Below, one piece after another: positions 1-64,000 of a DNA stretch of 64,000 nt; position 1 is the first letter of the stretch, and each line of letters opens with the position of its first letter. The stretch is taken from positions 124,001 through 188,000 of the forward strand of contig NZ_CP159402.1 of the NCBI RefSeq assembly GCF_040500525.1, read 5' to 3'. This DNA is from Azospirillum formosense. Its GTDB lineage: Bacteria > Pseudomonadota > Alphaproteobacteria > Azospirillales > Azospirillaceae. A program made the translations under genes and the position numbers. The notes under the pieces are model-generated. The model searched no databases and was not told the origin of the DNA. It was given only the letters and a program-made list of their open reading frames with translations.

Positions 1-75
1 CGCCGGACACTCTCCCGCAACGCGGATTTTGCGAGCCCCGGGGCAACCGCGCGGCGGGGGAAGCCGGCGGGTTTT

Positions 76-1755
76 TCACCACAGCATCAGCACCAGAAGC
101 TGCGGCGCCAGGATGCGCAGGCACATGGCCAGCGGGTAGACGGTGGCGTAGGCCAGCGCCGGCGCCTCCGACGCGACCACCGCGTTGGCGTAGGCGAGGC
201 CCGGCGGGTTGGTCTGCGCCCCGGCCAGGACGCCGCAGACGCTGAGGAAGTTCAGCTTCATCACGCCGCGCGCCAGCAGCCCGGTCAGCAGCAGCGGCAC
301 GAGGGTCACCAAGACGCCCCAGGCCATCCAGGGCAGCCCGGCGCCGCTCGCCATCGTCTCGACGAAGCGGTCGCCCGACGCGATGCCCAGCACGGCGAGG
401 AACAGGACGATGCCGATCTCGCGCAGGGCGAGGTTGGCGGCGGGCGGCATGAACCAGACCAGCGGCCCGATGTGGCCGATGCGCGCCAGCACGATGGCGG
501 CGATCAGCGGCCCGCCGGCCATGCCCAGCCGCAAGGGCGCCGGCATGCCCGGCAGGAACAGCGGGACGGCGCCCAGCAGCGCGCCCAGCGTGATGCCGAC
601 GAAGACCGGGATCATCTCCACGGTCTGCAGCCGCCGTTCGGAATTGCCGATGATGCGGGCCGCCGCCTTGAGGTCGCCGGGCTTGCCGATCACCGTCAGG
701 ATGTCGCCGAACTGCAGCTTCAGCGCGGCGTTGGGCACCAGCTCCACGCCGGCGCGGTTGACGCGGCTGACCACCACGTCGCACGCCCCCTTCAGGTTCA
801 GCGCGGCGATGGATTTGCCCAGCGCCGGGTTGGCGGTGACGACGATGCGCTCCCACCTCAGGTCGCTGCCCTTGGTGGTCAGTCGGACGTCGGCCTCCCG
901 CCCCATCAGCAGGCGGACCTGCTCCAGCTTCGGGCGCGGGCCGACCATGTGCAGCACGTCGCCCTCCTCCAGCCGGGTGTCCTCGCCGGGCACGCGGAGC
1001 TGGCCGCCGCGCAGCAGCCGCGACGCGCAGACCCCCAGGCTCGGCAGCAGGGTCAGGTCGCCCAGCCGCACCCCGCGGAGGGCCGGGTTGGTGACGGCGA
1101 TGTCCATGGTGTCGAGCGCCGCAACCTCGGCGCGCCGGGCGGCCTCGAAGGCCCTGGCCTCCTCCTGCGGGTCGATGCGGAAGGCGATCCGCACCACCGC
1201 CATGGCCAGCAGGTTTCCGGCGATGCCGAAGGGGTAGGTGACGGCGAAGGCCAGACCGGGCAGGGCCATCACCGCGGCGTCGGCCCCGACCTCCTTCAGC
1301 ACCTGCTGCGAGGCGGCCAGCGCCGGGGCGTTGGTCACCCCACCCGCGAAGACGCCGAGGCCGGAGCCCAGCGGCACGAGGTCGAACAGCACCAGGAGGG
1401 CGGTCAGCAGAATGCTCGACCCCACCATCAGCAGCGCCAGCCCGTTGAGCGCCAGCCCGGACTTCTTCAGCGCCGCGAAGAAGCCGGGGCCGACCTGGAT
1501 GCCGATGGTGTAGACGAACAGGATCAGGCCGAAGTCGCGGATGAACTCCATCATCTCGGCGTTCAGCGTCACCCCGGCCTGCTTGGCGACGTGGCCGACC
1601 GCGATTCCCGCGAACAGCACGCCGCCGATGCCCAGCCCGACCCCGCGCAGCCTTATGTGCCCGAGCGCCAGCCCCAGGGCGGAGGTGACGCCCAGCATGA
1701 ACACCACGCGCGCGATCGGCGGCATGGCCAGGAAGAGATCGATGAGCGCGTGCAT
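76..1755 (-). CDS. YidE/AspT-family transporter with two RCK_C domains (tandem copy A)
   Basis: Inner-membrane protein of 559 residues belonging to the aspartate:alanine exchanger (AAE/YidE) family. The architecture is visible: five or so hydrophobic segments, a central hydrophilic part with two TrkA_C (RCK_C) ligand-binding modules (about residues 195-370, each ending in a phrase like 'GDVLHMVG' or 'GDILTVIG'), then a second hydrophobic block. Family members exchange or export small carboxylates or amino acids; the substrate here is not known. The ATG at 1755 is chosen because it aligns with the start of the neighbouring paralogue and has GGGGAG about 8 nt upstream. It lies 71 bp downstream of that paralogue in the same direction, so the two probably form one transcript. 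Confidence 0.85.
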   Translation of the reverse strand: MHALIDLFLAMPPIARVVFMLGVTSALGLALGHIRLRGVGLGIGGVLFAGIAVGHVAKQAGVTLNAEMMEFIRDFGLILFVYTIGIQVGPGFFAALKKSGLALNGLALLMVGSSILLTALLVLFDLVPLGSGLGVFAGGVTNAPALAASQQVLKEVGADAAVMALPGLAFAVTYPFGIAGNLLAMAVVRIAFRIDPQEEARAFEAARRAEVAALDTMDIAVTNPALRGVRLGDLTLLPSLGVCASRLLRGGQLRVPGEDTRLEEGDVLHMVGPRPKLEQVRLLMGREADVRLTTKGSDLRWERIVVTANPALGKSIAALNLKGACDVVVSRVNRAGVELVPNAALKLQFGDILTVIGKPGDLKAAARIIGNSERRLQTVEMIPVFVGITLGALLGAVPLFLPGMPAPLRLGMAGGPLIAAIVLARIGHIGPLVWFMPPAANLALREIGIVLFLAVLGIASGDRFVETMASGAGLPWMAWGVLVTLVPLLLTGLLARGVMKLNFLSVCGVLAGAQTNPPGLAYANAVVASEAPALAYATVYPLAMCLRILAPQLLVLMLW

Positions 1756-1826
1756 GGCCGCGTCTCCCCACGCGAGGACAGACCGCCCGCCGATCCCGTG
1801 GGAAGCGCTCCCGCCGGGTTGCCCTC

Positions 1827-3506
1827 CTACCAGAGGAACAGGACGATCAACTGCGGCGCAAGGATACGCAGAAACATAACCATAGGGTAAACAGTGGCAT
1901 AGGCGAGGGCGGGAGCCTCCGATGCGCTCATTGCGTTTGCAAAGGCGAGCGCGGGCGGGTCCGTCATGCTCCCGGACAGGAGGCCGCAGATCGTCAGGTA
2001 GTTCTGCCGGGCGAAGGCCCGCGCGATGAAGCCGACGACGAGAAGCGGGATCAGCGTCACCAGCACGCCGCAGCCGATCCACAGCAGCCCGTCGCCATGC
2101 ACCAGCGTCTCCACGAAGCGGTCGCCGGACATCAGCCCGACCACCGCCAGGAACAGGACGATGCCGATCTCGCGCAGCGCCATGTTGGCGGCCGGCGGCA
2201 TGAACCAGACCAACGGCCCGATGTGGCCGATGCGCGCCAGCAGGATCGCCGCCACCAGCGGCCCGCCGGCCAGACCCAGCTTCAGCGGCGCCGGCATGCC
2301 CGGAATGTAGAAGGGGATGGAGCCGAGCAGCACGCCGAGCAGGATGCCGATGAAGACCGGCACGAACTCCACCTGCTGCAGCCGCCGCGCCGAGTTGCCC
2401 ATCAGCGCCGCCACCCGCTGCAGGTCGGACGGCTTGCCGATGGCGGTCACGATGTCGCCGAACTGCAGGTGCAGGGCCGGGCTCGGCACCAGCTCCACGC
2501 CCGCCCGATTGACCCGGCTGACCACCACGTCGTAGGCGTCGGCGAGGTCGAGCTGGCCGATGGCCTTGCCCAGCACATGCTCGTTGGTGACGACCAGCCG
2601 GTCCCAGCGCATGTCGGTGCCCTTGGTGGTCAGGGTGACCTCCGCCGCCTCGCCGAGCAGCCGCTTCGCCGCCTCCAGCTTCACCCGCGGCCCGACCAGA
2701 TGCACGACGTCGCCGGCGCGCAGGCAGGTGTCCGGGTGCGGCACCTGGAGCCGCCCCTCGCGCAGCAGGCGGGACACCATCACCCCCTGGTCGCCGAACA
2801 GCGCCATCTCGCGCAGCGGCAGTCCCATCGCCGACCGGTTGCGCACGGCGACGTCCAGCGTCTCCAGGGTTTCCACCTGGGCGCGGCGCCTGCGCTCGAA
2901 GGCCTCGGCCTCCGCCGCCGGGTCGATGCGGAAGACGACGCGGATCAGCCCCATGGTGATGAGGATGCCGACGATGCCGAAGGGATAGGCGACGGCGTAG
3001 CCGAGGCTCGGCGTGTTGATCTCCGCCGCCGTGGCACCGACCTCGCGCAGCATCTCCTGAGCGGCCCCCAGCGACGGCGTGTTGGTGACGGCGCCGGAGA
3101 AGATGCCGAGCACCGCCGGCAGCGGCACCCCGCCGATCTCGTGGATCGCCACCGCCACCAGGACCCCCAGCCCGACCAGCGAGGCGGCCAGCAGGTTCAG
3201 CGTCAGGCCCGATTTCTTCAGGGCGGCGAAGAAGCCGGGGCCGACCTGCACGCCGATGGTGTAGACGAACAGGATCAGCCCGAACTCCCGCATGAAATGC
3301 AGGACGTGATGGTCGAAGGTCAGGCCCAGCGCCTTGGCGACGTGCCCCGCGGCGATTCCGGCGAACAGCACCCCGCCGATGCCCAGCCCCACCCCGCGCA
3401 CCTTGATCTGCCCGAGCGCCAGCCCCGACGCCGCCACCACGCTGAGCATCAGCATGATGCGGGCAATGTCGGGAAGGCCGTTGAACAGGTCGATCAGCAG
3501 GGTCAT
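1827..3506 (-). CDS. YidE/AspT-family transporter with two RCK_C domains (tandem copy B)
   Basis: Paralogue of the downstream gene, exactly the same length (559 residues) and collinear with it: N-terminal membrane half beginning LIDLFNGLPDIARI, two central RCK_C regulatory modules, C-terminal membrane half ending in the same motif, ILAPQLIVLFLW. Both halves carry the duplicated AAE-antiporter membrane domain. The start at 3506 (ATG) matches the paralogue's MxxLIDLF start; an upstream TTG at 3542 would add 12 poorly conserved residues. First gene of a likely two-gene operon. Whether the two proteins work as one hetero-oligomer or as separate transporters with different substrates cannot be told from sequence. 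Confidence 0.85.
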   Translation of the reverse strand: MTLLIDLFNGLPDIARIMLMLSVVAASGLALGQIKVRGVGLGIGGVLFAGIAAGHVAKALGLTFDHHVLHFMREFGLILFVYTIGVQVGPGFFAALKKSGLTLNLLAASLVGLGVLVAVAIHEIGGVPLPAVLGIFSGAVTNTPSLGAAQEMLREVGATAAEINTPSLGYAVAYPFGIVGILITMGLIRVVFRIDPAAEAEAFERRRRAQVETLETLDVAVRNRSAMGLPLREMALFGDQGVMVSRLLREGRLQVPHPDTCLRAGDVVHLVGPRVKLEAAKRLLGEAAEVTLTTKGTDMRWDRLVVTNEHVLGKAIGQLDLADAYDVVVSRVNRAGVELVPSPALHLQFGDIVTAIGKPSDLQRVAALMGNSARRLQQVEFVPVFIGILLGVLLGSIPFYIPGMPAPLKLGLAGGPLVAAILLARIGHIGPLVWFMPPAANMALREIGIVLFLAVVGLMSGDRFVETLVHGDGLLWIGCGVLVTLIPLLVVGFIARAFARQNYLTICGLLSGSMTDPPALAFANAMSASEAPALAYATVYPMVMFLRILAPQLIVLFLW

Positions 3507-3632
3507 GGCGGGCACCCGGTCCGGTTGAGCCGCGAAGGGCAAGGGCGCCTATGAATGCCCGCTCCGCTCCGCCCGGGCAATGCCCTGGAATGGAAAGGGA
3601 CAATCCCCGGATCAAAATTTCGCCACTTTCTG

Positions 3633-3803
3633 GCCCTAAACCGGAGGGAGCCTTAGGGCATGAAGTGGCTGGCCGGATCTGTGAACCCCTGCGGTCCGGC
3701 CCCTAAGCGACGATCAGGGCTCCGGTTTTCCGGCGCCCCCAGCCAGGCCCCGGCTGGATCGGCGGCCATCGCAAGAACCCCCTTGCGATGGCCGTTTCTT
3801 TTT
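3633..3803 (+). ncRNA. Candidate structured small RNA or leader upstream of ccmA
   Basis: No convincing reading frame is present, but several nested inverted repeats are. CTTAGGG (3652-3658) can pair with CCCTAAG (3701-3707), enclosing GGCCGGA (3671-3677) with TCCGGCC (3695-3701). CCAGCC (3740-3745) pairs with GGCTGG (3753-3758). A 12-bp terminator hairpin follows. TTAGGGC at 3653-3659 can instead pair with GCCCTAA at 3633-3639, so two mutually exclusive folds exist. It matches no RNA family I recognise. It could be a free small RNA or an attenuating leader of the ccm genes that begin 113 bp further on. Confidence 0.4.
3765..3803 (+). terminator. Rho-independent terminator
   Basis: A 12-bp perfect stem, GGCCATCGCAAG (3765-3776) with CTTGCGATGGCC (3782-3793), has a 5-nt loop and is followed by GTTTCTTTTT. 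The T-rich tail motif GGCCGTTTCTTTTT recurs at about 3806-3820 and 3838-3851, so the tail looks locally duplicated. It would stop transcription arriving from the left before ccmA. Confidence 0.75.
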
Positions 3804-3915
3804 GGGGCCGTTTCTTTTTTGGCCCGACCTCTTGTGCGGCCGTTTCTTTTTGGCACCCGGACGGGCTGTGCTATAGCTCCCCCGCCCCGTCCACCGCAAG
3901 AGCCCGCCCGCCGCC

Positions 3916-4590
3916 ATGCCCGTTTTCGCCGGTTCCGCGCTGACCTGCCTTCGTGGCGACCGGCTGGTCTTCACCGGGCTGGACTTCCGGATCGCGCCGG
4001 GCGAGGCGCTGTTCCTGCTCGGCCCCAACGGCAGCGGCAAGTCCAGCCTGCTGCGCGTCATGGCCGGGCTGCTCAAGCCGATTCGCGGCCGGCTGTCCTG
4101 GGACGACGTTCCGGTGACCGACGATCCCGACGCCCACCGCGGCCGCATCCATTACGTCGGCCATCTCGACGCGGTGAAGCCGGTGCTGAGCGCGGTGGAG
4201 AACCTGTCCTTCTGGGCCACGCTGGGCGGCGCCGCCGACCCGCGGGGCAACGCGCTGAAGGCGCTCGACCGCCTGGGCGTGCCGCACATCGCCAACGTGC
4301 CGGGGCGCTACCTGTCGGCGGGGCAGAAGCGGCGCCTGAACCTCGCCCGCATCATCGCCGCCCCCGCCGCCCTCTGGCTGCTCGACGAGCCGACCGTGGC
4401 GCTCGACCGCGCGGCGATCGCCCTGTTCGAGGAGATCATCGCGGAGCACCGGGCCGGCGGCGGCATGGTCGCCGTCTCCACCCATGTGGACATCGCCATG
4501 CCCGGCGCCGGAGAGCTGCATCTCGACGACTTCACCCCCGTCCCCCATGACGGGGACGACGACGTTCTGGAAGAGGAGGACGCGGCGTGA
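3916..4590 (+). CDS. ccmA: Haem exporter ATPase CcmA
   Basis: ATP-binding subunit of the CcmAB(CD) ABC complex, which powers release of holo-CcmE during cytochrome c maturation (system I) at the inner membrane. 224 residues, standard for CcmA. Walker A GPNGSGKS lies at residues 36-43, followed by the signature LSAGQKRRLNLAR and Walker B LWLLDEPT; the GQKRR form of the signature is typical of CcmA. The stop codon overlaps the GTG start of ccmB by 4 bp (GTGA), indicating translational coupling. Confidence 0.93.
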   Translation: MPVFAGSALTCLRGDRLVFTGLDFRIAPGEALFLLGPNGSGKSSLLRVMAGLLKPIRGRLSWDDVPVTDDPDAHRGRIHYVGHLDAVKPVLSAVENLSFWATLGGAADPRGNALKALDRLGVPHIANVPGRYLSAGQKRRLNLARIIAAPAALWLLDEPTVALDRAAIALFEEIIAEHRAGGGMVAVSTHVDIAMPGAGELHLDDFTPVPHDGDDDVLEEEDAA

Positions 4591-5252
4591 CCCGCTTCCT
4601 GCGCCTGATCGGGCGCGACCTGCGGCTGGCGCTGCGCCAAGGGTCGGACGCCAGCATCGCCGTGATGTTCTTCGTTCTGTGCGTGGTGCTGTTCCCCTTC
4701 GGCGTCGGGCCGGAGCCGAACATCCTGGCCCGCATCGCCGCCGGGGTGATCTGGGTGGCGGCCCTGCTCGCCTCGCTGCTGTCGCTGGAGCGGCTGTTCC
4801 AGAACGACTACGAGGACGGCTCGCTGGAGCTGCTGTCGCTGTCCACCCTGCCGATGGAGGCGGTGGTGCTGGCCAAGACGCTGGCCCACTGGCTGGTGAC
4901 CGGCCTGCCGCTGATCGCCGCCGCCCCGCTGCTGGCGCTGCTGCTGAACATGGACGCGGAGGGATTCGGGGTTCTGGTGCTGACCCTGCTGGTCGGCACG
5001 CCGATCCTCAGCCTGATCGGCAGCATCGGGGCGGCGCTGACCCTGGGCGCCCGGCGCGGCGGCGTGCTGCTGTCGCTGCTGATCCTGCCGCTCTACATCC
5101 CCGTGCTGATCTTCGGCGCCGGGGCCATCGACGCCGCGCTGAACGGCCTGACCCCGCGCCCGCATCTGCTTCTTCTGGGCGGCCTTCTGGCCGGCGCCCT
5201 GCCGCTCGCCCCGTGGGCGAGCGCCGCCGCGCTGCGCCAGGCGGTGGAATAG
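4587..5252 (+). CDS. ccmB: Haem exporter membrane protein CcmB
   Basis: Polytopic inner-membrane partner of CcmA, 221 residues with six hydrophobic segments. It begins MTRFLRLIGRDLRLALRQGSD, and the segment LERLFQNDYEDGSLELL is characteristic of CcmB. The start is a GTG overlapping the ccmA stop. The next gene is convergent and unrelated, so ccmC, ccmD, ccmE and the later maturation genes are not in this operon as they often are. They must lie elsewhere in the genome. Confidence 0.93.
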   Translation: MTRFLRLIGRDLRLALRQGSDASIAVMFFVLCVVLFPFGVGPEPNILARIAAGVIWVAALLASLLSLERLFQNDYEDGSLELLSLSTLPMEAVVLAKTLAHWLVTGLPLIAAAPLLALLLNMDAEGFGVLVLTLLVGTPILSLIGSIGAALTLGARRGGVLLSLLILPLYIPVLIFGAGAIDAALNGLTPRPHLLLLGGLLAGALPLAPWASAAALRQAVE

Positions 5253-5277
5253 GGACGGGCCTTCCGGCCCGCCGCGA

Positions 5278-7116
5278 TCAGGCGGGGAGGCGGACGGTGC
5301 AGAGCCTGTCGGGGCTTTCCTTGGCGATGGCCTTGTGGCCGGCGATGGCGGTGTTGATCGCGTCGGGGGTCAGGCGGTGCGGCCCCGGAGCCAGCACCAC
5401 GGCGACGCCGCTCACCGACAGCAGAGGGAAATGCCGCACCGCGCCGTAACGGTCCTTGCCCTCGAAGCAGCCGGCCTCCCGCGCCTCCCGATCGTAGAGG
5501 CTCTCGGCGTCGGAGCGGAACTGCGCGACGAGGTCCGCCACCCGGGCGAGCGCATCCTCCTCCCCGGTGCCGCTGAGGGCGACGAAGAAGTCGTCGCCGC
5601 CGATGTGGCCGGCGAAGCCGCCGTTGCCCGACGCCCAGGCCTTCAGCCGCTCGCTGAACATCAGGATGGCGCGGTCGCCCTGGCGGAAGCCGAAGCGGTC
5701 GTTGAAGGGCTTGAAGTTGTCGAAGTCGAGATAGGTCAGGACATGCCCACGGTCCTGCTCCTGCAGGGCGCGCTCGATGTGGCGCACGATGGCGGCGTTG
5801 CCGGGCAGGCGGGTCAGCGGGTTCTGGTCCGCGGCCATGGCGAGGTTGCGCTCGTGGACCAGCCGGATCAGCGCGCCGCTGGACAGGAAGCCGGCATACT
5901 CGCCGCCTTCGATGATGATGATGCCGTCGCTGGCCGCCTCCGCCGAGAAGGCCTCGATCACCTGGTCGAGCGGGGTGGAGATGTCGCAGACCGGGCTTTT
6001 CACCACCAGTTCCAGCAATGTGTCGCCGAGCCCCTTGTTGCGCAGCAGCTCGCTGCCGAAGCGGGAATAGACGTAGCGCTTCAGGTCGCGTTCGCGGATC
6101 AGCCCCAGGGGACGCTGCTGGCGGTCCACGATGGGGGCGATGGACGGGCTGTTGTCGCCGCGGAAATACTCCAGAAGCTCGGTCTTCGGGGAGGTGACGG
6201 CCAGCGGCGGCTGCCGCTCGATCACCTCGGACAGGCGCAGGCGGGCCTCGTTCGGCTTGCGGCGGTCGCGGCGGTTCAACGCCTCGACGATGCCGTAGCG
6301 CTCGGGCACGGCGCGCAGATCCAGGCTCGGCCGGGCGATCAGGTAGCCCTGGGCGAAGTCGCAGCCGAGATCGCGGCAGGTGTGGAACTCCTTCTCCGTC
6401 TCCACCCCCTCGGCGATGATGAGGATGCCGAGCGCGTGGGCGTAGCCGACCAGCGCGTGGGCGATGGCCCGCTTGCGCGTGTCCTGGTCGATGCCGTCGA
6501 TGAAGTAGCGGTCGATCTTGAGATAGTCGGGCTTGGATTCGTAGAGCAGCCGCAGCCCGGCGAAGCCGACGCCGAAATCGTCCAGCGCCACCCCGATGCC
6601 GGCCTGCCGGTAGCGGTCGATGGCCTGCTCAATGCTGTGGTCGGGGCGCAGCTCGCGACGTTCCGAAATTTCCAGGCTGACGGTCAGGCGCGGGTCGGCC
6701 GCGCCGCCGTTCAGCGCGCCGCCGTCAAGCGCGAAGGGGGCCAGCCAGGGCGAGCCGGCGACCCCGACCACCCGCGCATCGATGTTCAGGAACAGCTTGG
6801 CGCTCGGCCAGTTGTCCAGCGCGCGGAAGGCCGCCACCGCCTTGGCGTGCAGGGCGCATTCGACCTCGGCCAGCAGGCCCTGCATGCAGGCGGCGTCCAG
6901 CAGGTCGTTGGGGCTGGCGAAGGGGCTGCGCTCCAGGCCGCGCAGCAGCGCCTCCATGCCGTGGCAGCGCCCGGTGCGCATCTGCACGATGGGCTGGAAG
7001 GCGACCGACAGCCCGGCCAGCAGGGTGGTCCATTCCGCCGGCAACGGGACCTTGCGGACGCTCCCCGCCGGGGCGCCGCAGCGATCGTCCCATTCTTCTG
7101 CTGGCACCGAGGCCAT
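5278..7116 (-). CDS. EAL-CBS-GGDEF cyclic-di-GMP signalling protein
   Basis: Cytoplasmic protein of about 612 residues with no membrane segment. Order of domains: an N-terminal EAL phosphodiesterase domain (MEALLRGL near residue 47, then DDFGVGFAGL and DYLKIDRYFIDGI), a pair of CBS-like modules (about 290-410) and a C-terminal GGDEF domain with the signature GGDDF. The EAL core keeps the E, DD and K residues expected of an active phosphodiesterase, while GGDDF is a permitted variant of the cyclase A-site. The CBS pair suggests control by an adenine nucleotide. Start: ATG at 7116 has GGTGGA 7 nt upstream; a GTG at 7128 would add four residues. Confidence 0.9.
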   Translation of the reverse strand: MASVPAEEWDDRCGAPAGSVRKVPLPAEWTTLLAGLSVAFQPIVQMRTGRCHGMEALLRGLERSPFASPNDLLDAACMQGLLAEVECALHAKAVAAFRALDNWPSAKLFLNIDARVVGVAGSPWLAPFALDGGALNGGAADPRLTVSLEISERRELRPDHSIEQAIDRYRQAGIGVALDDFGVGFAGLRLLYESKPDYLKIDRYFIDGIDQDTRKRAIAHALVGYAHALGILIIAEGVETEKEFHTCRDLGCDFAQGYLIARPSLDLRAVPERYGIVEALNRRDRRKPNEARLRLSEVIERQPPLAVTSPKTELLEYFRGDNSPSIAPIVDRQQRPLGLIRERDLKRYVYSRFGSELLRNKGLGDTLLELVVKSPVCDISTPLDQVIEAFSAEAASDGIIIIEGGEYAGFLSSGALIRLVHERNLAMAADQNPLTRLPGNAAIVRHIERALQEQDRGHVLTYLDFDNFKPFNDRFGFRQGDRAILMFSERLKAWASGNGGFAGHIGGDDFFVALSGTGEEDALARVADLVAQFRSDAESLYDREAREAGCFEGKDRYGAVRHFPLLSVSGVAVVLAPGPHRLTPDAINTAIAGHKAIAKESPDRLCTVRLPA

Positions 7117-7313
7117 GGTTTCGTCCACCGCCGGCTGTCCATGTTCATCACGGGCTAACCCGATCTTGTAGCGGATGATCTTTTCGGTTTCGTGACAAAT
7201 CCGGTCTTTGTCCGGAGAAGGCGATCCAAAATGCCCTTCGCACCGCGGCCCCGCTTTGCGCTATAGGGGTGCGCTTCAACGCAGACGATGATGGATCTGG
7301 GGGGCGGCGGGGC

Positions 7314-8876
7314 ATGAAGGTCGGCATCGACATGGGGACGGCCATGACGGCTGGCGCGGCAGAGGCGTCGGCGATGCTGGATCTCGAGGAGCTGCTGGCG
7401 ACCCGCCTGCTGGTGCAGGGCAACTCCGGCTCCGGCAAGTCGCACCTGCTGCGCCGCCTGATCGAGCAGAGCGCGCGCTGGGTGCAGCAGGCGGTGATCG
7501 ACCCCGAGGGCGACTTCGTGACCCTGGCCGAGCGCTTCGGCCACATCGTGGTCAACGCCGACGAGCACAGCGAGGCCGCCCTGCAGAGCGTCGCCGCCCG
7601 CGTGCGCCAGCACCGCGTCTCCGTCGTCCTGAACCTGGAGGGGCTGGACGCGGACATGCAGATGCGCCACGCCGCGGCCTTCCTGGGCGGGCTGTTCGAC
7701 GCCGACCGCGACCACTGGTACCCCATGCTGGTGGTGGTGGACGAGGCGCAGCTCTTCGCCCCGTCGGCCGCCGGCGAGGTGTCGGACGAGGCGCGCAAGG
7801 TTTCGCTGGGCGCCATGACCAACCTGATGTGCCGCGGCCGCAAGCGCGGTCTGGCCGGGGTGATCGCGACGCAGCGCCTCGCCAAGCTGGCCAAGAACGT
7901 GGCGGCGGAGGCCTCCAACTTCCTGATGGGCCGCACCTTCCTCGACATCGACATGGCCCGCGCCGCCGATCTGCTGGGCATGGAGCGCCGCACCGCGGAG
8001 ATGTTCCGCGATCTGGAGCGCGGCCATTTCATCGCGCTCGGCCCGGCCGTCTCGCGCCGCCCGCTGCCGCTGCGCATCGGCGCCGTCGAGACGCAGGGGC
8101 GGGCCGGCAGCCCGAAGCTGATGCCGCTGCCCGACACCCCGCTGGAGGACGCGCGGGAGCTGATCTTCAAGCCGGGCGAGCCGGAACCGCCGCGCCTGCC
8201 GGTGCGCCGCCCCTCGACCAGCGCCAGCGCCGACCTGCTGGCCCAGCTCGCCCGCCCGCGCCCCCTGCCGGCGGAGCCGGAAAGCGAGGACGCCGCCCCC
8301 GCGCTGCCCCTGGAGGAGCCGGAAACCCCGGAGCAGGCGGCGGAGCGCAAAGCCGCCTACGAGGCGATCCTGCGCGAGGTGCTGGCCGATCCCGAGGCGC
8401 CCTACCGCTCCATCGCCGTGCTCTATCAGGACTTCCTGGTGCGCTGCCGGACGCAGGGGGTGCGGGGCGAGCTTCTGGAACTGCCGGCCTTCCGGCGCAA
8501 GCTGGCGGCGGCCCGCGCCGGGGCCGGGGACGGCACCGAGGAGAATCCCGCCTGGGAGAAGGCGACCCAGGTCGCGGCCACCCTGCCGGAGGACATCCAG
8601 GTCGTCTTCCTGCTGCTGGCCCGCGCGGCGCTGGACCATCTGCCCTGCCCGTCGGACGCCGAGGTGGCGCGCGCCTGCGGCAGCCGGTCGCGCGGGCGGG
8701 CGCGGCGGCTGCTGACCTACATGGAGCAGCGCGGCTTCATCGCCACGCGCAGCGGGCTGGGCAACACGCGCAGCATCGCGCTGCCGACGCTGGGCTGGGA
8801 GACGGCGCTGGGCGACCCGAACGCCGATGACGGAACGGACGGGCCGGAGGACGGCGGGTTGTTCGCCACCGCCTGA
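7314..8876 (+). CDS. HerA/DUF87-like P-loop ATPase
   Basis: About 520 residues. An N-terminal RecA-like ATPase of the HerA/VirB4/DUF87 group has Walker A GNSGSGKS near residue 37, Walker B LVVVDEAQLF near residue 145, and the downstream segment MCRGRKRGLAGVIATQRLAKL typical of HerA-like motors. A proline/glutamate-rich linker follows, then a C-terminal part with a winged-helix feel (GSRSRGRARRLLTYMEQRGFI). These ATPases translocate along DNA, often with a nuclease NurA, but no nurA is adjacent. The ATG at 7314 is preferred (purine-rich GGGGGGCGGCGGGG upstream) over a GTG at 7269. The C-terminal role is unknown. Confidence 0.8.
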   Translation: MKVGIDMGTAMTAGAAEASAMLDLEELLATRLLVQGNSGSGKSHLLRRLIEQSARWVQQAVIDPEGDFVTLAERFGHIVVNADEHSEAALQSVAARVRQHRVSVVLNLEGLDADMQMRHAAAFLGGLFDADRDHWYPMLVVVDEAQLFAPSAAGEVSDEARKVSLGAMTNLMCRGRKRGLAGVIATQRLAKLAKNVAAEASNFLMGRTFLDIDMARAADLLGMERRTAEMFRDLERGHFIALGPAVSRRPLPLRIGAVETQGRAGSPKLMPLPDTPLEDARELIFKPGEPEPPRLPVRRPSTSASADLLAQLARPRPLPAEPESEDAAPALPLEEPETPEQAAERKAAYEAILREVLADPEAPYRSIAVLYQDFLVRCRTQGVRGELLELPAFRRKLAAARAGAGDGTEENPAWEKATQVAATLPEDIQVVFLLLARAALDHLPCPSDAEVARACGSRSRGRARRLLTYMEQRGFIATRSGLGNTRSIALPTLGWETALGDPNADDGTDGPEDGGLFATA

Positions 8877-8883
8877 TGTTTCC

Positions 8884-9291
8884 TTACTCGTCGTCCGGCT
8901 CGATCCCGGCGGCCAGGGCGTGGGCCAGCCGGCCGGCGGCGGCCACCGTGGCCATGGCCGCCTGCGCCCTGGCGGCGATGCGCGCGGTGCCCTCCGGCGT
9001 CGGCTGGTAAAGCGACGGGTCGGGCAGGCGTTCGACGAAACCCCAGGCGCCGCCGACGGGCTCCCAGACCTCGAACACGTCGGGGTTGGGGCGGCGGGCG
9101 ACCCAGGCGCCGGCGGCGTTGCCCTCGGCGCGGAAGCGCACCCCGAAGAAGCGGCTGGCCGCCATGGCCCCGATGGCCGCGGTCAGATCGCCGTCGGCGT
9201 CCGGACAGCGCCGCGTCAGAGCGGCGCGCAGGGCTTCCGCCAGGGCGCGGCGGTCGTCATGATGGGGAAGGCCGTCGGGATCGGTTCTCAT
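8884..9291 (-). CDS. Conserved hypothetical protein
   Basis: 135 residues, soluble and alanine-rich. It begins MRTDPDGLPHHDDRRALAEAL, has a central aromatic stretch (NPDVFEVWEPVGGAWGFVERL) and an acidic end (GIEPDDE). No family is recognised. It is convergent with the HerA-like ATPase, with 7 bp between stops, and divergent from the TPR gene. Codon use matches the neighbours, so it is probably a real chromosomal gene. Confidence 0.6.
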   Translation of the reverse strand: MRTDPDGLPHHDDRRALAEALRAALTRRCPDADGDLTAAIGAMAASRFFGVRFRAEGNAAGAWVARRPNPDVFEVWEPVGGAWGFVERLPDPSLYQPTPEGTARIAARAQAAMATVAAAGRLAHALAAGIEPDDE

Positions 9292-9363
9292 GCCCCGCGA
9301 TGGTAGAGGGACGGCGCGCCTGCGCAAGCGGGCGTCATGTCGCAAGCGCAGCCCGGAGTCGTC

Positions 9364-11166
9364 ATGGTCAGCCTGTCCGAAGCCTACGCCATCGCCATCG
9401 GCCACCACCGGGCCGGACGTCTGGGCGAGGCCGCCGGGGTCTACCGGGCGATCCTCGACGCCGACCCGCGGCAGGCCGACGCGCTGCATCTGCTGGGCGT
9501 GCTGGCGGGCCAGACCGGGCGGGTGGAGGACGCGCTGCCGCTGATCGCCCAGGCCATCGCGCTCGCCCCGGAGGCGGCGGACTATCACGACAATCTGGGC
9601 AGCCTGCGCCGCACCGCCGGGGACGCGGCGCGGGCGGCCGGGCAGCACGCGCGCGCCCTGGCGCTGGAGCCGGCGCGGGCCAAGGCGGCCTTCAACCGGG
9701 GGCTGGCCCTCGGCGATCTCGGCCGGATGAGGGAGGCCGTGGGCTGCTTCCGCGCGGCCCTGCGGATCGATCCCGGCTATGGGGCGGCGGCGCTGGCGGC
9801 GGGGCGGTTGCTGGCCGGAGGGGCGGAGCCGGGGGCGACCCGTGGGGCGGCGCGCTGGCTGGCCCACGCCCTGGCCCTGGCGCCGGACAGCGCCGACGCC
9901 TGGGCGGTGGTGGGGCGCACACGGCTGGTGGCGGGGGAGGCCGATGGGGCGGTGACGGGCTACGGCCGGGCGGCGCGGCTGCGACCGGACGACGGGGCGG
10001 CGCTGAGCAACCTCGCCATGGCAACGTTGCAGGCCAGCGGCGCCCTGCCGGAGTTTCCCCGCGCCGACCGCCCTGAGGCGAGCTGGGGCGAACCGCTCGC
10101 CCGCGCGCTCGACCTGTTCCTGGCGGCGCTGGAGCGCGGGGCGGGGGAGATCGCGGAGGCTGCGCTGTTCCGCACCGCCGTGCTGACCATCCACCGCGGC
10201 ATGCTGGACGACGCCCGGCTGGAGCGGGTCGCGCAGCGGGCGCGGGACCGGCTGCGGCGCGCGCCGGGGGACGGCGCGGCGGCGGCCTGCATCGCCCATG
10301 GCCTCTACCGCCGGGGGCGGCTGGTGACCGCCTCGCGCCTCGCCCGGCGCTGTCTGCGCGGCTGGTCGGAGGAGGCCATCCGCGCCGACCCGCAGGCGGC
10401 GAAATGGCGGCAGGTCGATGCGCGCCCGGTCTTCCTCGCCGCGCTGGCCGCGTACCGGCCGCGCATCGCCGAGGCGGGGGAGCGGTCGATGCCGGTTCCG
10501 CCCGCGGCCGAAGGCGGGGCGGTCCTGCTGGTCAGCGTCGATTCCGGCTACTGGCGGCGCTTCGGCGGCTGGTTCCTGTCCCATGCCCTCAAGGACCCGG
10601 CGGGCGACCGCGTGCATGTCCATATCGTCAACCCCGGCGCGGAGGATCGCGCCGACCTGGACCGCCGCTGCGCCGCTCAGCCGGGGCGGCTGTCCTGGTC
10701 CCTGGAGCGCATCGACCTGTCCGTCCACGCGCCGGGGGCGGAGACGACCTATTACGCCTGCGCGCGTTTTTTCGTGGCCCGGGACCTGCTGGAGCGGACG
10801 GGGACGCCGGTCTTCATCACCGACATCGACGCCCGTTGCACGGCGCCGCTTTCGCCGGACCTGCGCGAGGGGGCGGGCTGGGACCTCGCGATCATGCGCG
10901 ACCGCCGCGCCCGCGGGCCGTTCGACGACATCATCGTCAGCTTCCTCGGCGTCGCGCCGACCGCGGCGGGACGGGAGTTCCTCGGCCTCGTCCGCGCCTA
11001 CATCGGCTGGTTCTTCGACCGGGGCCGGGCTGCCTGGACGCTCGACCAGGCGGCGCCCTACGCGGTCCTCCACGACTGGGCGCGGCGCGGGCGGACGCCA
11101 CGGCTGCGGGAGCACGAGTTCCTGCGCCTGCCCTGGTTCGATTTTCCGGTGAAGGGGGAGGGGTGA
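9364..11166 (+). CDS. TPR protein with C-terminal glycosyltransferase-like domain
   Basis: About 600 residues. The N-terminal half (residues 1-230) is made of tetratricopeptide repeats, e.g. AGVYRAILDADPRQADALHLLGVL and AVGCFRAALRIDPGYGAAAL. After a spacer, residues about 385-590 form a second domain starting VLLVSVDSGYWRRFGGWFL and containing VFITDIDARCTAPL, a DxD-type motif suggestive of a GT-A fold sugar transferase, and later WTLDQAAPYAVLHDW. The ATG at 9364 has GGAG 6 nt upstream; an ATG at 9337 is possible. TPR-glycosyltransferase fusions often modify surface glycans or flagellin, but no such locus is adjacent. The transferase call is an inference. Confidence 0.65.
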   Translation: MVSLSEAYAIAIGHHRAGRLGEAAGVYRAILDADPRQADALHLLGVLAGQTGRVEDALPLIAQAIALAPEAADYHDNLGSLRRTAGDAARAAGQHARALALEPARAKAAFNRGLALGDLGRMREAVGCFRAALRIDPGYGAAALAAGRLLAGGAEPGATRGAARWLAHALALAPDSADAWAVVGRTRLVAGEADGAVTGYGRAARLRPDDGAALSNLAMATLQASGALPEFPRADRPEASWGEPLARALDLFLAALERGAGEIAEAALFRTAVLTIHRGMLDDARLERVAQRARDRLRRAPGDGAAAACIAHGLYRRGRLVTASRLARRCLRGWSEEAIRADPQAAKWRQVDARPVFLAALAAYRPRIAEAGERSMPVPPAAEGGAVLLVSVDSGYWRRFGGWFLSHALKDPAGDRVHVHIVNPGAEDRADLDRRCAAQPGRLSWSLERIDLSVHAPGAETTYYACARFFVARDLLERTGTPVFITDIDARCTAPLSPDLREGAGWDLAIMRDRRARGPFDDIIVSFLGVAPTAAGREFLGLVRAYIGWFFDRGRAAWTLDQAAPYAVLHDWARRGRTPRLREHEFLRLPWFDFPVKGEG

Positions 11167-11173
11167 CGGGGGG

Positions 11174-11371
11174 CTACGCGGCCTGGACGCTGTTGTCCTT
11201 GCGCCGGGACAGCTGCAACTGGCCGTCCAGGCACTTCACGTAGGTGGTCTTGCCGGCCTTCAGGTTGTCGCAGACGGTGACCAGCGCGCGCGGGATCGCC
11301 GCGAATTCCTTCGAGCCGCGCGACTGCGTGTTGTAGGCCGCGAGATGCTGGCGCAGCCCCTCCTTGGACAC
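11174..11371 (-). CDS. Small hypothetical protein
   Basis: 65 residues, basic: MSKEGLRQHLAAYNTQSRGSKEFAAIPRALVTVCDNLKAG and so on. It is convergent with the TPR gene, with 7 bp between stops. No motif or membrane segment is seen and no function can be assigned. The compact, hydrophilic composition and start region look coding rather than antisense noise. Confidence 0.55.
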   Translation of the reverse strand: MSKEGLRQHLAAYNTQSRGSKEFAAIPRALVTVCDNLKAGKTTYVKCLDGQLQLSRRKDNSVQAA

Positions 11372-11483
11372 CGGCTTTCCGTCGTTTCCGATCGTGGTCG
11401 TTCCCGCGCGTGTGGTCGTCGGTGGACGAGGCTACGCGGGCACGGCCCCGGACACAACGTTCGCTGCCTCGATGTTCGCCGAC

Positions 11484-11642
11484 TCAATGTTCGCTGTCGT
11501 CCGCGGGCTTGCCGTCCGGCTTTCCCCCGTCGCCGGTCCAGTCGTCGGTGATGTAGCGCTGCGCGTCGCTGATCTTCTCCACCTCGTCGCGGCTCGGCGG
11601 CTTGGGCACGCGCGACTGGCCGTTCTCGCGGTCCTGGTCCAT
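11484..11642 (-). CDS. Very small acidic hypothetical protein
   Basis: 52 residues: MDQDRENGQSRVPKPPSRDEV leading into a charged, glycine- and aspartate-rich tail. The start is supported by GGAGG 6 nt upstream of the ATG at 11642, which argues for translation even though the gene is short. Nothing can be said about function. Confidence 0.5.
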   Translation of the reverse strand: MDQDRENGQSRVPKPPSRDEVEKISDAQRYITDDWTGDGGKPDGKPADDSEH

Positions 11643-11696
11643 GGGTCCTCCATCGATTTGCCAGTGATGTGGACGGGAGGGCGGGATCGGCAAGCC

Positions 11697-11729
11697 CATC
11701 CCGGACACATCCCGGACACATCCTGGACA
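11697..11729 (+). repeat. Three tandem 11-bp repeats
   Basis: CATCCCGGACA occurs three times head to tail (11697-11707, 11708-11718, 11719-11729; the last copy has one change). The period is one helical turn, so all copies present the same DNA face. They lie about 175 bp upstream of the dppA-like gene and 55 bp upstream of the small minus-strand gene ending at 11484. They could be a regulator-binding site or a simple slippage product. Confidence 0.6.
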
Positions 11730-11904
11730 GGGGCGCGGACCGGGTTAAGGCATTCGCGTTCGATCACGCAGGCCGCTATGACCGCCGCCCGCTTGACAGG
11801 GGAACCCGCGCCGCCGGATCATCCGGCCGTTAACCGCTAAGAATTCCAAAGAGAATTCGCCCCGTCCGGGGTCGTTCCGGGATCACGCAGGGAGTATGGG
11901 AACC

Positions 11905-13512
11905 ATGAACACGCTCGCGCGCCGTCTGGCCGGCGCCGCCATTCTGTCCGCCGGTCTTTCCTTCGGCCTCGCGGCCACGCCGGTCCTGGCCGACACGCCG
12001 AAGGACACGCTGGTCATGGCGTGGCAGTTCGACGACATCGTGACGCTCGATCCCGGCGAGATTTTCGAGCTGTCGGGAGCCGAATACGGCGCCCAGGTCT
12101 ATGACCGGCTGATCCGATTCGACGTCAACGACGTCAGCAAGATCCACGGGCAGGTCGCGGAAAGCTGGACCGTCTCCGACGACGGCAAGACCTTCACCTT
12201 CACCATCCGCGACGGGATCAAGTTCCACTCCGGCAACCCGCTGACGGCGGAGGACGTGGCCTACTCGCTCCAGCGCGCCGTGAAGATGAACAAGGGTCCG
12301 GCCTTCATCCTGACCCAGTTCGGCCTGACGCCGGAGAACGTCGACCAGAAGGTCCGCGCGACCAACCCGCGCACCCTGGTGTTCGAGACGGACAAGACCT
12401 ACGCCCCGACCTTCGTGCTCTATTGCCTGACCGCCGACGTGTCCGGCGTGGTCGATTCGAAGCTGGTCAAGAGCAAGGAGGTCAACGGCGACTTCGGCGC
12501 CGCCTTCCTGAAGTCCAACTCCGCCGGGTCCGGCCCCTTCATCCTGCGCCAGTGGAAGGCCAGCGAGCTTCTGTCGCTGGAGGCCAACGCCAATTACTGG
12601 GACGGCGCCCCCGCCGTGAAGCGCGTGCTGATCCGCCACATCGCGGAGCCGGCGACCCAGCGCCTGCTGCTGGAGAAGGGCGACGTCGACGTGGCCCGCA
12701 ACCTGAAGCCGGAGCAGTTCGAGCCGCTGCGCGGCAACGACAAGATCCGCATCGTCCAGGCGCCCAAGGGCACGCTCTATTATTTCGGCCTGAACCAGAA
12801 GAACGAGGTTCTCGCCAAGCCCGACGTGCGCAAGGCCTTCAAGTACGCCGTGGACTACGACGGCATGGCGAAGACCATCATGAACGGCCTCGGCACCGTC
12901 CATCAGGCCTTCCTGCCCAAGGGCTTCCTCGGCGCGCTGGAGGAAAACCCGTACACGTACGATCCGGCCAAGGCGAAGGAGCTGCTCCGCCAAGCCGGCT
13001 ATCCGGACGGCATCACGGTGACCATGGACGTCCGCAACACCTCGCCCAGCATGGACATGGCCCAGGCCATCCAGGGCAGCGCGGCGGCGGCGGGCATCAA
13101 GATCAACCTGCTGCCGGCGGACGGCAAGCAGGTGGTCACCAAGTACCGCGCCCGCAACCACGAGGCGCTGCTCTACCAGTGGGGCGCCGACTACCAGGAC
13201 CCGAACACCAACGCCGACACCTTCGCCGCCAACCCGGACAACGCCGACGACGCGAAGGCCAAGCCGCTGTCCTGGCGCAACGCCTGGGACATCCCCGAGC
13301 TGACCAAGAAGACCGCCGCCGCGGTCGAGGAGCGCGACACCGCCAAGCGCGCCGCCATGTACCAGGAGCTTCAGCGTGAGGTGCTGGAGACGTCGCCCTT
13401 CGTCATCATGTTCCAGCAGACCGAGGTGATCGCGGAGCGCAGCAACGTCGAGGGGCTGGTCTGGGGGCCGAGCTTCGACAGCAACTATTACTGGAAGGTC
13501 AGCAAGAAGTAA
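11905..13512 (+). CDS. Peptide ABC transporter substrate-binding protein (SBP family 5, DppA-like)
   Basis: Periplasmic receptor of about 535 residues with a Sec signal peptide (NTLARRLAGAAILSAGLSF... cleaved after VLA). The family 5 pattern is clear: AESWTVSDDGKTFTFTIRDG, FHSGNPLTAEDVAYSLQRA and a late LYQWGADYQDPNT segment. These proteins deliver di-/oligopeptides, or sometimes other solutes such as opines or nickel, to the permease. It is the first gene of a five-gene importer cluster (receptor, two permeases, two ATPases). ATG 11905 has GGGAG 10 nt upstream; ATG 11896 lies too close to that site. A terminator sits between this gene and the permease genes. Confidence 0.92.
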   Translation: MNTLARRLAGAAILSAGLSFGLAATPVLADTPKDTLVMAWQFDDIVTLDPGEIFELSGAEYGAQVYDRLIRFDVNDVSKIHGQVAESWTVSDDGKTFTFTIRDGIKFHSGNPLTAEDVAYSLQRAVKMNKGPAFILTQFGLTPENVDQKVRATNPRTLVFETDKTYAPTFVLYCLTADVSGVVDSKLVKSKEVNGDFGAAFLKSNSAGSGPFILRQWKASELLSLEANANYWDGAPAVKRVLIRHIAEPATQRLLLEKGDVDVARNLKPEQFEPLRGNDKIRIVQAPKGTLYYFGLNQKNEVLAKPDVRKAFKYAVDYDGMAKTIMNGLGTVHQAFLPKGFLGALEENPYTYDPAKAKELLRQAGYPDGITVTMDVRNTSPSMDMAQAIQGSAAAAGIKINLLPADGKQVVTKYRARNHEALLYQWGADYQDPNTNADTFAANPDNADDAKAKPLSWRNAWDIPELTKKTAAAVEERDTAKRAAMYQELQREVLETSPFVIMFQQTEVIAERSNVEGLVWGPSFDSNYYWKVSKK

Positions 13513-13540
13513 GGCGCGTGTTCTTCCCCAGCGCCTCGTT

Positions 13541-13635
13541 CCCTCTCCCCTCCGCTCACGCGCAAACGAAGTTTGCGCTGACGCGACAGGCGGACCTTTG
13601 GTCCGCCGAAAGCGGGGAGAGGGTTGGGGCGAGGG
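13541..13635 (+). repeat. Intergenic palindromic repeat, copy 1
   Basis: Contains hairpin GCGCAAAC-GAA-GTTTGCGC (13560-13578) and hairpin GGCGGAC-CTTTG-GTCCGCC (13589-13607), separated by a spacer of the form TGACGCGACA and flanked by C-rich and G-rich tracts. A second copy in the same layout lies at 35141-35240, with compensating changes in the hairpins. Two copies in the window, both between genes of ABC-importer operons, indicate a REP-like family dispersed in this genome. Confidence 0.75.
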
Positions 13636-13685
13636 GGATGGGCTTTTGCCGGACGTACGGGAGTCGCGAGACCCCCTCACCCTCC

Positions 13686-13712
13686 CCTCTCCCCAGAGGG
13701 GAGAGGTTTTTT
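13686..13712 (+). terminator. Rho-independent terminator inside the dpp-like operon
   Basis: A 9-bp stem, CCTCTCCCC (13686-13694) with GGGGAGAGG (13698-13706), has loop AGA and is followed by six T. Placed between the receptor gene and the permeases, it probably gives partial termination so that the receptor is made in excess, a common arrangement for ABC importers. Confidence 0.7.
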
Positions 13713-13760
13713 GACGCTGCGTTAGGGTGAAATTTGGCCGCTATCTTGAAACGACCGGGG

Positions 13761-14780
13761 ATGCCGGGGCGGCGTCATGCGATTCGCGGGGCGGGTCTGC
13801 TCGTCTCGGTGGCGCTGACCGTCCTCGGCCTCCTGCTCGTCACCTTCCTGATCGGGCGCGTGGTGCCGATCGATCCGGTGATCGCCGTGGTCGGCGACCG
13901 CGTGTCCGCCGACACCTACGCCCGCGTCCGCCAGGAGCTGGGGCTGGACCTGCCGCTGTGGCAGCAGTTCCTGCGCTATGTCGGCGACGTGCTCCAGGGC
14001 GATTTCGGCACCTCGGTGCTGACCTCCCGCCCGGTGCTGGAGGACATCCTGCGCGTCTTCCCGGCGACGCTGGAGCTGGCGACCGCCGCGCTGATCATCG
14101 GCGTGCTGCTGGGCATTCCGGCGGGGGTGATGGCCGCCGTCCATCGCGGGCGCTGGCCGGACCATCTGATCCGGGTGATCGGGCTGATCGGCCATTCCAT
14201 CCCGGTCTTCTGGCTGGGGCTGATGGCGCTGCTGGTCTTCTACGCGCGGCTCGATTGGGCGCCGGGGCCGGGCCGGGTGGATGTCTTCTACGAGGGGCTG
14301 GTCGATCCGGTGACCGGGGTCATCACGGCGGACGCGCTGCTGGCCGGCGAGACCGACGTGTTCTGGAACGCGCTGCACCATCTGGTGCTGCCGGCGGGCA
14401 TCCTCGGCCTCTACAGCGTGGCCTACATCGCCCGCATGACGCGCAGCTTCATGCTGGACCAGCTGCGCCAGGAATACATCACGACGGCCCGCGTCAAGGG
14501 CATGTCCGAGGCGCGGGTGATCTGGCGCCACGCGCTGGGCAACATCGCGGTGCCGCTGACCACGGTGGTGGCGCTGTCCTACGCCTCGCTGCTGGAGGGG
14601 TCGGTGCTGACGGAGACGGTGTTCGCCTGGCCGGGGCTGGGGCTCTACATCACGAACTCCCTGCTGTCGGCGGACATGAACGCGGTGCTGGGCGGCACGC
14701 TGGTGGTGGGGGCGGTCTTCATCGGCCTGAACCTGCTGTCCGACCTGCTGTACCGCCTTCTCGATCCCCGTGCGCGATGA
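13761..14780 (+). CDS. Peptide ABC transporter permease (DppB-like)
   Basis: Inner-membrane subunit of about 339 residues. A first membrane span near the N-terminus is followed by a periplasmic loop with the family phrase IDPVIAVVGDRVSADTYARVRQELGLDLPL, then five spans. The EAA loop YITTARVKGMSEARVIWRHAL contacts the ATPase. The ATG at 13761 is chosen; a TTG at 13734 would extend it by nine residues. Its TGA overlaps a possible ATG for the next gene, showing tight coupling. Confidence 0.92.
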   Translation: MPGRRHAIRGAGLLVSVALTVLGLLLVTFLIGRVVPIDPVIAVVGDRVSADTYARVRQELGLDLPLWQQFLRYVGDVLQGDFGTSVLTSRPVLEDILRVFPATLELATAALIIGVLLGIPAGVMAAVHRGRWPDHLIRVIGLIGHSIPVFWLGLMALLVFYARLDWAPGPGRVDVFYEGLVDPVTGVITADALLAGETDVFWNALHHLVLPAGILGLYSVAYIARMTRSFMLDQLRQEYITTARVKGMSEARVIWRHALGNIAVPLTTVVALSYASLLEGSVLTETVFAWPGLGLYITNSLLSADMNAVLGGTLVVGAVFIGLNLLSDLLYRLLDPRAR

Positions 14781-14788
14781 GGGGCGCG

Positions 14789-15709
14789 ATGACCGCACAA
14801 ACTCACACCACCGAAAGCGGAATGCGGGCGTGGCTGACGGCGGAGACGCCGCGGTCCCGCGGGCAGGCCCGGCTGGGCCGGGTCTATCTGGGCTGGCTGG
14901 CCTTCTCGCGCAACCGGCTGGCCATGATCGGGCTGGGCATCGTGCTGCTGCTGGTGCTCATGGCGGCGCTGGCCCCCCTGCTCGCCCCCTACGATCCCTA
15001 CGCCCAGGACCTGTCGCAGCGGCTGCTGCCGCCCGGCGCGGCGCACTGGCTGGGCACCGACGCCTTCGGGCGGGACATCCTGTCGCGCATCCTCTACGGC
15101 TCCCGCCTGACGCTGATGATCGTGGCTCTGGTCGCGGTGACCGCGCCGGTCGCCGGGCTGCTGATCGGGACGGTGGCGGGCTATCTCGGCGGCTGGGTGG
15201 ACGGGGCGCTGATGCGCGTCACCGACATCTTCCTGGCCTTCCCCAAGCTGATCCTGGCGCTGGCCTTCGTCTCGGCGCTGGGGCCGGGCATCGAGAACGC
15301 CATCATCGCCATCGCGATCACCAGCTGGCCGCCCTACGCCCGCATCGCGCGGGCCGAGACGATCACCATCCGCAAGAGCGACTTCATCAGCGCCGCAAGG
15401 CTCCAGGGCGCCTCGACGCCGCGGATCATCCTCGGCCACGTCGTGCCGCTCTGCTCCTCCTCGCTGATCGTGCGGGTGACGCTGGACATGGCGGGGATCA
15501 TCCTGACGGCGGCGGGGCTGGGCTTCCTCGGCCTCGGCGCGCAGCCGCCGGCGCCGGAGTGGGGCGCGATGATCGCCACCGGGCGCCAGTATGTGCTGGA
15601 GCAGTGGTGGGTCGCCACCATGCCCGGCATCGCCATCTTCGTGGTCAGCCTGGGCTTCAACCTGCTGGGCGACGGCCTGCGCGACGTTCTGGACCCGAAA
15701 GGCCAATGA
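14789..15709 (+). CDS. Peptide ABC transporter permease (DppC-like)
   Basis: Second membrane subunit, about 306 residues with six spans. Family marks are the N-terminal RNRLAMIGLGIVLLL span, the segment HWLGTDAFGRDILSRILYGSR and the EAA loop FISAARLQGASTPRIILGHVV. The ATG at 14789 has AGGGG 4 nt upstream; an ATG at 14777 overlaps the dppB stop. Its stop overlaps the next start (ATGA at 15706-15709). Confidence 0.92.
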   Translation: MTAQTHTTESGMRAWLTAETPRSRGQARLGRVYLGWLAFSRNRLAMIGLGIVLLLVLMAALAPLLAPYDPYAQDLSQRLLPPGAAHWLGTDAFGRDILSRILYGSRLTLMIVALVAVTAPVAGLLIGTVAGYLGGWVDGALMRVTDIFLAFPKLILALAFVSALGPGIENAIIAIAITSWPPYARIARAETITIRKSDFISAARLQGASTPRIILGHVVPLCSSSLIVRVTLDMAGIILTAAGLGFLGLGAQPPAPEWGAMIATGRQYVLEQWWVATMPGIAIFVVSLGFNLLGDGLRDVLDPKGQ

Positions 15710-16548
15710 GCGAAACACCTTTGCTGGAGGTCGAGAACCTCCGCATCTCCTTCCCCACCCGGACGGGCGTGACGCAGGCGGTGCGCGGCGTCTCCTTCAC
15801 CGTCGGGCGGGAAAAGCTGGGCATCGTCGGCGAGTCCGGCTCCGGCAAGTCGATGACCGGGCGGGCCATCCTGCGGCTGGTCCCGGCGCCCGGCGTCGTC
15901 ACCGCCGACCGGCTGCGCTTCCAGGGCGAGGACCTGCTGACCCTGCCGGAGAAGCGGCTGCGCGGCATCCGCGGGCGGCGCATCTCCATGGTCATGCAGG
16001 ACCCGAAATTCTCGCTGAACCCGGTGATGACCATCGGCGCCCAGATCGCCGAGGCCTACCGCGTCCATTCCAGCGCCGGCACGGCGGAGGCGAAGCGGCG
16101 CGCGCTGGAGATGCTGGAGGCCGTGCGCATTCGCAACCCGGAGCGCGTCTACGGCCTCTACCCGCACGAGGTGTCGGGCGGCATGGGCCAGCGCATCATG
16201 ATCGCCATGATGCTGATCCCCAACCCCGACCTGCTGATCGCCGACGAGCCGACCTCGGCGCTCGACGTGACGGTGCAGATGCAGGTGCTGGCGATCATGG
16301 ACGAGCTGTGCTCCAGCCGCGGCATGGGGATGATCTTCGTCAGCCACGACCTGAACCTCGTGGCGTCCTTCTGCGACCGCATCCTCATCATGTACGCCGG
16401 CCGTGTGGTCGAGACCTGCCGCGCGTCGGAGCTGCACGCGGCGACGCATCCCTACACCCGCGGCCTGCTCGACAGCCTGCCGCGCCTGGACGACACGCGG
16501 GCGGAGCTGCCGGTTCTGACCCGCGACCCGTCCTGGCTGGAGGGCTGA
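15706..16548 (+). CDS. Peptide ABC transporter ATPase (DppD-like)
   Basis: 280 residues. Walker A GESGSGKSMTG, the signature region VSGGMGQRIMIAM (usually SGGMRQR, so one substitution), Walker B LLIADEPTSALDV and the H-loop FVSHDLNL are all present. The C-terminal HPYTRGLLDSLPRLD is the oligopeptide/dipeptide ATPase tail domain. It couples ATP hydrolysis to peptide import as a heterodimer with the next gene's product, whose start is 3 bp downstream. Confidence 0.92.
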   Translation: MSETPLLEVENLRISFPTRTGVTQAVRGVSFTVGREKLGIVGESGSGKSMTGRAILRLVPAPGVVTADRLRFQGEDLLTLPEKRLRGIRGRRISMVMQDPKFSLNPVMTIGAQIAEAYRVHSSAGTAEAKRRALEMLEAVRIRNPERVYGLYPHEVSGGMGQRIMIAMMLIPNPDLLIADEPTSALDVTVQMQVLAIMDELCSSRGMGMIFVSHDLNLVASFCDRILIMYAGRVVETCRASELHAATHPYTRGLLDSLPRLDDTRAELPVLTRDPSWLEG

Positions 16549-16551
16549 GGC

Positions 16552-17328
16552 ATGATCGACGTCAAGGACCTGCGCGTCACCTTCGGCCATGGCGCCGACG
16601 CCGTGGCCGCCGTGCAGGGGGTGTCCTTCACCGTGCGGGAGGGCGAGAGCTTCGGGCTGGTCGGCGAATCGGGCTCGGGCAAGTCCACCGTGCTGCGCGC
16701 CGTCGTCGGGCTGAACCACGACTGGACCGGGTCCATCGCCGTGGCCGGCGCCGCGCAAAGCCGCCGCCGCGAGAAGGGCTTCTTCAAGTCCTGCCAGATG
16801 GTCTTCCAGGACCCCTACGGCTCGCTGCACCCGCGCCACACCATCGACCGCATCCTGGCCGAACCCATCGCCATCCATGGCTTGCGCGACGCCGACGCGC
16901 GGATCGACCGGGTGCTGCGCGACGTCGGGCTGGGACCGCAGTTCCGCTTCCGCTACCCGCACCAGCTCTCCGGCGGCCAGCGCCAGCGCGTCGCCATCGC
17001 CCGCGCGCTGGTGCTGGAGCCGCGCGTGCTGCTGCTGGACGAGCCGACCTCGGCGCTCGACGTGTCGGTGCAGGCGGAGATCCTCAACCTGCTGAAGCGG
17101 CTGCGGGCGGAGCACGCGCTGACCTACGTGCTGGTCAGCCACAATCTGGCGGTCGTCGCCACCATGTGCGACCGGCTGGCCGTGATGAACCGGGGCCGCA
17201 TCGTCGAGGAGATGGACGTGGACTCCCTGCGCCGGGGGGCGGCGCGGGAGGACTACACGCGCCAGCTCCTGCGCGCCAGCCAGGGCTACGACCGCGCGGC
17301 GGCGGACAGCTTCAAGGACTTCGCGTAG
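16552..17328 (+). CDS. Peptide ABC transporter ATPase (DppF-like)
   Basis: 258 residues. Walker A GESGSGKST, signature LSGGQRQRVAIARAL, Walker B VLLLDEPTSALDVSVQ. It is shorter than many DppF proteins because the C-terminal peptide-transporter tail is minimal. Last gene of the importer operon. Its 3' end overlaps the 3' end of the convergent MarR gene by 17 bp. Confidence 0.9.
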   Translation: MIDVKDLRVTFGHGADAVAAVQGVSFTVREGESFGLVGESGSGKSTVLRAVVGLNHDWTGSIAVAGAAQSRRREKGFFKSCQMVFQDPYGSLHPRHTIDRILAEPIAIHGLRDADARIDRVLRDVGLGPQFRFRYPHQLSGGQRQRVAIARALVLEPRVLLLDEPTSALDVSVQAEILNLLKRLRAEHALTYVLVSHNLAVVATMCDRLAVMNRGRIVEEMDVDSLRRGAAREDYTRQLLRASQGYDRAAADSFKDFA

Positions 17329-17860
17329 GCGGCCCGCCCGCGTCCGCGTCCGCGTCCGGGGCCTGGGCGGCGGGGCGGGCGGCCAGCGCGTCGGCCTGGG
17401 CCTGGAGCTTGGCCAGCAGGCCGTCGAGCTGGGCCATCTCCTCCTCCGTCAGCGCGCCGGTCAGCTCCCGCTCGTAGGCGAGCGCGAGGGGGACGATCTC
17501 CGTGTAGATCGCCAGCGCCTTGGGCGTCAGGGTCAGCTGCGCCTTGCGGCGGTCGGTGGCGCCCGATTCGCGAAGGATCAGCGCCGAATCGAGCATCCGG
17601 CTGATCGCCCGGCTGACCTGCACCTTGTCCATGGCGGTGCGCTGGGCGATCTCCCCGGCGCTCAGCGTCTCGCCACCGCCCAGCACGGCGATGACCCGCC
17701 ATTCCGGGATGGTGATGCCGAATCGCTTCTCGTACAGCTTCGCCACCGTGTGGCTGACCGTGTTGGACAGCACCGACAGGCGGTAGGGCAGGAAGCGGGT
17801 CAGATGCAGCACCGGCGCGGCGGGGTCGGCGCCGGTGCGCTTGCGGCGGGGGGAGGCCAT
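17312..17860 (-). CDS. MarR-family transcriptional regulator
   Basis: 182 residues. Winged-helix core: VAKLYEKRFGITIPEWRVIAVLG, then EIAQRTAMDKVQVSRAISRMLDSALI (recognition helix region), then the wing GATDRRKAQLTLTPKA. N- and C-terminal extensions are low-complexity. MarR proteins bind palindromes as dimers and release on binding a small ligand. It converges on the peptide importer with a 17-bp overlap, so regulation of that operon is possible but is not shown by position alone. Confidence 0.88.
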   Translation of the reverse strand: MASPRRKRTGADPAAPVLHLTRFLPYRLSVLSNTVSHTVAKLYEKRFGITIPEWRVIAVLGGGETLSAGEIAQRTAMDKVQVSRAISRMLDSALILRESGATDRRKAQLTLTPKALAIYTEIVPLALAYERELTGALTEEEMAQLDGLLAKLQAQADALAARPAAQAPDADADAGGPPTRSP

Positions 17861-17983
17861 GGAGTGACGCGCCTTATCGGAATGCGGGAACCGGGTGCCG
17901 GTTTCTCCATCCTGCCCCGGAAATTGGCGGACGCAACCGTTTCAGATAAAAATTTCCAAACCGCGGATGCCGCCCCGGCAGGA

Positions 17984-18895
17984 TCAGCGGTTGACGATCA
18001 GCGCCACCCCCAGCACCGCGACGATGGCGCCCGCCCAGGCGCCGGCCCCCGGCCGCTGGCGGGTCCACACCCACAGCATCGGCAGGATCAGCACCGGGCT
18101 GGTGGCCGACAGGGTGGCGACCACGCCGGCGTTGCCGTGGGCCAGCCCGATCAGCAGCAGCGTCATTCCCAGCCCCAGCCCGATGAAGCCGTTCACCACC
18201 ACCTGGGCGAAGATGCGCGGCGTCAGGCCGGGGCCGAAGCCGAGGCGCTGGCCGGGCAGCAGCCCGCCGGCGAACAGCAGCAGCCCCGACATGCCGACGC
18301 GCACCGCCGCCGCCGCGATGGGGTCGGCGCCCGCCGCCATCACCGGCCGGGCGATGACCGAGCCGGCGGCCTGGCAGACGGCGGCGATCAGGCAGGCGCC
18401 GACGCCGATCAGCAGGCGCCCGCGCACCGACTCCCAGTCATGGAGGGCGGGGCTGGTGCCGTTCGGGACCGGGCTGGCGCGGAAGAAGATCGCCAGCATC
18501 ACCCCGGCGGTGACCAGCGCGATGCCGACCGCCGTCCACGGCCCCAGCGCCTCCCCCAGAACGGCCCAGGCGAGAAGCGCGGTGATCGGCGCGTTGGTGG
18601 CGTAGATGACCGAGTTGCGGCGCGGCCCGATGCGCCCCAGCGCCCAGAACAGCGCGGTGTCGCCCATCACGATGCCGACCGCGCCGGACAGCGCCAGGAT
18701 CGCCGCACCCTGCAGGTCGAGCGTCTGCCAGCCGCCGAGCAGCGTCGTGGCCAGCGCCGTGCCGACGAAGACGATGCTCATGCGCAGGCGGTTGAAGGCG
18801 ACCGAACCGATGGCCCGCACCGGGCCGATGGCGATCAGTCCGCTGGCCGCCCAGCAGAGCGCGGCCCCCAGGGCGGCGAGGTTGGCGGTCAGCAT
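17984..18895 (-). CDS. EamA/DMT-superfamily transporter
   Basis: 303 residues with ten hydrophobic segments arranged as two EamA repeats (roughly 5-135 and 160-300). Typical phrases are ALCWAASGLIAIGPV at the start, VIYATNAPITALLAWAVLGEALGPWTAVGIALVTAGV at the end of repeat 1, and TSPVLILPMLWVWTRQRPGAGAWAGAIVAVLGVALI at the end. Members export amino acids, nucleosides or other metabolites; the substrate cannot be predicted. It is a single-gene unit. Confidence 0.88.
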   Translation of the reverse strand: MLTANLAALGAALCWAASGLIAIGPVRAIGSVAFNRLRMSIVFVGTALATTLLGGWQTLDLQGAAILALSGAVGIVMGDTALFWALGRIGPRRNSVIYATNAPITALLAWAVLGEALGPWTAVGIALVTAGVMLAIFFRASPVPNGTSPALHDWESVRGRLLIGVGACLIAAVCQAAGSVIARPVMAAGADPIAAAAVRVGMSGLLLFAGGLLPGQRLGFGPGLTPRIFAQVVVNGFIGLGLGMTLLLIGLAHGNAGVVATLSATSPVLILPMLWVWTRQRPGAGAWAGAIVAVLGVALIVNR

Positions 18896-19053
18896 GGCGG
18901 GAGCTTCGCGGGGGCAGGGTGGAGGACGGGGTGGGGCGCGGGGTCGGGCGCAGAGTGGGACATCGTGCCCGCACCCTATCCGGAACCCGGCCGCGGCGGT
19001 AGTGCGGCGGTGTCATGGCCGGGGTGTGGGCGGGCATGTGGGCGGAAGCTCGC

Positions 19054-19536
19054 CTACGGCACCACGATCCGCCGCACCGCGGCCCTGGTGGCGCGGGCCA
19101 GATCCGCCGGGGCCAGGGCGATCTGCAGGCCGCGCCGCCCGCCGTTGACGACCATCTCCGGCAGGCTCTCGGCGCTGGAATCGATGAAGGTGGGCAGGGC
19201 CTTGCGCTGGCCCAGCGGGCTGATGCCGCCGACCATGTAGCCGGTGGTGCGCTCCGCCAGCGCGGGGTCGGCGAGATCGGCCTTCTTCGCCCCGGCGGCG
19301 GCGGCCAGCGCCTTCAGGTCCAGCTTCGCCGCGACGGGGATGACGACGCAGGCCAGCGCCTTCGGCTCCAGCTGCACGATCAGCGTCTTGTAGACCACCG
19401 CCGGGTCCAGCCCCAGGGCCGCCGCGGCGTGCAGGCCGATGGCGTCCGCCGAGGGGTCGTACTCATACTCCATCAGGCGGTGGGCAATCCCCGCCGCCTT
19501 CGCCGCGTTCACCGCCGGTGTGACCTTCGCCGCCAT
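19054..19536 (-). CDS. ybaK: Cys-tRNA(Pro)/Cys-tRNA(Cys) deacylase, YbaK/EbsC type
   Basis: 160-residue cytoplasmic editing enzyme that hydrolyses mischarged aminoacyl-tRNA, chiefly Cys-tRNA(Pro). Family features: AIGLHAAAALGLDPAVVYKTLI at the N-terminus, KLDLKALAAAAGAKKADLAD in the middle, and the conserved GYMVGGISPLGQRKALPTFID loop. Length matches the family. The ATG at 19536 follows a GGGGGAG stretch. Confidence 0.9.
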   Translation of the reverse strand: MAAKVTPAVNAAKAAGIAHRLMEYEYDPSADAIGLHAAAALGLDPAVVYKTLIVQLEPKALACVVIPVAAKLDLKALAAAAGAKKADLADPALAERTTGYMVGGISPLGQRKALPTFIDSSAESLPEMVVNGGRRGLQIALAPADLARATRAAVRRIVVP

Positions 19537-19771
19537 GATGACCTGCTCCCCCGGGCGCGGATTCGCCCTTGTGCGGCGGGAGCTTAGCAGACCATCCGGG
19601 CGAGGGGGAGAGGGTGGCGGGCGGGCAGGCATCCCGCCGCGGTGCACCCCTTTCGACAACGCAATTTTGCCCAAATTGCGCCGGTGTTCATGCCAACGCG
19701 CCTTGGACAGACGGGCCGCCTGCCGCGATTCTGACCGCCGGCCCGTTTCCCGGTCGGAGAGTTGGAGAATC

Positions 19772-20359
19772 ATGGTCCCACGCACGCTGCTTGTCGTCGA
19801 TGACGATCCCACCCTGGAAGGCCGGGTGCAGGACGCCCTGCCGGTGTGCCGGATCGTCGCCGCGGGCGGCGTGGCGGACGCGCTGGAGGCGGTGCGGGCG
19901 CACCGTCCCCCGGTGGTGGCTTTGTCGGTCGATCTGGCGCAACTGGCGGAGTCGCCGAACGGAGGCGGCGACGGCCTGGACGCCCTGTCGCTGATCCTGG
20001 GCGAGGCGCCGTCGATCAAGGTGATCGCGCTCGCCCCGCGCGACCAGCGGGTGCTGGCGGTGCGCGCGGTGGCCCGCGGCGCCCACGAGGTGTGCGGCAA
20101 GCCGATCGACGCGCAGGAGCTGGCCGGGGTGGTGCAGCGCGCCTTCCAGCGCGCCGACCTGGAACTGGAAGGGCGCCGCCTGGCCATTGGCGACGCCCCG
20201 CCGACGCTGCGCGTCCTGCGCGACGAGACGGAGCGGCGCGCCCTGCTCGACACGCTGGCCCGCTCCGGCGGCAACCTGTCGGCGACGGCGCGCCTGCTCG
20301 GGGTCAGCCGCCCGACGCTCTACAGCCTGCTGCGCCAGCACGGCATCCGCGCGGACTGA
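19772..20359 (+). CDS. Orphan response regulator with Fis-type HTH (ActR/PrrA-like layout)
   Basis: 195 residues. An N-terminal receiver (LLVVDDDPTLEGRVQDAL acidic pocket, SVDLAQ as probable phospho-acceptor region, VCGKPID with the conserved Lys-Pro) is joined by a short linker to a C-terminal Fis-family helix-turn-helix (SGGNLSATARLLGVSRPTLY). There is no AAA+ domain, as in ActR/PrrA/RegA regulators. The receiver is unusual: an extra stretch (AESPNGGG) follows the phospho-acceptor, and the usual Ser/Thr is Ala in VIALAPRD. No kinase gene is adjacent. RBS GGAG precedes the ATG. Confidence 0.82.
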   Translation: MVPRTLLVVDDDPTLEGRVQDALPVCRIVAAGGVADALEAVRAHRPPVVALSVDLAQLAESPNGGGDGLDALSLILGEAPSIKVIALAPRDQRVLAVRAVARGAHEVCGKPIDAQELAGVVQRAFQRADLELEGRRLAIGDAPPTLRVLRDETERRALLDTLARSGGNLSATARLLGVSRPTLYSLLRQHGIRAD

Positions 20360-20371
20360 CGCGGCAGCGGC

Positions 20372-21037
20372 TCACTCGGCGCGGGAGCCGGGATTGCCGA
20401 TCATCGACAGGAACTCGCGCCGCGTCGACGGATCGCTGCGGAAGGCGCCCAGCATCCGGCTCGTCACCATGGTGACGCCGGTCTTGTGCACGCCGCGGGT
20501 GGTCATGCACTGGTGCTGCGCCTCGATCACCACGGCCACGCCTTCGGGCTGGAGCACCTGATCGATGGTGTTGGCGATCTGCGCCGTCATCTTCTCCTGG
20601 ATCTGCAGGCGCTTGGCGTAGGCCTCGACGAGGCGCGCCAGCTTGGAGATGCCGACGACGCGCTGGCGGGGCAGATAGGCGACGTGCGCCTTGCCGATGA
20701 TCGGCACCATGTGGTGCTCGCAATAGGACTCCAGCCGGATGTCGCGCAGGACGACCATCTCGTCGTAGCCGTCGGTCTCCTCGAAGGTGCGCGCGAGGAT
20801 CTCCTCCGGCTCGATGGCGTAGCCGGCGAAGAACTCCTCGTAGGAGCGGACCACCCGATCCGGCGTGCCGACCAGCCCCTCGCGCGCCGGATCGTCGCCG
20901 GCCCAGCGGATCAGCGTGCGGACGGCCTCCTCGGCCTCGGCGCGGGTCGGGCGCGCGGTCTCGCCACGGTCGGTGTCGGCGGGATGGCCGGGGCCGCGGA
21001 GGACGTTGTCGGCGTGCGGAGTCTTGGAAGCCGTCAC
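20372..21037 (-). CDS. folE: GTP cyclohydrolase I FolE
   Basis: 221 residues, catalysing GTP to 7,8-dihydroneopterin triphosphate, the first step of folate/pterin synthesis. The zinc and catalytic residues are present in [21 protein letters not shown] and [16 protein letters not shown]; the family phrase [21 protein letters not shown] lies between them. A GTG start at 21037 ([10 protein letters not shown]) gives the usual length. An upstream in-frame extension to 21214 is open but poorly structured. It is convergent with the response regulator gene, with 12 bp between stops. Confidence 0.93.
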
Positions 21038-21328
21038 GGGGCGTAGCCTTTCGATTCCTGGTCGAGTCTCGGTCGGATGGGTCCTGGCGACAAGCGGCCC
21101 GGCCGCGCGGCGCGCCCATGCCGGAGTTGGCGTGTCGGGTATAGATACGACCCGCCGCCCGCCCGGATCACTGCGATCTTCCGAGGGCAGGCAGCGGAGC
21201 GGAGTATGGCGCAAGTGGGGGCGCAGGCCCCACAGTCAAGGAGCCGGCCCCGGCCGTCCGGCCCCGTCCTGAGGCGATCGGTTGCGGGCGCCGGGGGTTC
21301 CTCGGCGTCTAGCGCGGCGCGGGCGGCG

Positions 21329-21721
21329 TCAGTTCAGCTGGCGGGGCTGGTGCGGGCTGTCCAGCGAGAAGGCGGGAACCGCCACGTCGAAGGCCTCGCC
21401 GCCGCCCGTTTCGAAGCGGTAGGAGCCGACCATGATGCCGGAGGGCGTGGGAAGCGGTGTCCCGCTGGTGTATTCGAAGCTGCCGCCGGGCTCCAGCACC
21501 GGCTGCTCGCCCACCACGCCCGGCCCGCGAACCTCCTGCACGCGCCCCAGCGCGTCGGTGATGTGCCAATAGCGTGTGCGCAGCCGGACGGTTTCCTGGC
21601 CTTCGTTCTCGATCCGGACGTGATAGGCCCAGACATAGCGGCTTTCGGCGGGCATCGACTGCTCGTCGAGAAAGACCGGCTGGACGGTGACGCGGATCGC
21701 GCGGGTGACTTTCGTGTACAT
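21329..21721 (-). CDS. apaG: ApaG domain protein
   Basis: 130 residues, the standard ApaG length. It is a small beta-sandwich protein with the phrases [28 protein letters not shown] and [20 protein letters not shown], both diagnostic. E. coli ApaG is linked to Co2+ resistance, but the biochemical role is unsettled. The start ATG at 21721 has GGGAG 8 nt upstream. Stand-alone gene here. Confidence 0.92.
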
Positions 21722-21955
21722 GGCGGCACTCCCGGCCCTGAGAATAGGGGTGGGGGAAAGCGCCTGTCCAGTGGTGGAGCGGGGGACACCCCCTCCGGAT
21801 GGCCGGAAGCGATGGGACGGGCCCCCGGCGATGCATGCAGGACACACCGGGAAGCCATGCGCAACGGGCCGGTTCCGGCCCTTTCACGATCGCTTGAACC
21901 CCCTGTCCGCTGGTGTTATATGCGAGGTCCCTGCAACGGCCGAAGAGCCTTGCCC

Positions 21956-22066
21956 ATGTCTCGTCCGCACAGCATCAGCATCCGACGACGACGCCACGCC
22001 GCGCTGCGCGCGGTTGCGGCCGTCCTTGGGTCGCGTGCGGACGCTTCGGGTCTCCGCCGGCACTGA
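21956..22066 (+). CDS. Putative 36-codon leader peptide upstream of the GNAT gene
   Basis: A short frame, MSRPHSISIRRRRHAALRAV and on to a TGA at 22064-22066, contains four consecutive arginine codons, the first three being the rare CGA in this high-GC genome. It ends 71 bp before the next gene's ATG, with GC-rich complementary stretches (CCGGCGC and similar) in between. The layout resembles attenuator or stalling leader peptides, but no terminator with a T-run follows. Chance is possible. Confidence 0.3.
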   Translation: MSRPHSISIRRRRHAALRAVAAVLGSRADASGLRRH

Positions 22067-22137
22067 TCCGGCGCTCCCCCGGCGCGGCGGCGCGGTCCGC
22101 CTCCGACCACAGTTCTTTTGCCGGGAAGCCCCTTGAC

Positions 22138-22797
22138 ATGATGATCTCCCTGGAAGAGCCGCGGCACGACGCGGCGATCGAAGCCCTGCTCGACCGGTCC
22201 TTCGGCCCGGATCGTTTCAAGAAGACCGCCTACAAGCTGCGGGAGGGCGTCGCCCCGATCCCGGAACTCGGCTTCGTCGCCATCGAGCATGACGAGTTGG
22301 GCAACGAGATCCTGGAGGGCACGATCCGCTACTGGCCGGTGACCATCGGCGGCACCGTGCCGGCGCTCCTGCTCGGCCCGATCGCCGTGTCGGACCGGCT
22401 GCAGGGCGGTGGGCTCGGCAGCAAGCTGATCCGGATGAGCCTGAACAAGGCGGCGGCGCTGGGCCACCGGGCGGTGATCCTGGTCGGCGACGCGCCCTAC
22501 TACGCGCGGTTCGGCTTCACGCGGGAGCTGACGCTGGACATGGCCCTGCCGGGTCCGGTGGACCTCGACCGCTTCCTGGGACTGGAACTGGTCCCCGGCG
22601 CCCTGGCCGGCGCCGCCGGCATGGTGACCGTCCCGGCAACGGACGAGGGCTATGGCGTGCCCGCGAACGAGGACGTGCGGCCGGCGGCCGGCGGCACCGC
22701 CTTGTTTCCGCGGCTGATCTCGCCGCTGGTGTCGGTTTTCGCCTCTTCCCCGCGGGAACTTACCGAATCCCGCTTGTGGCATGCTCGAACCGCTTGA
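22138..22797 (+). CDS. GNAT-family N-acetyltransferase (YhbS-like)
   Basis: 219 residues. The acetyl-CoA site is seen in LLGPIAVSDRLQGGGLGSKLIRMSLNKAAALGH, followed by VILVGDAPYYARFGF, the pattern of YhbS-type GNAT proteins. Family members acetylate small molecules or proteins; the acceptor is not known. Translation may begin at 22138 or at the adjacent ATG at 22141. The gene's 3' end contains the -35 box of the following tRNA promoter. Confidence 0.85.
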   Translation: MMISLEEPRHDAAIEALLDRSFGPDRFKKTAYKLREGVAPIPELGFVAIEHDELGNEILEGTIRYWPVTIGGTVPALLLGPIAVSDRLQGGGLGSKLIRMSLNKAAALGHRAVILVGDAPYYARFGFTRELTLDMALPGPVDLDRFLGLELVPGALAGAAGMVTVPATDEGYGVPANEDVRPAAGGTALFPRLISPLVSVFASSPRELTESRLWHARTA

Positions 22798-22822
22798 AAG
22801 CGGCGAAAGCGTCGCCTATAAA
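22794..22822 (+). promoter_or_regulatory. Sigma-70-type promoter of tRNA-Gly
   Basis: TTGAAA (22794-22799), a 17-bp spacer and TATAAA (22817-22822) lie 10 bp upstream of the mature tRNA 5' end. Spacing and boxes are close to the vegetative consensus. Confidence 0.7.
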
Positions 22823-22832
22823 CATGCGGCGC

Positions 22833-22906
22833 GCGGGTGTAGCTCAATGGTAGAGCAGAAGCTTCCCAAGCTTACGACGAGGGTTCGATTCCCTTCACCC
22901 GCTCCA
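22833..22906 (+). tRNA. tRNA-Gly(CCC)
   Basis: A 74-nt cloverleaf including an encoded CCA. Acceptor stem GCGGGTG/CACCCGC, D-arm GCTC-AATGGTA-GAGC, anticodon loop TTCCCAA with anticodon CCC, T-arm AGGG-TTCGATT-CCCT. The 3' half is the integration site of the genomic element to the right; integration regenerates an intact tRNA at this end. Confidence 0.95.
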
Positions 22907-22909
22907 ACA
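22860..22909 (+). repeat. attL: 50-bp direct repeat in the 3' half of tRNA-Gly
   Basis: The 50 bases from the anticodon stem to just past the CCA are identical to 32199-32248; the bases on both outer sides differ. This is the attachment-site duplication left by site-specific integration into a tRNA gene and defines the left end of a 9.3-kb element. Confidence 0.93.
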
Positions 22910-22990
22910 CCTTCCCTAAGAAATCAACAAGTTAGCGCCAAACCGGGATGCCCGGTGGTGCTTCGTTGTGCCTGATTCTGCCCCATGCTA

Positions 22991-23106
22991 GCTTACATCG
23001 GTGCTTACACAGGGCGTGTAAGCGGGCTGTAAGCCGATGGCAGGCGAATCAACGCCCCCACGCAAAAAGCCCGCCCAGCGGCCTTGTAAGTGCCTCTCGT
23101 GTAAGC
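22991..23106 (+). promoter_or_regulatory. Cluster of TGTAAGC/GCTTACA sites (probable integrase/excisionase arm sites, left)
   Basis: GCTTACA occurs at 22991 and 23003; TGTAAGC at 23017, 23028 and 23100, with a TGTAAGT variant at 23085. All lie between attL and the integrase start, and the same motif recurs near attR. This is the arrangement of arm-type sites bound by the N-terminal domain of a tyrosine integrase. They may also autoregulate the integrase promoter. Confidence 0.6.
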
Positions 23107-23122
23107 AGGGGGGTGACTAGCC

Positions 23123-24322
23123 ATGGCCCGCGTCCGCCTTACCAAGACCCTCGTGGACGAGCTACAGCCGCCCGAGAAGGGGCAAGCCTTCGTCTGGGAC
23201 AGCGAGGTGCCCGGCTTCGCCGTCCGTGCCACGGCCAGCGGTGCGAAAGCCTGGATCGTTCAGATGCGGGTGCGCGGCGGCAAGGAACGCCGGATGACCA
23301 TCGGGTTCTGCAACAAGGTGCCGCTCGACAAAGCGCGCCAGGAGGCCCGGAAGGTTCTCGCCACCGCCGACCTTGGCCGCGATCCCGCCCAGGAGCGCAA
23401 GGAAGCGCGCGAGGTCAAGCCGGACCTGAACCCGACACTGACCGAGTTCGCGACTCGTTGGCTGGAGGAGGTTGCCGGACGGCGCAACCGCGCGGGCACC
23501 CTGAAGAACCGCCGTCTGCTGCTGAAGAACCACATTCTGCCGGTCCTTGGCGAAAAGCGCATTACGGACATCCGCCGCAAGGACATCGAGGACATGCACC
23601 ACGGGATTTCCAAGCGCTTCCCCGTGGCCGCGAATCGGGCGGTGTCGCTGTGCTCCGCCATCTTCTCCACCGCCGAGCGCTGGGGAATGCTGACCGAGAA
23701 CCCCGCCAACAAGATCGAGCGCAACGCCGAGGAAGGGCGCGAGCGGTATCTGACGCCAGAGGAGATCGCTCGCCTACAGACCGCTCTGGACCAGAGCCAG
23801 GCGCAGGACTCCGCCGATGTGGTCCGCTTGCTGCTGCTGACCGGCGCGCGGGTTGGCGAGGTGCTGGCGATGCAATGGGAGCATGTCGACCTGACTGTCG
23901 GCCTGTGGGTGAAACCGGCCGCCACGACGAAGCAGAAGCGTATCCACCGCGTCCCCCTCTCGCCCGCCGCCGTCGAGGTTCTGGCGAAGCGTCAGAGCGC
24001 CCAGAAGGCGAAGCAGCGCAAGGGCGAGCTGCCGCCGTGGGTCTTCTCCGGCGACGGCGCCAACGGTCACATGACGACCATCCGCACCTTCTGGGCGGCG
24101 GTCTGCCGCCGCGCCGGCATCGAAGGAGTTCGGGTGCATGACGTGCGCCACACCTTCGCCAGCTTGCTCGTGTCGTCGGGGGAGAGCCTGCCCGTGGTTG
24201 GGGCATTGCTGGAGCACACCCAGGCCAAGACGACCAGCCGTTATGCTCATCTTCAGGATGATGCATTGAGAATTGCCACGAACCGTGTTGCGGGAATTAC
24301 CGTATCTCTTCAGAAACAATAA
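23123..24322 (+). CDS. int: Tyrosine-type integrase (P4/tRNA-targeting family)
   Basis: 399 residues. Domains: N-terminal DUF4102-like arm-binding region (about 1-90), core-binding SAM-like domain (about 105-195), catalytic domain (about 210-390). Catalytic residues are visible: R243 in TGARVGEVL, H339 and R342 in HDVRHTFAS, H365 in LEHTQ and Y374 in SRYAHL. It lies 213 bp inside attL and reads away from the tRNA. RBS AGGGGGG precedes ATG 23123. It would integrate and, with a directionality factor, excise the element at tRNA-Gly. Confidence 0.95.
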   Translation: MARVRLTKTLVDELQPPEKGQAFVWDSEVPGFAVRATASGAKAWIVQMRVRGGKERRMTIGFCNKVPLDKARQEARKVLATADLGRDPAQERKEAREVKPDLNPTLTEFATRWLEEVAGRRNRAGTLKNRRLLLKNHILPVLGEKRITDIRRKDIEDMHHGISKRFPVAANRAVSLCSAIFSTAERWGMLTENPANKIERNAEEGRERYLTPEEIARLQTALDQSQAQDSADVVRLLLLTGARVGEVLAMQWEHVDLTVGLWVKPAATTKQKRIHRVPLSPAAVEVLAKRQSAQKAKQRKGELPPWVFSGDGANGHMTTIRTFWAAVCRRAGIEGVRVHDVRHTFASLLVSSGESLPVVGALLEHTQAKTTSRYAHLQDDALRIATNRVAGITVSLQKQ

Positions 24323-24352
24323 TCCTGAAAATTGTGATAGTCGGGAGGGAAT

Positions 24353-24910
24353 ATGGAGCGGGGACTTCCTTATGAAGACTTCCTTTGTAATAATCTTGGA
24401 TCAATAATTGCTAATACAATAAATATTGGAAAGGGTTTAGGTGAAGAAGAAGGGATGGAGTACGTTCACGATTTTATAGATATGTTTATTAATGGAGCAG
24501 TGGTTGCGTATGGGCGTCCTCGTGATGGCGATTTGCACAGCCAAATAACAAGGGAATTTTGGATTTACTTTAAGGCGCATGCCAAGATGAGAGATTTTTC
24601 ATTTGATATCCGTGATGACCATTGGGGTGTTGTAGGCCCTACGTTTGGAAAGTGTTTTGTGGATGTCATTGTTAAGGAAACTAAAGAGATGACGGCACTT
24701 CCTCGTAAGGGACGGGCTCCGAAATCTGGATGGAAGATTGTTGCAGCTATTGCATGCAGAGTAATAGGAAAAGAAAGCTATCCAGAAACCCAGGCAAAAA
24801 TGATAGAAAAAATCGACGAAGAAATAAATAAACTTGGAATTAATCTCGACTACAGCCATGAAACCATAAAAGATTTCGTGTCTACTATATATAAATTTAA
24901 GCCAAGATAA
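24353..24910 (+). CDS. Hypothetical protein, AT-rich cargo gene
   Basis: 185 residues, not recognised. Soluble, mixed charge: MERGLPYEDFLCNNLGSIIA, a central aromatic stretch (FWIYFKAHAKMRDFSFDIRDDHWGVVG) and a C-terminal Lys/Glu-rich part ending YKFKPR. Strong RBS GGGAGGGA precedes the ATG. GC content is far lower than that of the integrase before it and codon use is unlike the host chromosome, indicating separate acquisition. Position just downstream of the integrase, in the cargo slot of a mobile element, makes an accessory role (defence, addiction) possible but unproven. Confidence 0.6.
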   Translation: MERGLPYEDFLCNNLGSIIANTINIGKGLGEEEGMEYVHDFIDMFINGAVVAYGRPRDGDLHSQITREFWIYFKAHAKMRDFSFDIRDDHWGVVGPTFGKCFVDVIVKETKEMTALPRKGRAPKSGWKIVAAIACRVIGKESYPETQAKMIEKIDEEINKLGINLDYSHETIKDFVSTIYKFKPR

Positions 24911-25019
24911 TTAGGTGAGGTTGGGGAAAGCCATTTTTCCCCTTTCTTACCCTACTTACGTCGACAAGTACGCATCCGTGGGAAAAATGAGGGCCTCTTG
25001 ACCGCTGAGAGGCACCTCG

Positions 25020-25262
25020 ATGAGCAAACGTTCCATTCTACGCAAGTCTGCGGCAAACCCCCTCGAGAGGCTTTGCACGCCGGAGGAGGCGGGTGAAACT
25101 TTTGGAATTGCACCGCAGACGCTGGCCCATTGGCGCGTCCGTGGATGCGGTCCCCGCTATCTCACCCTGTCGGCGCGTTGCGTTCGATATCGGGTTTCAG
25201 ACATACAGGAGTGGCTTGATAGCCGAACAAAGGAGTCGACAGCGGAAAACGATAAATCGTGA
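25020..25262 (+). CDS. Helix-turn-helix excisionase/AlpA-like protein
   Basis: 80 residues with the HTH_17 (MerR-like excisionase) pattern: LCTPEEAGETFGIAPQTLAHWRVRGCGPRYLTL followed by VRYRVSDIQEWLDSR. Such proteins act as recombination directionality factors or as regulators of plasmid replication genes. GAGAGG lies 6 nt upstream of the ATG. The stop overlaps the GTG start of repA, so the two are translationally coupled, pointing to a joint control role. Confidence 0.8.
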   Translation: MSKRSILRKSAANPLERLCTPEEAGETFGIAPQTLAHWRVRGCGPRYLTLSARCVRYRVSDIQEWLDSRTKESTAENDKS

Positions 25263-26281
25263 CCGCCATGAAATTTCCCAGCGCGGCGGGTCAAGTTGCC
25301 TTTCGTCCAAACCATTTGATCGAACAACAAAGTGGTAATTCGCACTCTCAACGGGTATCGCAAGAAACACCGATTGAGAATATTAATGACGTGGGAAAAC
25401 ATCTAAAATCACGCAAGCCGATTGTGGAGCGAATTACCAATGCGGGAGCCGAAATTCGATCGTCAAAACCAAGTTCCATAAACTTTCTGCATTCAGTGTT
25501 GTGTCAAGTTGGATTGCCTCGTAGCTGCACCAAGGATGATAGCTTCGAGCGAACAAACGGAAATGTATCATTGTTATTGAGGGCAGGTTCGCTTTGGACA
25601 GGACGCGGGTGGGAAAAACAACCGCTTCCTTATGGGGCTATGCCCAGGCTGGTGCTGATTCACCTGTGTTCTGAGGCGGTCCGAACAAACTCACCGGTTA
25701 TGCAACTCGGCGACAGCATACGCAGTTTTCTGCTGACGATCGGTGTTGATACCGGAGGACACGAATACAAGCGCTTCCAGGCACAGATGAAGGCTCTGGC
25801 GGCCTGCGAAATGCGGCTGGGCATCGGACAGACCACGGTACAAGCTCAGCCTATCGAACGTTTCGAGGCATGGCTACATGAGACAGGGAAGCAGGGAACG
25901 CTATGGCCGGGCACGTTAGAGCTTTCACTGCGCTTCTACGACACGTTGCGTCAATTCGCAGTTCCTTTGGACCCGCGCGCCCTGGGCGCCTTGCGGCACT
26001 CGGCGTTGGCCTTGGACACCTACACATGGTTGGCTCACCGGCTGCACCGTGTTCGGGCAGCAGCCGGCGCCAAGGTATCGTGGGCGAACCTTCGCGACCA
26101 GTTCGGACAGGAGTACAGCGACAAGAAGAACTTCAAGCGTGAAATGTGGAAAGCGTTGATAATGGCTATGGCGGTCTATCCCGAGGCCAGGGTCGAGCCC
26201 GTTGAGGGCGGCATACTTTTGCGACAGTCGCCCCCACCCATCGCGAAGGAGGCGTTCCCCGTCAAAACCCTTTGGTCGTGA
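25259..26281 (+). CDS. repA: Plasmid replication initiator RepA
   Basis: 340 residues. The C-terminal two thirds match the plasmid RepA family (RepA_C type): LPYGAMPRLVLIHLCSEAVRTNSPVMQLGDSIRSFLLTIG, YKRFQAQMKALAACEMRLG and LDTYTWLAHRLHRV are its hallmarks. The N-terminal ~90 residues are polar and low-complexity. It is followed directly by an iteron origin. GTG 25259 overlaps the upstream stop; an ATG at 25268 is the alternative. Presence in a chromosomal element implies a plasmid ancestry or a replicative excised form. Confidence 0.85.
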   Translation: MTAMKFPSAAGQVAFRPNHLIEQQSGNSHSQRVSQETPIENINDVGKHLKSRKPIVERITNAGAEIRSSKPSSINFLHSVLCQVGLPRSCTKDDSFERTNGNVSLLLRAGSLWTGRGWEKQPLPYGAMPRLVLIHLCSEAVRTNSPVMQLGDSIRSFLLTIGVDTGGHEYKRFQAQMKALAACEMRLGIGQTTVQAQPIERFEAWLHETGKQGTLWPGTLELSLRFYDTLRQFAVPLDPRALGALRHSALALDTYTWLAHRLHRVRAAAGAKVSWANLRDQFGQEYSDKKNFKREMWKALIMAMAVYPEARVEPVEGGILLRQSPPPIAKEAFPVKTLWS

Positions 26282-26286
26282 TGGTT

Positions 26287-26460
26287 CGGGACATCACCAC
26301 CCCCTCGCAGGTGTGCGTATCGCGCGGGAAACTGCAAGGTTATCCACGGGACATTACCACCCCTTCGTTCGGGACTATGCCACCCCCGGCATTCGAGTCG
26401 GATACGGGAGATCACCACCCCATAATACCGGTAATATTATTCCTCTAAATTTCTTACCGG
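26287..26460 (+). other. Putative iteron origin of replication (oriV)
   Basis: Four copies of a 17-bp iteron, consensus CGGGACATYACCACCCC, start at 26287, 26347, 26370 and 26405 (the third and fourth are degenerate). TTATCCACG at 26340-26348 matches a DnaA box in eight of nine positions and abuts iteron 2. An AT-rich stretch follows (26421-26455, including GGTAATATTATTCC) and is bracketed by ACCGGT-containing repeats. Iterons, DnaA box and AT-rich region next to repA are the classical parts of a RepA-dependent origin. Confidence 0.75.
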
Positions 26461-26561
26461 TGGTTGGATGCTCACCATCGGGGGATAATGCGCGGCGACC
26501 ATGCTCCGCGGCGCGACCCCCGCGCTGACCGCGGAGGTCATGGACCACAGCCTCACCCATC

Positions 26562-27314
26562 CTACTCCATGGACAGTCCGGTAGGCAGAATGGCATCAAG
26601 CTGCCGATACAGCTCGTTGCGCATCAACGTCAGCCGTTGACGCGTCATGATCCGAGTGTCGGCGTCGGCAATAACCTCCGCAAAGGTCCTTCGCTTCTCC
26701 AACATCTGGCGTAAATCTGTGCCAAAGGTCGCGGGATCTTTGTTCGGGATTTGAACGAGGCCGGCGTATCGGTGAAGGTTGCTGGTATAAACCTTCATCT
26801 CTTTGAACGAGTGTCTGTCAGGGGCGATGATCGGGCCGAAAAATTCATTCAGCCACACGACGATTGGAACGCCGGGCGGCAGCGAGTGAATGGTCCGGCC
26901 CAAGCCCTCCAGCGTCTCAAGTTGGGCCGAGCCGCCCGCGACAACGGAGTGAACCATCACGTTCCACCCCTGGCTTTCCAACGGGCGCACGATTGAGCCA
27001 TCGGCGAGACGATTGGCCAACGGGATGAACAGCGCTGGACCGATGTCGATCACCACGTCGCCGCAGTGGCCAAGCGCGGCGTCGATCATCTGGTTCACAT
27101 CGGAAAGGTTCACGGTGCCGTCGGGCAGCATGTCGAGCGTCTGGGCGCGAAAGCGCCGATAGGTCGAGAAGGCGCTGTTCACCGGATCGGCGTCGAAGGC
27201 CAGCAGCCGACCGTCGTTTTTGTGGCTGTCCTGAATGTATTGGGCGAGAACGGTGGCGACCAGGGTCTTTCCCACGCCGCCTTTGCCCTGAAGCACGATA
27301 TGGACGAACGCCAT
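26562..27314 (-). CDS. traL: TraL-like ParA-family ATPase (IncP type)
   Basis: 250 residues. A deviant Walker A (GKGGVGKT, residues 10-17) within MAFVHIVLQGKGGVGKT, then FDADPVNSAFSTY, VVIDIGPALFIPL, VVWLNEFFGPI, MKVYTSNLHRYAG and MTRQRLTLMRNELYRQLD. This order matches TraL of IncP (RP4/RK2) plasmids rather than partition ParA proteins. TraL lies in the Tra1 leader operon beside oriT; its exact role in transfer is not established. It starts 12 bp after traK, same strand. Confidence 0.82.
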   Translation of the reverse strand: MAFVHIVLQGKGGVGKTLVATVLAQYIQDSHKNDGRLLAFDADPVNSAFSTYRRFRAQTLDMLPDGTVNLSDVNQMIDAALGHCGDVVIDIGPALFIPLANRLADGSIVRPLESQGWNVMVHSVVAGGSAQLETLEGLGRTIHSLPPGVPIVVWLNEFFGPIIAPDRHSFKEMKVYTSNLHRYAGLVQIPNKDPATFGTDLRQMLEKRRTFAEVIADADTRIMTRQRLTLMRNELYRQLDAILPTGLSME

Positions 27315-27325
27315 GTTTGCACCTT

Positions 27326-27670
27326 TCAGTAAAGATCGCTGGAGGTCGGCTTGCTGATCCGGAGAAAGCCCTGCGGCGTCGGTTCGGAACCATGGGATGC
27401 CCGTTGCGGCGCGGGGATCGACGAGGGCGGCGGGGTGGCGGGAGCTGCGGCGCTGGACACCTCGGCCAGGGCGACGAAGCGCGGCAGTGATTTCTCGACG
27501 AGGTAGCGCTTCACGTAAAACTGGAACTGGCGAAGGCCGATGGGCACCTCGGCCGCGAACTGACGGTGGACCGAAGACACCGACCAGCCCTTGACCAGCT
27601 CCGCCCAGATCGCTTCCCGTCGCGCCAGAAACGCCACCCGTCCCGCTGTCGCCTGTCGTCGTGACATCAT
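27326..27670 (-). CDS. traK: TraK-like oriT-binding accessory protein
   Basis: 114 residues. The N-terminal part (residues 10-65: ARREAIWAELVKGWSVSSVH, LRQFQFYVKRYL) matches the TraK/TraK-like family that binds and bends DNA at oriT in IncP plasmids; the tail is proline/alanine-rich. It sits exactly where RP4 has TraK: between traL and oriT, transcribed away from oriT. GGAAGG precedes the tandem ATG codons at 27670/27667. Confidence 0.75.
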   Translation of the reverse strand: MMSRRQATAGRVAFLARREAIWAELVKGWSVSSVHRQFAAEVPIGLRQFQFYVKRYLVEKSLPRFVALAEVSSAAAPATPPPSSIPAPQRASHGSEPTPQGFLRISKPTSSDLY

Positions 27671-27973
27671 CAGCCTTCCCGTCTGTGTATGCGAAGCTCT
27701 TAGTCATTACATAAATGAGAAATGCAGTGTTGAAAAAAATTTTGCACCAACGCGAAGTGAATCGCGGTGTTTAGTGCTGTATGGCATAATAAAGAACCAA
27801 GTGGCATAACGCGTCGATATTTGTATTCGCTGCGCGGTGTTTTTCATTTGCGTTGTAAGGCAGGATGGGTGATGTACCGGTACACTGGTCCATCACGTCC
27901 TTATTCGCCTGCGGCTCAACGGACACCTCCTCTGCGAGGCCGGCAGGCTCCGCCTGCATGAAAGGGATACGTC
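27671..27973 (-). other. oriT: IncP-like origin of transfer (oriT) with nic site
   Basis: Non-coding gap between divergent traK and traJ. On the minus strand, ATCCTGCC preceded by ATCACCC (around 27875-27859) closely resembles the RP4 nic region CACCTATCCTGCCC; the predicted nick is after the G opposite base 27861. An inverted repeat GTGATG (27869-27874) / CATCAC (27891-27896) and the palindrome GTACCGGTAC (27874-27883) lie beside it, as expected for the TraJ-binding arm. AT-rich DNA (27700-27860) flanks it on the traK side. Confidence 0.78.
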
Positions 27974-28333
27974 ATGAAGAGATCGCTAAAGGGCGACGGC
28001 ACCCGTCGAACAACATCGCCCATCAACGTCTGGTGCTTGCCGGCCGAACGCGCGGAGATCGAGGCGAACGCCAAGACCGCCGGGCTGTCCCTATCGGCCT
28101 ATCTGAGGGAGGTGGCGCTCGGGACCCAGCCCAGGAACGTCGTCGACTACCAGCAAGTGGACGTGCTGGCACGGACCCACGCCGACATCAATCGACTCGG
28201 GGGCCTTCTCAAGATGTGGCTGACCAACGAAGAGAGGGGAGGCCATCGAGAGGTGTCCGAGCTGCTCGGGCAAATCGCCGAAGCAAGCCGTGCGCTCACC
28301 GATACGGCGAAAAAGATCCTGCGGTCCCCGTAG
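27974..28333 (+). CDS. traJ: TraJ-like oriT recognition protein
   Basis: 119 residues with a ribbon-helix-helix-like N-terminus: PINVWCLPAERAEIEANAKTAGLSLSAYLREVALG, then VVDYQQVDVLARTHADINRLGGLLKMWLT. Both phrases match TraJ of RP4 (PIKVYCLPDER..., VVDYEHVRELARINGDLGRLGGLLKLWLT in memory). TraJ binds next to nic and recruits the relaxase TraI. In IncP plasmids traI follows; here no relaxase gene follows and the reverse-transcriptase operon begins instead. Confidence 0.85.
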   Translation: MKRSLKGDGTRRTTSPINVWCLPAERAEIEANAKTAGLSLSAYLREVALGTQPRNVVDYQQVDVLARTHADINRLGGLLKMWLTNEERGGHREVSELLGQIAEASRALTDTAKKILRSP

Positions 28334-28396
28334 GGCCTCTCGGCGCCGCGGACGGAGAGCCCTCCCGGCCGCAGGGGCATTTTGTGTCGGACGACA

Positions 28397-28639
28397 TGAA
28401 AAACTGATCCAAACGCCTTCCCGGTGCAGCTGAAGCCCAGGTGTCGGAAAATCGTACAGCGATAGTGGAGGAAGTTTGGAGACCGCGCTCACGCCTATGT
28501 GTGTGCGGTAAACGCCCCGTCCCGTCGTCTTCGCCGAATGCGATCGCACTCGGGTACCATCCGCAGGCGGTAAGCCGATCCGCTGCAAGAGCAGAACGGT
28601 CGGCGGTATTGCACAGTCTCCAGAGAAGGTGGTACCACT
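28397..28639 (-). ncRNA. Candidate DRT3-associated non-coding RNA downstream of drt3b
   Basis: A gene-free stretch that, read on the drt strand, has in order: a palindrome at the drt3b stop (GTGGTACCAC), a strong hairpin GCCGA-CCG..CTGC-TCTT-GCAG-CGG-TCGGC (28604 to 28574), palindrome TGCGATCGCA, a stem ACCGC/GCGGT (28509-28505 with 28486-28482) whose 18-nt loop starts ACACACA, and a terminal stem CCAAACTTCC (28479-28470) with GGAA..GTTTGG (28421-28409), then TTTTT. Defence RT systems usually encode an adjacent structured RNA, and an ACACAC template has been reported for DRT3 as I recall. No family model was run. Confidence 0.5.
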
Positions 28640-30601
28640 TTAGTAGACGGCGGACAACTCTTTTTTTTGAATGAGGTTAAGAAGATCGACATGGTCCCAC
28701 TGCACGAACCAAGGGCGTCCTTCTATCTCTGAAACGATTGCGTCGCGCTCTGCGGCTGGAATTGCCGCTAGACCACATTGTTGGCGCAACATATCCAAAA
28801 TGGTCCCTCTAAGGGACTGCGGTAAAAACGGACATGAGATCACATCCAGAGCGAGGTGTGCCTGCTGGGAATGTAAATTGGAGTCTTTTTCACTTACAAG
28901 TTCCTTGACCCTTATAGCGATCTTACTCCTTATGTCGTCATACTGATGCAAATCTCTTATATAGTAAAGACATGAGACGAGTGAGAAGTAATCAGAATTC
29001 TCTATGCAGAACACCTCGTTTGCTAAAAATGCAGATTCCATGCTATGAACATTTGAGAGCTCCCTTGATGCTACCACAATATTTAGAAGTTCTACCGGTA
29101 TCCAACGTGTTGTTGATATCTCATCACCTCGGGCGACACCACGAATAGCTTGAATGCACCATTTATGAATTAGTAGCTCAACCTCCTCCAGGTGTTCAGG
29201 AAGCTTCTCTCTGAAAAATCGCACACCGATTATTACGCCACGAGCGACTTTGAAGGACGACGCCACAGTAGGATGCACAGTATATAGGAAGAATACTATT
29301 TCTATGTACGTCAAAAACAAAGATACATATAGTTTACTTTCAATTTCGTTTTTTGATTTAACTTTGGCATAGTCTTCGCTTAGAACTTCAATTCGCTTAA
29401 CAATGCTTGATATTTTATAGTTTACGATTGAGTCATAACCGACGCCAGCATCTGCACATATAGCCTTCACAGATGAGATGAAGGATCTGACCAATGCCGG
29501 ACGATTTCCAATTTTTTTCGGTGCTAGAAGCTTGTCTCCAGTCTCCTCTATAGTGCTTTCGAACATAATTTTAAGCGTTTCTTTAGCTCTATGGATAATA
29601 AAAGACTTCTTTGTGATAAAGGGCCGACCATATCTGTCGAGTTTGCCTTCGTTGATGTGGAGATTGTATTCTGAAAGAGAGTCAGAGATGATTTTGAAGA
29701 TGATCCCGGCTGTTTTTTCGTCCTTTGAAAACAATATGTAATCATCAACATACCTACGGCATTCAAAGTCCTTGCCGACCCAAAACCCTGCCGTTTTGGC
29801 TCTTTCTACAACTAGCTTGTCTACATCTTGTAGTATAATCTCAGCAAATATACGACTCACCTCTGGGCCGATACAAATTCCGTTCGTTTCATTGATGTTC
29901 ATCTTCTGCATGAGTTTGTCGAACTCGTTGCCAAACGTAATGGCGGAAACATTGCTCTTTGAGTGGTCTGAATTTTTTACAGCCCAGGCTATAGTGTGTG
30001 TGTATATGCTAGAAAAGCACTTTGATACGTCGATAAGCCACATGGAGGCAAACTTTTTCTCCAGCCTCATAAAATCGTTCGAATCGAAAAATTGATAGAT
30101 CCGCTGGTATCCTGCATATGCGAAGTATGAAGATGGATTCCGCAAAAATTTTTCTTTAGGAGCCAAATCTATAAGGGAAGATTTGTACTTGTTTTGGTCA
30201 GAAGAAGAGCCTTTGTATGAGTACGATCCTCCAATTTTTACAGGTCGCCGGATAGAGAATGTTCCGTTACTGCAAAAGTAGCTGATGACTGACGAATATT
30301 CTTTATAAAACTTTACCACGTTGTATTGAGATGAAGGGTGAGGCAAGCTAAGCTGACGCATGGAAATTGCGTCTTTCGTAATTTTATATCGGTAGGGCGT
30401 AGTGTACTTTCTGTCATTTTCGACGATGAGCGTGCGGACCAGTTCGCTCAAGCCGGCCGATGCCTTGGCGATGTGCCTTAGATTATCGTAGAAACCATCA
30501 TTTGACACTATGATAGGCACTTCATAGGGAGCGGTGTCTGACAGAACCGCACGAACAATGTCTGATTTACGAAGATTTCCCTTCACATATTTCTTACGCA
30601 T
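28640..30601 (-). CDS. drt3b: Defence-associated reverse transcriptase, DRT3 second subunit (Drt3b/UG8-like)
   Basis: 653 residues, AT-rich. RT motif A is MWLIDVSKCFSSIY (Asp191), motif B NETNGICIGPEVSRIFAEI (about 237-254), motif C RRYVDDYILFSK with catalytic Asp286-Asp287. The N-terminal ~180 residues are a long extension and residues ~320-653 form a helical C-terminal region with no maturase, endonuclease or nitrilase domain, so it is neither a group II intron nor DRT1. The start overlaps the first RT gene by 8 bp (translational coupling). Two dissimilar RTs of about 415 and 653 residues in one operon are the described DRT type 3 (UG3 + UG8) layout. UG assignment is by architecture and needs an HMM search. 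Confidence 0.8.
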   Translation of the reverse strand: MRKKYVKGNLRKSDIVRAVLSDTAPYEVPIIVSNDGFYDNLRHIAKASAGLSELVRTLIVENDRKYTTPYRYKITKDAISMRQLSLPHPSSQYNVVKFYKEYSSVISYFCSNGTFSIRRPVKIGGSYSYKGSSSDQNKYKSSLIDLAPKEKFLRNPSSYFAYAGYQRIYQFFDSNDFMRLEKKFASMWLIDVSKCFSSIYTHTIAWAVKNSDHSKSNVSAITFGNEFDKLMQKMNINETNGICIGPEVSRIFAEIILQDVDKLVVERAKTAGFWVGKDFECRRYVDDYILFSKDEKTAGIIFKIISDSLSEYNLHINEGKLDRYGRPFITKKSFIIHRAKETLKIMFESTIEETGDKLLAPKKIGNRPALVRSFISSVKAICADAGVGYDSIVNYKISSIVKRIEVLSEDYAKVKSKNEIESKLYVSLFLTYIEIVFFLYTVHPTVASSFKVARGVIIGVRFFREKLPEHLEEVELLIHKWCIQAIRGVARGDEISTTRWIPVELLNIVVASRELSNVHSMESAFLANEVFCIENSDYFSLVSCLYYIRDLHQYDDIRSKIAIRVKELVSEKDSNLHSQQAHLALDVISCPFLPQSLRGTILDMLRQQCGLAAIPAAERDAIVSEIEGRPWFVQWDHVDLLNLIQKKELSAVY

Positions 30602-31841
30602 AGTTCCAGCACCTCACTAGGTCTTGCATTCTTTCGCCGCTAAAATGGTAGTATATATTGTTTGAGAAGCCTCTGCTGAATGTAAGTGAGAGGAGATTGT
30701 CCCTTTGCTCCCTGGATATAGAGGAGTATAACTTGCCAAGTTTTCCATTTCTATTGAGAACGATACGCCTCCAAAATGCATCGAGATCGGAAATGGCGAC
30801 GGAGCTAGATATATTTATCATGCTGTAGCTGTACCTCAAGCCAAGTTTCCGAACTATGCTCTTCTCGTAATCGTACATCTTGTATGAGCCAGTGATAAAC
30901 TTCATCCTGTCTTCTAGATCTTTGAAACTGTTATCTTTTAAGAACTTCAGAACAGACAATGCTATTCTGGACTTTATCTTCTTTACCTTGTAGCCGGCTA
31001 TATCAACGTCCACCTTTCTTGCAATTCTGTTGGCGCTATCCTTCTGTCTCTCAAATATTTTAAAACAGTATCCAAGAAATTCGACTCTGCCAACCATGTT
31101 CGGGGTAGCAGATTTTTTAATTGGTGGGTTTTGTGCTTCTGTTATTCTTGTCTTGCTCTGGTTTAGATTAAGTCCCTTGGGTAAGTACCGCTTTATGCAT
31201 TTAACAAAGTCCTTTCGCGTTTCTTTACGATCAGTGATAATGACGATATCATCTACAAATCTGGCATAGAAAAAAATACCCTTCCCCGACCGAACATTGC
31301 GATCAAAGGTCCGCATAACGTATTCAGAAAGCGTAGCGCTTAATGGCACGCCTCTTGGAAGTCCTGGAATGCCCTGGCTTTCAAGGGAAGCGAAAAAGAT
31401 TTTTATTGCAAGCAATGAATCCCTTGGAAATCCAACGTCAGAAGTGAGCTCAGCAAGCAGATCGTCCCTGTTGATAGACTCGTAGAAGCTTTTTATGTCA
31501 AACCTATACACCCGATAATCCACGCCCTCGGCTAGGAATGATCGAAGGCAATTTACAATGTTCTCTCTATTAGCTTGCTTTACTCGGGTAATCCTCCTTA
31601 GATTGTTGTTTAACTTTCGTATAACAAGAGTGTGGCAAAATTCACTTGCTTGGAATACCTTCTTCCCGCGTCTTTCATGCGATGAAAATGATATGGTTCC
31701 AGTGCTATTCTTGGCAAAATCGACAGCCGTCGCGACGGCTTGATCCAAAACACTTTTGTTTCTTATTGCCGTATTGGTTTCAAAATCGGAAGTACGCACT
31801 TCCTTTCTGATCGACCGTACGTCAAATGCCATGGTTGCCAT
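30594..31841 (-). CDS. drt3a: Defence-associated reverse transcriptase, DRT3 first subunit (Drt3a/UG3-like)
   Basis: 415 residues. RT core: motif A YRFDIKSFYESINR (Asp115), motif B GLPRGVPLSATLSEYVMRTF (about 160-179), motif C FYARFVDDIVIITD with Asp197-Asp198, then NLNQSKTRI (motif D region) and VEFLGYCFKI (motif E). No X/thumb maturase or HNH domain. ATG 31841 is chosen because GGGAGAG lies 4-5 nt upstream; an ATG at 31904 would add 21 residues of unlikely sequence. It is first of the two-gene operon. Base composition contrasts sharply with the tra genes beside it. Confidence 0.8.
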   Translation of the reverse strand: MATMAFDVRSIRKEVRTSDFETNTAIRNKSVLDQAVATAVDFAKNSTGTISFSSHERRGKKVFQASEFCHTLVIRKLNNNLRRITRVKQANRENIVNCLRSFLAEGVDYRVYRFDIKSFYESINRDDLLAELTSDVGFPRDSLLAIKIFFASLESQGIPGLPRGVPLSATLSEYVMRTFDRNVRSGKGIFFYARFVDDIVIITDRKETRKDFVKCIKRYLPKGLNLNQSKTRITEAQNPPIKKSATPNMVGRVEFLGYCFKIFERQKDSANRIARKVDVDIAGYKVKKIKSRIALSVLKFLKDNSFKDLEDRMKFITGSYKMYDYEKSIVRKLGLRYSYSMINISSSVAISDLDAFWRRIVLNRNGKLGKLYSSISREQRDNLLSLTFSRGFSNNIYYHFSGERMQDLVRCWNYA

Positions 31842-32198
31842 AGCTCTCCCTCTTGGCAAATCCGACGGGTGGTGTGTCTCAGTGAACTTCTGGCAGTTGT
31901 ACATCCATTCAAATATGATGGCAACTTAGGATGCATATGCCTTCAGCTACCGAAAAAAGTTCTGCCGTATAGCGGTAAGGTGTCATCGCGTGCGCCAAAC
32001 GCCTCATTTGATCGCATTTTCGCGATAGGTGATTGCGCATATTCACGTCGCGGCCGATCTGAGAGGCGGCGACGGTAGATACCGGCGCTTCGACCGTTCC
32101 GTTAGCTACTGCCCTGCGACACTTACACAAGAGCTTACAACGCCCACTTGGATTCATTATGTGCGATAAAATTCAATGTATTAGAGGAGCGTATTGCG
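31842..32198 (-). other. Leader and promoter region of the RT operon; secondary ncRNA candidate
   Basis: About 350 bp without a supported gene. On the minus strand it holds CGTCGC/GCGACG (32074-32046), TGCGC/GCGCA enclosing ATCGC-GAAAAT-GCGAT (around 32026-32011), and an ACACAC at 31877-31872, just 31 nt before the drt3a start. It must contain the RT promoter and could encode a leader RNA. The fold is less convincing than that of the downstream region. Confidence 0.4.
32121..32139 (+). promoter_or_regulatory. GCTTACA arm-type sites near attR
   Basis: ACTTACA (32121-32127) and GCTTACA (32133-32139), spaced 12 bp apart, repeat the motif clustered beside attL (where two copies are also 12 bp apart). 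Location 60 bp inside attR fits integrase arm sites. Confidence 0.5.
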
Positions 32199-32248
32199 AG
32201 CTTCCCAAGCTTACGACGAGGGTTCGATTCCCTTCACCCGCTCCAACA
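32199..32248 (+). repeat. attR: 50-bp direct repeat of tRNA-Gly 3' end
   Basis: Identical over 50 bases to 22860-22909. It holds only the 3' part of the tRNA (from the anticodon stem on), preceded by element DNA lacking an acceptor 5' strand or D-arm, so it is a tRNA remnant and not a gene. It marks the right end of the integrated element. Confidence 0.93.
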
Positions 32249-32359
32249 ACTCCTTTAAAAAATCAGAGGTCTGCCGAAGCCTGAACGTTCCAGGCGCGCG
32301 GGCTTGCGGGGTGGCCGCGGACGTTGTCCGGCGGCCCAATCCCCGTTGTAGACCGGCGC

Positions 32360-32587
32360 TTACCGGCGCTTGCCGTTGTTGGACGTCAGCGCGCCGACCG
32401 CCGCACCCGCCGCGCCGCCGATCACGCCGCCCATCACGGCGCTGCCCCCCGTCAGGGCGCCGACCGCAGCACCACCCGCGGCGCCGATGGCGCCCCCCGA
32501 CAGCGTGCGCTGTTCGCGGTGGCTGAGGTTCGAGCAGCCCGTCAGAACAAGGCCACCAACCACGATCACTGCCAGTTTCTTTATCAT
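32360..32587 (-). CDS. Glycine-zipper outer-membrane lipoprotein (OsmB/SlyB-like)
   Basis: 75 residues. A lipoprotein signal (MIKKLAVIVVGGLVLTGC, lipobox LTGC) is followed by a glycine-zipper segment GGAIGAAGGAAVGALTGG and a second similar run, ending NNGKRR. AGGA precedes the ATG. Such small lipoproteins are often stress-induced and sit in the envelope. First host gene right of the integrated element. Confidence 0.85.
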   Translation of the reverse strand: MIKKLAVIVVGGLVLTGCSNLSHREQRTLSGGAIGAAGGAAVGALTGGSAVMGGVIGGAAGAAVGALTSNNGKRR

Positions 32588-32994
32588 GATCCTACCCGTT
32601 TTCTTCCCTGCATTCCTGGGTGCCGCCGGCCTCGAAAGCCAGCGGTCAAGCCTGCGCTTGTCTCGCATGCTTACGGAACGAACACACTTTTGCGTGTGAC
32701 TATTCCGGGGCAGAAAGCCATCGCCACCATCCCTAAGAGAGTGGGCTTTGCCCGTTACCCTGCCTCGAAATAGGGATTCGCGAACGCTGTGCAAAGCCGG
32801 GAGGGCCGTGCTTGGCGAATGGCCGACAACGGTGGAATTAAACTGGTTATTGCTTATTTACCATTTTTCCGCGTCGAAACGTTGCACGCGTTCGGGCTCG
32901 TTTCCTCTTTACTTCATTCGGGGCGCGTGGAACGTTCAGTGTCCTAACAACCTGCGCGACATCAAAGGCGCAGGCTCATCGGAAACGTCCCAGG
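32588..32994. other. Intergenic region without a supported gene
   Basis: About 400 bp between the divergent lipoprotein gene and the small plus-strand gene. It should contain their promoters. It includes a more AT-rich stretch (about 32830-32920) but no convincing hairpin-terminator, RNA gene or coding frame was found. Confidence 0.5.
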
Positions 32995-33396
32995 ATGCCC
33001 ACCATGCTGCATCTTCCCAGACCGCAGGCGCTTACCGCTCTCCCGGCGAGCCGCCCGAGTGACCGGCGCGAACGGCACCCGTTGCAGCCGGTCAGCGCCC
33101 ATCCCTGCGCGCCGGCCTTCGAGCGCTCGGATGCGGCGATCCATCCCGCGGTTCCGGCAACCGTCCCGGCGGCGGCCCAGCCCCTGTCTCCGGGTGGTCC
33201 AGGCGTCAGCAGGGAAGCGCTGGCCCGTGTCATCCATTTGGCGACCACCGGCGTGTGGGTCCTGAAGCGCCATGGCCGGATGCTCGACATCGACGGACGG
33301 CTGCACTGGAACTGCCCGCGCACGCTCGCGTCGGACGCCGAGCGCGCCGGCGTCGTCCTGTCCGATCTGGTCGTGAACACCGGGCGCCAGCTCTGA
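32995..33396 (+). CDS. Hypothetical protein
   Basis: 133 residues. The first ~70 are low-complexity and proline/alanine/arginine-rich; the last ~60 look folded: GVSREALARVIHLATTGVWVLKRHGRMLDIDGRLHWN and then LSDLVVNTGRQL. No family is recognised. The frame is followed by a strong terminator of the opposite operon. Start uncertain (ATG 32995 or 33004). Moderate support only. Confidence 0.45.
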   Translation: MPTMLHLPRPQALTALPASRPSDRRERHPLQPVSAHPCAPAFERSDAAIHPAVPATVPAAAQPLSPGGPGVSREALARVIHLATTGVWVLKRHGRMLDIDGRLHWNCPRTLASDAERAGVVLSDLVVNTGRQL

Positions 33397-33406
33397 TCCG
33401 GTGGTT

Positions 33407-33444
33407 AAAAAAAGAAGGAGCGGCGCCCGAAAGCGCCGCTCCTT
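33407..33444 (-). terminator. Rho-independent terminator of the ABC-importer operon
   Basis: A perfect 12-bp stem, AAGGAGCGGCGC (33415-33426) with GCGCCGCTCCTT (33433-33444), has a 6-nt loop; on the minus strand it is followed by CTTTTTTT. It lies 31 bp after the ATPase stop. Confidence 0.9.
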
Positions 33445-33474
33445 CGCGTTGTCGGGTCTGGAGGGGAGCGCCGG

Positions 33475-34263
33475 TCAGCGCTCCATGGTCACGGCCTTGA
33501 TGGTCTCGACGCGGATCTCCTCGGTCAGCCGCTCCTTGTAGGCGGCGAACTCCGGGGTGGTCTTGACCTTGTAGGAGCGGGGGTGCGGCAGATCGATGGC
33601 GATGTCGCACTTGATGCGGCCCGGCCGCGCCGACATCACCACCACGCGGCTGGCCATGAAGATGGCCTCGTCGATGTCGTGGGTGACGAACATCACCGTC
33701 TTGCGGTCGGCCTCCCAGATGCCCAGGAGCAGTTCCTGCATCAACTCGCGCGTCTGGTGGTCCAGCGCCCCGAAGGGCTCGTCGAGCAGCAGCATCTTCG
33801 GGTCGTTGGCCAGCGCGCGGGCCAGCGCCGTGCGCTGCTGCATGCCGCCGGACAGTTGGGCGGGGTGGTGGTTTTCGAAGCCCTTCAGCCCGACCTGGGC
33901 CAGGAAGCGGTCGGCGATCGCCAACTGCTCCGCCCGCGGCAGGCCGCGTTCGCGCAGGCCGAAGCAGACGTTGTCGCGCACGGTCAGCCAGGGGAACAGC
34001 GTGTAGGACTGGAACACCATGCCGCGGTCCGGGCCGGGGCCGGACACCGCCTTGCCCTCCAGAAGCACCTCGCCGGTGGTTGGGGTTTCCAGACCGGCGA
34101 CGATGCGCAGCAGCGTGGACTTGCCGCAGCCCGACGGCCCCAGGATGGTGATGAAGTCGTTGTCGGCGACCTCCAGGCTCGTCGGCATCAGCGCGCGGGT
34201 GGGCGCCGTGTTGTTGCGGCCGGGGAAGGTCTTCTCGACGTTGCGGATGGACAGCTTGCTCAT
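33475..34263 (-). CDS. ABC transporter ATPase, NrtD/SsuB/TauB type
   Basis: 262 residues. Walker A GPSGCGKST, Q-loop VFQSYTLFPW, signature LSGGMQQRTALARAL, Walker B MLLLDEPFGALD, H-loop FVTHDIDEAIF; the C-terminus is like that of nitrate/sulfonate/taurine importers. Energises uptake with the adjacent permease and periplasmic receptor. Last gene of a three-gene operon; 9 bp separate it from the permease stop. Confidence 0.9.
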   Translation of the reverse strand: MSKLSIRNVEKTFPGRNNTAPTRALMPTSLEVADNDFITILGPSGCGKSTLLRIVAGLETPTTGEVLLEGKAVSGPGPDRGMVFQSYTLFPWLTVRDNVCFGLRERGLPRAEQLAIADRFLAQVGLKGFENHHPAQLSGGMQQRTALARALANDPKMLLLDEPFGALDHQTRELMQELLLGIWEADRKTVMFVTHDIDEAIFMASRVVVMSARPGRIKCDIAIDLPHPRSYKVKTTPEFAAYKERLTEEIRVETIKAVTMER

Positions 34264-34272
34264 GGCCGGCGC

Positions 34273-35061
34273 TTATCGTCCTTTGGCCCACGGGAAGAGG
34301 CGGGCGTTGAGCGCCCGGAACAGCAGGTCGGTGATCAGGCCGATCACGCCGATGACGAAGATGCCGAAGATCATCTGCCCGGTGTCGAGGAAGCGCTGGG
34401 CGTCGATGATCATGTGGCCGATGCCGCGCGACGCGCCGACCAGTTCCGCCACGATCACGTAGGTCCAGGCCCAGCCGAGCACGAGGCGCAGCGCCTCGAA
34501 GATCTGCGGCGAGGCCGCGGGCAGCAGGACTCGCAGCACCACGCCGTCGCGCTTGGCGCCCAGCGTGTAGGCGGCCTCGACCAGATCGGTGCGGATGCCC
34601 GACACGATGACCGTCACCATGATGACGAGCTGGAAGACCGAGCCGATGAAGATGACCAGGACCTTCTGCAACTCGCCCACACCCGCCCACAGGATCAGCA
34701 GCGGGATGAAGGCCGAGGCCGGCAGGTAGCGGGCGAAGGACACGAAGGCCTCGAAGAAGGCCTCCACCGGCTTGAAGGCCCCCATCAGGATGCCCAGCGG
34801 CACCGCCAGGGCGGCGGCCATGGCGAAGCCGGCGAAGACGCGCCAGACGGTGACGGCGATGTCCTCGGCGAAGCCGAACTCCCGGAACAGCGCGATGCCC
34901 GCCGTCAGCGTGTCGCCGGGCGAGGCCAGGAACAGAGGCTTCACGAAGCCGCCGTAGGTGGCGATGCCCCAGCCCAGGAAGAACAGCACGAAGCAGGAGA
35001 TGCCCAGCACCGTGCGCAGCGCCGGAGCGACCGGCTTCAGCGGAGTGAAGAGGGGGGACAT
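34273..35061 (-). CDS. ABC transporter permease, NrtB/SsuC/TauC type
   Basis: 262 residues, six or so membrane spans. The EAA loop reads VEAAYTLGAKRDGVVLRVLLPAASPQIFEALRLVLGWAW, typical of the family, and TYVIVAELVGASRGIGHMI follows. Second gene of the importer operon; about 205 bp, holding a palindromic repeat, separate it from the receptor gene upstream. Confidence 0.9.
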   Translation of the reverse strand: MSPLFTPLKPVAPALRTVLGISCFVLFFLGWGIATYGGFVKPLFLASPGDTLTAGIALFREFGFAEDIAVTVWRVFAGFAMAAALAVPLGILMGAFKPVEAFFEAFVSFARYLPASAFIPLLILWAGVGELQKVLVIFIGSVFQLVIMVTVIVSGIRTDLVEAAYTLGAKRDGVVLRVLLPAASPQIFEALRLVLGWAWTYVIVAELVGASRGIGHMIIDAQRFLDTGQMIFGIFVIGVIGLITDLLFRALNARLFPWAKGR

Positions 35062-35140
35062 GGGATTGGTGGACCGTTGTCGATGTATTGGAGGCGCTTG
35101 CCCCACCCCGGCCCCCCCGCTGTCGCAGGGGAGGGGGCCA

Positions 35141-35240
35141 GATTCCCTCCCCTGCGCAGCTCTCGCACGAACCAAAGGTTTGTGCTGACGCGGCAGGCGG
35201 ACCTTCGGTCCGCCGTGAGCGGGGGAGGGTTAGGGAGGGG
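35141..35240 (+). repeat. Intergenic palindromic repeat, copy 2
   Basis: Same layout as 13541-13635: hairpin GCACGAACC-AAA-GGTTTGTGC (35165-35185, one imperfect pair), spacer TGACGCGGCA, hairpin GGCGGACC-TTC-GGTCCGCC (35196-35214), then G-rich GGGGGAGGGTTAGG. Base changes against copy 1 often keep pairing, suggesting selection on the RNA or DNA structure. It lies between receptor and permease genes, as copy 1 does. Confidence 0.75.
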
Positions 35241-35265
35241 GCAACGGCAGCAGAAACGTACCGTC

Positions 35266-36216
35266 TTACTTCACGAAGGACGCGTCGGTCATGCTGTCCA
35301 GGCTCGGCGGCGCCTTGCGGATCAGCTTGGCCTCCAGCATCACGTCCTGGACCTCCTTGATGAAGGTCGGCATGGTCTTGGTCAGGTACTCGACGTTGCC
35401 CGCCTTGTCGTACCAGCGCACGAACTTGGCGGAGTCGGCGAACTGCTCCGGCGTCTGGTTGACGTCGCGGCCCATGATCTCGAAGGCCTTCTTCTCGTCC
35501 TTCTTGATCTCGTCCAGCGCCTCGAACCAGCTGTCGACGAAGGCCTTCACGACCTTCGGGTTCTTCTGGATGTAGTCGGGCTGGAAGGCCAGCGTGTCGA
35601 TGATGACGCCCGGCGTCTGGTCGGACGTGACGATGATCTTGCCCTTGGCCTCGCGCACCTTGGACAGGTAGGGCTCGTAGGTCACGGCGGCGTCGAACTG
35701 GCCGGCGACGAAGGCGTTGGCGGCGTCCGACGGCTGGAGGTTGACGGTCTGCACGTCGCCGATCGACAGGCCGTTCTTCTTCAGCACATAGGCCAGCCAG
35801 AACTGCGGCACGCCGCCATACTGCACCGCCACCTGCTTGCCCTTCAGGTCGGCGAGGCTGTTGACCGCGTCGCGCACGACGATGCCGTCGCCGCCGTGCG
35901 AGCTGTCGAGCACCAGCACCTGCGTCACGTCCACGCCGGAGGAGGCGTAGAGGAGGTGCGTGTCCACCGTGGTGGTGATCGCCTGCACCTCGCCCGCCGC
36001 CATCGCCTGGTGGCGGTTGGAGGTCGGCATCTTCTTGATCTCGACCTCGATGCCGTTCTTCTTGAAGATGCCGCTTTCCTTGGCCAGCGTGATCGGCGCG
36101 AAGCCGGTCCAGCCGCTCATCGCCACGGTCACCTTGGTCTGCGCCGAGGCCGAAACCGCGCACAGCCCGGCGACGGCCGCCGCCAGGGCTCCCGCCATCC
36201 ACGACGTCTTCCTCAT
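35266..36216 (-). CDS. Periplasmic substrate-binding protein, NrtA/SsuA/TauA-like
   Basis: 316 residues with a Sec signal (MRKTSWMAGALAAAVAGLCA, cleaved after ASA). The mature protein starts QTKVTVAMSGWTGFAPITLAKE, has NRHQAMAAGEVQA and AANAFVAGQFDAAVTYEPYL, the family fingerprints of nitrate/sulfonate/taurine receptors. The exact ligand (sulfonate, taurine, nitrate or a thiamine precursor) cannot be chosen. First gene of the operon with permease and ATPase. Confidence 0.9.
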   Translation of the reverse strand: MRKTSWMAGALAAAVAGLCAVSASAQTKVTVAMSGWTGFAPITLAKESGIFKKNGIEVEIKKMPTSNRHQAMAAGEVQAITTTVDTHLLYASSGVDVTQVLVLDSSHGGDGIVVRDAVNSLADLKGKQVAVQYGGVPQFWLAYVLKKNGLSIGDVQTVNLQPSDAANAFVAGQFDAAVTYEPYLSKVREAKGKIIVTSDQTPGVIIDTLAFQPDYIQKNPKVVKAFVDSWFEALDEIKKDEKKAFEIMGRDVNQTPEQFADSAKFVRWYDKAGNVEYLTKTMPTFIKEVQDVMLEAKLIRKAPPSLDSMTDASFVK

Positions 36217-36495
36217 GATCCCCCGCTCCCGGTTCTGAAGGTGTCTTTTGATCGCGCCGGGCGGCGGCCCGCCGCCCACGCATCCGTGTGCCGCATTGTG
36301 CACGCCCGCGGGGCAGGTGGGAAGGGACGGGCGGCCGCGACCGCGCAAGACTGACCTTCGTTGGAAGGGGCGGGGGAAGCTCTTGCAACCAAAGGCTTAT
36401 TGGGATGCTTGCGTGCCCAATCCATATACCAACTGAACAAACCGCGACGGGTGTATGCCGTTCTTTTGGGCACCACAGAGGGGAGGCCGGACAGG

Positions 36496-36726
36496 ATGCG
36501 CTCCATGGACCCGATGAACCCGCCGATGAACGCGATGGACCGCCAGCGCACGCTGGACTATTTCGAACGACTCGGCCGGGACAAGGTGCGGCTGTACAGC
36601 GCCATCGACTGCGACCGCTACCTGGGCGGCTGGCAGGTGCGCGAACTGGCCGACCAGTGGCTGGCCGAGAAGGCCGAGGAGGAGCGCCCGGTGCCGTTGT
36701 GGCGGCGGATCGTGCGGCGGCGCTGA
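36496..36726 (+). CDS. Small conserved hypothetical protein
   Basis: 76 residues: methionine/proline-rich start (MRSMDPMNPPMNAMDRQRTL) followed by a helical part, DYFERLGRDKVRLYSAIDC, DRYLGGWQVRELADQWLAEK, and a basic tail. GGGAGG lies 9 nt before ATG 36496. Convergent with the sensor kinase, 25 bp between stops. Function unknown. Confidence 0.6.
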   Translation: MRSMDPMNPPMNAMDRQRTLDYFERLGRDKVRLYSAIDCDRYLGGWQVRELADQWLAEKAEEERPVPLWRRIVRRR

Positions 36727-36751
36727 CGCCGCCGCACGCGCTTCCGCCGTA

Positions 36752-39721
36752 TCACGCCGCCCCGGCGCTGGCCATCATCTTGCGCAGGTCGTTGGGGAAG
36801 ACCGGCTTGTGCAGGATGCTGAAACCGTTGCGGCGGGCCTCGTCCAGCCGCTCCGGGGCGGTGTCGCCGGTCAGGATGATGCCCGGCACGTCCTTGCCGA
36901 CCAGACCCTGCACCGCGGCCAGAGCCTCCGGCCCGGTCCGCCCCTGCTGGAGCTGATAGTCGGCCAGCACGATCTGCGGACGCCGACCGTCGGCGCGCAG
37001 CCGCTCCAGCGCCTGGTCGCCCGACCGCGCGGTCAGCACGCTGTAGCCCCAGCCCTCCAGCATCGCCTTCAGGCCGAGCAGAATGATCGCCTCGTCGTCG
37101 ATGACCAGCACCATCCCCTTGGTCGCGCAGTCGTTGGCGGCCTGCCGGAAGAGGTCCATGGCGGGCGGCGGGACGGCGGCGCGGGGCCTCTCCACGACGA
37201 CGCGCGGCATCTCCACCGAGAAGACGGAGCCGATGCCCTCCTTCGAGCGCACGCGCACGCGGTGGTCGAGCAGCTTCGACAGGCGCTTGACGATGGCGAG
37301 GCCGAGGCCCAGCCCGCGGTCGCCGTTGCCCTGGATCTGGGTGAACTCCTCGAAGATGTCCTCCAGCCGGTCGGCGGGGATGCCGACGCCGCTGTCCCAC
37401 ACCTCGACGCGCAGACGGTCGGGGCCGCTGCGGCGGCAGCCGATCAGGATGCGGCCCTGGCGGGTGTAGCGCAGCGCGTTCTCGATCAGGTTGCGCAGGA
37501 TGCGCTCCAGATGCGACGGGTCGGTGCTCACCCAGGCCCGCGTCGGGACGGCGCGCAGCTCAAGCCCCTTCTGGGCGGCGCGCGGCGCGTATTCGGCGAC
37601 CAGACGGCCCAGCACCTGGCCCAACCGGACCTCCGCCGGGTTGGCGGCGATCTTGCCGGATTCCAGCCGCGACATGTCGAGCAGCCCGTCCAGCAGGCCC
37701 TTCAGCGTGTCCAGCGCCTGACGCATGTTGTCGAGCAGCGGCAGGCTGGGATGGCCCTGCAGGCGGTCGCCCAGCGCGGCGGCGAAGAGGTAGAGCGACT
37801 GCACGGGCTGGCGCAGGTCGTGGCTGGCGACGGCCAGGAACTTGGACTTGCCGGCGGCGGCGTGCTCCGCCGCCTCCCGCGCCCGGCGCAGGTCGGCCTC
37901 GGCCTGCTTGCGGCCGGTCACGTCGACGGCGGCGCAGGTGATGCCGGCCAGCGCGCCGTCCGGGCCGCGCAGCGGGTCGATGGTCATGTCGTAGAAATGG
38001 TCCTGCCCGGCGTGGCGGATGCGGACCTCCTCGCGCGCGCCCTCGCCGGTCTCCAGCGCGCGGCGCTTGATGGCGGTCAGGGCCTCGGCGTCGGCGGCGT
38101 CCTCGAACACCTCCAGATCGGTCTTGCCGATCACCCGATCCGCTGTGTAGCCGAGGGCCGGGTTGTGCATCCAGGTGTAGCGCAGGGCGCAGTCCTGGTT
38201 GAACACCACGACGCCGGAGTTGCGCAGCGCCGTGCGGAAGCGCTCGTTGGCGACGCGCAGCGCCTCCTCGGTGGACTTGCGCTCGGTGATGTCGATGCCC
38301 GAGACGATCAGGTGGGTGATCCGCCCGTCGGGGCCGCGCATCGGGGTGACCCGCATCTCCATGATCGCCGCGTGGTCGCCGGCGATGCGCACCGGCGCGT
38401 CGAAGCGCGCGGAGTCGCCGTGGGCGGCGCGCTCCACCGCGGTGCGCAGGCGGTCGCCCGCGGCCCCGGCGAAGGCGCGCCGGCAGGCCTCGTGGAAGGG
38501 ATGCCCGACGATCTGCTCGACCGGCAGGCCGGACGCCTGGACGGCGGTCTGGTTGACCTGCAGCACGTCGCCGCCCGGGCTCAGCACGCCGACGAAGGTC
38601 GGCAGGGCGTCCAGCACGGCGCGCAGATGCTCCTCCGAGCCGCGCAGCGCGCGCTCGCGGGCCTCCAGGGTTTCGGCCATGGCGTCGAAGGCGCGGCCGA
38701 GCTGGCCGATCTCCGACTTGCGGTCGACCAGACCGGCCCGCGCGCTGGAGTTGCCGGCGCTCCACCCCTGGGTGGCGCGGATCAGCGCCTCGACCGGGCG
38801 GCGGATGAACAGGGTGCCGCCGATCCAAGCGGCCAGGATGGCCACCAGCAGACCGGTCAGCGTCATCAGCAGGCCCTGACGGGTGGCGCGGTCGATGGTG
38901 CCGGCCACGGCGGTGTGGTCGAGCCCGACGCTGATGAAGAGATCGCGCGCGCCCTGGCGGGACGGCGAATAGGCCAGCACCCGTGCCACCCCGTCCATCC
39001 CCGGCAGGGTGGTGATTCCGCCGCGGTTCTCGTTCAGCAGGTCCAGATAGGGCCGCGGCACGCGCTCGCCGCGCTGGGCGATGCCGTTGGGCAGCTTGAC
39101 CAGGATGGTGCCGTTGCGGTCGGTGACCAGCAGGCTGGCGTTCTCGGGCAGGGGGCGCGCGGCGAAGTTGGTGGCCAGCCAGGGCAGGTCGAGGCCGAGC
39201 GTCACCACCCCGGCGATCGCGCCGGTCTCGTCGCGGAAGGGGACCGCGAAGGGCAGCATGGCGGTGCCGGGCTCGGCCGCCGGGCCGGGGGTCGTCCATT
39301 CGCCGACGACGAAGCGGCCCTCCTCCAGCGCGCGGCGGACATAGGGACGCTGGGCGTTGGCGCCGGAGGCGGCCGGCGCGCGGTCGGGCGTGGCGCTGCA
39401 CAGGAGATTGCCGTCGCGGTCGAGGACGGACAGGTTGCGGTATTCGGGAGCGCGCTGGGCGAGACGGATCAGATGGGCCTGGCACTGGGCGTAGTCGCCG
39501 GCGCGCAGGGTGGCCGATTCCGCGATGGAGGTGACCATCAGGCGCGCGCCGTCGACGATCCGGGCCTGCTCCCCCTCGACCAGATGCAGCAGCCGCTCGG
39601 CCTGGGCGGCGACTTCCTCGGCACGCTCCGCACGGAACTGGAACACGCTGTAGGCCTGGATGCCCAGGGCCGGCAGGACGGCCAGAAGCACCAGCAGAAA
39701 AAGGCGGGCCAGCAAGGTCAT
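36752..39721 (-). CDS. Hybrid sensor histidine kinase (dCACHE-HAMP-PAS-PAS-HisKA-HATPase-REC)
   Basis: About 989 residues. An N-terminal span (LARLFLLVLLAVLPALGIQA), a periplasmic double-Cache-like region, a second span near residue 275, HAMP (RRPVEALIRATQGWSAGN), two PAS modules (about 365-620), HisKA with phospho-His in ASHDLRQPVQSLYLFAAAL, HATPase (IENALRYTRQGR; DSGVGIPADRL; GLGLGLAIVKRL) and a C-terminal receiver with VLADYQLQQGRTG. The SHDLRQP box plus a terminal receiver is a common orphan hybrid layout. The input signal is probably a small extracellular solute. No cognate regulator is adjacent. Confidence 0.92.
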   Translation of the reverse strand: MTLLARLFLLVLLAVLPALGIQAYSVFQFRAERAEEVAAQAERLLHLVEGEQARIVDGARLMVTSIAESATLRAGDYAQCQAHLIRLAQRAPEYRNLSVLDRDGNLLCSATPDRAPAASGANAQRPYVRRALEEGRFVVGEWTTPGPAAEPGTAMLPFAVPFRDETGAIAGVVTLGLDLPWLATNFAARPLPENASLLVTDRNGTILVKLPNGIAQRGERVPRPYLDLLNENRGGITTLPGMDGVARVLAYSPSRQGARDLFISVGLDHTAVAGTIDRATRQGLLMTLTGLLVAILAAWIGGTLFIRRPVEALIRATQGWSAGNSSARAGLVDRKSEIGQLGRAFDAMAETLEARERALRGSEEHLRAVLDALPTFVGVLSPGGDVLQVNQTAVQASGLPVEQIVGHPFHEACRRAFAGAAGDRLRTAVERAAHGDSARFDAPVRIAGDHAAIMEMRVTPMRGPDGRITHLIVSGIDITERKSTEEALRVANERFRTALRNSGVVVFNQDCALRYTWMHNPALGYTADRVIGKTDLEVFEDAADAEALTAIKRRALETGEGAREEVRIRHAGQDHFYDMTIDPLRGPDGALAGITCAAVDVTGRKQAEADLRRAREAAEHAAAGKSKFLAVASHDLRQPVQSLYLFAAALGDRLQGHPSLPLLDNMRQALDTLKGLLDGLLDMSRLESGKIAANPAEVRLGQVLGRLVAEYAPRAAQKGLELRAVPTRAWVSTDPSHLERILRNLIENALRYTRQGRILIGCRRSGPDRLRVEVWDSGVGIPADRLEDIFEEFTQIQGNGDRGLGLGLAIVKRLSKLLDHRVRVRSKEGIGSVFSVEMPRVVVERPRAAVPPPAMDLFRQAANDCATKGMVLVIDDEAIILLGLKAMLEGWGYSVLTARSGDQALERLRADGRRPQIVLADYQLQQGRTGPEALAAVQGLVGKDVPGIILTGDTAPERLDEARRNGFSILHKPVFPNDLRKMMASAGAA

Positions 39722-40084
39722 CGTGTCACAGGCTCCCATCGGGCGGGAAAGCAGCCGGAACCAAAAGTCCGCTATCGTTTCGCCTGTGTTCCGAATAACC
39801 TTTGCATGGTTAAATCGCAGTTAATGAGCGGGATTTATTTTCCTGAAGACCGGCAACCTGTAGGATCTCTGATGGAAATAAAGAGGTAGGCAGGGCGGTG
39901 ACGGCGAAGATTTACTTCTGGATTTCTCCTAAAATTTTTGAATTTTCAGTATCGAAGGAGGTAATCATCACCTCTTTTGACGGTTGATTGTTGACGGCGG
40001 GCGATCCGGGCGATCCGGCCCCGGGCGCCGCGCCCCATCGCCGTGGGGAACGGGCGCCCAGGTCCGGCGAATCGGGACGGCGAA
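39722..40084. other. Intergenic region without a supported gene
   Basis: About 360 bp between the hybrid-kinase gene's start and the stop of the next minus-strand gene. It is more AT-rich than its surroundings (39760-39970) and probably holds the kinase promoter. A 27-codon frame at 39806-39889 exists but has no supporting signal. Confidence 0.5.
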
Positions 40085-40594
40085 TCAGGCCAGCAGGTCG
40101 ACGCCCTGCGAGCCGCGCGGCGCCAGGGACGAAAAGGTCTTCTGCGCCCCCGTCAGGTCGCCCGACTGCAGCGACTGCGACAGGCTGCCCATGGCGTCCT
40201 TCATCGCGTCCGGCGGACCACCGGCACCGCCCGGCGGCGGGCCGGGAGGCGGGCCGTCCGCGCCGCCCACGCCGCCGGGGCCGCCCTGTCCACCGGCTCC
40301 CTTCGGGCCGTTCGCCGCGAAGGCCTGCTGGACCTTTGAGACGTCGCCGGACTGCAGGGCCTCGCCCACGACGCTCAGCATCTTGGTGAGGGGGGAGTCG
40401 GCGTCGGACGCCGAACCGCTCCGGCTTTGCAGCTTGGACAGGGAATCGTAGGCGTCCTGGATCGATTTCAGGTCGCCGGCTGTGACGGCGTCCTTCAACT
40501 GGTGCACGCCGTCGCGGATCTCCTTGCCCGGTCCGGCGGGCCGCGGCTGGGCGATGCCGGACGCGGCCGATGACGTCACGCTCGATATGGACAT
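40085..40594 (-). CDS. Repetitive hypothetical protein
   Basis: 169 residues, no signal peptide. Three similar modules of a helical motif: DAVTAGDLKSIQDAYDSLSK, ALQSGDVSKVQQAFAA and SLQSGDLTGAQKTFSSL, the last two separated by a Gly/Pro-rich linker (GGADGPPPGPPPGG). The consensus (S/A)GDLxxAQxAF is found in small 'AGDLAGAQ' repeat proteins of proteobacteria with unknown function. GGAG sits 6 nt before the ATG. Confidence 0.7.
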   Translation of the reverse strand: MSISSVTSSAASGIAQPRPAGPGKEIRDGVHQLKDAVTAGDLKSIQDAYDSLSKLQSRSGSASDADSPLTKMLSVVGEALQSGDVSKVQQAFAANGPKGAGGQGGPGGVGGADGPPPGPPPGGAGGPPDAMKDAMGSLSQSLQSGDLTGAQKTFSSLAPRGSQGVDLLA

Positions 40595-40849
40595 GGCGGT
40601 CTCCTTCGTCCCGCGCCGTCCTCCGCCGTGCGGACGGAGTTCGGCTTGTACGGGTCGGGTTGCGGATGCCGGATTGGACGCGCCCCGGCGGCGACTCCTG
40701 CGCGGTGTGCGGGAAATATTTCTCCACAACCCTTTCGGGAGAAGATAGCTTGGGTCGATGGACCCGTTCGCCACAACCCATGGTAAATGCGGGTGCGTGG
40801 CCCTTCCGAACCGGATCACCCGCTTCCCGCGGAGGGGGAGCGTGCTACA

Positions 40850-42556
40850 GTGCAGGCCCCGCCGTTCCGGAAGACCCGTTTGCCGTCGAAGACCCACCAC
40901 CGCCCGCTGGTCCTTCTCGTGCTGGCCGCGCTGCTGCCGCTGGTTGTCCTGTCCGCAGGTCTGGGCGGCGCGTGGCTGCGGGGGCAGCAGAGCGCGATGG
41001 AGGCCAACGCCGTCGCGCTGGTGGACCGGCTGTCGGCGCTGGTGGACCGCGAACTGTCCGCGCAGATGGACGCGCTGAAGGCGGTGGCGGCGTCGCCCCT
41101 GCTGGACGCTCTGGCCGCAGGCCACGAACTCGACGCCGTCACCTTCTTCGAATACGCCGAGCGGGTGCAGAGCGCGCTTCCCCTGTGGACGACGATCGTC
41201 CTCAGCGACCTCGAGGGGAACCGGCTGGTCGACGCCCCCTTGCTGGTGGGCGGCGTCCGGGGCAGGGTGCTTGACATGGACAGCCACCGGCGCGTGGTGG
41301 AGACGGGCAAGCCGGCGGTCGGCACGATCCTGCGCGGCCCGCGCGGCGGTTACGCCTTCCCCATCCGCGTTCCGGTGACGCGCAACGGCGCGCCGGTCGC
41401 CGTCCTGTCGGCGGTGGTGATGCCGGAGGGATTCCAGACCCTGCTGTTCGGCAACAGCCTGCCGCCGGGCTGGATTGCCGCGGTCGTCGACGCCGAGGGA
41501 CGTCTGGTGGCGCGCGCCGGCAGAGAGCCGGACATGATCGGGCGCCAGGCCAGCGAAAACGCGCTCCGTGCTCGCCGCGCCGCCGCCAGCGGCGTCTATG
41601 ACGGAATCAGCCTGGAGGGCGCGCCGACGGTGGTCGCCTTCCGCACGCTGCCCGATTACGGGTGGTCGGTTCACTTCGCCATCCCGCAGGACGCCTATCG
41701 GGCGCCGGTCTCCAACGCGGTGTGGCTGGCCGGGGTGGGGGCGTTGGCCAGCCTGGTGATGGCCGGCGCCTTCCTGTGGCTCCTCAGCCGCGAATTGCGG
41801 CTGCGCCGCCGCCAGGAGGCGGCACGGGAGGAAAGCCTGCGGCTGGAGGCCCTGGGCCGCATGACCGGCGGCGTCGCCCACGACATCGCCAATCTGCTGA
41901 CCGTGGTGATGAGCGGCATCGCCGCCATCCGCAGCCGCCCCGACGATCCGGCGCGCATCGCCCGCGTGCTGCCCGAGATCGAGGGGGCGGTGGGGCGCGG
42001 GCAGGCGCTGATGCGGCAGATGGCCGCCTTCGGCCGGCGCAGCGTCTACGAGCCGGTGCCCTTCCGCCTGCAGGACCGCAAGGCGTCGCTGGAGGCCCTG
42101 CTGGCGCGCTCCGCCGGCAGCGCGGTGGACACCGCCCTGATCGTTCCGGACGATCTCTGGCCCATCCTGGCCGATCCGGACGCCATGGAGGTGGCGCTGC
42201 TCAATCTGGCGGTGAACGCCCGCGACGCCATGCCGGAGGGCGGCACGCTGACCGTGCTGGCGGAGAACCGCGGCCTGCCGGGGCGGCGGGGCGACGACAC
42301 CGGGCTGAGCGGCGCCTTCGTGGCGCTGGCCGTCCGCGACACCGGAACCGGCATCCCGCCGGAGCATCTGCGCCGGATCTTCGAACCCTTCTTCACCACC
42401 AAGCCGGACGGCAAGGGAACCGGTCTGGGGCTGAGCCAGGTCTTCGGCTTCGCCCGTCAGTCGGGCGGGACGGTCACGGTGACCAGCACGGTCGGGGCCG
42501 GCACCACCGTGACGCTCTATCTTCCGCGGGCGCCGGCGGGCGGCTCCCCCGGCTGA
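40850..42556 (+). CDS. Membrane sensor histidine kinase with Cache-like sensor
   Basis: About 568 residues. First span LVLLVLAALLPLVVLSAG, a periplasmic region with Cache-like features (ALPLWTTIVLSDLEGNRL, HFAIPQDAY), second span near residue 290 (WLAGVGALASLVMAGAFLWLL), then HisKA with phospho-His in GGVAHDIANLLTVVMSG and an HATPase domain (LLNLAVNARDAM, DTGTGIPPEHL, FFTTKPDGKGTGLGL). HisKA uses HDIxN, as in kinases paired with PAS/REC proteins. A GTG at 40850 is chosen for its RBS (GGAGGGGGAG 9 nt upstream). No response regulator is next to it. Confidence 0.88.
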   Translation: MQAPPFRKTRLPSKTHHRPLVLLVLAALLPLVVLSAGLGGAWLRGQQSAMEANAVALVDRLSALVDRELSAQMDALKAVAASPLLDALAAGHELDAVTFFEYAERVQSALPLWTTIVLSDLEGNRLVDAPLLVGGVRGRVLDMDSHRRVVETGKPAVGTILRGPRGGYAFPIRVPVTRNGAPVAVLSAVVMPEGFQTLLFGNSLPPGWIAAVVDAEGRLVARAGREPDMIGRQASENALRARRAAASGVYDGISLEGAPTVVAFRTLPDYGWSVHFAIPQDAYRAPVSNAVWLAGVGALASLVMAGAFLWLLSRELRLRRRQEAAREESLRLEALGRMTGGVAHDIANLLTVVMSGIAAIRSRPDDPARIARVLPEIEGAVGRGQALMRQMAAFGRRSVYEPVPFRLQDRKASLEALLARSAGSAVDTALIVPDDLWPILADPDAMEVALLNLAVNARDAMPEGGTLTVLAENRGLPGRRGDDTGLSGAFVALAVRDTGTGIPPEHLRRIFEPFFTTKPDGKGTGLGLSQVFGFARQSGGTVTVTSTVGAGTTVTLYLPRAPAGGSPG

Positions 42557-42624
42557 GCCGGTCGGGGACACCGGATGCGGACGCGCGGGAACCGCCGTGG
42601 CGCGCGCCGTGTTGAACGGGCGCC

Positions 42625-43623
42625 ATGGACACCGCATTCCGCACGCCCCCCCATTCCACCACGACGGACGGCGCCCCGCGCACCGTCGGCGTGGAGGTCG
42701 AGTTCGCCAACCTCGATGCCCCTTCCGCGGCGGCGGTGGTGCACCGCCTGTACGGCGGTGCGCTGGAACCGGAGGACCCGCACCGCTGCCGGGTGACCGG
42801 CACGCGGCTGGGCGACTTCGCGGTGGAGCTGGACATGCGCTCCGCCCATCCCGGCAAGGGCGAGTCCGGGGAGTCCGGGGCGCTGGGCAAGGCGGTCGGC
42901 AAGGCGGTGGACGGCGTGGTGGAGGCGCTGCGGCCCTTGTGGGGCAACATCGGCAGCCTCGTCATGCCCTTCGAGATCGCCGCCCCGCCCATCCCCATCG
43001 CCCGGCTGGCCGAGCTGGAGCCGCTGTTTTCCGCCTTGAGCGACCAGGGCGCCGCCGGCACGGACGCCAGCCCGCTGTTCGCCTTCGGCCTGCACCTGAA
43101 CCCGCAGGTGGCGCGCACCGACGGGGAGTATGTGCTCGACCATCTGAAGGCTTTCCTGCTGCTGGCGCCCTGGCTGCGCCGCGAGATCCGCGTGGACCCG
43201 ACACGGCGCCTGACCGGCTTCATCGCCGCCTTTCCCGCGGACTACGCGGTGAAGGTCGTCGATCCCGCCTACCGCCCCGACCTCGACGGGCTGATCGGCG
43301 ATTATCTGGAGGCCAACCCGACCCGCAACCGCGAGCTGGACCTGTTCCCGCTGTTTGCCCATCTCGCCCCGGAGACGATGGCGGCCAAGCTGGCCGACCC
43401 GCATGTGCGGCCCCGCCCGACCTTCCATTACCGCCTGCCCAACGCCCGGCTGGGCGACCCGGACTGGAGCCTGGCCCAGGACTGGAACCGCTGGGTGGCG
43501 GTGGAGGAGCTGGCGGCCGACCGCGACCGGCTCGACGCCCTGGGGGCGGACTTCCGCGCCTTCGCCGCGCGCAAGGCGCTGGACGACTGGGCCGCCGAGG
43601 CGGGCCGGCGGCTCGCCGTCTGA
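42625..43623 (+). CDS. Putative amidoligase (Amidoligase_2-like, COOH-NH2 ligase)
   Basis: 332 residues. The N-terminal phrase TVGVEVEFANL is the glutamate-binding strand typical of GCS-like amidoligases, followed by GDFAVELDMR, VMPFEIAAPPIPI and FGLHLNPQV, matching PF12224-type putative amidoligases. These enzymes are predicted to join an amino acid or amine to a carboxylate using ATP. It is followed after 9 bp by a peptidase C26/glutamine-amidotransferase-like gene, a pairing seen in predicted peptide-modification or gamma-glutamyl pathways. The substrate is unknown. Confidence 0.78.
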   Translation: MDTAFRTPPHSTTTDGAPRTVGVEVEFANLDAPSAAAVVHRLYGGALEPEDPHRCRVTGTRLGDFAVELDMRSAHPGKGESGESGALGKAVGKAVDGVVEALRPLWGNIGSLVMPFEIAAPPIPIARLAELEPLFSALSDQGAAGTDASPLFAFGLHLNPQVARTDGEYVLDHLKAFLLLAPWLRREIRVDPTRRLTGFIAAFPADYAVKVVDPAYRPDLDGLIGDYLEANPTRNRELDLFPLFAHLAPETMAAKLADPHVRPRPTFHYRLPNARLGDPDWSLAQDWNRWVAVEELAADRDRLDALGADFRAFAARKALDDWAAEAGRRLAV

Positions 43624-43632
43624 GGGGGCGAC

Positions 43633-44346
43633 ATGGCCGCCTTCATCGCGAGGGGACGCCCTCTGATCGGAGTCACCGCGTCGGTACACGGCAGCCGCAT
43701 CGCCTGGTGGGCGAACCGTCTGGCGCTGCGCCGCGCCGGGGCGCGGGCGGTGCGCATCACGGCGCGCGACCCCTTTCCCATCGAGCGGCTCGACGGTCTG
43801 GTGGTCGGCGGGGGCGACGACATCGACGCCGCCCTCTACGGCGAGACCGCCCGCCCGAAGATGCGCATCGACCCGGAGCGCGACCGGCTGGAGCTGCGCG
43901 CTCTCGACGGCGCGGCGGCGCGGCGGCTGCCCGTGCTCGGCATCTGCCGGGGCTCGCAGATGATCAACGTGCACCGCGGCGGCTCGCTGCTCACCGACAT
44001 CCACGAGGTCTACGAGGAAGCGCCGCGGCTGCGCACCGTCCTGCCGCGCAAGCGCATCCGCATCGATCCGCGCAGCCATCTCTACCGCATCCTGGGCATC
44101 GCCGAATGCCGGGTGAACGCGCTGCACCATCAGGCGGTGGACCGGCTGGGCGACGGCCTGCGCGTGGTGGCGCGCGAGACGCTGGGGATCGTCCAGGGAA
44201 TCGAGGCGGTCCATCACCCTTTCCTGATCGGGGTGCAGTGGCATCCCGAGTATCTGGTCGCCGACCCGCGCCAGCAGGCGCTGTTCCACACGCTGGCCGC
44301 CACCGCCGCCGGAACCGCCAGCCTGGAGGACGCCGCCGCCTTGTGA
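43633..44346 (+). CDS. Gamma-glutamyl hydrolase-like class I glutamine amidotransferase (peptidase C26)
   Basis: 237 residues. The catalytic triad is visible: Cys105 in LGICRGSQMIN, His204 and Glu206 in GVQWHPEYL; an upstream GLVVGGGDDIDAALYG segment completes the family pattern. Relatives (PuuD-type) cleave gamma-glutamyl amides. Coupled to the amidoligase gene upstream, with RBS GAGGGGG, so one enzyme may form and the other cut a gamma-glutamyl-type bond. Confidence 0.85.
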   Translation: MAAFIARGRPLIGVTASVHGSRIAWWANRLALRRAGARAVRITARDPFPIERLDGLVVGGGDDIDAALYGETARPKMRIDPERDRLELRALDGAAARRLPVLGICRGSQMINVHRGGSLLTDIHEVYEEAPRLRTVLPRKRIRIDPRSHLYRILGIAECRVNALHHQAVDRLGDGLRVVARETLGIVQGIEAVHHPFLIGVQWHPEYLVADPRQQALFHTLAATAAGTASLEDAAAL

Positions 44347-44380
44347 TCGCTCCTTAAATGGGTGATCGCTCCTTAACTGT
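44343..44380 (+). repeat. Two tandem 19-bp repeats after the C26-like gene
   Basis: GTGATCGCTCCTTAA occurs at 44343-44357 and 44362-44376 (period 19). The first copy includes the TGA stop codon of the upstream gene. A short tandem duplication of a gene end, with no recognised regulator site. Confidence 0.7.
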
Positions 44381-44472
44381 TCGTTGTGCCACCATTTCCC
44401 TCGCGCGCGGAAGCGGCTATCCTAACGATCGGGCCTGGCGATCGGGCCGCCGCAACGGCGGAGGGGCAGCGG

Positions 44473-46803
44473 GTGACGGAGAGACAGGCGGGCCGGCGGC
44501 TTCGGCTGCACACGGTGACGATGCTCACCGCGCTGGCCACGGCGTTTCTGATGGCCGGGCTGACCCTCGGGGTGGGCGGCGCCTTCGTCCGGGTGCTCGA
44601 CCTCGCGGAGGAGGCGGACCGCGCCATCGTTCCCCAGATCACCCGCCAGCACCAGTACGCCGTCTTCGCCGCCCGCATGGGCCAGCTCGCCGAAGCGGTC
44701 CTGCGCTCCCGCTCGCCGGAGGAGCGCGCCGGCGCCCTGGCCGAGGTGGAGGGCGTGTCGCAACGCTTCGCGGCGGACGCGGCGGCCCCGGAACTGCTGC
44801 AGCGGCTCGAACAGGCCATCCAGGCGGTGCGCCGCACGGCGGAGCGGGCCGACGCCATCGACGCCCTGGCGGCCCGGGCCGTCGCCCTGCAGCGCAAGGG
44901 GGACGATGCGTTCCTGAGCCTGCTGCGCTCGGGCGCCCCGCTGACGGTGCAGGAGCCCTACCACCGCGCGCTGGAGGCGCTGGCCGCCGGGCAGGCCGCG
45001 ACGGACACGGAGCAGCTCGCCGTCAAAGCCGCCCGCTTCCACGAGCACGCCGCCGCGGTGGTGAACGCCCTGATCCCGCTGGAGCCGGGAGAACAGGCGC
45101 CGCTGGCCCGCACGGCGCGCGACCTCGACGGGCTGGGCGCGCTGTTCACGCTGCGTCGGTCCATCCTGTCGGAAGCGGGACTGATGGGGCTGGAGACGGA
45201 GATCGCCCACGGCGTGCTGAACGACCTCAGCGGCAGCCTGACCGACGCCGCCGCGACCAACACGCGGCGCATCGCCGACACCCTGACCGATCAGGCGCGC
45301 AGCGGCCTGTGGATCGTTCTGGTGGGGCTGGGCGTCGCCTCGGCGGTGCAGACGCTGCTCTACGTGCTGCTGCGGGTCCATGTGGTCCGCCCGATCCGCC
45401 GCGCCTCGCAGGCGCTGGCCATGGTGCAGAAGGAGCGCCGCGCCGTCCGCCTGCCGCCCGCCCTCTTCGCGGAGCTTCAGGCGATCTCCACCAGCGTCGA
45501 GCGGTTCGGCACGGCCCTGGTGGAGACTCACGCCTACGCCGAGGCGCTGAAGGCGGGGGAGGAGCGGATGCGGGCGATCCTGGCGGCCTCGCCCTTTCCC
45601 ATCGTGATCGCCCGGCGGTCGGACGACGCCGTCCTGTTCGCCAACCCGCAGGCCGAGGCGCTGTTCGGCACCGAGGGGTCGCGGTTGGCGCTGACGCGCA
45701 ACGCGCGCTTCTTCATGCACCCGTCCGACGCCGCCCGGCTGTCCCGCCTGGTGGCCGAGCAGGGGTCGGCGAGCGACCTGGAGATGGAGATGCGCACCGC
45801 CGGGGGTCGGCCCTTCTGGGCGATGATTTCCGCGGTGGAGATCCACGACGTGGACGAGCCGGCCATCCTCATCGCCGTCAACGACATCACCCTGCGCAAG
45901 CGGTCGGAGGAGGAGACGGAGGCCGCCAAGCAGCGCGCCGAGGGCGCCCTAGCCGACCTGCGCGACACCCAGGCCAACCTGATCCAGGCGGAGAAGATGG
46001 CCTCGCTCGGCGGGATGGTGGCGGGGGTGGCGCACGAGGTGAACACGCCGGTGGGCATCGCCCTGACCGGCATCACCCATCTGGCCGACCAGACCCGCAA
46101 GCTGGTCCGCGGGGTCGAGGCCAACACGCTGCGCCGCGCCGACTTCACCGGCTATCTGACCACCGCGGGGGAGGCGTGCCGGCTGATCGAGAGCAACCTG
46201 AACCGCGCCGCCGAGCTGATCCAGAGCTTCAAGCAGACCGCCGTGGACCAGACCAGCGAGGAACGGCGCCGCGTCGATCTGGCCGCCTATCTGGACGACG
46301 TGCTGACCAGCCTGCGCCCGCGGCTGAAGCAGACTCCCCACCGGGTGGTGGTGGATTGTCCGGCCGGGCTGTGGGTGGACAGCTACCCCGGCGCGCTGTT
46401 CCAGGTGCTGACCAACCTGACGATGAACGCGGTGGTCCACGCCTATCCGGACGGGCGGGCCGGCACGCTGACCGTCGCCGTGACCCGCCCCAACCCGCAG
46501 GAGGTCGAGCTGCGCTTCGCCGACGACGGCTGCGGCATCCCCGCCGCGCATCTCGGGCGCGTCTTCGATCCCTTCTTCACGACGCGGCGCGGCGAGGGGG
46601 GGAGCGGGCTCGGCCTGCACATCGTCTACAACATCGTGACCACCCGCCTGCGCGGCAGCATCCGCGTGGACAGCCGCGACAATGGCCGGGAGGGTGGCCA
46701 GGGGAAGGGGGGCACCTGCTTCGTCCTGCGCTTCCCCGCCAAGGCTCCCTCCGCGGTGGATGGCGGCGAACCGGCTGCGATCCGGCCGGAACCCGCGGTC
46801 TGA
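44473..46803 (+). CDS. Membrane sensor histidine kinase with PAS domain
   Basis: About 776 residues. Span 1 at residues ~18-40, a long helical periplasmic region, span 2 (GLWIVLVGLGVASAVQTLLYVL), a HAMP-like linker, PAS (ILAASPFPIVIARRSDDAVLFANPQAEALFG), coiled coil, HisKA with phospho-His in GGMVAGVAHEVNTPVGIALTG, and HATPase (LTNLTMNAVVHAY; DDGCGIPAAHL; GGSGLGLHIVYN). The HEVNTP box marks the kinase subfamily with long loops. The GTG at 44473 is chosen for GGAGGGG 6 nt upstream; an in-frame ATG at 44386 lacks an RBS. Confidence 0.88.
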   Translation: MTERQAGRRLRLHTVTMLTALATAFLMAGLTLGVGGAFVRVLDLAEEADRAIVPQITRQHQYAVFAARMGQLAEAVLRSRSPEERAGALAEVEGVSQRFAADAAAPELLQRLEQAIQAVRRTAERADAIDALAARAVALQRKGDDAFLSLLRSGAPLTVQEPYHRALEALAAGQAATDTEQLAVKAARFHEHAAAVVNALIPLEPGEQAPLARTARDLDGLGALFTLRRSILSEAGLMGLETEIAHGVLNDLSGSLTDAAATNTRRIADTLTDQARSGLWIVLVGLGVASAVQTLLYVLLRVHVVRPIRRASQALAMVQKERRAVRLPPALFAELQAISTSVERFGTALVETHAYAEALKAGEERMRAILAASPFPIVIARRSDDAVLFANPQAEALFGTEGSRLALTRNARFFMHPSDAARLSRLVAEQGSASDLEMEMRTAGGRPFWAMISAVEIHDVDEPAILIAVNDITLRKRSEEETEAAKQRAEGALADLRDTQANLIQAEKMASLGGMVAGVAHEVNTPVGIALTGITHLADQTRKLVRGVEANTLRRADFTGYLTTAGEACRLIESNLNRAAELIQSFKQTAVDQTSEERRRVDLAAYLDDVLTSLRPRLKQTPHRVVVDCPAGLWVDSYPGALFQVLTNLTMNAVVHAYPDGRAGTLTVAVTRPNPQEVELRFADDGCGIPAAHLGRVFDPFFTTRRGEGGSGLGLHIVYNIVTTRLRGSIRVDSRDNGREGGQGKGGTCFVLRFPAKAPSAVDGGEPAAIRPEPAV

Positions 46804-46807
46804 AACG

Positions 46808-46837
46808 AAAAAGGCGCGCCGGAGACTCCGGCGCGCC
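46808..46837 (-). terminator. Rho-independent terminator
   Basis: An 11-bp stem, GGCGCGCCGGA (46813-46823) with TCCGGCGCGCC (46827-46837), has a 3-nt loop. Read on the minus strand it is followed by TTTTTCGTTT. It ends transcription of the small secreted-protein gene at 46861. Confidence 0.85.
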
Positions 46838-46860
46838 CTTCGCTGCAAAGCTTGAAGGCC

Positions 46861-47283
46861 TTACTTGCTGCCGTCCGGGCCGCAGTTCGGGGTGCCCGGC
46901 GGGCAGTGGGTGCCGGTCGCGGTCTGGTTGTCGCGGGCCGGGTTGCTGCTGGTGGCGCTGCCCATGCCCGACGGTACCGTGGTCTGGCCCTGCCAGGTGC
47001 CGCCCGACGAACCGCTGCCCATGGTGCCGTTGCCCATGGTGCTGCCCGACGAACCGGGCATGGTGGTCCCCGGCATGGTGTTCATGGTGCCGGACGAGCC
47101 GGCGGTGCCCGGGGTGGTGACGCTGCCCGGAGTGGAGCCCGGGCCGGAGGTGCTCAGGCCGGTCGACGGCGAGGTCGTGGTGCTGGGAACGGTCGGGCTC
47201 ACGGAGGTGCCGCCCGACTGGGCGACGGCGGAGCCGGCCATCAGCGCGAGGGCCGACGCGGCGGCGATCAAAAGGGTACGCAT
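46861..47283 (-). CDS. Secreted Ser/Thr/Gly-rich low-complexity protein
   Basis: 140 residues: signal peptide MRTLLIAAASALALMAGSAVA, then a disordered region rich in Thr, Ser, Gly, Pro and Met (repeats like TMPGTTMPGSSGSTMG). It ends with a short Cys-Pro segment (THCPPGTPNCGPDGSK). GGAG lies 8 nt before ATG 47283. Probably a periplasmic or cell-surface protein; function unknown. Confidence 0.7.
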   Translation of the reverse strand: MRTLLIAAASALALMAGSAVAQSGGTSVSPTVPSTTTSPSTGLSTSGPGSTPGSVTTPGTAGSSGTMNTMPGTTMPGSSGSTMGNGTMGSGSSGGTWQGQTTVPSGMGSATSSNPARDNQTATGTHCPPGTPNCGPDGSK

Positions 47284-47589
47284 CCTCATCTCTCCATCTG
47301 GTGGCGGCGCCCTTTGGCCGGGCGCCCTCCTGGCGGGGGTTCGCGGTCCGGCGCCCTGCGGCGCGCCCGGCCCCCATTCGTCCATCCCCAACAGGAGGCC
47401 CGGCGCATCGTTGCGACAAAACCGGAAGGATCATTTCGATCTTTTGGCGAACCGTCCGCCGTCCGGGCTTTCCGCCCGCCCCCATCCAGATGCGGGTGCC
47501 GGGCGATTCCGGAGCAGTCCGGCGTCCCGCGGAACAGCCCGCCGCCGGAAGAGTTGACGCAAGCACCGTTACGGCACGTCGAGGCAGGA

Positions 47590-49188
47590 ATGAACGATCA
47601 TCGGGATGCGGCGGACCTTGCCGGGGGGCGGCCCATCCTGCGCCCCGGCGCCACCTGCTGGCGGACCGAGCGGGCGGACCGGGTGGCCGTGCTGGTCGAC
47701 GGCGCCGCCTTCTTCGCGGCGGTGCGCGCCGCCCTGCTGCGGGCGCGGCGCTCGGTGATCCTGCTCGGCTGGGACATCGATCCGCGGATGCGCCTCGACC
47801 CCCACGACCCGGAGACGCTGGGCGACTTCCTTGCCCGTCTGATCCATCGCCGCCCCTCCCTGCAGATCCACGCGCTGAAGTGGGACATGCCGTTCCCGAT
47901 CTCGCTGGAGCACCCCCACGGCCCGCTGGAGCGGCTGAACCGCCGCACCGGCCCGCGGCTGACGCTGGAGCTGGACGACGCCCTGCCGGTGGGAGCCGCG
48001 CAGCACCAGAAGCTGGTGGTGGTCGACGACGCGCTGGCCTTCTGCGGCGGCATCGATCTGGCCGGCGACCGCTGGGATACCCCCGAACATCTGGACAACG
48101 ACCCGCGCCGCCGCTGGCCCAGCGGGGAGCTTCACGCGCCGCGCCACGACGTGATGATGGCGGTGGACGGCCCCGCCGCCCGCGCGCTGGGGGTGATGGC
48201 GCGCGAGCGTTGGAGCCACGCCACGGGGCAGGCCCTGCCGCCTCCGCCTCCGGATGACTTTGCCGCGGCCGGCGCCGATCCCTGGCCGGAGGGGCTGCAC
48301 CCGCTGATCACCGACGCGGCGGTGGGCATCGCCCGCACGCTTCCCGACTGTCTGGTCGGCCGTCCGGTTCGCGAGAACGAGGCCCTGACCTTCGCGGCCA
48401 TCGCCGAGGCGCGCCACAGCATCTATCTGGAGAACCAGTATTTCGCCTCCTTCCGGGTGGCCGAGGCGCTGGCCCGGCGGCTGCGCGAGCCGGACGGGCC
48501 GGAGGTGGTGGTGGTCGTCCCCATGGAAAGCCCGAGCTGGTTCGACCGCATGGCGATGGACACGCCGCGCGGCGTGGTGCTTCAGGAACTGCGCGCCGCC
48601 GACCGCCATGGGCGCCTGCGCGCCATGACCCCGCTGACCGAGGGCGGCAACGGCATCGTCGTGCATTCCAAGCTGATGGTGGTGGACGACCGGCTGCTGC
48701 GCATCGGGTCGAGCAACCTGAACAACCGCTCCATGGGCTACGACACGGAATGCGATCTGGCGGTGGAGGCGCCGCCGGGCGACCGCAGCGACGCCAACCG
48801 CAGCACCGGCAACGCCATCGCCGCGGTGCGCAACCGCCTGCTGGCCGAGCATATGGGGGTGGACCCGTCGGAGATGACCGCCGCCGTCCGCGCCACCGGC
48901 AGCCTGGTGGCCGCCATCGACCGGCTGAACAGGCCGTCCGGACGCCGCCTGGCGCCGCTTCCCGACACCGATCCCGGCCTGACCGAGCAGGCCTTCGCCG
49001 CCCTGCGCATCGCGGACCCCGACCGTCCGGAGGAGGCCTGGGCCGTGTGGAAACGCATGCCCCCGGCCCCCGCGCCGGCCCGCTCCCTGACTCGCGCGGT
49101 GGGGGCGGCGCTGTTCACCGCCGGGGCGATCGCCGGGGTTTACGCCGTGGCGCTGGCGATGGTCGAGACGGACCGCGGCGGCCCCTGA
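47590..49188 (+). CDS. Phospholipase D-family protein (cardiolipin synthase-like)
   Basis: 532 residues with two HKD motifs: HQKLVVVDDALAFCGGIDL (His139, Lys141, Asp146) and HSKLMVVDDRLLRIGSSNLNNRS (near 358). Between them are the family phrases YLENQYFASF and VVVVPMESPSW. A C-terminal hydrophobic span (VGAALFTAGAIAGVYAVALAM) would anchor it in the membrane. Members hydrolyse or transfer phosphatidyl groups; several bacterial ones are transphosphatidylases. RBS GAGG 5 nt before ATG 47590. Confidence 0.9.
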   Translation: MNDHRDAADLAGGRPILRPGATCWRTERADRVAVLVDGAAFFAAVRAALLRARRSVILLGWDIDPRMRLDPHDPETLGDFLARLIHRRPSLQIHALKWDMPFPISLEHPHGPLERLNRRTGPRLTLELDDALPVGAAQHQKLVVVDDALAFCGGIDLAGDRWDTPEHLDNDPRRRWPSGELHAPRHDVMMAVDGPAARALGVMARERWSHATGQALPPPPPDDFAAAGADPWPEGLHPLITDAAVGIARTLPDCLVGRPVRENEALTFAAIAEARHSIYLENQYFASFRVAEALARRLREPDGPEVVVVVPMESPSWFDRMAMDTPRGVVLQELRAADRHGRLRAMTPLTEGGNGIVVHSKLMVVDDRLLRIGSSNLNNRSMGYDTECDLAVEAPPGDRSDANRSTGNAIAAVRNRLLAEHMGVDPSEMTAAVRATGSLVAAIDRLNRPSGRRLAPLPDTDPGLTEQAFAALRIADPDRPEEAWAVWKRMPPAPAPARSLTRAVGAALFTAGAIAGVYAVALAMVETDRGGP

Positions 49189-49209
49189 CCGGCGCGCCGC
49201 GAAGGACGG

Positions 49210-50517
49210 TCAGGCGGCGCGCTTCCGGACGCCCGACAGGCCGCGCAGGTCCTCCTCCAGCCCGTTCAGCCGCGCCAGCCCGCCGCTGATCGCGTCCAGC
49301 TCACGCCGCAGGCCCTCGGGCACCCGCAGGTCGCCGGCGAAACCGGCCAGGGAGCCGGCCAGCGTGTCGCCCAGCCGGTCCAGCTCGCCCATCAGATGCC
49401 GTTCGTGCCCGGCAACGTCCTGCTGGCCGGCGCTGAGGCTTTGCAGGCGGTCGGCCAGATCGGACAGCAGGGCGTGCTCGGCAGCCACCTTGGCCTGGGC
49501 GTCCTGCCCGGCGATCTGCTGGGCGATCGCCTGCTGCATGCGGTCGATGCCCTTCTGGATCACCTGGATGGCCTCGTTCGACTGGCGGGCCAGATCGCGC
49601 ACCTCGTTCGCCACCACGCGGAAGCCGTGGCCGTACTCCCCGGCCCGCGTCGCCTCGATGGCGGCGTTCAGCGCCAGCATGTTGGTGGCGGACATGATGC
49701 GGGTGATGGCGTTGACCGAATCCTCAAGGGCGCGGGACTCCGCGACGATCTGCTCGAACCGCGTCAGGTCGGAGGTCGCCTCCGCCCGCCGACGGTCGAG
49801 ATGCTCCTGGAGGCTGGCGAGAAGCGCGCGGTTCTCCGTTGCGCAGCGCTGGGCGTCGTCGTGGCGGCCGGCGATCTGCACCCCGCTGTCGCGGATGCAG
49901 CCGACCAGGGCGGCCACCACGTCCTGCGTGTCGGACAGGCGGGCGCGCAGGGTCTGCACCTCCCGCTCCGCCTGGTCGAGCGCCGCGCCGACGCGGGCCT
50001 TGGCCGCGTCGACCGCCTGCGGCACCTCGGCGATGGCGCGCTCCGCCTCCGGCGGGATGCCCTGGGGGCGGCGCGCGAAGGCCAGACGGGCGGCGCACAG
50101 GCTGCCGAACTCGTCCAGCGGCCCGTCCATGCCGTTGTCGCGCAGCAGGCGCCGCCACTCCTCGGAATCCCGGTGCAGGGTGACGAACAGGCGGTTGGCC
50201 TCGTCCGTCGTCAGCGTCTCGCCGTCGAAGGTCAGATGCTCGTGCGGGATGAAGTTGAACAGCGAGGTGACCATGGTCCGCCGCGTTTCCAGGACCCAAT
50301 ACTGCACGACCATCACCACCATGATGGTGACGATCATGCCGAGCGCCGCCGCCGGCCCCTCCGGCACGCCGAACCGGTGAAGCGTGGCGTTCCACAGCGG
50401 GTTGAGGAGAACCACCACCACGATCACCGGAAGGCCGATGATGAGGAGAAGCAGAGCCTGCGCCTTCAAAAATCCCCTGCTGAGCATTGCCCCCTCGTCA
50501 CCCTGTCCAGTGGTCAT
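49210..50517 (-). CDS. Methyl-accepting-chemotaxis-like signalling protein
   Basis: About 435 residues. Two N-terminal spans ([40 protein letters not shown]) with almost no periplasmic loop, a cytoplasmic helical region, then the MCP signalling hairpin with [37 protein letters not shown]. The hairpin core is complete although the protein is short and lacks a periplasmic sensor, suggesting a cytoplasmic or intramembrane input. ATG 50517 preferred; an in-frame ATG at 50487 is possible. Confidence 0.85.
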
Positions 50518-50735
50518 TCCGAATCCCCGCGCAATCAAAAGGACACCAGGGTCCCTCCTGTTCGCGCATGGTAAAACCACACACCGCGAAAGGTAAAGAA
50601 GCATCGATTTTGCTTTGCATTCGAGACAATTTTTCCGGAGAGCCAGGGGGCCGCCGCAACGGCGGCGCGGGAAGGGCGCGTCGAAGCGGCATGGCGAAGC
50701 CGGAAAATCGCCTGAAAATCGGGCTGGAATCGAAG

Positions 50736-50761
50736 CGGGCGGGCCGTTTCCGGCCCGCCCG
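50736..50761 (-). terminator. Hairpin terminator-like element
   Basis: A 10-bp stem, GGGCGGGCCG (50737-50746) with CGGCCCGCCC (50751-50760), has loop TTTC and lies 44 bp after the stop of the OmpA-family gene. The T-run on the minus side is weak (CGCTTCGATTCC), so efficiency is uncertain. Confidence 0.5.
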
Positions 50762-50804
50762 TTCCTGGTCACGCGCGATGTGCGTCAAATCGCAGCATGG
50801 CCCG

Positions 50805-51575
50805 TCAGGAGCGCGTCTCCGCCACCGAGCCCGGCTCGGAAATCACGATGTCGACGCGGCGGTTCTGCTGGCGTCCCGACTCCGTGCTGTTGGAGGCGAC
50901 CGGCTGGGCCGACCCCAGACCCTGGGCGGCGATGCGGCTGGGGTTGACGCCGCGCGCGGTCAGCGCGTCGCGCACCGCCATGGCCCGCTCCTCGGACAGG
51001 CGCAGGTTGGTGGCCGACGAGCCGGTGGAGTCGGTGTAGCCCTCGATCCGCACGGTGCGGTCCGGGTAGCGCTGGAGGAAGTTGGCCAGTTCCCCCAGCC
51101 GCGCGTCGGCGCCGGAGGTCAGCCGGGCGCTGCCGGTGGCGAACAGCACGTCGCCCAGCGACATCACCAGGCCGCGCTCCGTCCGTTCCGCTTGGAGGGC
51201 GCGGATCTGGTCCTGGAGGCGGTAGGTCTCGGCGTTGGCGACGACCTGCTGCGCGCCCTTCATCGCCGCCACGTCCTGGGCGATCTGGAGCTGCCGGTTG
51301 GCGAGATAGGCCTGATGGTCCATCTCCGCCGTGTTGCCGTCGCTGCGCGCCCGCTCGCCGCGCTGCAGCGCCTCTTCGGCGCGGCGCAGCTCCAGCGTGG
51401 CGTTGCTCGCCAGCTGGGGATTGGCGGCGGCGCTGGAATAGGACTGGCGCGCCTGGGCCAGGGCCGGGGTGTCGTCCGGGGTGGCGCAGGCGCCGAGCGA
51501 CAGGGCGACGACGCCCAGCGAGGCCAGGGCCAGGCTTTTCCTCACTGTCCAGGTCTTCTTGTCGGTGGCGTGCAT
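50805..51575 (-). CDS. OmpA-family lipoprotein
   Basis: 256 residues. A lipoprotein signal with lipobox LGAC, a helical middle (LELRRAEEALQRGERARSDG), and a C-terminal OmpA peptidoglycan-binding domain: GDVLFATGSARLTSGADARL, VRIEGYTDSTGSSATNLRLSEERAMAVRDAL and GRQQNRRVDIVI. Anchors outer membrane to peptidoglycan. Its ATG overlaps the stop of the upstream DUF4398 gene (TGATG), with GGAGGG upstream, so the pair is coupled. Confidence 0.9.
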   Translation of the reverse strand: MHATDKKTWTVRKSLALASLGVVALSLGACATPDDTPALAQARQSYSSAAANPQLASNATLELRRAEEALQRGERARSDGNTAEMDHQAYLANRQLQIAQDVAAMKGAQQVVANAETYRLQDQIRALQAERTERGLVMSLGDVLFATGSARLTSGADARLGELANFLQRYPDRTVRIEGYTDSTGSSATNLRLSEERAMAVRDALTARGVNPSRIAAQGLGSAQPVASNSTESGRQQNRRVDIVISEPGSVAETRS

Positions 51576-52099
51576 CACGGCGTGCCCTCCAGCGTGCGCG
51601 GGGAATCCCAGGTCGAGGTCCCGCTCATGCCCGACGGGGCCAGGGGAGCCGCGGCGGACGCGGCGGGCGCCCGGCCCGCGGCGCCCGGCATACCGGTGTT
51701 GGGCATACCGGTGTTGGGCAGACCGGCGTTGGGGTTCGCGAGCGTGCGGACCGCGCTGGCGGCCTGCTGCGCGGTCGCGCGCTGCGAGCGCACGGTGGCG
51801 AGTTCGGCGTCGGCCTGCGCCTGCTCGGCGAGGCGGCGGGCCTTGGTCCGCTCGTCCTCGCGCATGGCGGCGTCGGCGGCGGCCAGCTTCTCGCGTGCGG
51901 ACTGGAACTCCGCGGGGGAATGTTCGAGGGCGCCGGCCCGTTCGGCCTGCTGGATGGCTTGCGCCGACGCGCCGAGCTGGGCGGTCGGGGGCGGCACGCT
52001 GCCGGCGCAGGCGGCCAGCCCGAGTGACGCCGACAGGATGACAACGGCCCTCCAACCCACCCTGGGCCATCCCAATGTCGAATTGCTGTCGCGGTTCAT
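51575..52099 (-). CDS. DUF4398-type lipoprotein
   Basis: 174 residues. A lipoprotein signal ending LAAC, a helical repeat-like domain with AIQQAERAGALEHSPAEFQSAREKLAAADAAM (DUF4398 pattern), and a disordered tail with a triple NTGMP-like repeat. It is followed, with a 1-bp stop/start overlap, by the OmpA-family lipoprotein. The combination is a common envelope module of unknown exact function. Confidence 0.85.
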   Translation of the reverse strand: MNRDSNSTLGWPRVGWRAVVILSASLGLAACAGSVPPPTAQLGASAQAIQQAERAGALEHSPAEFQSAREKLAAADAAMREDERTKARRLAEQAQADAELATVRSQRATAQQAASAVRTLANPNAGLPNTGMPNTGMPGAAGRAPAASAAAPLAPSGMSGTSTWDSPRTLEGTP

Positions 52100-52221
52100 G
52101 CTGCGGCTTCCCGAATGACCGCGGCGCATGGCCGCGGATGAGTGATCGCCGCTCCAACGCGCCGCCGGGTGGAAGGTTCCTTTGCCGCACATCCGCACCG
52201 GGAACCGGCCCGCTTGCGCAC

Positions 52222-52250
52222 AAAAAGACGGCCGGGGGAGCGCCCCGGCC
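52222..52250 (-). terminator. Rho-independent terminator
   Basis: An 8-bp GC stem, GGCCGGGG (52230-52237) with CCCCGGCC (52243-52250), is followed on the minus strand by GTCTTTTTG. It ends transcription of the repetitive secreted-protein gene at 52290. Confidence 0.85.
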
Positions 52251-52289
52251 GCAAGGTCTGCCTGGATGGGAGGGGGAAAGGGGAGGGGG

Positions 52290-52820
52290 TTACTTCTGGA
52301 TGCCGGTGACCTGCTGCTGGGCCTTGTTGCCGATGCCGGCGGCGAGGTTGGAGACGGTGCCGAGGTTCTGGTTGAACAGGGCACCCGGCGCGCCGAACTG
52401 CATGGCCTTGACCTGCTGCTGGGCGGTGTTGCCGATGCCGACCGCGCTGTTGCTGACGGTGCCGGCGTTGCTGTTGAAGCCGCCCAGGGCGAAGGGCGCC
52501 TTCGCCCCGCCGCCGCCCGCCTGCATGCCGAAGACCTGCTGCTTGGCGGTGTTGCCGACGCCGGCGGCGAGGTTGGAGACGGTGCCCAGGTTGGAGGCGG
52601 TGCCGAAGGGCCCGGCCAGCCCGCCACCCGCCTGGACGCCCATCACCTGCTGCTGCGCCTTGTTCTGGATGCCGGCGGCGGTGTTGGAGATGACGCCCAG
52701 GTTGCTGGCGTTGCCCAGCGGGATGCCGCCGGTCATCAGGTCGCCGGCGAAGGCCGGGCCAAAGGAGGCGGCGGAGCACAGGACGGCGACGGCGGCGGCG
52801 ATCAGGGTGGTGCGGCGCAT
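52290..52820 (-). CDS. Secreted repeat protein (curlin-like Asn/Gln pattern)
   Basis: 176 residues. Signal peptide MRRTTLIAAAVAVLCSAASF, cleaved after AFA. Four imperfect repeats of 30-40 residues follow, each with SNLAAGIGNKAQQQV-like text (consensus SNxAxGxGNxAxQQVxxxQ), the first three followed by Gly/Ala/Phe linkers. Regular Asn and Gln spacing resembles curlin-type amyloid repeats, though not the exact curlin motif. Monocistronic, with a good terminator. May form an extracellular fibre or coat. Confidence 0.75.
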   Translation of the reverse strand: MRRTTLIAAAVAVLCSAASFGPAFAGDLMTGGIPLGNASNLGVISNTAAGIQNKAQQQVMGVQAGGGLAGPFGTASNLGTVSNLAAGVGNTAKQQVFGMQAGGGGAKAPFALGGFNSNAGTVSNSAVGIGNTAQQQVKAMQFGAPGALFNQNLGTVSNLAAGIGNKAQQQVTGIQK

Positions 52821-53039
52821 GGTGTGGTTTCCTTCCGGTGTCTGGGGAGTTGGTGTCTGGGGGAGTTGGCTGCCGGTTCCGTCTGCGTCGGCGCCCGGCC
52901 TGTCCGATGACCAGACCCTACGCCCCGCCGCCCATCCCCGCTGTGGCCTGCGCCACACCCGGATGCGGTTTGCTTTCGCGGCTCAAAGTTTGACGTTCAT
53001 CAAGACTCCGTCCGGCAAAGCGGTGTTTCCTCGCATCCC

Positions 53040-53705
53040 ATGACCACCGATCTTCTTCTTGCCGCCCTGTTCCTGTTCGCCACCCACGCCGTGCCGTCCT
53101 GGCCAGGGGTGCGGCCGTGGCTGATCGCCCGGCTGGGGCGGGGCGGGTTCGTCGCCCTGCATTCGCTGGGCTCGCTGCTGGCGCTTGGGCTGTTCGTCTG
53201 GGCCTACCGCGAGGCCGGGGGCGGGGAGCCGCTGTTCGTTCCCGCCGGCTGGGCGGCGCCGCTCGTCGTCGCGCTGATGCCACTGTCCTTCCTGCTGATC
53301 GCCGCCCGAGTCACCAGCAAGGCCGGCGAGCCCGGCGCGCCCAACCCGCCGCGGGGCATCTACCGGATCACCCGTTTTCCCGGTTCCATGGGGTTGCTGC
53401 TGTGGGCGCTGCTGCACCTGCAAGCGACCGGGGACGGGCGGCGGGTCGTGCTGTTCGTCGCGATGGCGGCCATCGCCCTGTTCGCCATGGTCAAGAACGA
53501 CTGGCTGCTGCGCCGGAGTGCTGCCGGGCGGGCCTACCGGGCGGAGACCTCGGCGCTGCCCTTCGCCGCCATCCTGGCCGGGCGCCAGCGCTTCCGTCCC
53601 GGAGAGATCGGCTGGGGCCGCGTGCTGGGCGCGCTCGCCGCCTACGCCGCGATGATCGCGGTGCATCCCTGGCTGTTCGGCGTCAGCCCGCTCTATTGGC
53701 TGTAG
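53040..53705 (+). CDS. NnrU-family membrane protein
   Basis: 221 residues, six hydrophobic segments. NnrU features are ATHAVPSWPGVRPWLIARLG at the start, YRITRFPGSMGLLLWALLHL in the middle and LFAMVKNDWLLRRSAAGRAY later. NnrU proteins are linked to nitric-oxide-related denitrification in some alphaproteobacteria, but similar proteins occur with carotenoid or methyltransferase genes. No denitrification genes are present here. Confidence 0.8.
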   Translation: MTTDLLLAALFLFATHAVPSWPGVRPWLIARLGRGGFVALHSLGSLLALGLFVWAYREAGGGEPLFVPAGWAAPLVVALMPLSFLLIAARVTSKAGEPGAPNPPRGIYRITRFPGSMGLLLWALLHLQATGDGRRVVLFVAMAAIALFAMVKNDWLLRRSAAGRAYRAETSALPFAAILAGRQRFRPGEIGWGRVLGALAAYAAMIAVHPWLFGVSPLYWL

Positions 53706-53782
53706 CGGGACGGTTCGCGGCACACGGCGCCGCTCCGCCTGTTGATGGTCGTGGGAACAGACCGCGCAGGAAGGACAGCGCC

Positions 53783-54052
53783 ATGGAGCATCACACCGGC
53801 CCCGACGACCCCCGCGTCCGCGAGCGCGCCCACGCCATCTGGGAACGGGAGGGCCGCCCCGAGGGGCGTCACATCGAGCATTGGCGGCAGGCCGCCCGCG
53901 AGATCGCCGAGGAGGACGCCGTCCCCGGCCCGGAGGCCGGGCTGCAGACTCCCGACAGCGCCAGCGAGCGGGCCCTGCACGAGGCCGCCGAGCATCTGCG
54001 CGGGGTGGACGCGCACAGCCACCGTCGCCAGTCATCGACGGCGGAAAGCTGA
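53783..54052 (+). CDS. DUF2934-domain small protein
   Basis: 89 residues. The phrase ERAHAIWEREGRPEGRHIEHWRQAAREI is the DUF2934 signature. Charged, soluble, function unknown. AAGGA sits 7 nt upstream of ATG 53783. Convergent with the next gene, 10 bp apart. Confidence 0.8.
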   Translation: MEHHTGPDDPRVRERAHAIWEREGRPEGRHIEHWRQAAREIAEEDAVPGPEAGLQTPDSASERALHEAAEHLRGVDAHSHRRQSSTAES

Positions 54053-54062
54053 CGGCCGACCG

Positions 54063-54800
54063 TCAGTCCTCGTCGTCGAGGGACAGCTGACGGACTTCCA
54101 GCCGGGGATCGGGCCGTTGGGAATGGGGCTGCGGCAGCGGGCGCGGCTCCGCCGCCCGGCCCGCGGCGGGAGGCGGCGCGGCGCGCGGCGGGCGCAGCGG
54201 CTTGTTCACCGTCCCGCGCGGCCCGATGCTCGGCTCGTCGCCGAAGTCGGGCAGGGGCGGGCAGCGGTCCATCACCGCGCGCATCAGGACGGCGACGCGG
54301 TCCGTCTGCTTGCGCAGGCTCTGCCCGCGCTCCCCGTCGTAGAGCGGGTCGTCGAGGAACTTGCGGATCTCCATCAGCGCGCGGAACTCCACCCCCACCG
54401 TCTCGTGGGTGCCGATGGGCAGCGCCTTGACCCGCGCGAAGGTGTTGAAGAAGCCGAGGCTCTCCTCCACGAACAGGATCACCATGCGGGCGTGCAGGCG
54501 TTCCAGCGCGGTGGTCATCGGGCCGATCAGCTCCTCCATCTCCGACGGGGCGGCGTCCAGCCGTTCCTGGGTCACCGCCGCCAGCGAGAAGAAATCGCGC
54601 ACCTTGCGGGAGAATTTGCGGTAACGGCCCATCCCGCCGACCGACACGCGCTCCCGCGCCGCCGCCGCCAGATCCGCGCATTTTTTCAGCATGTCGTCGA
54701 GCCGCATCAGCATGCGGGCGACTTCGCGCTGGCGCTGGGCCGCGCTGACCATGGGGGCGGGCGGGGCCTGCCGACGGGGAGGGGAGGGGCGGCCGATCAT
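54063..54800 (-). CDS. Hypothetical cytoplasmic protein
   Basis: 245 residues. The middle is helical and well structured (REVARMLMRLDDMLKKCADL; FNTFARVKALPIGTHETVGV; EIRKFLDDPLYDGERGQSLRKQ), the C-terminal ~60 residues are proline/arginine-rich and acidic at the end (SLDDED). No recognised domain. ATG 54800 is used; the stop of the upstream protease gene lies beyond (34 bp), same direction, so the two may be co-transcribed. Confidence 0.6.
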   Translation of the reverse strand: MIGRPSPPRRQAPPAPMVSAAQRQREVARMLMRLDDMLKKCADLAAAARERVSVGGMGRYRKFSRKVRDFFSLAAVTQERLDAAPSEMEELIGPMTTALERLHARMVILFVEESLGFFNTFARVKALPIGTHETVGVEFRALMEIRKFLDDPLYDGERGQSLRKQTDRVAVLMRAVMDRCPPLPDFGDEPSIGPRGTVNKPLRPPRAAPPPAAGRAAEPRPLPQPHSQRPDPRLEVRQLSLDDED

Positions 54801-54834
54801 CGGACCATGGTTATCGCGATCCGGTCCACCGGGT

Positions 54835-55956
54835 CTAGTTCGCCGTTCGGACGTTCAGCACCCGTTCGCTGCCGCCGCGCAGCACGGTCACCTGCAGGGG
54901 CGTGCCGACCCGCACCAAGCCCATGCGGTTGCGGAAGTCGGTGGCGCTGCGCACCGGGCGCCCGTTCACCGCGGTCACCACGTCGCCGCTGCGGAAACCG
55001 GCGCGCTCGGCGGCCGACCCGCGCTCCACCTGGGCGATGACCGCCCCGGCGTCGCCGGTCAGGTTCATGCTGTCCGCCAGATCGGGGGTCAGGTCCTGGA
55101 TGGCGACGCCCAGCCGGCCGCGCCGCACCTCGCCATACTCGACCAGCTGCTCCATCACCGAGCGGACGATGCTGACCGGGACGGCGAAGCCGATGCCGAC
55201 CGACCCGCCGGCCGGGCCGATGATCGCGGTGTTGATGCCGACCAGCTCCCCGTTGAAATTCACCAGCGCGCCGCCGGAGTTGCCGGGGTTGATGGACGCG
55301 TCGGTCTGGATGAAGTCCTCATACCCCTCGATCTTCAGCCCGCTGCGGCCGAGCGCCGAGACGATGCCGGAGGTCACCGTCTGGCCCAGCCCGAAGGGGT
55401 TGCCGATGGCGACCAGGAAGTCGCCGACCTTGAGCTGGTCCGAATCACCCCAGGGCAGGGCGGTCAGATTCTCCGCCTCGATCTTCAGCAGGGCGATGTC
55501 GGTCGCCGCATCCCGGCCGACCAGCTTGGCGCGCAGGCGGCGGCGGTCCTTCAGGGTGACGGCGATTTCCTGGGCGTTCTCCACCACATGGGCGTTGGTG
55601 ATGACGTAGCCGCGCCGCGCGTCCACGATGACGCCCGATCCGGCGCTGACCTGCGGACGGGCCTGCTGCTCGGGGACGTTGAAGAAACGGCGGAAGAACG
55701 GGTCGCGCAGCAGCGGGTTCTCGGCCTGCGGCGCCCGCGACAGGACGGCGATGTTGACGACGGCGGGGGTCACCTGCTCCAGCATCGGCGCGATGGTCGT
55801 CACCCCGGTGACCCCGGCGGGCAGCGCCGCCGCGGCGGGGGCCGGTCCGGCGCCCGGGACGCCGATCCCCAAAAGCCCGGCCACGCACGCCGCCCCGACA
55901 AACCGAAGCGCCGCAAACCGAAGCGCCGCGAACCGAAGCGTCGTCCTCATCGGCAT
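54835..55956 (-). CDS. Trypsin-like serine protease, HtrA/DegP type
   Basis: 373 residues. A signal peptide with an odd start (MPMRTTLRFAALRFAALRF), then a trypsin fold with catalytic His123 (ITNAHVV), Asp153 (TDIALLKIE) and Ser227 (PGNSGGALVN). One PDZ domain follows (about 270-370: GRLGVAIQDL, AERAGFRSGDVVTAVNGRPV), so it resembles DegS/HhoB with a single PDZ. Periplasmic protein quality control or signalling protease. ATG 55956 has GGGGA upstream. Confidence 0.92.
   Translation of the reverse strand: MPMRTTLRFAALRFAALRFVGAACVAGLLGIGVPGAGPAPAAAALPAGVTGVTTIAPMLEQVTPAVVNIAVLSRAPQAENPLLRDPFFRRFFNVPEQQARPQVSAGSGVIVDARRGYVITNAHVVENAQEIAVTLKDRRRLRAKLVGRDAATDIALLKIEAENLTALPWGDSDQLKVGDFLVAIGNPFGLGQTVTSGIVSALGRSGLKIEGYEDFIQTDASINPGNSGGALVNFNGELVGINTAIIGPAGGSVGIGFAVPVSIVRSVMEQLVEYGEVRRGRLGVAIQDLTPDLADSMNLTGDAGAVIAQVERGSAAERAGFRSGDVVTAVNGRPVRSATDFRNRMGLVRVGTPLQVTVLRGGSERVLNVRTAN
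55900..55944 (-). repeat. Three tandem 15-bp repeats inside the HtrA signal peptide
   Basis: AAACCGAAGCGCCGC (plus-strand reading) appears three times in a row, the last copy slightly changed. In the protein this gives LRFAALRFAALRF. The period is a multiple of three, so gain or loss of a unit alters signal-peptide length without a frameshift. Confidence 0.75.
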
Positions 55957-56358
55957 CTTGTCCCCGTTCCCTTTGTTCCGTACCGCGTTGGCGCGGCTGA
56001 TGTGGGCGAGCGGCGCCCGTGGGTCAAGCCTGCGCACCCTTTGCCCCACCGCCCGGCCAGCGCCGGGGCGATGGAGTATAGGGCAGCGGCGGCGGTGGGA
56101 GAATCCTCCATGCCGCAGCCCGCCGTCTTTCCCGGTTCCGCTTTGGCGATCGGTTTCCATGTCTGGTTGCATGACGAGGGGGTGCGTCATCGCGCACCGT
56201 CCATGACTTCATTAAGACTTTGTTCAGCGGGATCTGCGACGACCTGTTGCGAAGGATTTGCCTGAAATCCAGGCCATGTCTGGTGTAACCTCAGTTTTCC
56301 TAAGACGTGCTTTCCTCCATGGCGGATACTCAACAGCGGCCCGCCGACGGTGACGACG
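55957..56358. other. Intergenic region without a supported gene
   Basis: About 400 bp between the divergent HtrA and CheZ genes. It must carry both promoters. Somewhat AT-richer from 56195 to 56330. No RNA gene or terminator was recognised. Confidence 0.5.
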
Positions 56359-57333
56359 ATGAGCGACGTTCCTCTGATGGAACTGACCGAGCATGATTAC
56401 CTCCAGATGGAGGAGGCGCTGTCGCAGACCGCGCGCGGCCGCGCGTTCCTGCGCATGCGCGACCGACGATCCCGTGTCGTCGCCGTGGACGAGTTCCAAC
56501 GGCTGACCGGCGCGCTGGAACAGCAGGTCAACCGGCTGCGCGGGGTGGACCCCGGCGCCCTGCCCCGCCTGACGCCGGGCGGCGGCGTGGGGAGCGGCCT
56601 GGGGGACAATCTGCAGCTCCAGCAGGAGCTGATGTCGATCACCCAGGTGGTGCGCGAGACGCGCAGCGACATCGCGGCGCTGCGCCCCGCCGACACCGGG
56701 TCGAACCGCATCGAGGCGGCGACCGGCGAACTGGACGAGATCGTCGCGGCGACCGAGCGGGCGACCACCGACATCCTGAACGCCACCGAGAAGATCCAGG
56801 AGATCACCCAGGGCATCCCGCGCACCGATCCCGACATCGCGGAGATGGTCGACGCCATCGACGCCTGGAGCATCGAGATCATGACCGCCTGCGCCTTCCA
56901 GGACATCACCGGTCAGCGCACCACCAAGGTGGTCAACACGCTGCGCTACATCGAGCAGCGCGTGAACACGATGATCGAGATCTGGGGCGTCGACCGCATC
57001 GCCACCGCCTCGGAAACCGCGTCGATGGGCGAGGGGGCGTCCCACCGCAAGCTGGGCGACACCCGGCCCGACGCGCATCTGCTGAACGGCCCGCAGCTCG
57101 GCGGGCCGGAGGTCAGCCAGGACGACATCGACGCCCTGTTCGATACGCTGGCCACCCAGATCCCCCAGGTGCTGGAACGGGTGGAGCCGGCCGAGACGCC
57201 CGCGCCGCCTCCGCCCCCGCCTCCGCCTCCCGCCGCTGCGAAGCCGGCCCCGCGACCCGCCGCCCCGGCGCCCGAACCGTCGGGCGGCGGCAGCGAGATT
57301 TCGCAGGCCGACATCGACGCGCTGTTCGCCTGA
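56359..57333 (+). CDS. cheZ: CheZ-family CheY-P phosphatase
   Basis: 324 residues. The helical-hairpin active site is in ACAFQDITGQRTTKVV, with Asp182 and Gln186 in the positions of the catalytic Asp and Gln of CheZ. A proline-rich linker leads to the C-terminal peptide ISQADIDALF (314-323), and a second copy, VSQDDIDALF (252-261), lies before the linker; these resemble FliM/CheZ CheY-docking peptides. It would dephosphorylate CheY and reset motor bias. ATG 56359 chosen over GTG 56350. No other che genes are adjacent. Confidence 0.87.
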   Translation: MSDVPLMELTEHDYLQMEEALSQTARGRAFLRMRDRRSRVVAVDEFQRLTGALEQQVNRLRGVDPGALPRLTPGGGVGSGLGDNLQLQQELMSITQVVRETRSDIAALRPADTGSNRIEAATGELDEIVAATERATTDILNATEKIQEITQGIPRTDPDIAEMVDAIDAWSIEIMTACAFQDITGQRTTKVVNTLRYIEQRVNTMIEIWGVDRIATASETASMGEGASHRKLGDTRPDAHLLNGPQLGGPEVSQDDIDALFDTLATQIPQVLERVEPAETPAPPPPPPPPPAAAKPAPRPAAPAPEPSGGGSEISQADIDALFA

Positions 57334-57340
57334 GGCGCCG

Positions 57341-58615
57341 ATGGCGAACGACGGCTCCCACAAGTCCCGGATACGCTTGAGCCAGGAGCAGCTGGACCGG
57401 GTGTGCGAGCGCCATGTCCGCTTCACCGAGGGGCGGCCGAACGGCGCCCGCGCCAACCTTCCCTTCTTCGATCTGACCGGGCTCGACCTGTCGGGCCGCA
57501 ACCTGACCGGCGCGCATCTGTCCGGCGCCATCCTGCGCGAGGCCCGGATGCAGGGAACGATCCTGGACCACGCCGACCTCTACGGCGCGGACCTGCGCGG
57601 CGCCGACCTGACGGAGGCGCGGCTCTACCGCACCGACATGCGCGGCGCCAACGTGCGCGGTGCCATCCTGGACGGCGCGGTGATGGTGGAGGTCGACCTG
57701 CGCGACGGCAGCGTCGCCAACCGCAGCGCGTCCGGCGAGCTGAAGGTGGTCGGCTTCGAACCGGGGCCGGCGGACATGGCCTCGGCCAAGTTGACCAACG
57801 CCGACATGGCGCGGGCCAAGCTGTCGGGCAGTTTCGCGCGGGCGGCCGACTTCACCAACTCCCGCCTGTCGGGGGCGCGGCTCCAGCGCACCGACCTGCG
57901 CGACTGCAACTTTTCCGGCGCCGACCTCCAGGGGGCGGACCTGAACGGCGCCGACCTGCGCGGCGCCATTCTGGACGGCGCCAAGGTGTCGGAGCTGGAC
58001 CTCGTCACCTCCATCCGCACCGACGAGGAGGCCGCCGTCGCCGCCCAGGCGCCGCAGCCCCTGTCCGAGCCGGACGAGGACCCGGCGGCGGAGCCCGCCC
58101 GCCCGGCCATGGCGGCGGCGGACATCGAGGCTCTGCTGCACCAGCATCTGCTGTGGCTCGGCACCAGCGGCCAGCAGGGACGCCAGCTCGACCTGACCGG
58201 CCTGAACCTGGACGGGGTGGACCTGTCGGGCAAGGTGCTGACGCTCGCCAAGGGTTCGGGCGTGCGTCTGCGCCACGCCCGGCTGAACGGCGCGCAGCTC
58301 CAGGCGGCCCAGTTCGACGGGGCCGACCTGCGCTCCGCCGACCTGCGCGGCGCCGACCTGCGCGGCGCGAAGCTCGACCGCGCGATCCTCATCGACGGCT
58401 GCCTGGACGGGGCCAATCTCGGGATGCTGCTGATCAGCGCCGGGGCCAAGATGATGCGGGCCTCGCTGGTGCGCGCCCGCATGGCCGGCGCCTCGCTCAG
58501 CGCCACCAACATGAAGGGCTGCGACCTGACTTTGGCCGATCTGACCGGCTGCGACCGCAGCGGCGCGATCTTCGACGAGGCCATCCTGGACGGCGCCCGG
58601 CTGGGCAGCGCGTAA
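57341..58615 (+). CDS. Pentapeptide-repeat protein
   Basis: 424 residues. Two blocks of A(D/N)LxG-type repeats: about residues 45-215 (e.g. ADLYGADLRGADLTEARLYR) and 280-420 (ADLRSADLRGADLRGAKLDR), joined by an acidic linker with AMAAADIEALLHQHLLW. Such repeats form right-handed quadrilateral beta-helices; some bind gyrase, but most are of unknown role. It follows cheZ by 7 bp, so the two are probably co-transcribed. The link to chemotaxis is an inference. Confidence 0.88.
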   Translation: MANDGSHKSRIRLSQEQLDRVCERHVRFTEGRPNGARANLPFFDLTGLDLSGRNLTGAHLSGAILREARMQGTILDHADLYGADLRGADLTEARLYRTDMRGANVRGAILDGAVMVEVDLRDGSVANRSASGELKVVGFEPGPADMASAKLTNADMARAKLSGSFARAADFTNSRLSGARLQRTDLRDCNFSGADLQGADLNGADLRGAILDGAKVSELDLVTSIRTDEEAAVAAQAPQPLSEPDEDPAAEPARPAMAAADIEALLHQHLLWLGTSGQQGRQLDLTGLNLDGVDLSGKVLTLAKGSGVRLRHARLNGAQLQAAQFDGADLRSADLRGADLRGAKLDRAILIDGCLDGANLGMLLISAGAKMMRASLVRARMAGASLSATNMKGCDLTLADLTGCDRSGAIFDEAILDGARLGSA

Positions 58616-58639
58616 GGGTTCGGAGCCGATCCACCGCAA

Positions 58640-58681
58640 AGAAAAAGCCCCTCCCCGGCGGACCGGGAAGGGGCTTTTTTT
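58640..58681 (+). terminator. Bidirectional rho-independent terminator
   Basis: A stem of about 14 bp, AAGCCCCTCCCCGG (58645-58658) with CCGGGAAGGGGCTT (58663-58676, one A-C mismatch), has A5 on the left and T7 on the right. It ends the cheZ-pentapeptide transcript on the plus strand and can also serve the leftward haem operon. Confidence 0.88.
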
Positions 58682-58703
58682 CCGTGCTGCGACCGGCGTG
58701 GGG

Positions 58704-60113
58704 CTAGGTCGCTCCCTGGGGGGCGATCTGGCCTCCGGGGGCGACGCCCGGCTGACCGGTGACCGGCTCCGTCGCGTGGTGGGCGATGGCCGCCGGCGCC
58801 GACTCCGGGCTCATCAGCGACATGCTGACGGTCGGGGTCTTCCATTCCAGGCTGTCGAAGGCGCCGCAATGGCCGCACAGGCCGCCCCAGCTCGGGCTGA
58901 CCGCGTTGCAGGCGGTGCAGGTCCAAGCCGCGTCCGCCGGGGCGTTCGCCGCCTGGGCCAGCCAGGCGCGCGCCGCCTCCTCGTCCTGCCGCTCCGCCCG
59001 CTCCAGCTCGGCCAGGAGCTGGAAGACGCGGCGGGACGGCCGCATCTCCAGCGCCTTGGTCAGATGGGCGCGGGCCTCGCCCCACAGCTGGGCGTCGAGG
59101 GCGGCGCGGGCCACGGCGAGCAGCGACTCGACGTCGTTGGGGGCGTGGTTGCGCAGCTTCTCGAACATCTTGACCCGGGTCATCGGGTCGTAGCTGGAGA
59201 CCACCTCGCGGTAGGCCGAGGTCAGGTCCGGGTGCGGGTTGACGCGCCAGCAGCGCTCGAGGGTCTTGGCGGCGTTCTTGTGCTTGCCGATGGCCATCTG
59301 CAGCCGGGCCGCGCGGGCCGCCGCCGGGACGAAGCCGGACAGCAGGTCGTGCGCCGCCTGGGCGTGCGAGAGGGCCGAATCGGACCGGCCGCGGCGCTCC
59401 GCCTCGAAGCTGCGCTCCAGAAGCAGGGTGGCGCGGTGGCGGCGGCCGTCGTCGGGGTTGATGGCGCCGGCCTGGACGGCCTGCTGCAGCGTGCCTTCCG
59501 CCGCCGCCCATTCGCCCGAACGGGCTTCCAGGTCGTACAGCGTGCCGAGCAGCCAGGGCGTGTTGGGCTGGAGCGACTGGGCGCGGCGGGCGAGCTGCAG
59601 CGCCTCCACCCGGTCGCCGGCCTTCAGCGACTGCGTCAGCAGGCCGCGCAGCCCGAGGAAGGCGGTCTCCGGCCGGTCGAGCATGGCGGTGAAGTATTCC
59701 TTCGCCGCGCGGTCGTCGCCCTGGAGCTGGGCGGCCTGGGCCGACAGCAGCATGGTCAGCGGCGGCTCGTTCAGCAGACCGTCGGCCTTGCGGGCCATCT
59801 TGCGGGCGGTCGTGGCGTCGCCGGCGGCGACGGCGACCATGCCGCGGGTCAGCGCCTGATAGCCGCGCTCGCGCCGGCGCGACCGGCGGTAGCGGCCGAA
59901 GTTGCGCGGCGCACCCAGGATGGCGCGGGCCAGCCGGTAGAGGACGATGCCCGCCGCCAGGGCCGCCACGCCGATCAGGATGGCGATGCCGATGCCGGTC
60001 TCGACGACGTAGCCCTGCCAGTTGATGGCGAGGGTTCCGGGGTGGTTGGCCAGCCAGACCGCGATCGCGACGACGATGGCGACCTTGATGATGAACCAGA
60101 TGGCGCGTGTCAT
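58704..60113 (-). CDS. hemY: Haem biosynthesis protein HemY (TPR, inner membrane)
   Basis: 469 residues. Two N-terminal spans (AIWFIIKVAIVVAIAVWL and GIAILIGVAALAAGIVLY), then a cytoplasmic or periplasmic TPR-rich region with the HemY_N phrase GAPRNFGRYRRSRRRERGYQALTRGMVAVAAGD. A C-terminal four-cysteine motif (CTACNAVSPSWGGLCGHCG) looks like a zinc ribbon. Proteobacterial HemY of this type is not protoporphyrinogen oxidase; its role is unproven but it is always linked to hemCD. Start overlaps the stop of the preceding gene (ATGA). Confidence 0.9.
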   Translation of the reverse strand: MTRAIWFIIKVAIVVAIAVWLANHPGTLAINWQGYVVETGIGIAILIGVAALAAGIVLYRLARAILGAPRNFGRYRRSRRRERGYQALTRGMVAVAAGDATTARKMARKADGLLNEPPLTMLLSAQAAQLQGDDRAAKEYFTAMLDRPETAFLGLRGLLTQSLKAGDRVEALQLARRAQSLQPNTPWLLGTLYDLEARSGEWAAAEGTLQQAVQAGAINPDDGRRHRATLLLERSFEAERRGRSDSALSHAQAAHDLLSGFVPAAARAARLQMAIGKHKNAAKTLERCWRVNPHPDLTSAYREVVSSYDPMTRVKMFEKLRNHAPNDVESLLAVARAALDAQLWGEARAHLTKALEMRPSRRVFQLLAELERAERQDEEAARAWLAQAANAPADAAWTCTACNAVSPSWGGLCGHCGAFDSLEWKTPTVSMSLMSPESAPAAIAHHATEPVTGQPGVAPGGQIAPQGAT

Positions 60114-61993
60114 TGGGCCGCTCCCTTGACCCCGGCGGACTGCGACAGCAGGCCGATGGCGCGGTTGGTGAGCTGCTGGCCGGCCTCGTTGGCGGCCAGA
60201 CGGGCCTTGGCGTCGGCGATCCACGGGGCGGCGACCTGCGCCGCCGGACCCTTCAGGGCGCCCAGTTCCTTGACCGCGCCGCCGAGGTTGCCGGCCTGCA
60301 GGGCGGCTTCGGCGCGGGCGACCACCGCCGAGGCGCCGTCGCCGACCGCGTCGCCGCCCGAGCGGCGGACGGTGACCAGCGTGGCGATCTTGCCGGTGAC
60401 CTGCTCGACCCAGTCGTTGCCCTCGCCCTGGTTGTCGGCGCGCACGATGTCGGAGGCCATGGCGGAGAAGCGGTCGGTGAGCTGCGGCTGCGTCGGCACG
60501 CCCTTGGCGGCGTAGCCGGCCACGGCCTCCAGCGGCTGCGTCACCTGGGCGTCGCCCGACGCCACGGCGCGGACGGCCTGGAGTTCCTGCTGGAAGGGCT
60601 GCCCGGCGGCCAGGGCGGAGCGGAGCTGCCCGGCGGCGAGCACCAGCGCCTGGGCGGCGGCGGCGGCGTCGCGGCGGGTTTCCACCGCCTGGTTGACGGC
60701 GGCCAGCTCCTGCTTCAGCGCGTCCACCTCCTGGCGGATCTGCCCGGCGGCCTGGGCCTCGTTGCCCACCGCGTCGACGCGCTGCCGGATCTGGCCGAGC
60801 TGCTCGGTCAGCTGGGCGACGCGCGGGTCGGGCTCGGCCGGAGCGGCATCGGCGGCGGCCTGCGGGCGCTGCTCGAGCTGCTGGATGCGGGCGGCGAGCT
60901 GGCCGACGGCGTTGTCCAGCGTCTGCTGGTCGATGCCGGCGGCGGCGTTGCCCTCGGCCGGGGCGGCGGGGCGCTGCTCCAGCTTGGCGAGGCGCTCGGA
61001 CAGCTGCTGGACCTGGTTGCGCAGGGCCGGGTCGGGCTGCGGCGCGGGCGCCGCGGCGGACGGGGCGGCGGGGCCGCCGGCGGTGGGCCAGCCGGGGACG
61101 CGCGGGCCCCACCAGGGCTGCGACAGGGCGGCGGCGCCGACCAGCAGGGCGATCAGCGACACGGCGGTGGCGAAGCCGGCCCCGGACTTGCGCTCCTCGC
61201 GCGGCGCCTCGATGCGCGGCGGCTCGTAGGAGGAGGCGGTGTAGGCGGGGGCGGGGGGCTCCACCGGCGGCGGCGTCTCGCTCTTGATCGCGTCGGACGT
61301 GAAGGGACCGGACTTGATGGAATCGGATGCGACCGGGTCGGCCTTGGCCTCCTCGATCCGGGTCTCCTCGACCTTGATCTCTTCGGAGCGGATCTCCTCG
61401 CCCTTGATCGTGTCGGCCTTCCCGTCGCCGCCGGGCAGCGTGTCGGCGGCGCCCGGCAGGGTGGAGGGCGACAGGGTGTCCGCGGCGGGCGGCAGGGTGG
61501 AGGGCGGCAGGTCCGTGGCCGGCACCGGGCCACCGCCCGGCAGCGTGTCGGCGCCCGGCAGGGTGTTCTCGGCCTTGGCGGGCTCGGTCTTGAACGGATC
61601 GGCGGCCCCGGGGAGGGAGACGGCCGGCGGAACGACGGCGGCGTCCGGCGGCAGCGGCATCACCGAGCCGGCGGCGTCGGGAGCGTTGCGGTCCTCGCTC
61701 GGCGTGGCGGCTTCCAGGTCGGCTTCGCTCAGCTTGATGCGGTGCTTGGCGGCGGAGGCGCGGAGGTCGGCGTGGCGGGCCAGCGGAATGGCGCCGCGCT
61801 TCTTCCAGCCCTGCACCGTGGTGACCGGGATGTCCAGCTTGTGGGCCATGGGGCGGATGCCGCCGAAGCGTTCGATGATGCGTTCGACGGCGGGGCCGCC
61901 GGCCACCTGATTCTGATCGGGCGTCTGGTTCTGGTCGGACGGCGTGTGGCCGTTCGGGTCAGCCTCGTGTTCGGAGCCTGGGCGAGAGGTCAT
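60110..61993 (-). CDS. Membrane coiled-coil (mitofilin/HemX-like) protein with N-terminal helix-turn-helix
   Basis: 627 residues. Residues ~30-90 resemble a Cro/YdaS-like HTH (ERFGGIRPMAHKLDIPVTTV then QGWKKRGAIPLARHADL). A long proline/acidic low-complexity region (~95-300), one membrane span (AVSLIALLVGAAALSQPWW), a coiled coil rich in QLSERLAKLEQR-type heptads and an alpha-helical C-terminus follow. The C-terminal part matches the COG4223/mitofilin-like proteins found between hemD and hemY. It is thought to be an envelope organiser or haem-related protein in alphaproteobacteria. The HTH at the cytoplasmic end is unusual. Confidence 0.78.
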   Translation of the reverse strand: MTSRPGSEHEADPNGHTPSDQNQTPDQNQVAGGPAVERIIERFGGIRPMAHKLDIPVTTVQGWKKRGAIPLARHADLRASAAKHRIKLSEADLEAATPSEDRNAPDAAGSVMPLPPDAAVVPPAVSLPGAADPFKTEPAKAENTLPGADTLPGGGPVPATDLPPSTLPPAADTLSPSTLPGAADTLPGGDGKADTIKGEEIRSEEIKVEETRIEEAKADPVASDSIKSGPFTSDAIKSETPPPVEPPAPAYTASSYEPPRIEAPREERKSGAGFATAVSLIALLVGAAALSQPWWGPRVPGWPTAGGPAAPSAAAPAPQPDPALRNQVQQLSERLAKLEQRPAAPAEGNAAAGIDQQTLDNAVGQLAARIQQLEQRPQAAADAAPAEPDPRVAQLTEQLGQIRQRVDAVGNEAQAAGQIRQEVDALKQELAAVNQAVETRRDAAAAAQALVLAAGQLRSALAAGQPFQQELQAVRAVASGDAQVTQPLEAVAGYAAKGVPTQPQLTDRFSAMASDIVRADNQGEGNDWVEQVTGKIATLVTVRRSGGDAVGDGASAVVARAEAALQAGNLGGAVKELGALKGPAAQVAAPWIADAKARLAANEAGQQLTNRAIGLLSQSAGVKGAAQ

Positions 61994-62055
61994 TGGGTGC
62001 CTTCTGGTCGCAGTTGTTCTCAACGAACGCCACACAAACCCCCAAGCGGATGCGC

Positions 62056-62811
62056 TCAAGCCCGGCCCGTGCCGCCGGATGGTTCCGGCAGCAGGCCGAG
62101 CAGCGAGTCCTGCTCCGGCCGTGGCGCCACCCGTACGTTCTGCCACGGTGTCACTCCCAGCTCACCGTACGCGCGGGCGGCCTCCGCGACCGCGGGGCTG
62201 AGGCAGAGCGCGTCCACTGTACGACAGCGGTCGATGAGCCCGGCCTCGGCGACAAGCCTAACAAACGAACGGGCGGTACGGGGAGAGAAAAACAACACGG
62301 CGTCCAGTGTTCCCGTACGCAACTGCGCCGCCGTGCCGTCCGACAGCCGCGCGCTTGGAACGGCGTCGTACAGCGTTTCCCGCAGGATGGAAAATCCGGA
62401 CTCGCCCAGCATGGCCGACAGGTCGCCGGCGAGCTTGGTTCCTGCGACATGAAGTAGCGGACCCGCCGCCGCGCTGCAGCGCCGGCGCACCAGATCGGCC
62501 AGCGCGTACACGTCGCCGGACGCGCTTTCGACCTGTGTGAAACCCGCCTCCCGGGCGGCGGTCGCGGTGGCGTCGCCGACCGCATAGACCGGACGGTCGC
62601 GCCGGCTCGTACGTCTGGTGTAGCCGCGTACGCCGTTTGCGCTGGTGAAGATGAGGGCCTGTACGTTCGCGACGTCCGGCTCCGGCCCCTCCAGCCAGCG
62701 GATCGCCAGCATCGGTTCCACCGACACGGCGAATCCGAGCGCGCGCAGACGGGCCGCCAGCGGCTCGGAATCCTCCGCCGGACGGGTGACCAGGATGCGG
62801 GGTCCCGCCAT
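62056..62811 (-). CDS. hemD: Uroporphyrinogen-III synthase HemD
   Basis: 251 residues, cytoplasmic; cyclises hydroxymethylbilane to uroporphyrinogen III with inversion of ring D. Family phrases: ILVTRPAEDSEPLAARLRALG, ALIFTSANGVRGY, VYAVGDATATAAREAGF and VLFFSPRTARSFV. The sequence is divergent as usual for HemD, but position right after hemC (12 bp) settles it. Confidence 0.92.
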   Translation of the reverse strand: MAGPRILVTRPAEDSEPLAARLRALGFAVSVEPMLAIRWLEGPEPDVANVQALIFTSANGVRGYTRRTSRRDRPVYAVGDATATAAREAGFTQVESASGDVYALADLVRRRCSAAAGPLLHVAGTKLAGDLSAMLGESGFSILRETLYDAVPSARLSDGTAAQLRTGTLDAVLFFSPRTARSFVRLVAEAGLIDRCRTVDALCLSPAVAEAARAYGELGVTPWQNVRVAPRPEQDSLLGLLPEPSGGTGRA

Positions 62812-62823
62812 GGCGACCGCGCC

Positions 62824-63750
62824 TCAGCTCTTGAAGAAGTCGGGGGGCAGGACCGCCTTGATCTCCGCCCCGGCGTCGGCGCCGATCGCCGCGGCGTCGG
62901 CGGCGCTGCCGCTGCGCTCGGCCCGGAAGACCTGCCGCCCGTCGTTGGACAGCACCTTGGCCTTCAGGTGCAGCCGGTCGCCGTCCAGCGTGGCCAGCCC
63001 GGCGATGGGGGTGCGGCAGGAGCCGTCGAGCATGGCGAGCAGCGCGCGCTCCGCGGTCACGCGGGCCGTGGTGGCGGCGCAGTTCAGCGGGGCCAGCAGG
63101 GCGCGGGTGGCGTCGTCGGCGCTGCGGATTTCGATGCCGATGGCGCCCTGGGCGACGGCGGGCAGCATCTCCTCATGCTCCAGCACGGCGGTGATGCGGT
63201 CGGTCAGGCCGAGACGGCGCAGCCCGGCGAGCGCCAGCAGGGTGGCGTCCACCACCCCGGCCTCCAGCTTGGCGAGGCGGCTCTGCACGTTGCCGCGGAA
63301 GGGCACGACGGTCAGGTCGGGCCGCCGCTCCAGGATCTGGGCCTGACGGCGCAAGCCCGCGGTGCCGACGACGGAGCCGGCGGGCAGCGTGTCCACCGTG
63401 TGGCCGCCGCGCGAGAAGAAGGCGTCGCGCGTGTCCTCGCGCGGCAGGAGCGTGGAAATCTCCAGCCCGTCCGGCATCCAGGTCGGCACGTCCTTCATCG
63501 AATGGACGGCGAGGTCGGCGCGGCCCTCGAGCAGCGCGTCCTCCAGTTCCTTGGTGAACAGGCCCTTGCCGCCGGCCTCGGCCAGCGTGCGGTCCAGGAT
63601 GCGGTCGCCGGTCGTCTTGAAGACGACGATCTCAATGGCGCCGGGGGCGGCCAGATGCGGGTGCGCCGCGATCAGCCGGTCGCGGGTCTCGTGGGCCTGC
63701 GCCAGCGCCAGCGGGCTGCCGCGCGTGCCGATGCGGAGCGGTTGGGTCAT
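62824..63750 (-). CDS. hemC: Hydroxymethylbilane synthase (porphobilinogen deaminase) HemC
   Basis: 308 residues. Joins four porphobilinogen units. N-terminal RIGTRGSPLALAQA, the active-site Asp region AVHSMKDVPTW, and the Cys in LAMLDGSCRTPIAGLA that binds the dipyrromethane cofactor are all present. First gene of the leftward cluster hemC-hemD-(HemX-like)-hemY. ATG 63750. Confidence 0.96.
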   Translation of the reverse strand: MTQPLRIGTRGSPLALAQAHETRDRLIAAHPHLAAPGAIEIVVFKTTGDRILDRTLAEAGGKGLFTKELEDALLEGRADLAVHSMKDVPTWMPDGLEISTLLPREDTRDAFFSRGGHTVDTLPAGSVVGTAGLRRQAQILERRPDLTVVPFRGNVQSRLAKLEAGVVDATLLALAGLRRLGLTDRITAVLEHEEMLPAVAQGAIGIEIRSADDATRALLAPLNCAATTARVTAERALLAMLDGSCRTPIAGLATLDGDRLHLKAKVLSNDGRQVFRAERSGSAADAAAIGADAGAEIKAVLPPDFFKS

Positions 63751-63851
63751 GGGGGCAGTGTTCTAGGCGATCCACCGCGGTTTGCAAGCCCTGGTGACGG
63801 GCATGCTACTCTTTGGTGAAAGACTTTGCCGCGCATCTCACGGCGCGCATC

Positions 63852-64000
63852 TCATCGCGCGCGCCGCGCCGTGACCACCATGCGGCGGCTGTCGACCGTC
63901 CAGGGTGCGTCCTCGAAATCGCCGGCCAGCCGTTCCACGGCGAATCCGGCGGTCTCCAGCATCAGCTCCAGCTCGTAGCGGAAGATCATCCGCCAGATGA
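63852..64000 (-). CDS. 3' end of a probable SAM-dependent methyltransferase (partial)
   Basis: The window ends inside this gene; the last 49 codons are visible and translate as IWRMIFRYELELMLETAGF, then AVERLAGDFEDAPWTVDSRR, then MVVTARRAR and stop. FRYELELMLETAGF with a downstream MVVTARR strand is the usual C-terminal pattern of class I methyltransferases. It is transcribed toward hemC, about 100 bp upstream of it. Confidence 0.65.
   Translation of the reverse strand, partial: IWRMIFRYELELMLETAGFAVERLAGDFEDAPWTVDSRRMVVTARRAR

Follow-up and report, generated by a model that had tools for sequence, protein, structure and literature searches.

Two Overlapping Reverse Transcriptase Genes

The window (the whole stretch of 64,000 nt of Azospirillum formosense DNA that was analysed) contains two reverse transcriptase (RT) genes on its minus strand:

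30594-31841, minus strand: drt3a, RT of 415 aa, UG3 class, with FVDD (NF041747, PDLC02175, PDB 9z6y_A)
28640-30601, minus strand: drt3b, RT of 653 aa, UG8 class, with a C-terminal helical domain (NF041748, PDLC02176, PDB 9z6y_H and 26cz_A)

The two genes overlap by 8 nt. The longest reading frame of drt3a spans 30594-31904 and codes for 436 aa, and the start at 31841, which gives 415 aa, is preceded by the ribosome-binding-like sequence GGGAGAG. The best family model for Drt3a starts matching at residue 22 of the 436-aa form, in agreement with this start. The active sites of both enzymes are intact, with the FVDD of Drt3a starting at residue 216 (numbering of the 436-aa form) and the YVDD of Drt3b at residues 284-287 of 653, and RVT_1 is the sole Pfam domain in either protein. 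G+C makes up 42% of the drt3 genes, 71% of each flank, and 58% of the part of the surrounding element at 22927-28600. The original prediction of two overlapping, AT-rich, minus-strand RT genes carrying these motifs and no maturase, endonuclease, or nitrilase domain is thus confirmed.

Assignment to DRT3

Drt3a scores 361.6 bits with the NCBIfam model NF041747 (cut-off 200) and Drt3b 644.1 bits with NF041748 (cut-off 350). Among PADLOC families, Drt3a matches PDLC02175 with E = 1.2e-128 (next family, 2.8e-25) and Drt3b matches PDLC02176 with E = 4.8e-211 (next family, 1.9e-46). The top PDB matches of both proteins are the solved Drt3a and Drt3b chains (E = 1.5e-68 for Drt3a against 9z6y_A). The NCBIfam models for group II intron RTs, retrons, Drt2, Drt4, and Drt5 all fall below their own cut-offs, and the family scores rule out other UG classes for the two RTs. 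Because the Drt3 models are so far ahead, the best matches are not those to group II intron, retron, or other RT classes that the original prediction had named as speaking against it.

Drt3a is a UG3 (Class 2) RT (PMC13174585). Next to it, Drt3b has the features of a UG8-class (Class 1) RT, i.e., its NF041748 score, the 8-nt gene overlap, and a predicted fold closest to the structures of DRT4, DRT6, UG15, AbiP2, and AbiK. The fold search returned no Drt3 chain, which is uninformative because the structure library ends in April 2026. The DRT3 assignment, with its UG3 and UG8 RTs, is supported by NCBIfam, PADLOC, and PDB, and by the RNA template and the gate and priming residues described below.

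For comparison, 88 DRT3 loci were assembled: the top 80 among 462 relatives, seven of the 11 plasmid records carrying Drt3b relatives, and the locus studied. Of the 87 other loci, 85 have a Drt3a on the strand of Drt3b; in the remaining two (L082 and L095), the Drt3b match starts 6 and 198 nt into the available sequence. Among these best 80 relatives and seven plasmid records, the nearest Drt3b (locus L020) is 47% identical, so that any activity of the protein studied here is predicted across a considerable distance. A scan of viral contigs with Drt3b found no relative, and three phage records gave weak matches (21%-32% identity).

A Putative ncRNA Downstream of drt3b

Directly downstream of drt3b lies a putative ncRNA of about 146 nt:

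28477-28622, minus strand: ncRNA core, 146 nt from 5′ arm to 3′ arm, with ends set by the putative closing helix
28498-28505, minus strand: template CACACACA (includes ACACAC), from position and motif counts
28611-28622, minus strand: 5′ arm of the closing helix, TGGAGACTGTGC, from pairing
28477-28488, minus strand: 3′ arm of the closing helix, GCGCGGTCTCCA, from pairing

The template sits 135 nt past the drt3b stop, and the two arms form a 12-bp helix. This ncRNA is within the interval 28397-31841 of the original prediction, but had been missed there.

At nucleotides 41-240 after drt3b, (AC)3 or (CA)3 is present in 84 of 86 DRT3 loci (excluding L085, which has no stop, and L084, with 15 nt after the stop). 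Five control stretches taken from these loci have it at 0%-5% and mononucleotide shuffles at 6%, and 71 of 73 loci retain the motif after clustering at 70% identity. When 26 of 32 hand-picked ncRNA regions were aligned with MAFFT, the template columns were fixed and the 5′ arm stayed unaligned. Hence, the helix was assessed with foreign 3′ arms instead of a covariance model. None of the 83 foreign 3′ arms pairs with the 5′ arm of the locus studied as well as its own. Over all loci, at most 5% of foreign arms equal or exceed the score of the own arm in 64 of 84, and in a version of the test using shuffles, at most two of 40 reach it in 63 of 84. The 20 loci failing the foreign-arm test include those of Bacteroides (L018) and Zymomonas (L017), two of three Vibrio loci (L015 and L051), and the sphingomonad loci L014 and L021, so the closing helix as defined here is not universal. 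No Rfam family matched the ncRNA.

Gate and Priming Residues of Drt3b

Wang et al. 2026 described the Drt3b residues that gate adenine and cytosine and the one used for protein priming (PMC13174585). E27, R82, R250, and Y653 of the Drt3b studied here align to E22, R71, R241, and Y666 of the E. coli protein studied there, and the YVDD motifs match. Among 85 aligned Drt3b proteins (L084, L085, and L079, where a frame change interrupts the match, being excluded), the position of R250 is always arginine and that of R82 is arginine in 82. At the position of E27 there is glutamate in 53, aspartate in 29, and a gap in three (L039 and the partial matches L082 and L095). The priming tyrosine is present in 83, being missing in L039 and L093. 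The RNA analysis of PMC13174585 is given as covering 41 systems (figure legend) or 32 unique hits (methods); it is extended by the AC template count above (84 of 86) and by the conservation of both gates.

The tRNA-Gly Element

The operon lies in a 9.3-kb element inserted in tRNA-Gly(CCC) between 67-nt att repeats:

22833-22906, plus strand: tRNA-Gly (CCC), integration target
22860-22926, plus strand: attL, 67-nt direct repeat over the 3′ part of the tRNA
23123-24322, plus strand: tyrosine-recombinase integrase (PF00589, 92 bits; Arm-DNA-bind_3)
24353-24910, plus strand: 185-aa protein in a stretch of 47% G+C, with no Pfam match over cut-off and no NCBIfam or PADLOC match
25020-25262, plus strand: small HTH_17-like regulator (24.8 bits, below the cut-off of 27)
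25259-26281, plus strand: RepA-type plasmid replication protein (PF04796, 53.3 bits, cut-off 26)
26562-27317, minus strand: TraL-like ATPase, IncP type (PRK13886, 213.7 bits, below the cut-off of 360), with a putative start placed from the matched range
27326-27670, minus strand: DUF5338 protein, TraK-like (PF17273, 22 bits, below the cut-off of 25.9)
27860-27867, minus strand: oriT nic-like site CATCCTGC, 106 nt before traJ
27974-28333, plus strand: TraJ/NikA-like oriT-binding protein (PF21983, 74.2 bits, cut-off 27; PRK13877, 107 bits, below the cut-off of 134)
32199-32265, plus strand: attR, second copy of the repeat, 93% identical

The site is empty in three of eight loci of relatives examined (L144, L147, and L148; the eight come from 12 returned, with matches in 33 of 46 genomes). 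The att repeats and the empty sites bear out the predicted carriage on a tRNA-Gly element. The integrase and the att repeats at the tRNA mark the element as integrated. Its mobilization genes are putative, with TraJ over its Pfam cut-off and the TraL-like and DUF5338 matches below theirs. The sole Rfam hit, a weak match to tmRNA at 32147-32235 (13.6 bits, gathering threshold 47), overlaps attR, which copies the 3′ end of the tRNA.

CATCCTGC resembles the nic motif of IncP plasmids. Such nic-like motifs are common in the window (17 sites versus 5.9 expected). Locus L133 of a relative (genome G028) has a matching one, 110 nt ahead of its traJ match, and L132 has one upstream of traJ. The L133 element shares the tRNA-Gly(CCC) target and the oriT-like site, and its integrase, HTH protein, and TraJ are 89%, 65%, and 64% identical to those found here. 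It differs in the genes between integrase and traJ, and it has no Drt3 match in the stretch searched, the contig ending 0.9 kb after traJ.

The order of genes in IncP plasmids is traJ-traI. The suggestion that the RTs occupy the slot of a relaxase could not be shown and is only an analogy with this order. The relaxase family PF03432 has no match in the whole genome (the control matched in one of 14 genomes), and of two other traJ loci, one has an unassigned 628-aa ORF in that place and in the other the contig ends 0.9 kb further on.

Proposed Mechanism and Host Nuclease

Very probably, the locus encodes a DRT3 anti-phage system, apparently intact, that forms the cargo of a mobilizable-type element of 9.3 kb integrated in tRNA-Gly(CCC). 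The sequence directly shows both genes, the residues, the template, the helix, and the insertion; the chemistry and the defence role would follow from homology. If the steps are those of the E. coli DRT3 (PMC13174585), Drt3a would recopy CACACACA of the downstream RNA into poly-(dTdG). Drt3b would prime on its own Y653 and alternate dC and dA to make poly-(dCdA) with no nucleic-acid template, with dA let in by E27 and dC by R250. Both products would then anneal into double-stranded repeat DNA. In a healthy cell a host double-strand exonuclease would clear this DNA; when a phage blocks the nuclease, it would build up and growth would stop.

The published DRT3 could not be maintained in E. coli without RecBCD (PMC13174585). 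The host genome studied here has no RecC match, so that the control described for E. coli may not hold here without change, and it carries an AddA of the alphaproteobacterial type. A RecC match is also missing in 23 of 50 other DRT3 genomes searched, 18 of which have an alphaproteobacterial AddA over the cut-off. These 50 were hand-chosen from the 80 loci and are mostly isolates, most metagenome-assembled genomes being excluded and completeness not being given. A standard RecBCD is unlikely to be the controlling nuclease in this host, where AddAB is the likely stand-in. By a slight balance of probability, RecBCD is not the only nuclease guarded by DRT3: where bacteria have AddAB, it would take the place of RecBCD and keep the GT/AC DNA low, and phage inhibitors of AddAB would trigger the system. 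If so, the double-strand DNA exonuclease of a cell would set the host range of DRT3. The contrast between DRT3 genomes without RecC and the need for RecBCD in E. coli is a testable gap.

Alternative Explanations

The operon might mainly serve the element, by excluding rival plasmids or phages or by stabilizing it through toxicity, and not host defence at large. Its position in a mobile element, flanked by traJ and attR, the 11 plasmid records of Drt3b relatives, and the RecBCD dependence in E. coli are consistent with this, but DRT3 itself has been published as protecting against phages (PMC13174585), and although the two roles are not exclusive, a service mainly to the element is unlikely. 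It is quite improbable that the DRT3 system, intact in sequence, is silent in this host or has lost its function, as a mere passenger of the element. It is present in one copy in the host genome, full-length Drt3b matches occur in only two of 145 genomes searched (G000 and G131), a promoter scan over 28300-32300 gave 5 promoter-like sites versus 6.5 expected, no excess over chance, and the host lacks a RecC match. However, features under no selection are expected to decay, and here the residues for catalysis, gating, and priming are all intact, as are the overlap of the genes, the template, and the helix. The best fold matches of Drt3b could point to another two-RT system (e.g., DRT4/AbiK-like or retron-like), but they share its class. 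Such a system is extremely improbable, as the PADLOC Drt3b models give 629-701 bits and the next family (Drt6) gives 157, the NCBIfam Drt4 model reaches 125 bits for a cut-off of 450, and the locus has both the Drt3a partner and the AC template.

Comparison with Known DRT3 Systems

DRT3 is a recently described case of a polymerase in which amino acids dictate a repeating DNA sequence. The kind is thus already known, and the A. formosense locus is a new, apparently intact member. This natural variant is distant in sequence and seems complete, and its residues and template fit the published model. It shares with EcoDRT3 (Wang et al. 2026, PMC13174585) the order drt3a-drt3b-ncRNA, the active sites, the ACACAC template, and the equivalents of E22, R71, R241, and Y666, Drt3b being aligned over nearly its whole length. 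The two are distant in sequence (276 bits for Drt3b) and, unlike EcoDRT3, the locus here is carried on a tRNA-Gly element in a host with AddA and no RecC match. We take PDB 26cz_A to be the Drt3b of EcoDRT3, because the residue numbers of the paper fit this chain with an offset of 108.

The DRT3 of PDB 9z6y/9z6z is matched over nearly the whole length of Drt3a (E = 1.5e-68) and Drt3b (E = 2.5e-138), and its Drt3b also terminates in the aligned tyrosine, but host and element differ. Its chains probably come from Deng et al. 2026 (cited in PMC13314766 and PMC13174585), and a 6:6:6 assembly is described for that system. The nearest relative, locus L020 of Rhizobiales bacterium AFS084704, differs in the RNA between the arms, which is unlike in sequence and length, but shares 47% identity in Drt3b, the layout of the ncRNA, and a closing helix, there of 11 bp.

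Identity of the Two Reverse Transcriptases

The reverse-transcriptase genes of the operon, drt3a and drt3b, are both found on the minus strand with an overlap of 8 nt, in agreement with the original prediction.

30594-31841, minus strand: drt3a, 415 aa (a longer frame, of 436 aa, opens at 31904)
28640-30601, minus strand: drt3b, 653 aa

The G+C content of the two genes is 42%, versus 71% in the flanks, and RVT_1 is the sole Pfam domain in each of the proteins. The proposed assignment to DRT3 is supported by HMM searches: NCBIfam gives 361.6 bits for Drt3a (cut-off 200) and 644.1 bits for Drt3b (cut-off 350), and PADLOC makes the same two assignments by wide margins. The nearest solved chains are Drt3a and Drt3b of 9z6y, with 26cz second for Drt3b. 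Among known folds, the predicted model of Drt3b (mean pLDDT 82.7) comes closest to DRT4, DRT6, UG15, AbiP2, and AbiK (Z 16-23 over 442-501 residues).

In the E. coli Drt3b, E22 is described as gating adenine and R241 as gating cytosine, R71 is also used, priming takes place on Y666, and the E22D mutant retains partial synthesis (Wang et al. 2026, PMC13174585). The four residues described there all fall on aligned positions of the window's protein (E27, R250, R82, and Y653, respectively, for E22, R241, R71, and Y666) in an alignment to 26cz_A, where we infer that the residue number of the paper equals the chain number minus 108. In an alignment of 85 Drt3b proteins, the position of R250 is always arginine, that of R82 is arginine in 82, that of Y653 is tyrosine in 83, and that of E27 holds glutamate in 53, aspartate in 29, and a gap in 3. 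The active site of the window's Drt3b is YVDD; this motif is replaced by YVDN in nine of the 85 proteins (L026, L027, L029, L032, L062, L063, L073, L086, and L094). The window's Drt3a is of the FVDD type, which is found in 29 of 85 aligned rows, the others showing YVDD (49), a gap (5), or another motif (2). Judged from its sequence, the locus is apparently an intact and rather divergent representative of DRT3, the mechanism of which appeared in print in 2026. A literature search found no papers on DRT3 or defense-associated reverse transcriptases in Azospirillum.

A Predicted Noncoding RNA Downstream of drt3b

The operon as originally predicted comprised the two reverse-transcriptase genes, which stand, and its list lacked a third part, a predicted RNA immediately 3′ of drt3b.

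28622-28477, minus strand: ncRNA core, closed by 12 base pairs
28505-28498, minus strand: template CACACACA

The folding of 28639-28470 is better than that of shuffled sequences (z -2.72; 1 of 200 shuffles equally good). We assembled 88 loci (the best 80 of 462 relatives, 7 plasmid records, and the window), 86 of which have sufficient sequence after drt3b for a motif test. The repeat (AC)3 or (CA)3 occurs at nt 41-240 after drt3b in 84 of these 86, versus 3/87, 2/87, 0/80, 4/79, and 2/79 for five control stretches of the same loci and 6% of mononucleotide shuffles. Other dinucleotide repeats are found in the tested stretch of at most 8/86 loci, and clustering at 70% protein identity leaves the motif in 71/73. 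For the helix, the 5′ arm of each locus was paired with foreign 3′ arms and scored against its own arm. The own score is reached by at most 5% of foreign arms in 64 of 84 loci, and by none of 83 at the window locus; on clusters, 55 of 71 pass and 0 of 70 foreign arms reach the score of the window locus. Because 20 of the 84 loci fail this test, the closing helix is typical of DRT3 RNA, not universal.

Three Snodgrassella loci (L059, L061, and L137) have an intact Drt3b, preceded by Drt3a in the two that were examined (L059 and L061), and no (AC)3 was found on the coding strand of the first 990 nt after drt3b in any of the three. The DRT3 RNA of Snodgrassella may have moved elsewhere, or the RNA or its template may be different.

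The Integrated Element and Its Distribution

That the operon is carried by an element integrated in a tRNA-Gly gene, as originally proposed, is borne out by 67-nt att repeats and by three empty sites in relatives.

22860-22926: attL, 67-nt repeat, 3′ part of tRNA-Gly(CCC) and beyond
32199-32265: attR, second copy, 93% identity to attL
24353-24910, plus strand: AT-rich gene of a 185-aa protein, after the integrase
26284-26422, plus strand: 21-nt iteron-like repeat in four copies, directly after repA

Between the att copies, which are 9339 nt apart, lie the integrase, the 185-aa protein, a small HTH protein, RepA, a TraL-like protein, DUF5338 (TraK-like), a nic-like site, and TraJ. The 185-aa protein has no family match in Pfam, NCBIfam, or PADLOC and is possibly further cargo of the element. 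Among eight relatives' loci matching the right flank, of 12 returned, three (L144, L147, and L148) are empty sites, with left flank, tRNA, and right flank in one piece. In four others (L142, L143, L145, and L146) the right flank is preceded by an att-like copy, with no left (tRNA-Gly) flank in the 1.4 kb examined, so these relatives may hold another insert at the same tRNA. No att copy was seen in L149. A sister element in the relative G028 has the same tRNA target, with an integrase 89% identical and a TraJ 64% identical.

A search of 145 genomes (the window's own plus relatives) with the Drt3b model gave matches in 10, nearly full length only in the window's genome and in G131, the others being partial and at most 109 bits. 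This fits a recent arrival of DRT3 in its genus, as sampled.

Searches of the window's genome for the relaxase family PF03432 and for TrbI (PF03743), for which controls matched in 1/14 and 2/14 genomes, respectively, gave no match, so the element would probably depend on a helper for its transfer. The original placing of DRT3 in a relaxase slot is an analogy with the gene order of IncP plasmids, in which traI occupies the corresponding position. At another traJ locus, L132, a 628-aa ORF without family match lies behind traJ; the sequence of the sister element (L133) ends 0.9 kb after traJ. L132 lies on its own contig of 16,260 bp (C6), with TraJ, a nic-like site, RepA, a VirC1/ParA-like ATPase, an Abi_2 protein, and a 766-aa N6 methylase, and no PF03432 relaxase was found there.

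RecBCD and AddAB in DRT3 Carriers

E. coli lacking any RecBCD subunit is described as unable to propagate DRT3 plasmids, and DRT3 as being set off when lambda gam, which encodes an inhibitor of RecBCD, is expressed (PMC13174585). The window's genome has no match to RecC and has an AddA of the alphaproteobacterial type (1244 bits, cut-off 860.75). We surveyed 50 DRT3-bearing genomes, mostly isolates, chosen by us from the 80 loci of relatives (L020-L099). RecC has a match in 27 (26 over the cut-off) and none in 23; it is thus not seen in nearly half of the sampled carriers. Because the AddA model has matches below its cut-off in every one of the 50 genomes and also in most of the controls, we counted only those over the cut-off: alphaproteobacterial AddA is present in 18 of the 23 genomes without RecC and in none of the 27 with it, the remaining five without RecC having AddA matches below the cut-off only. 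The term AddAB is absent from the main text of PMC13174585, and a full-text literature search found no paper on DRT3 together with AddAB. The interest of the locus itself is modest, and that of the question of which nuclease is guarded is greater. In the carriers without RecC, either AddAB substitutes for RecBCD, or the control of DRT3 differs.
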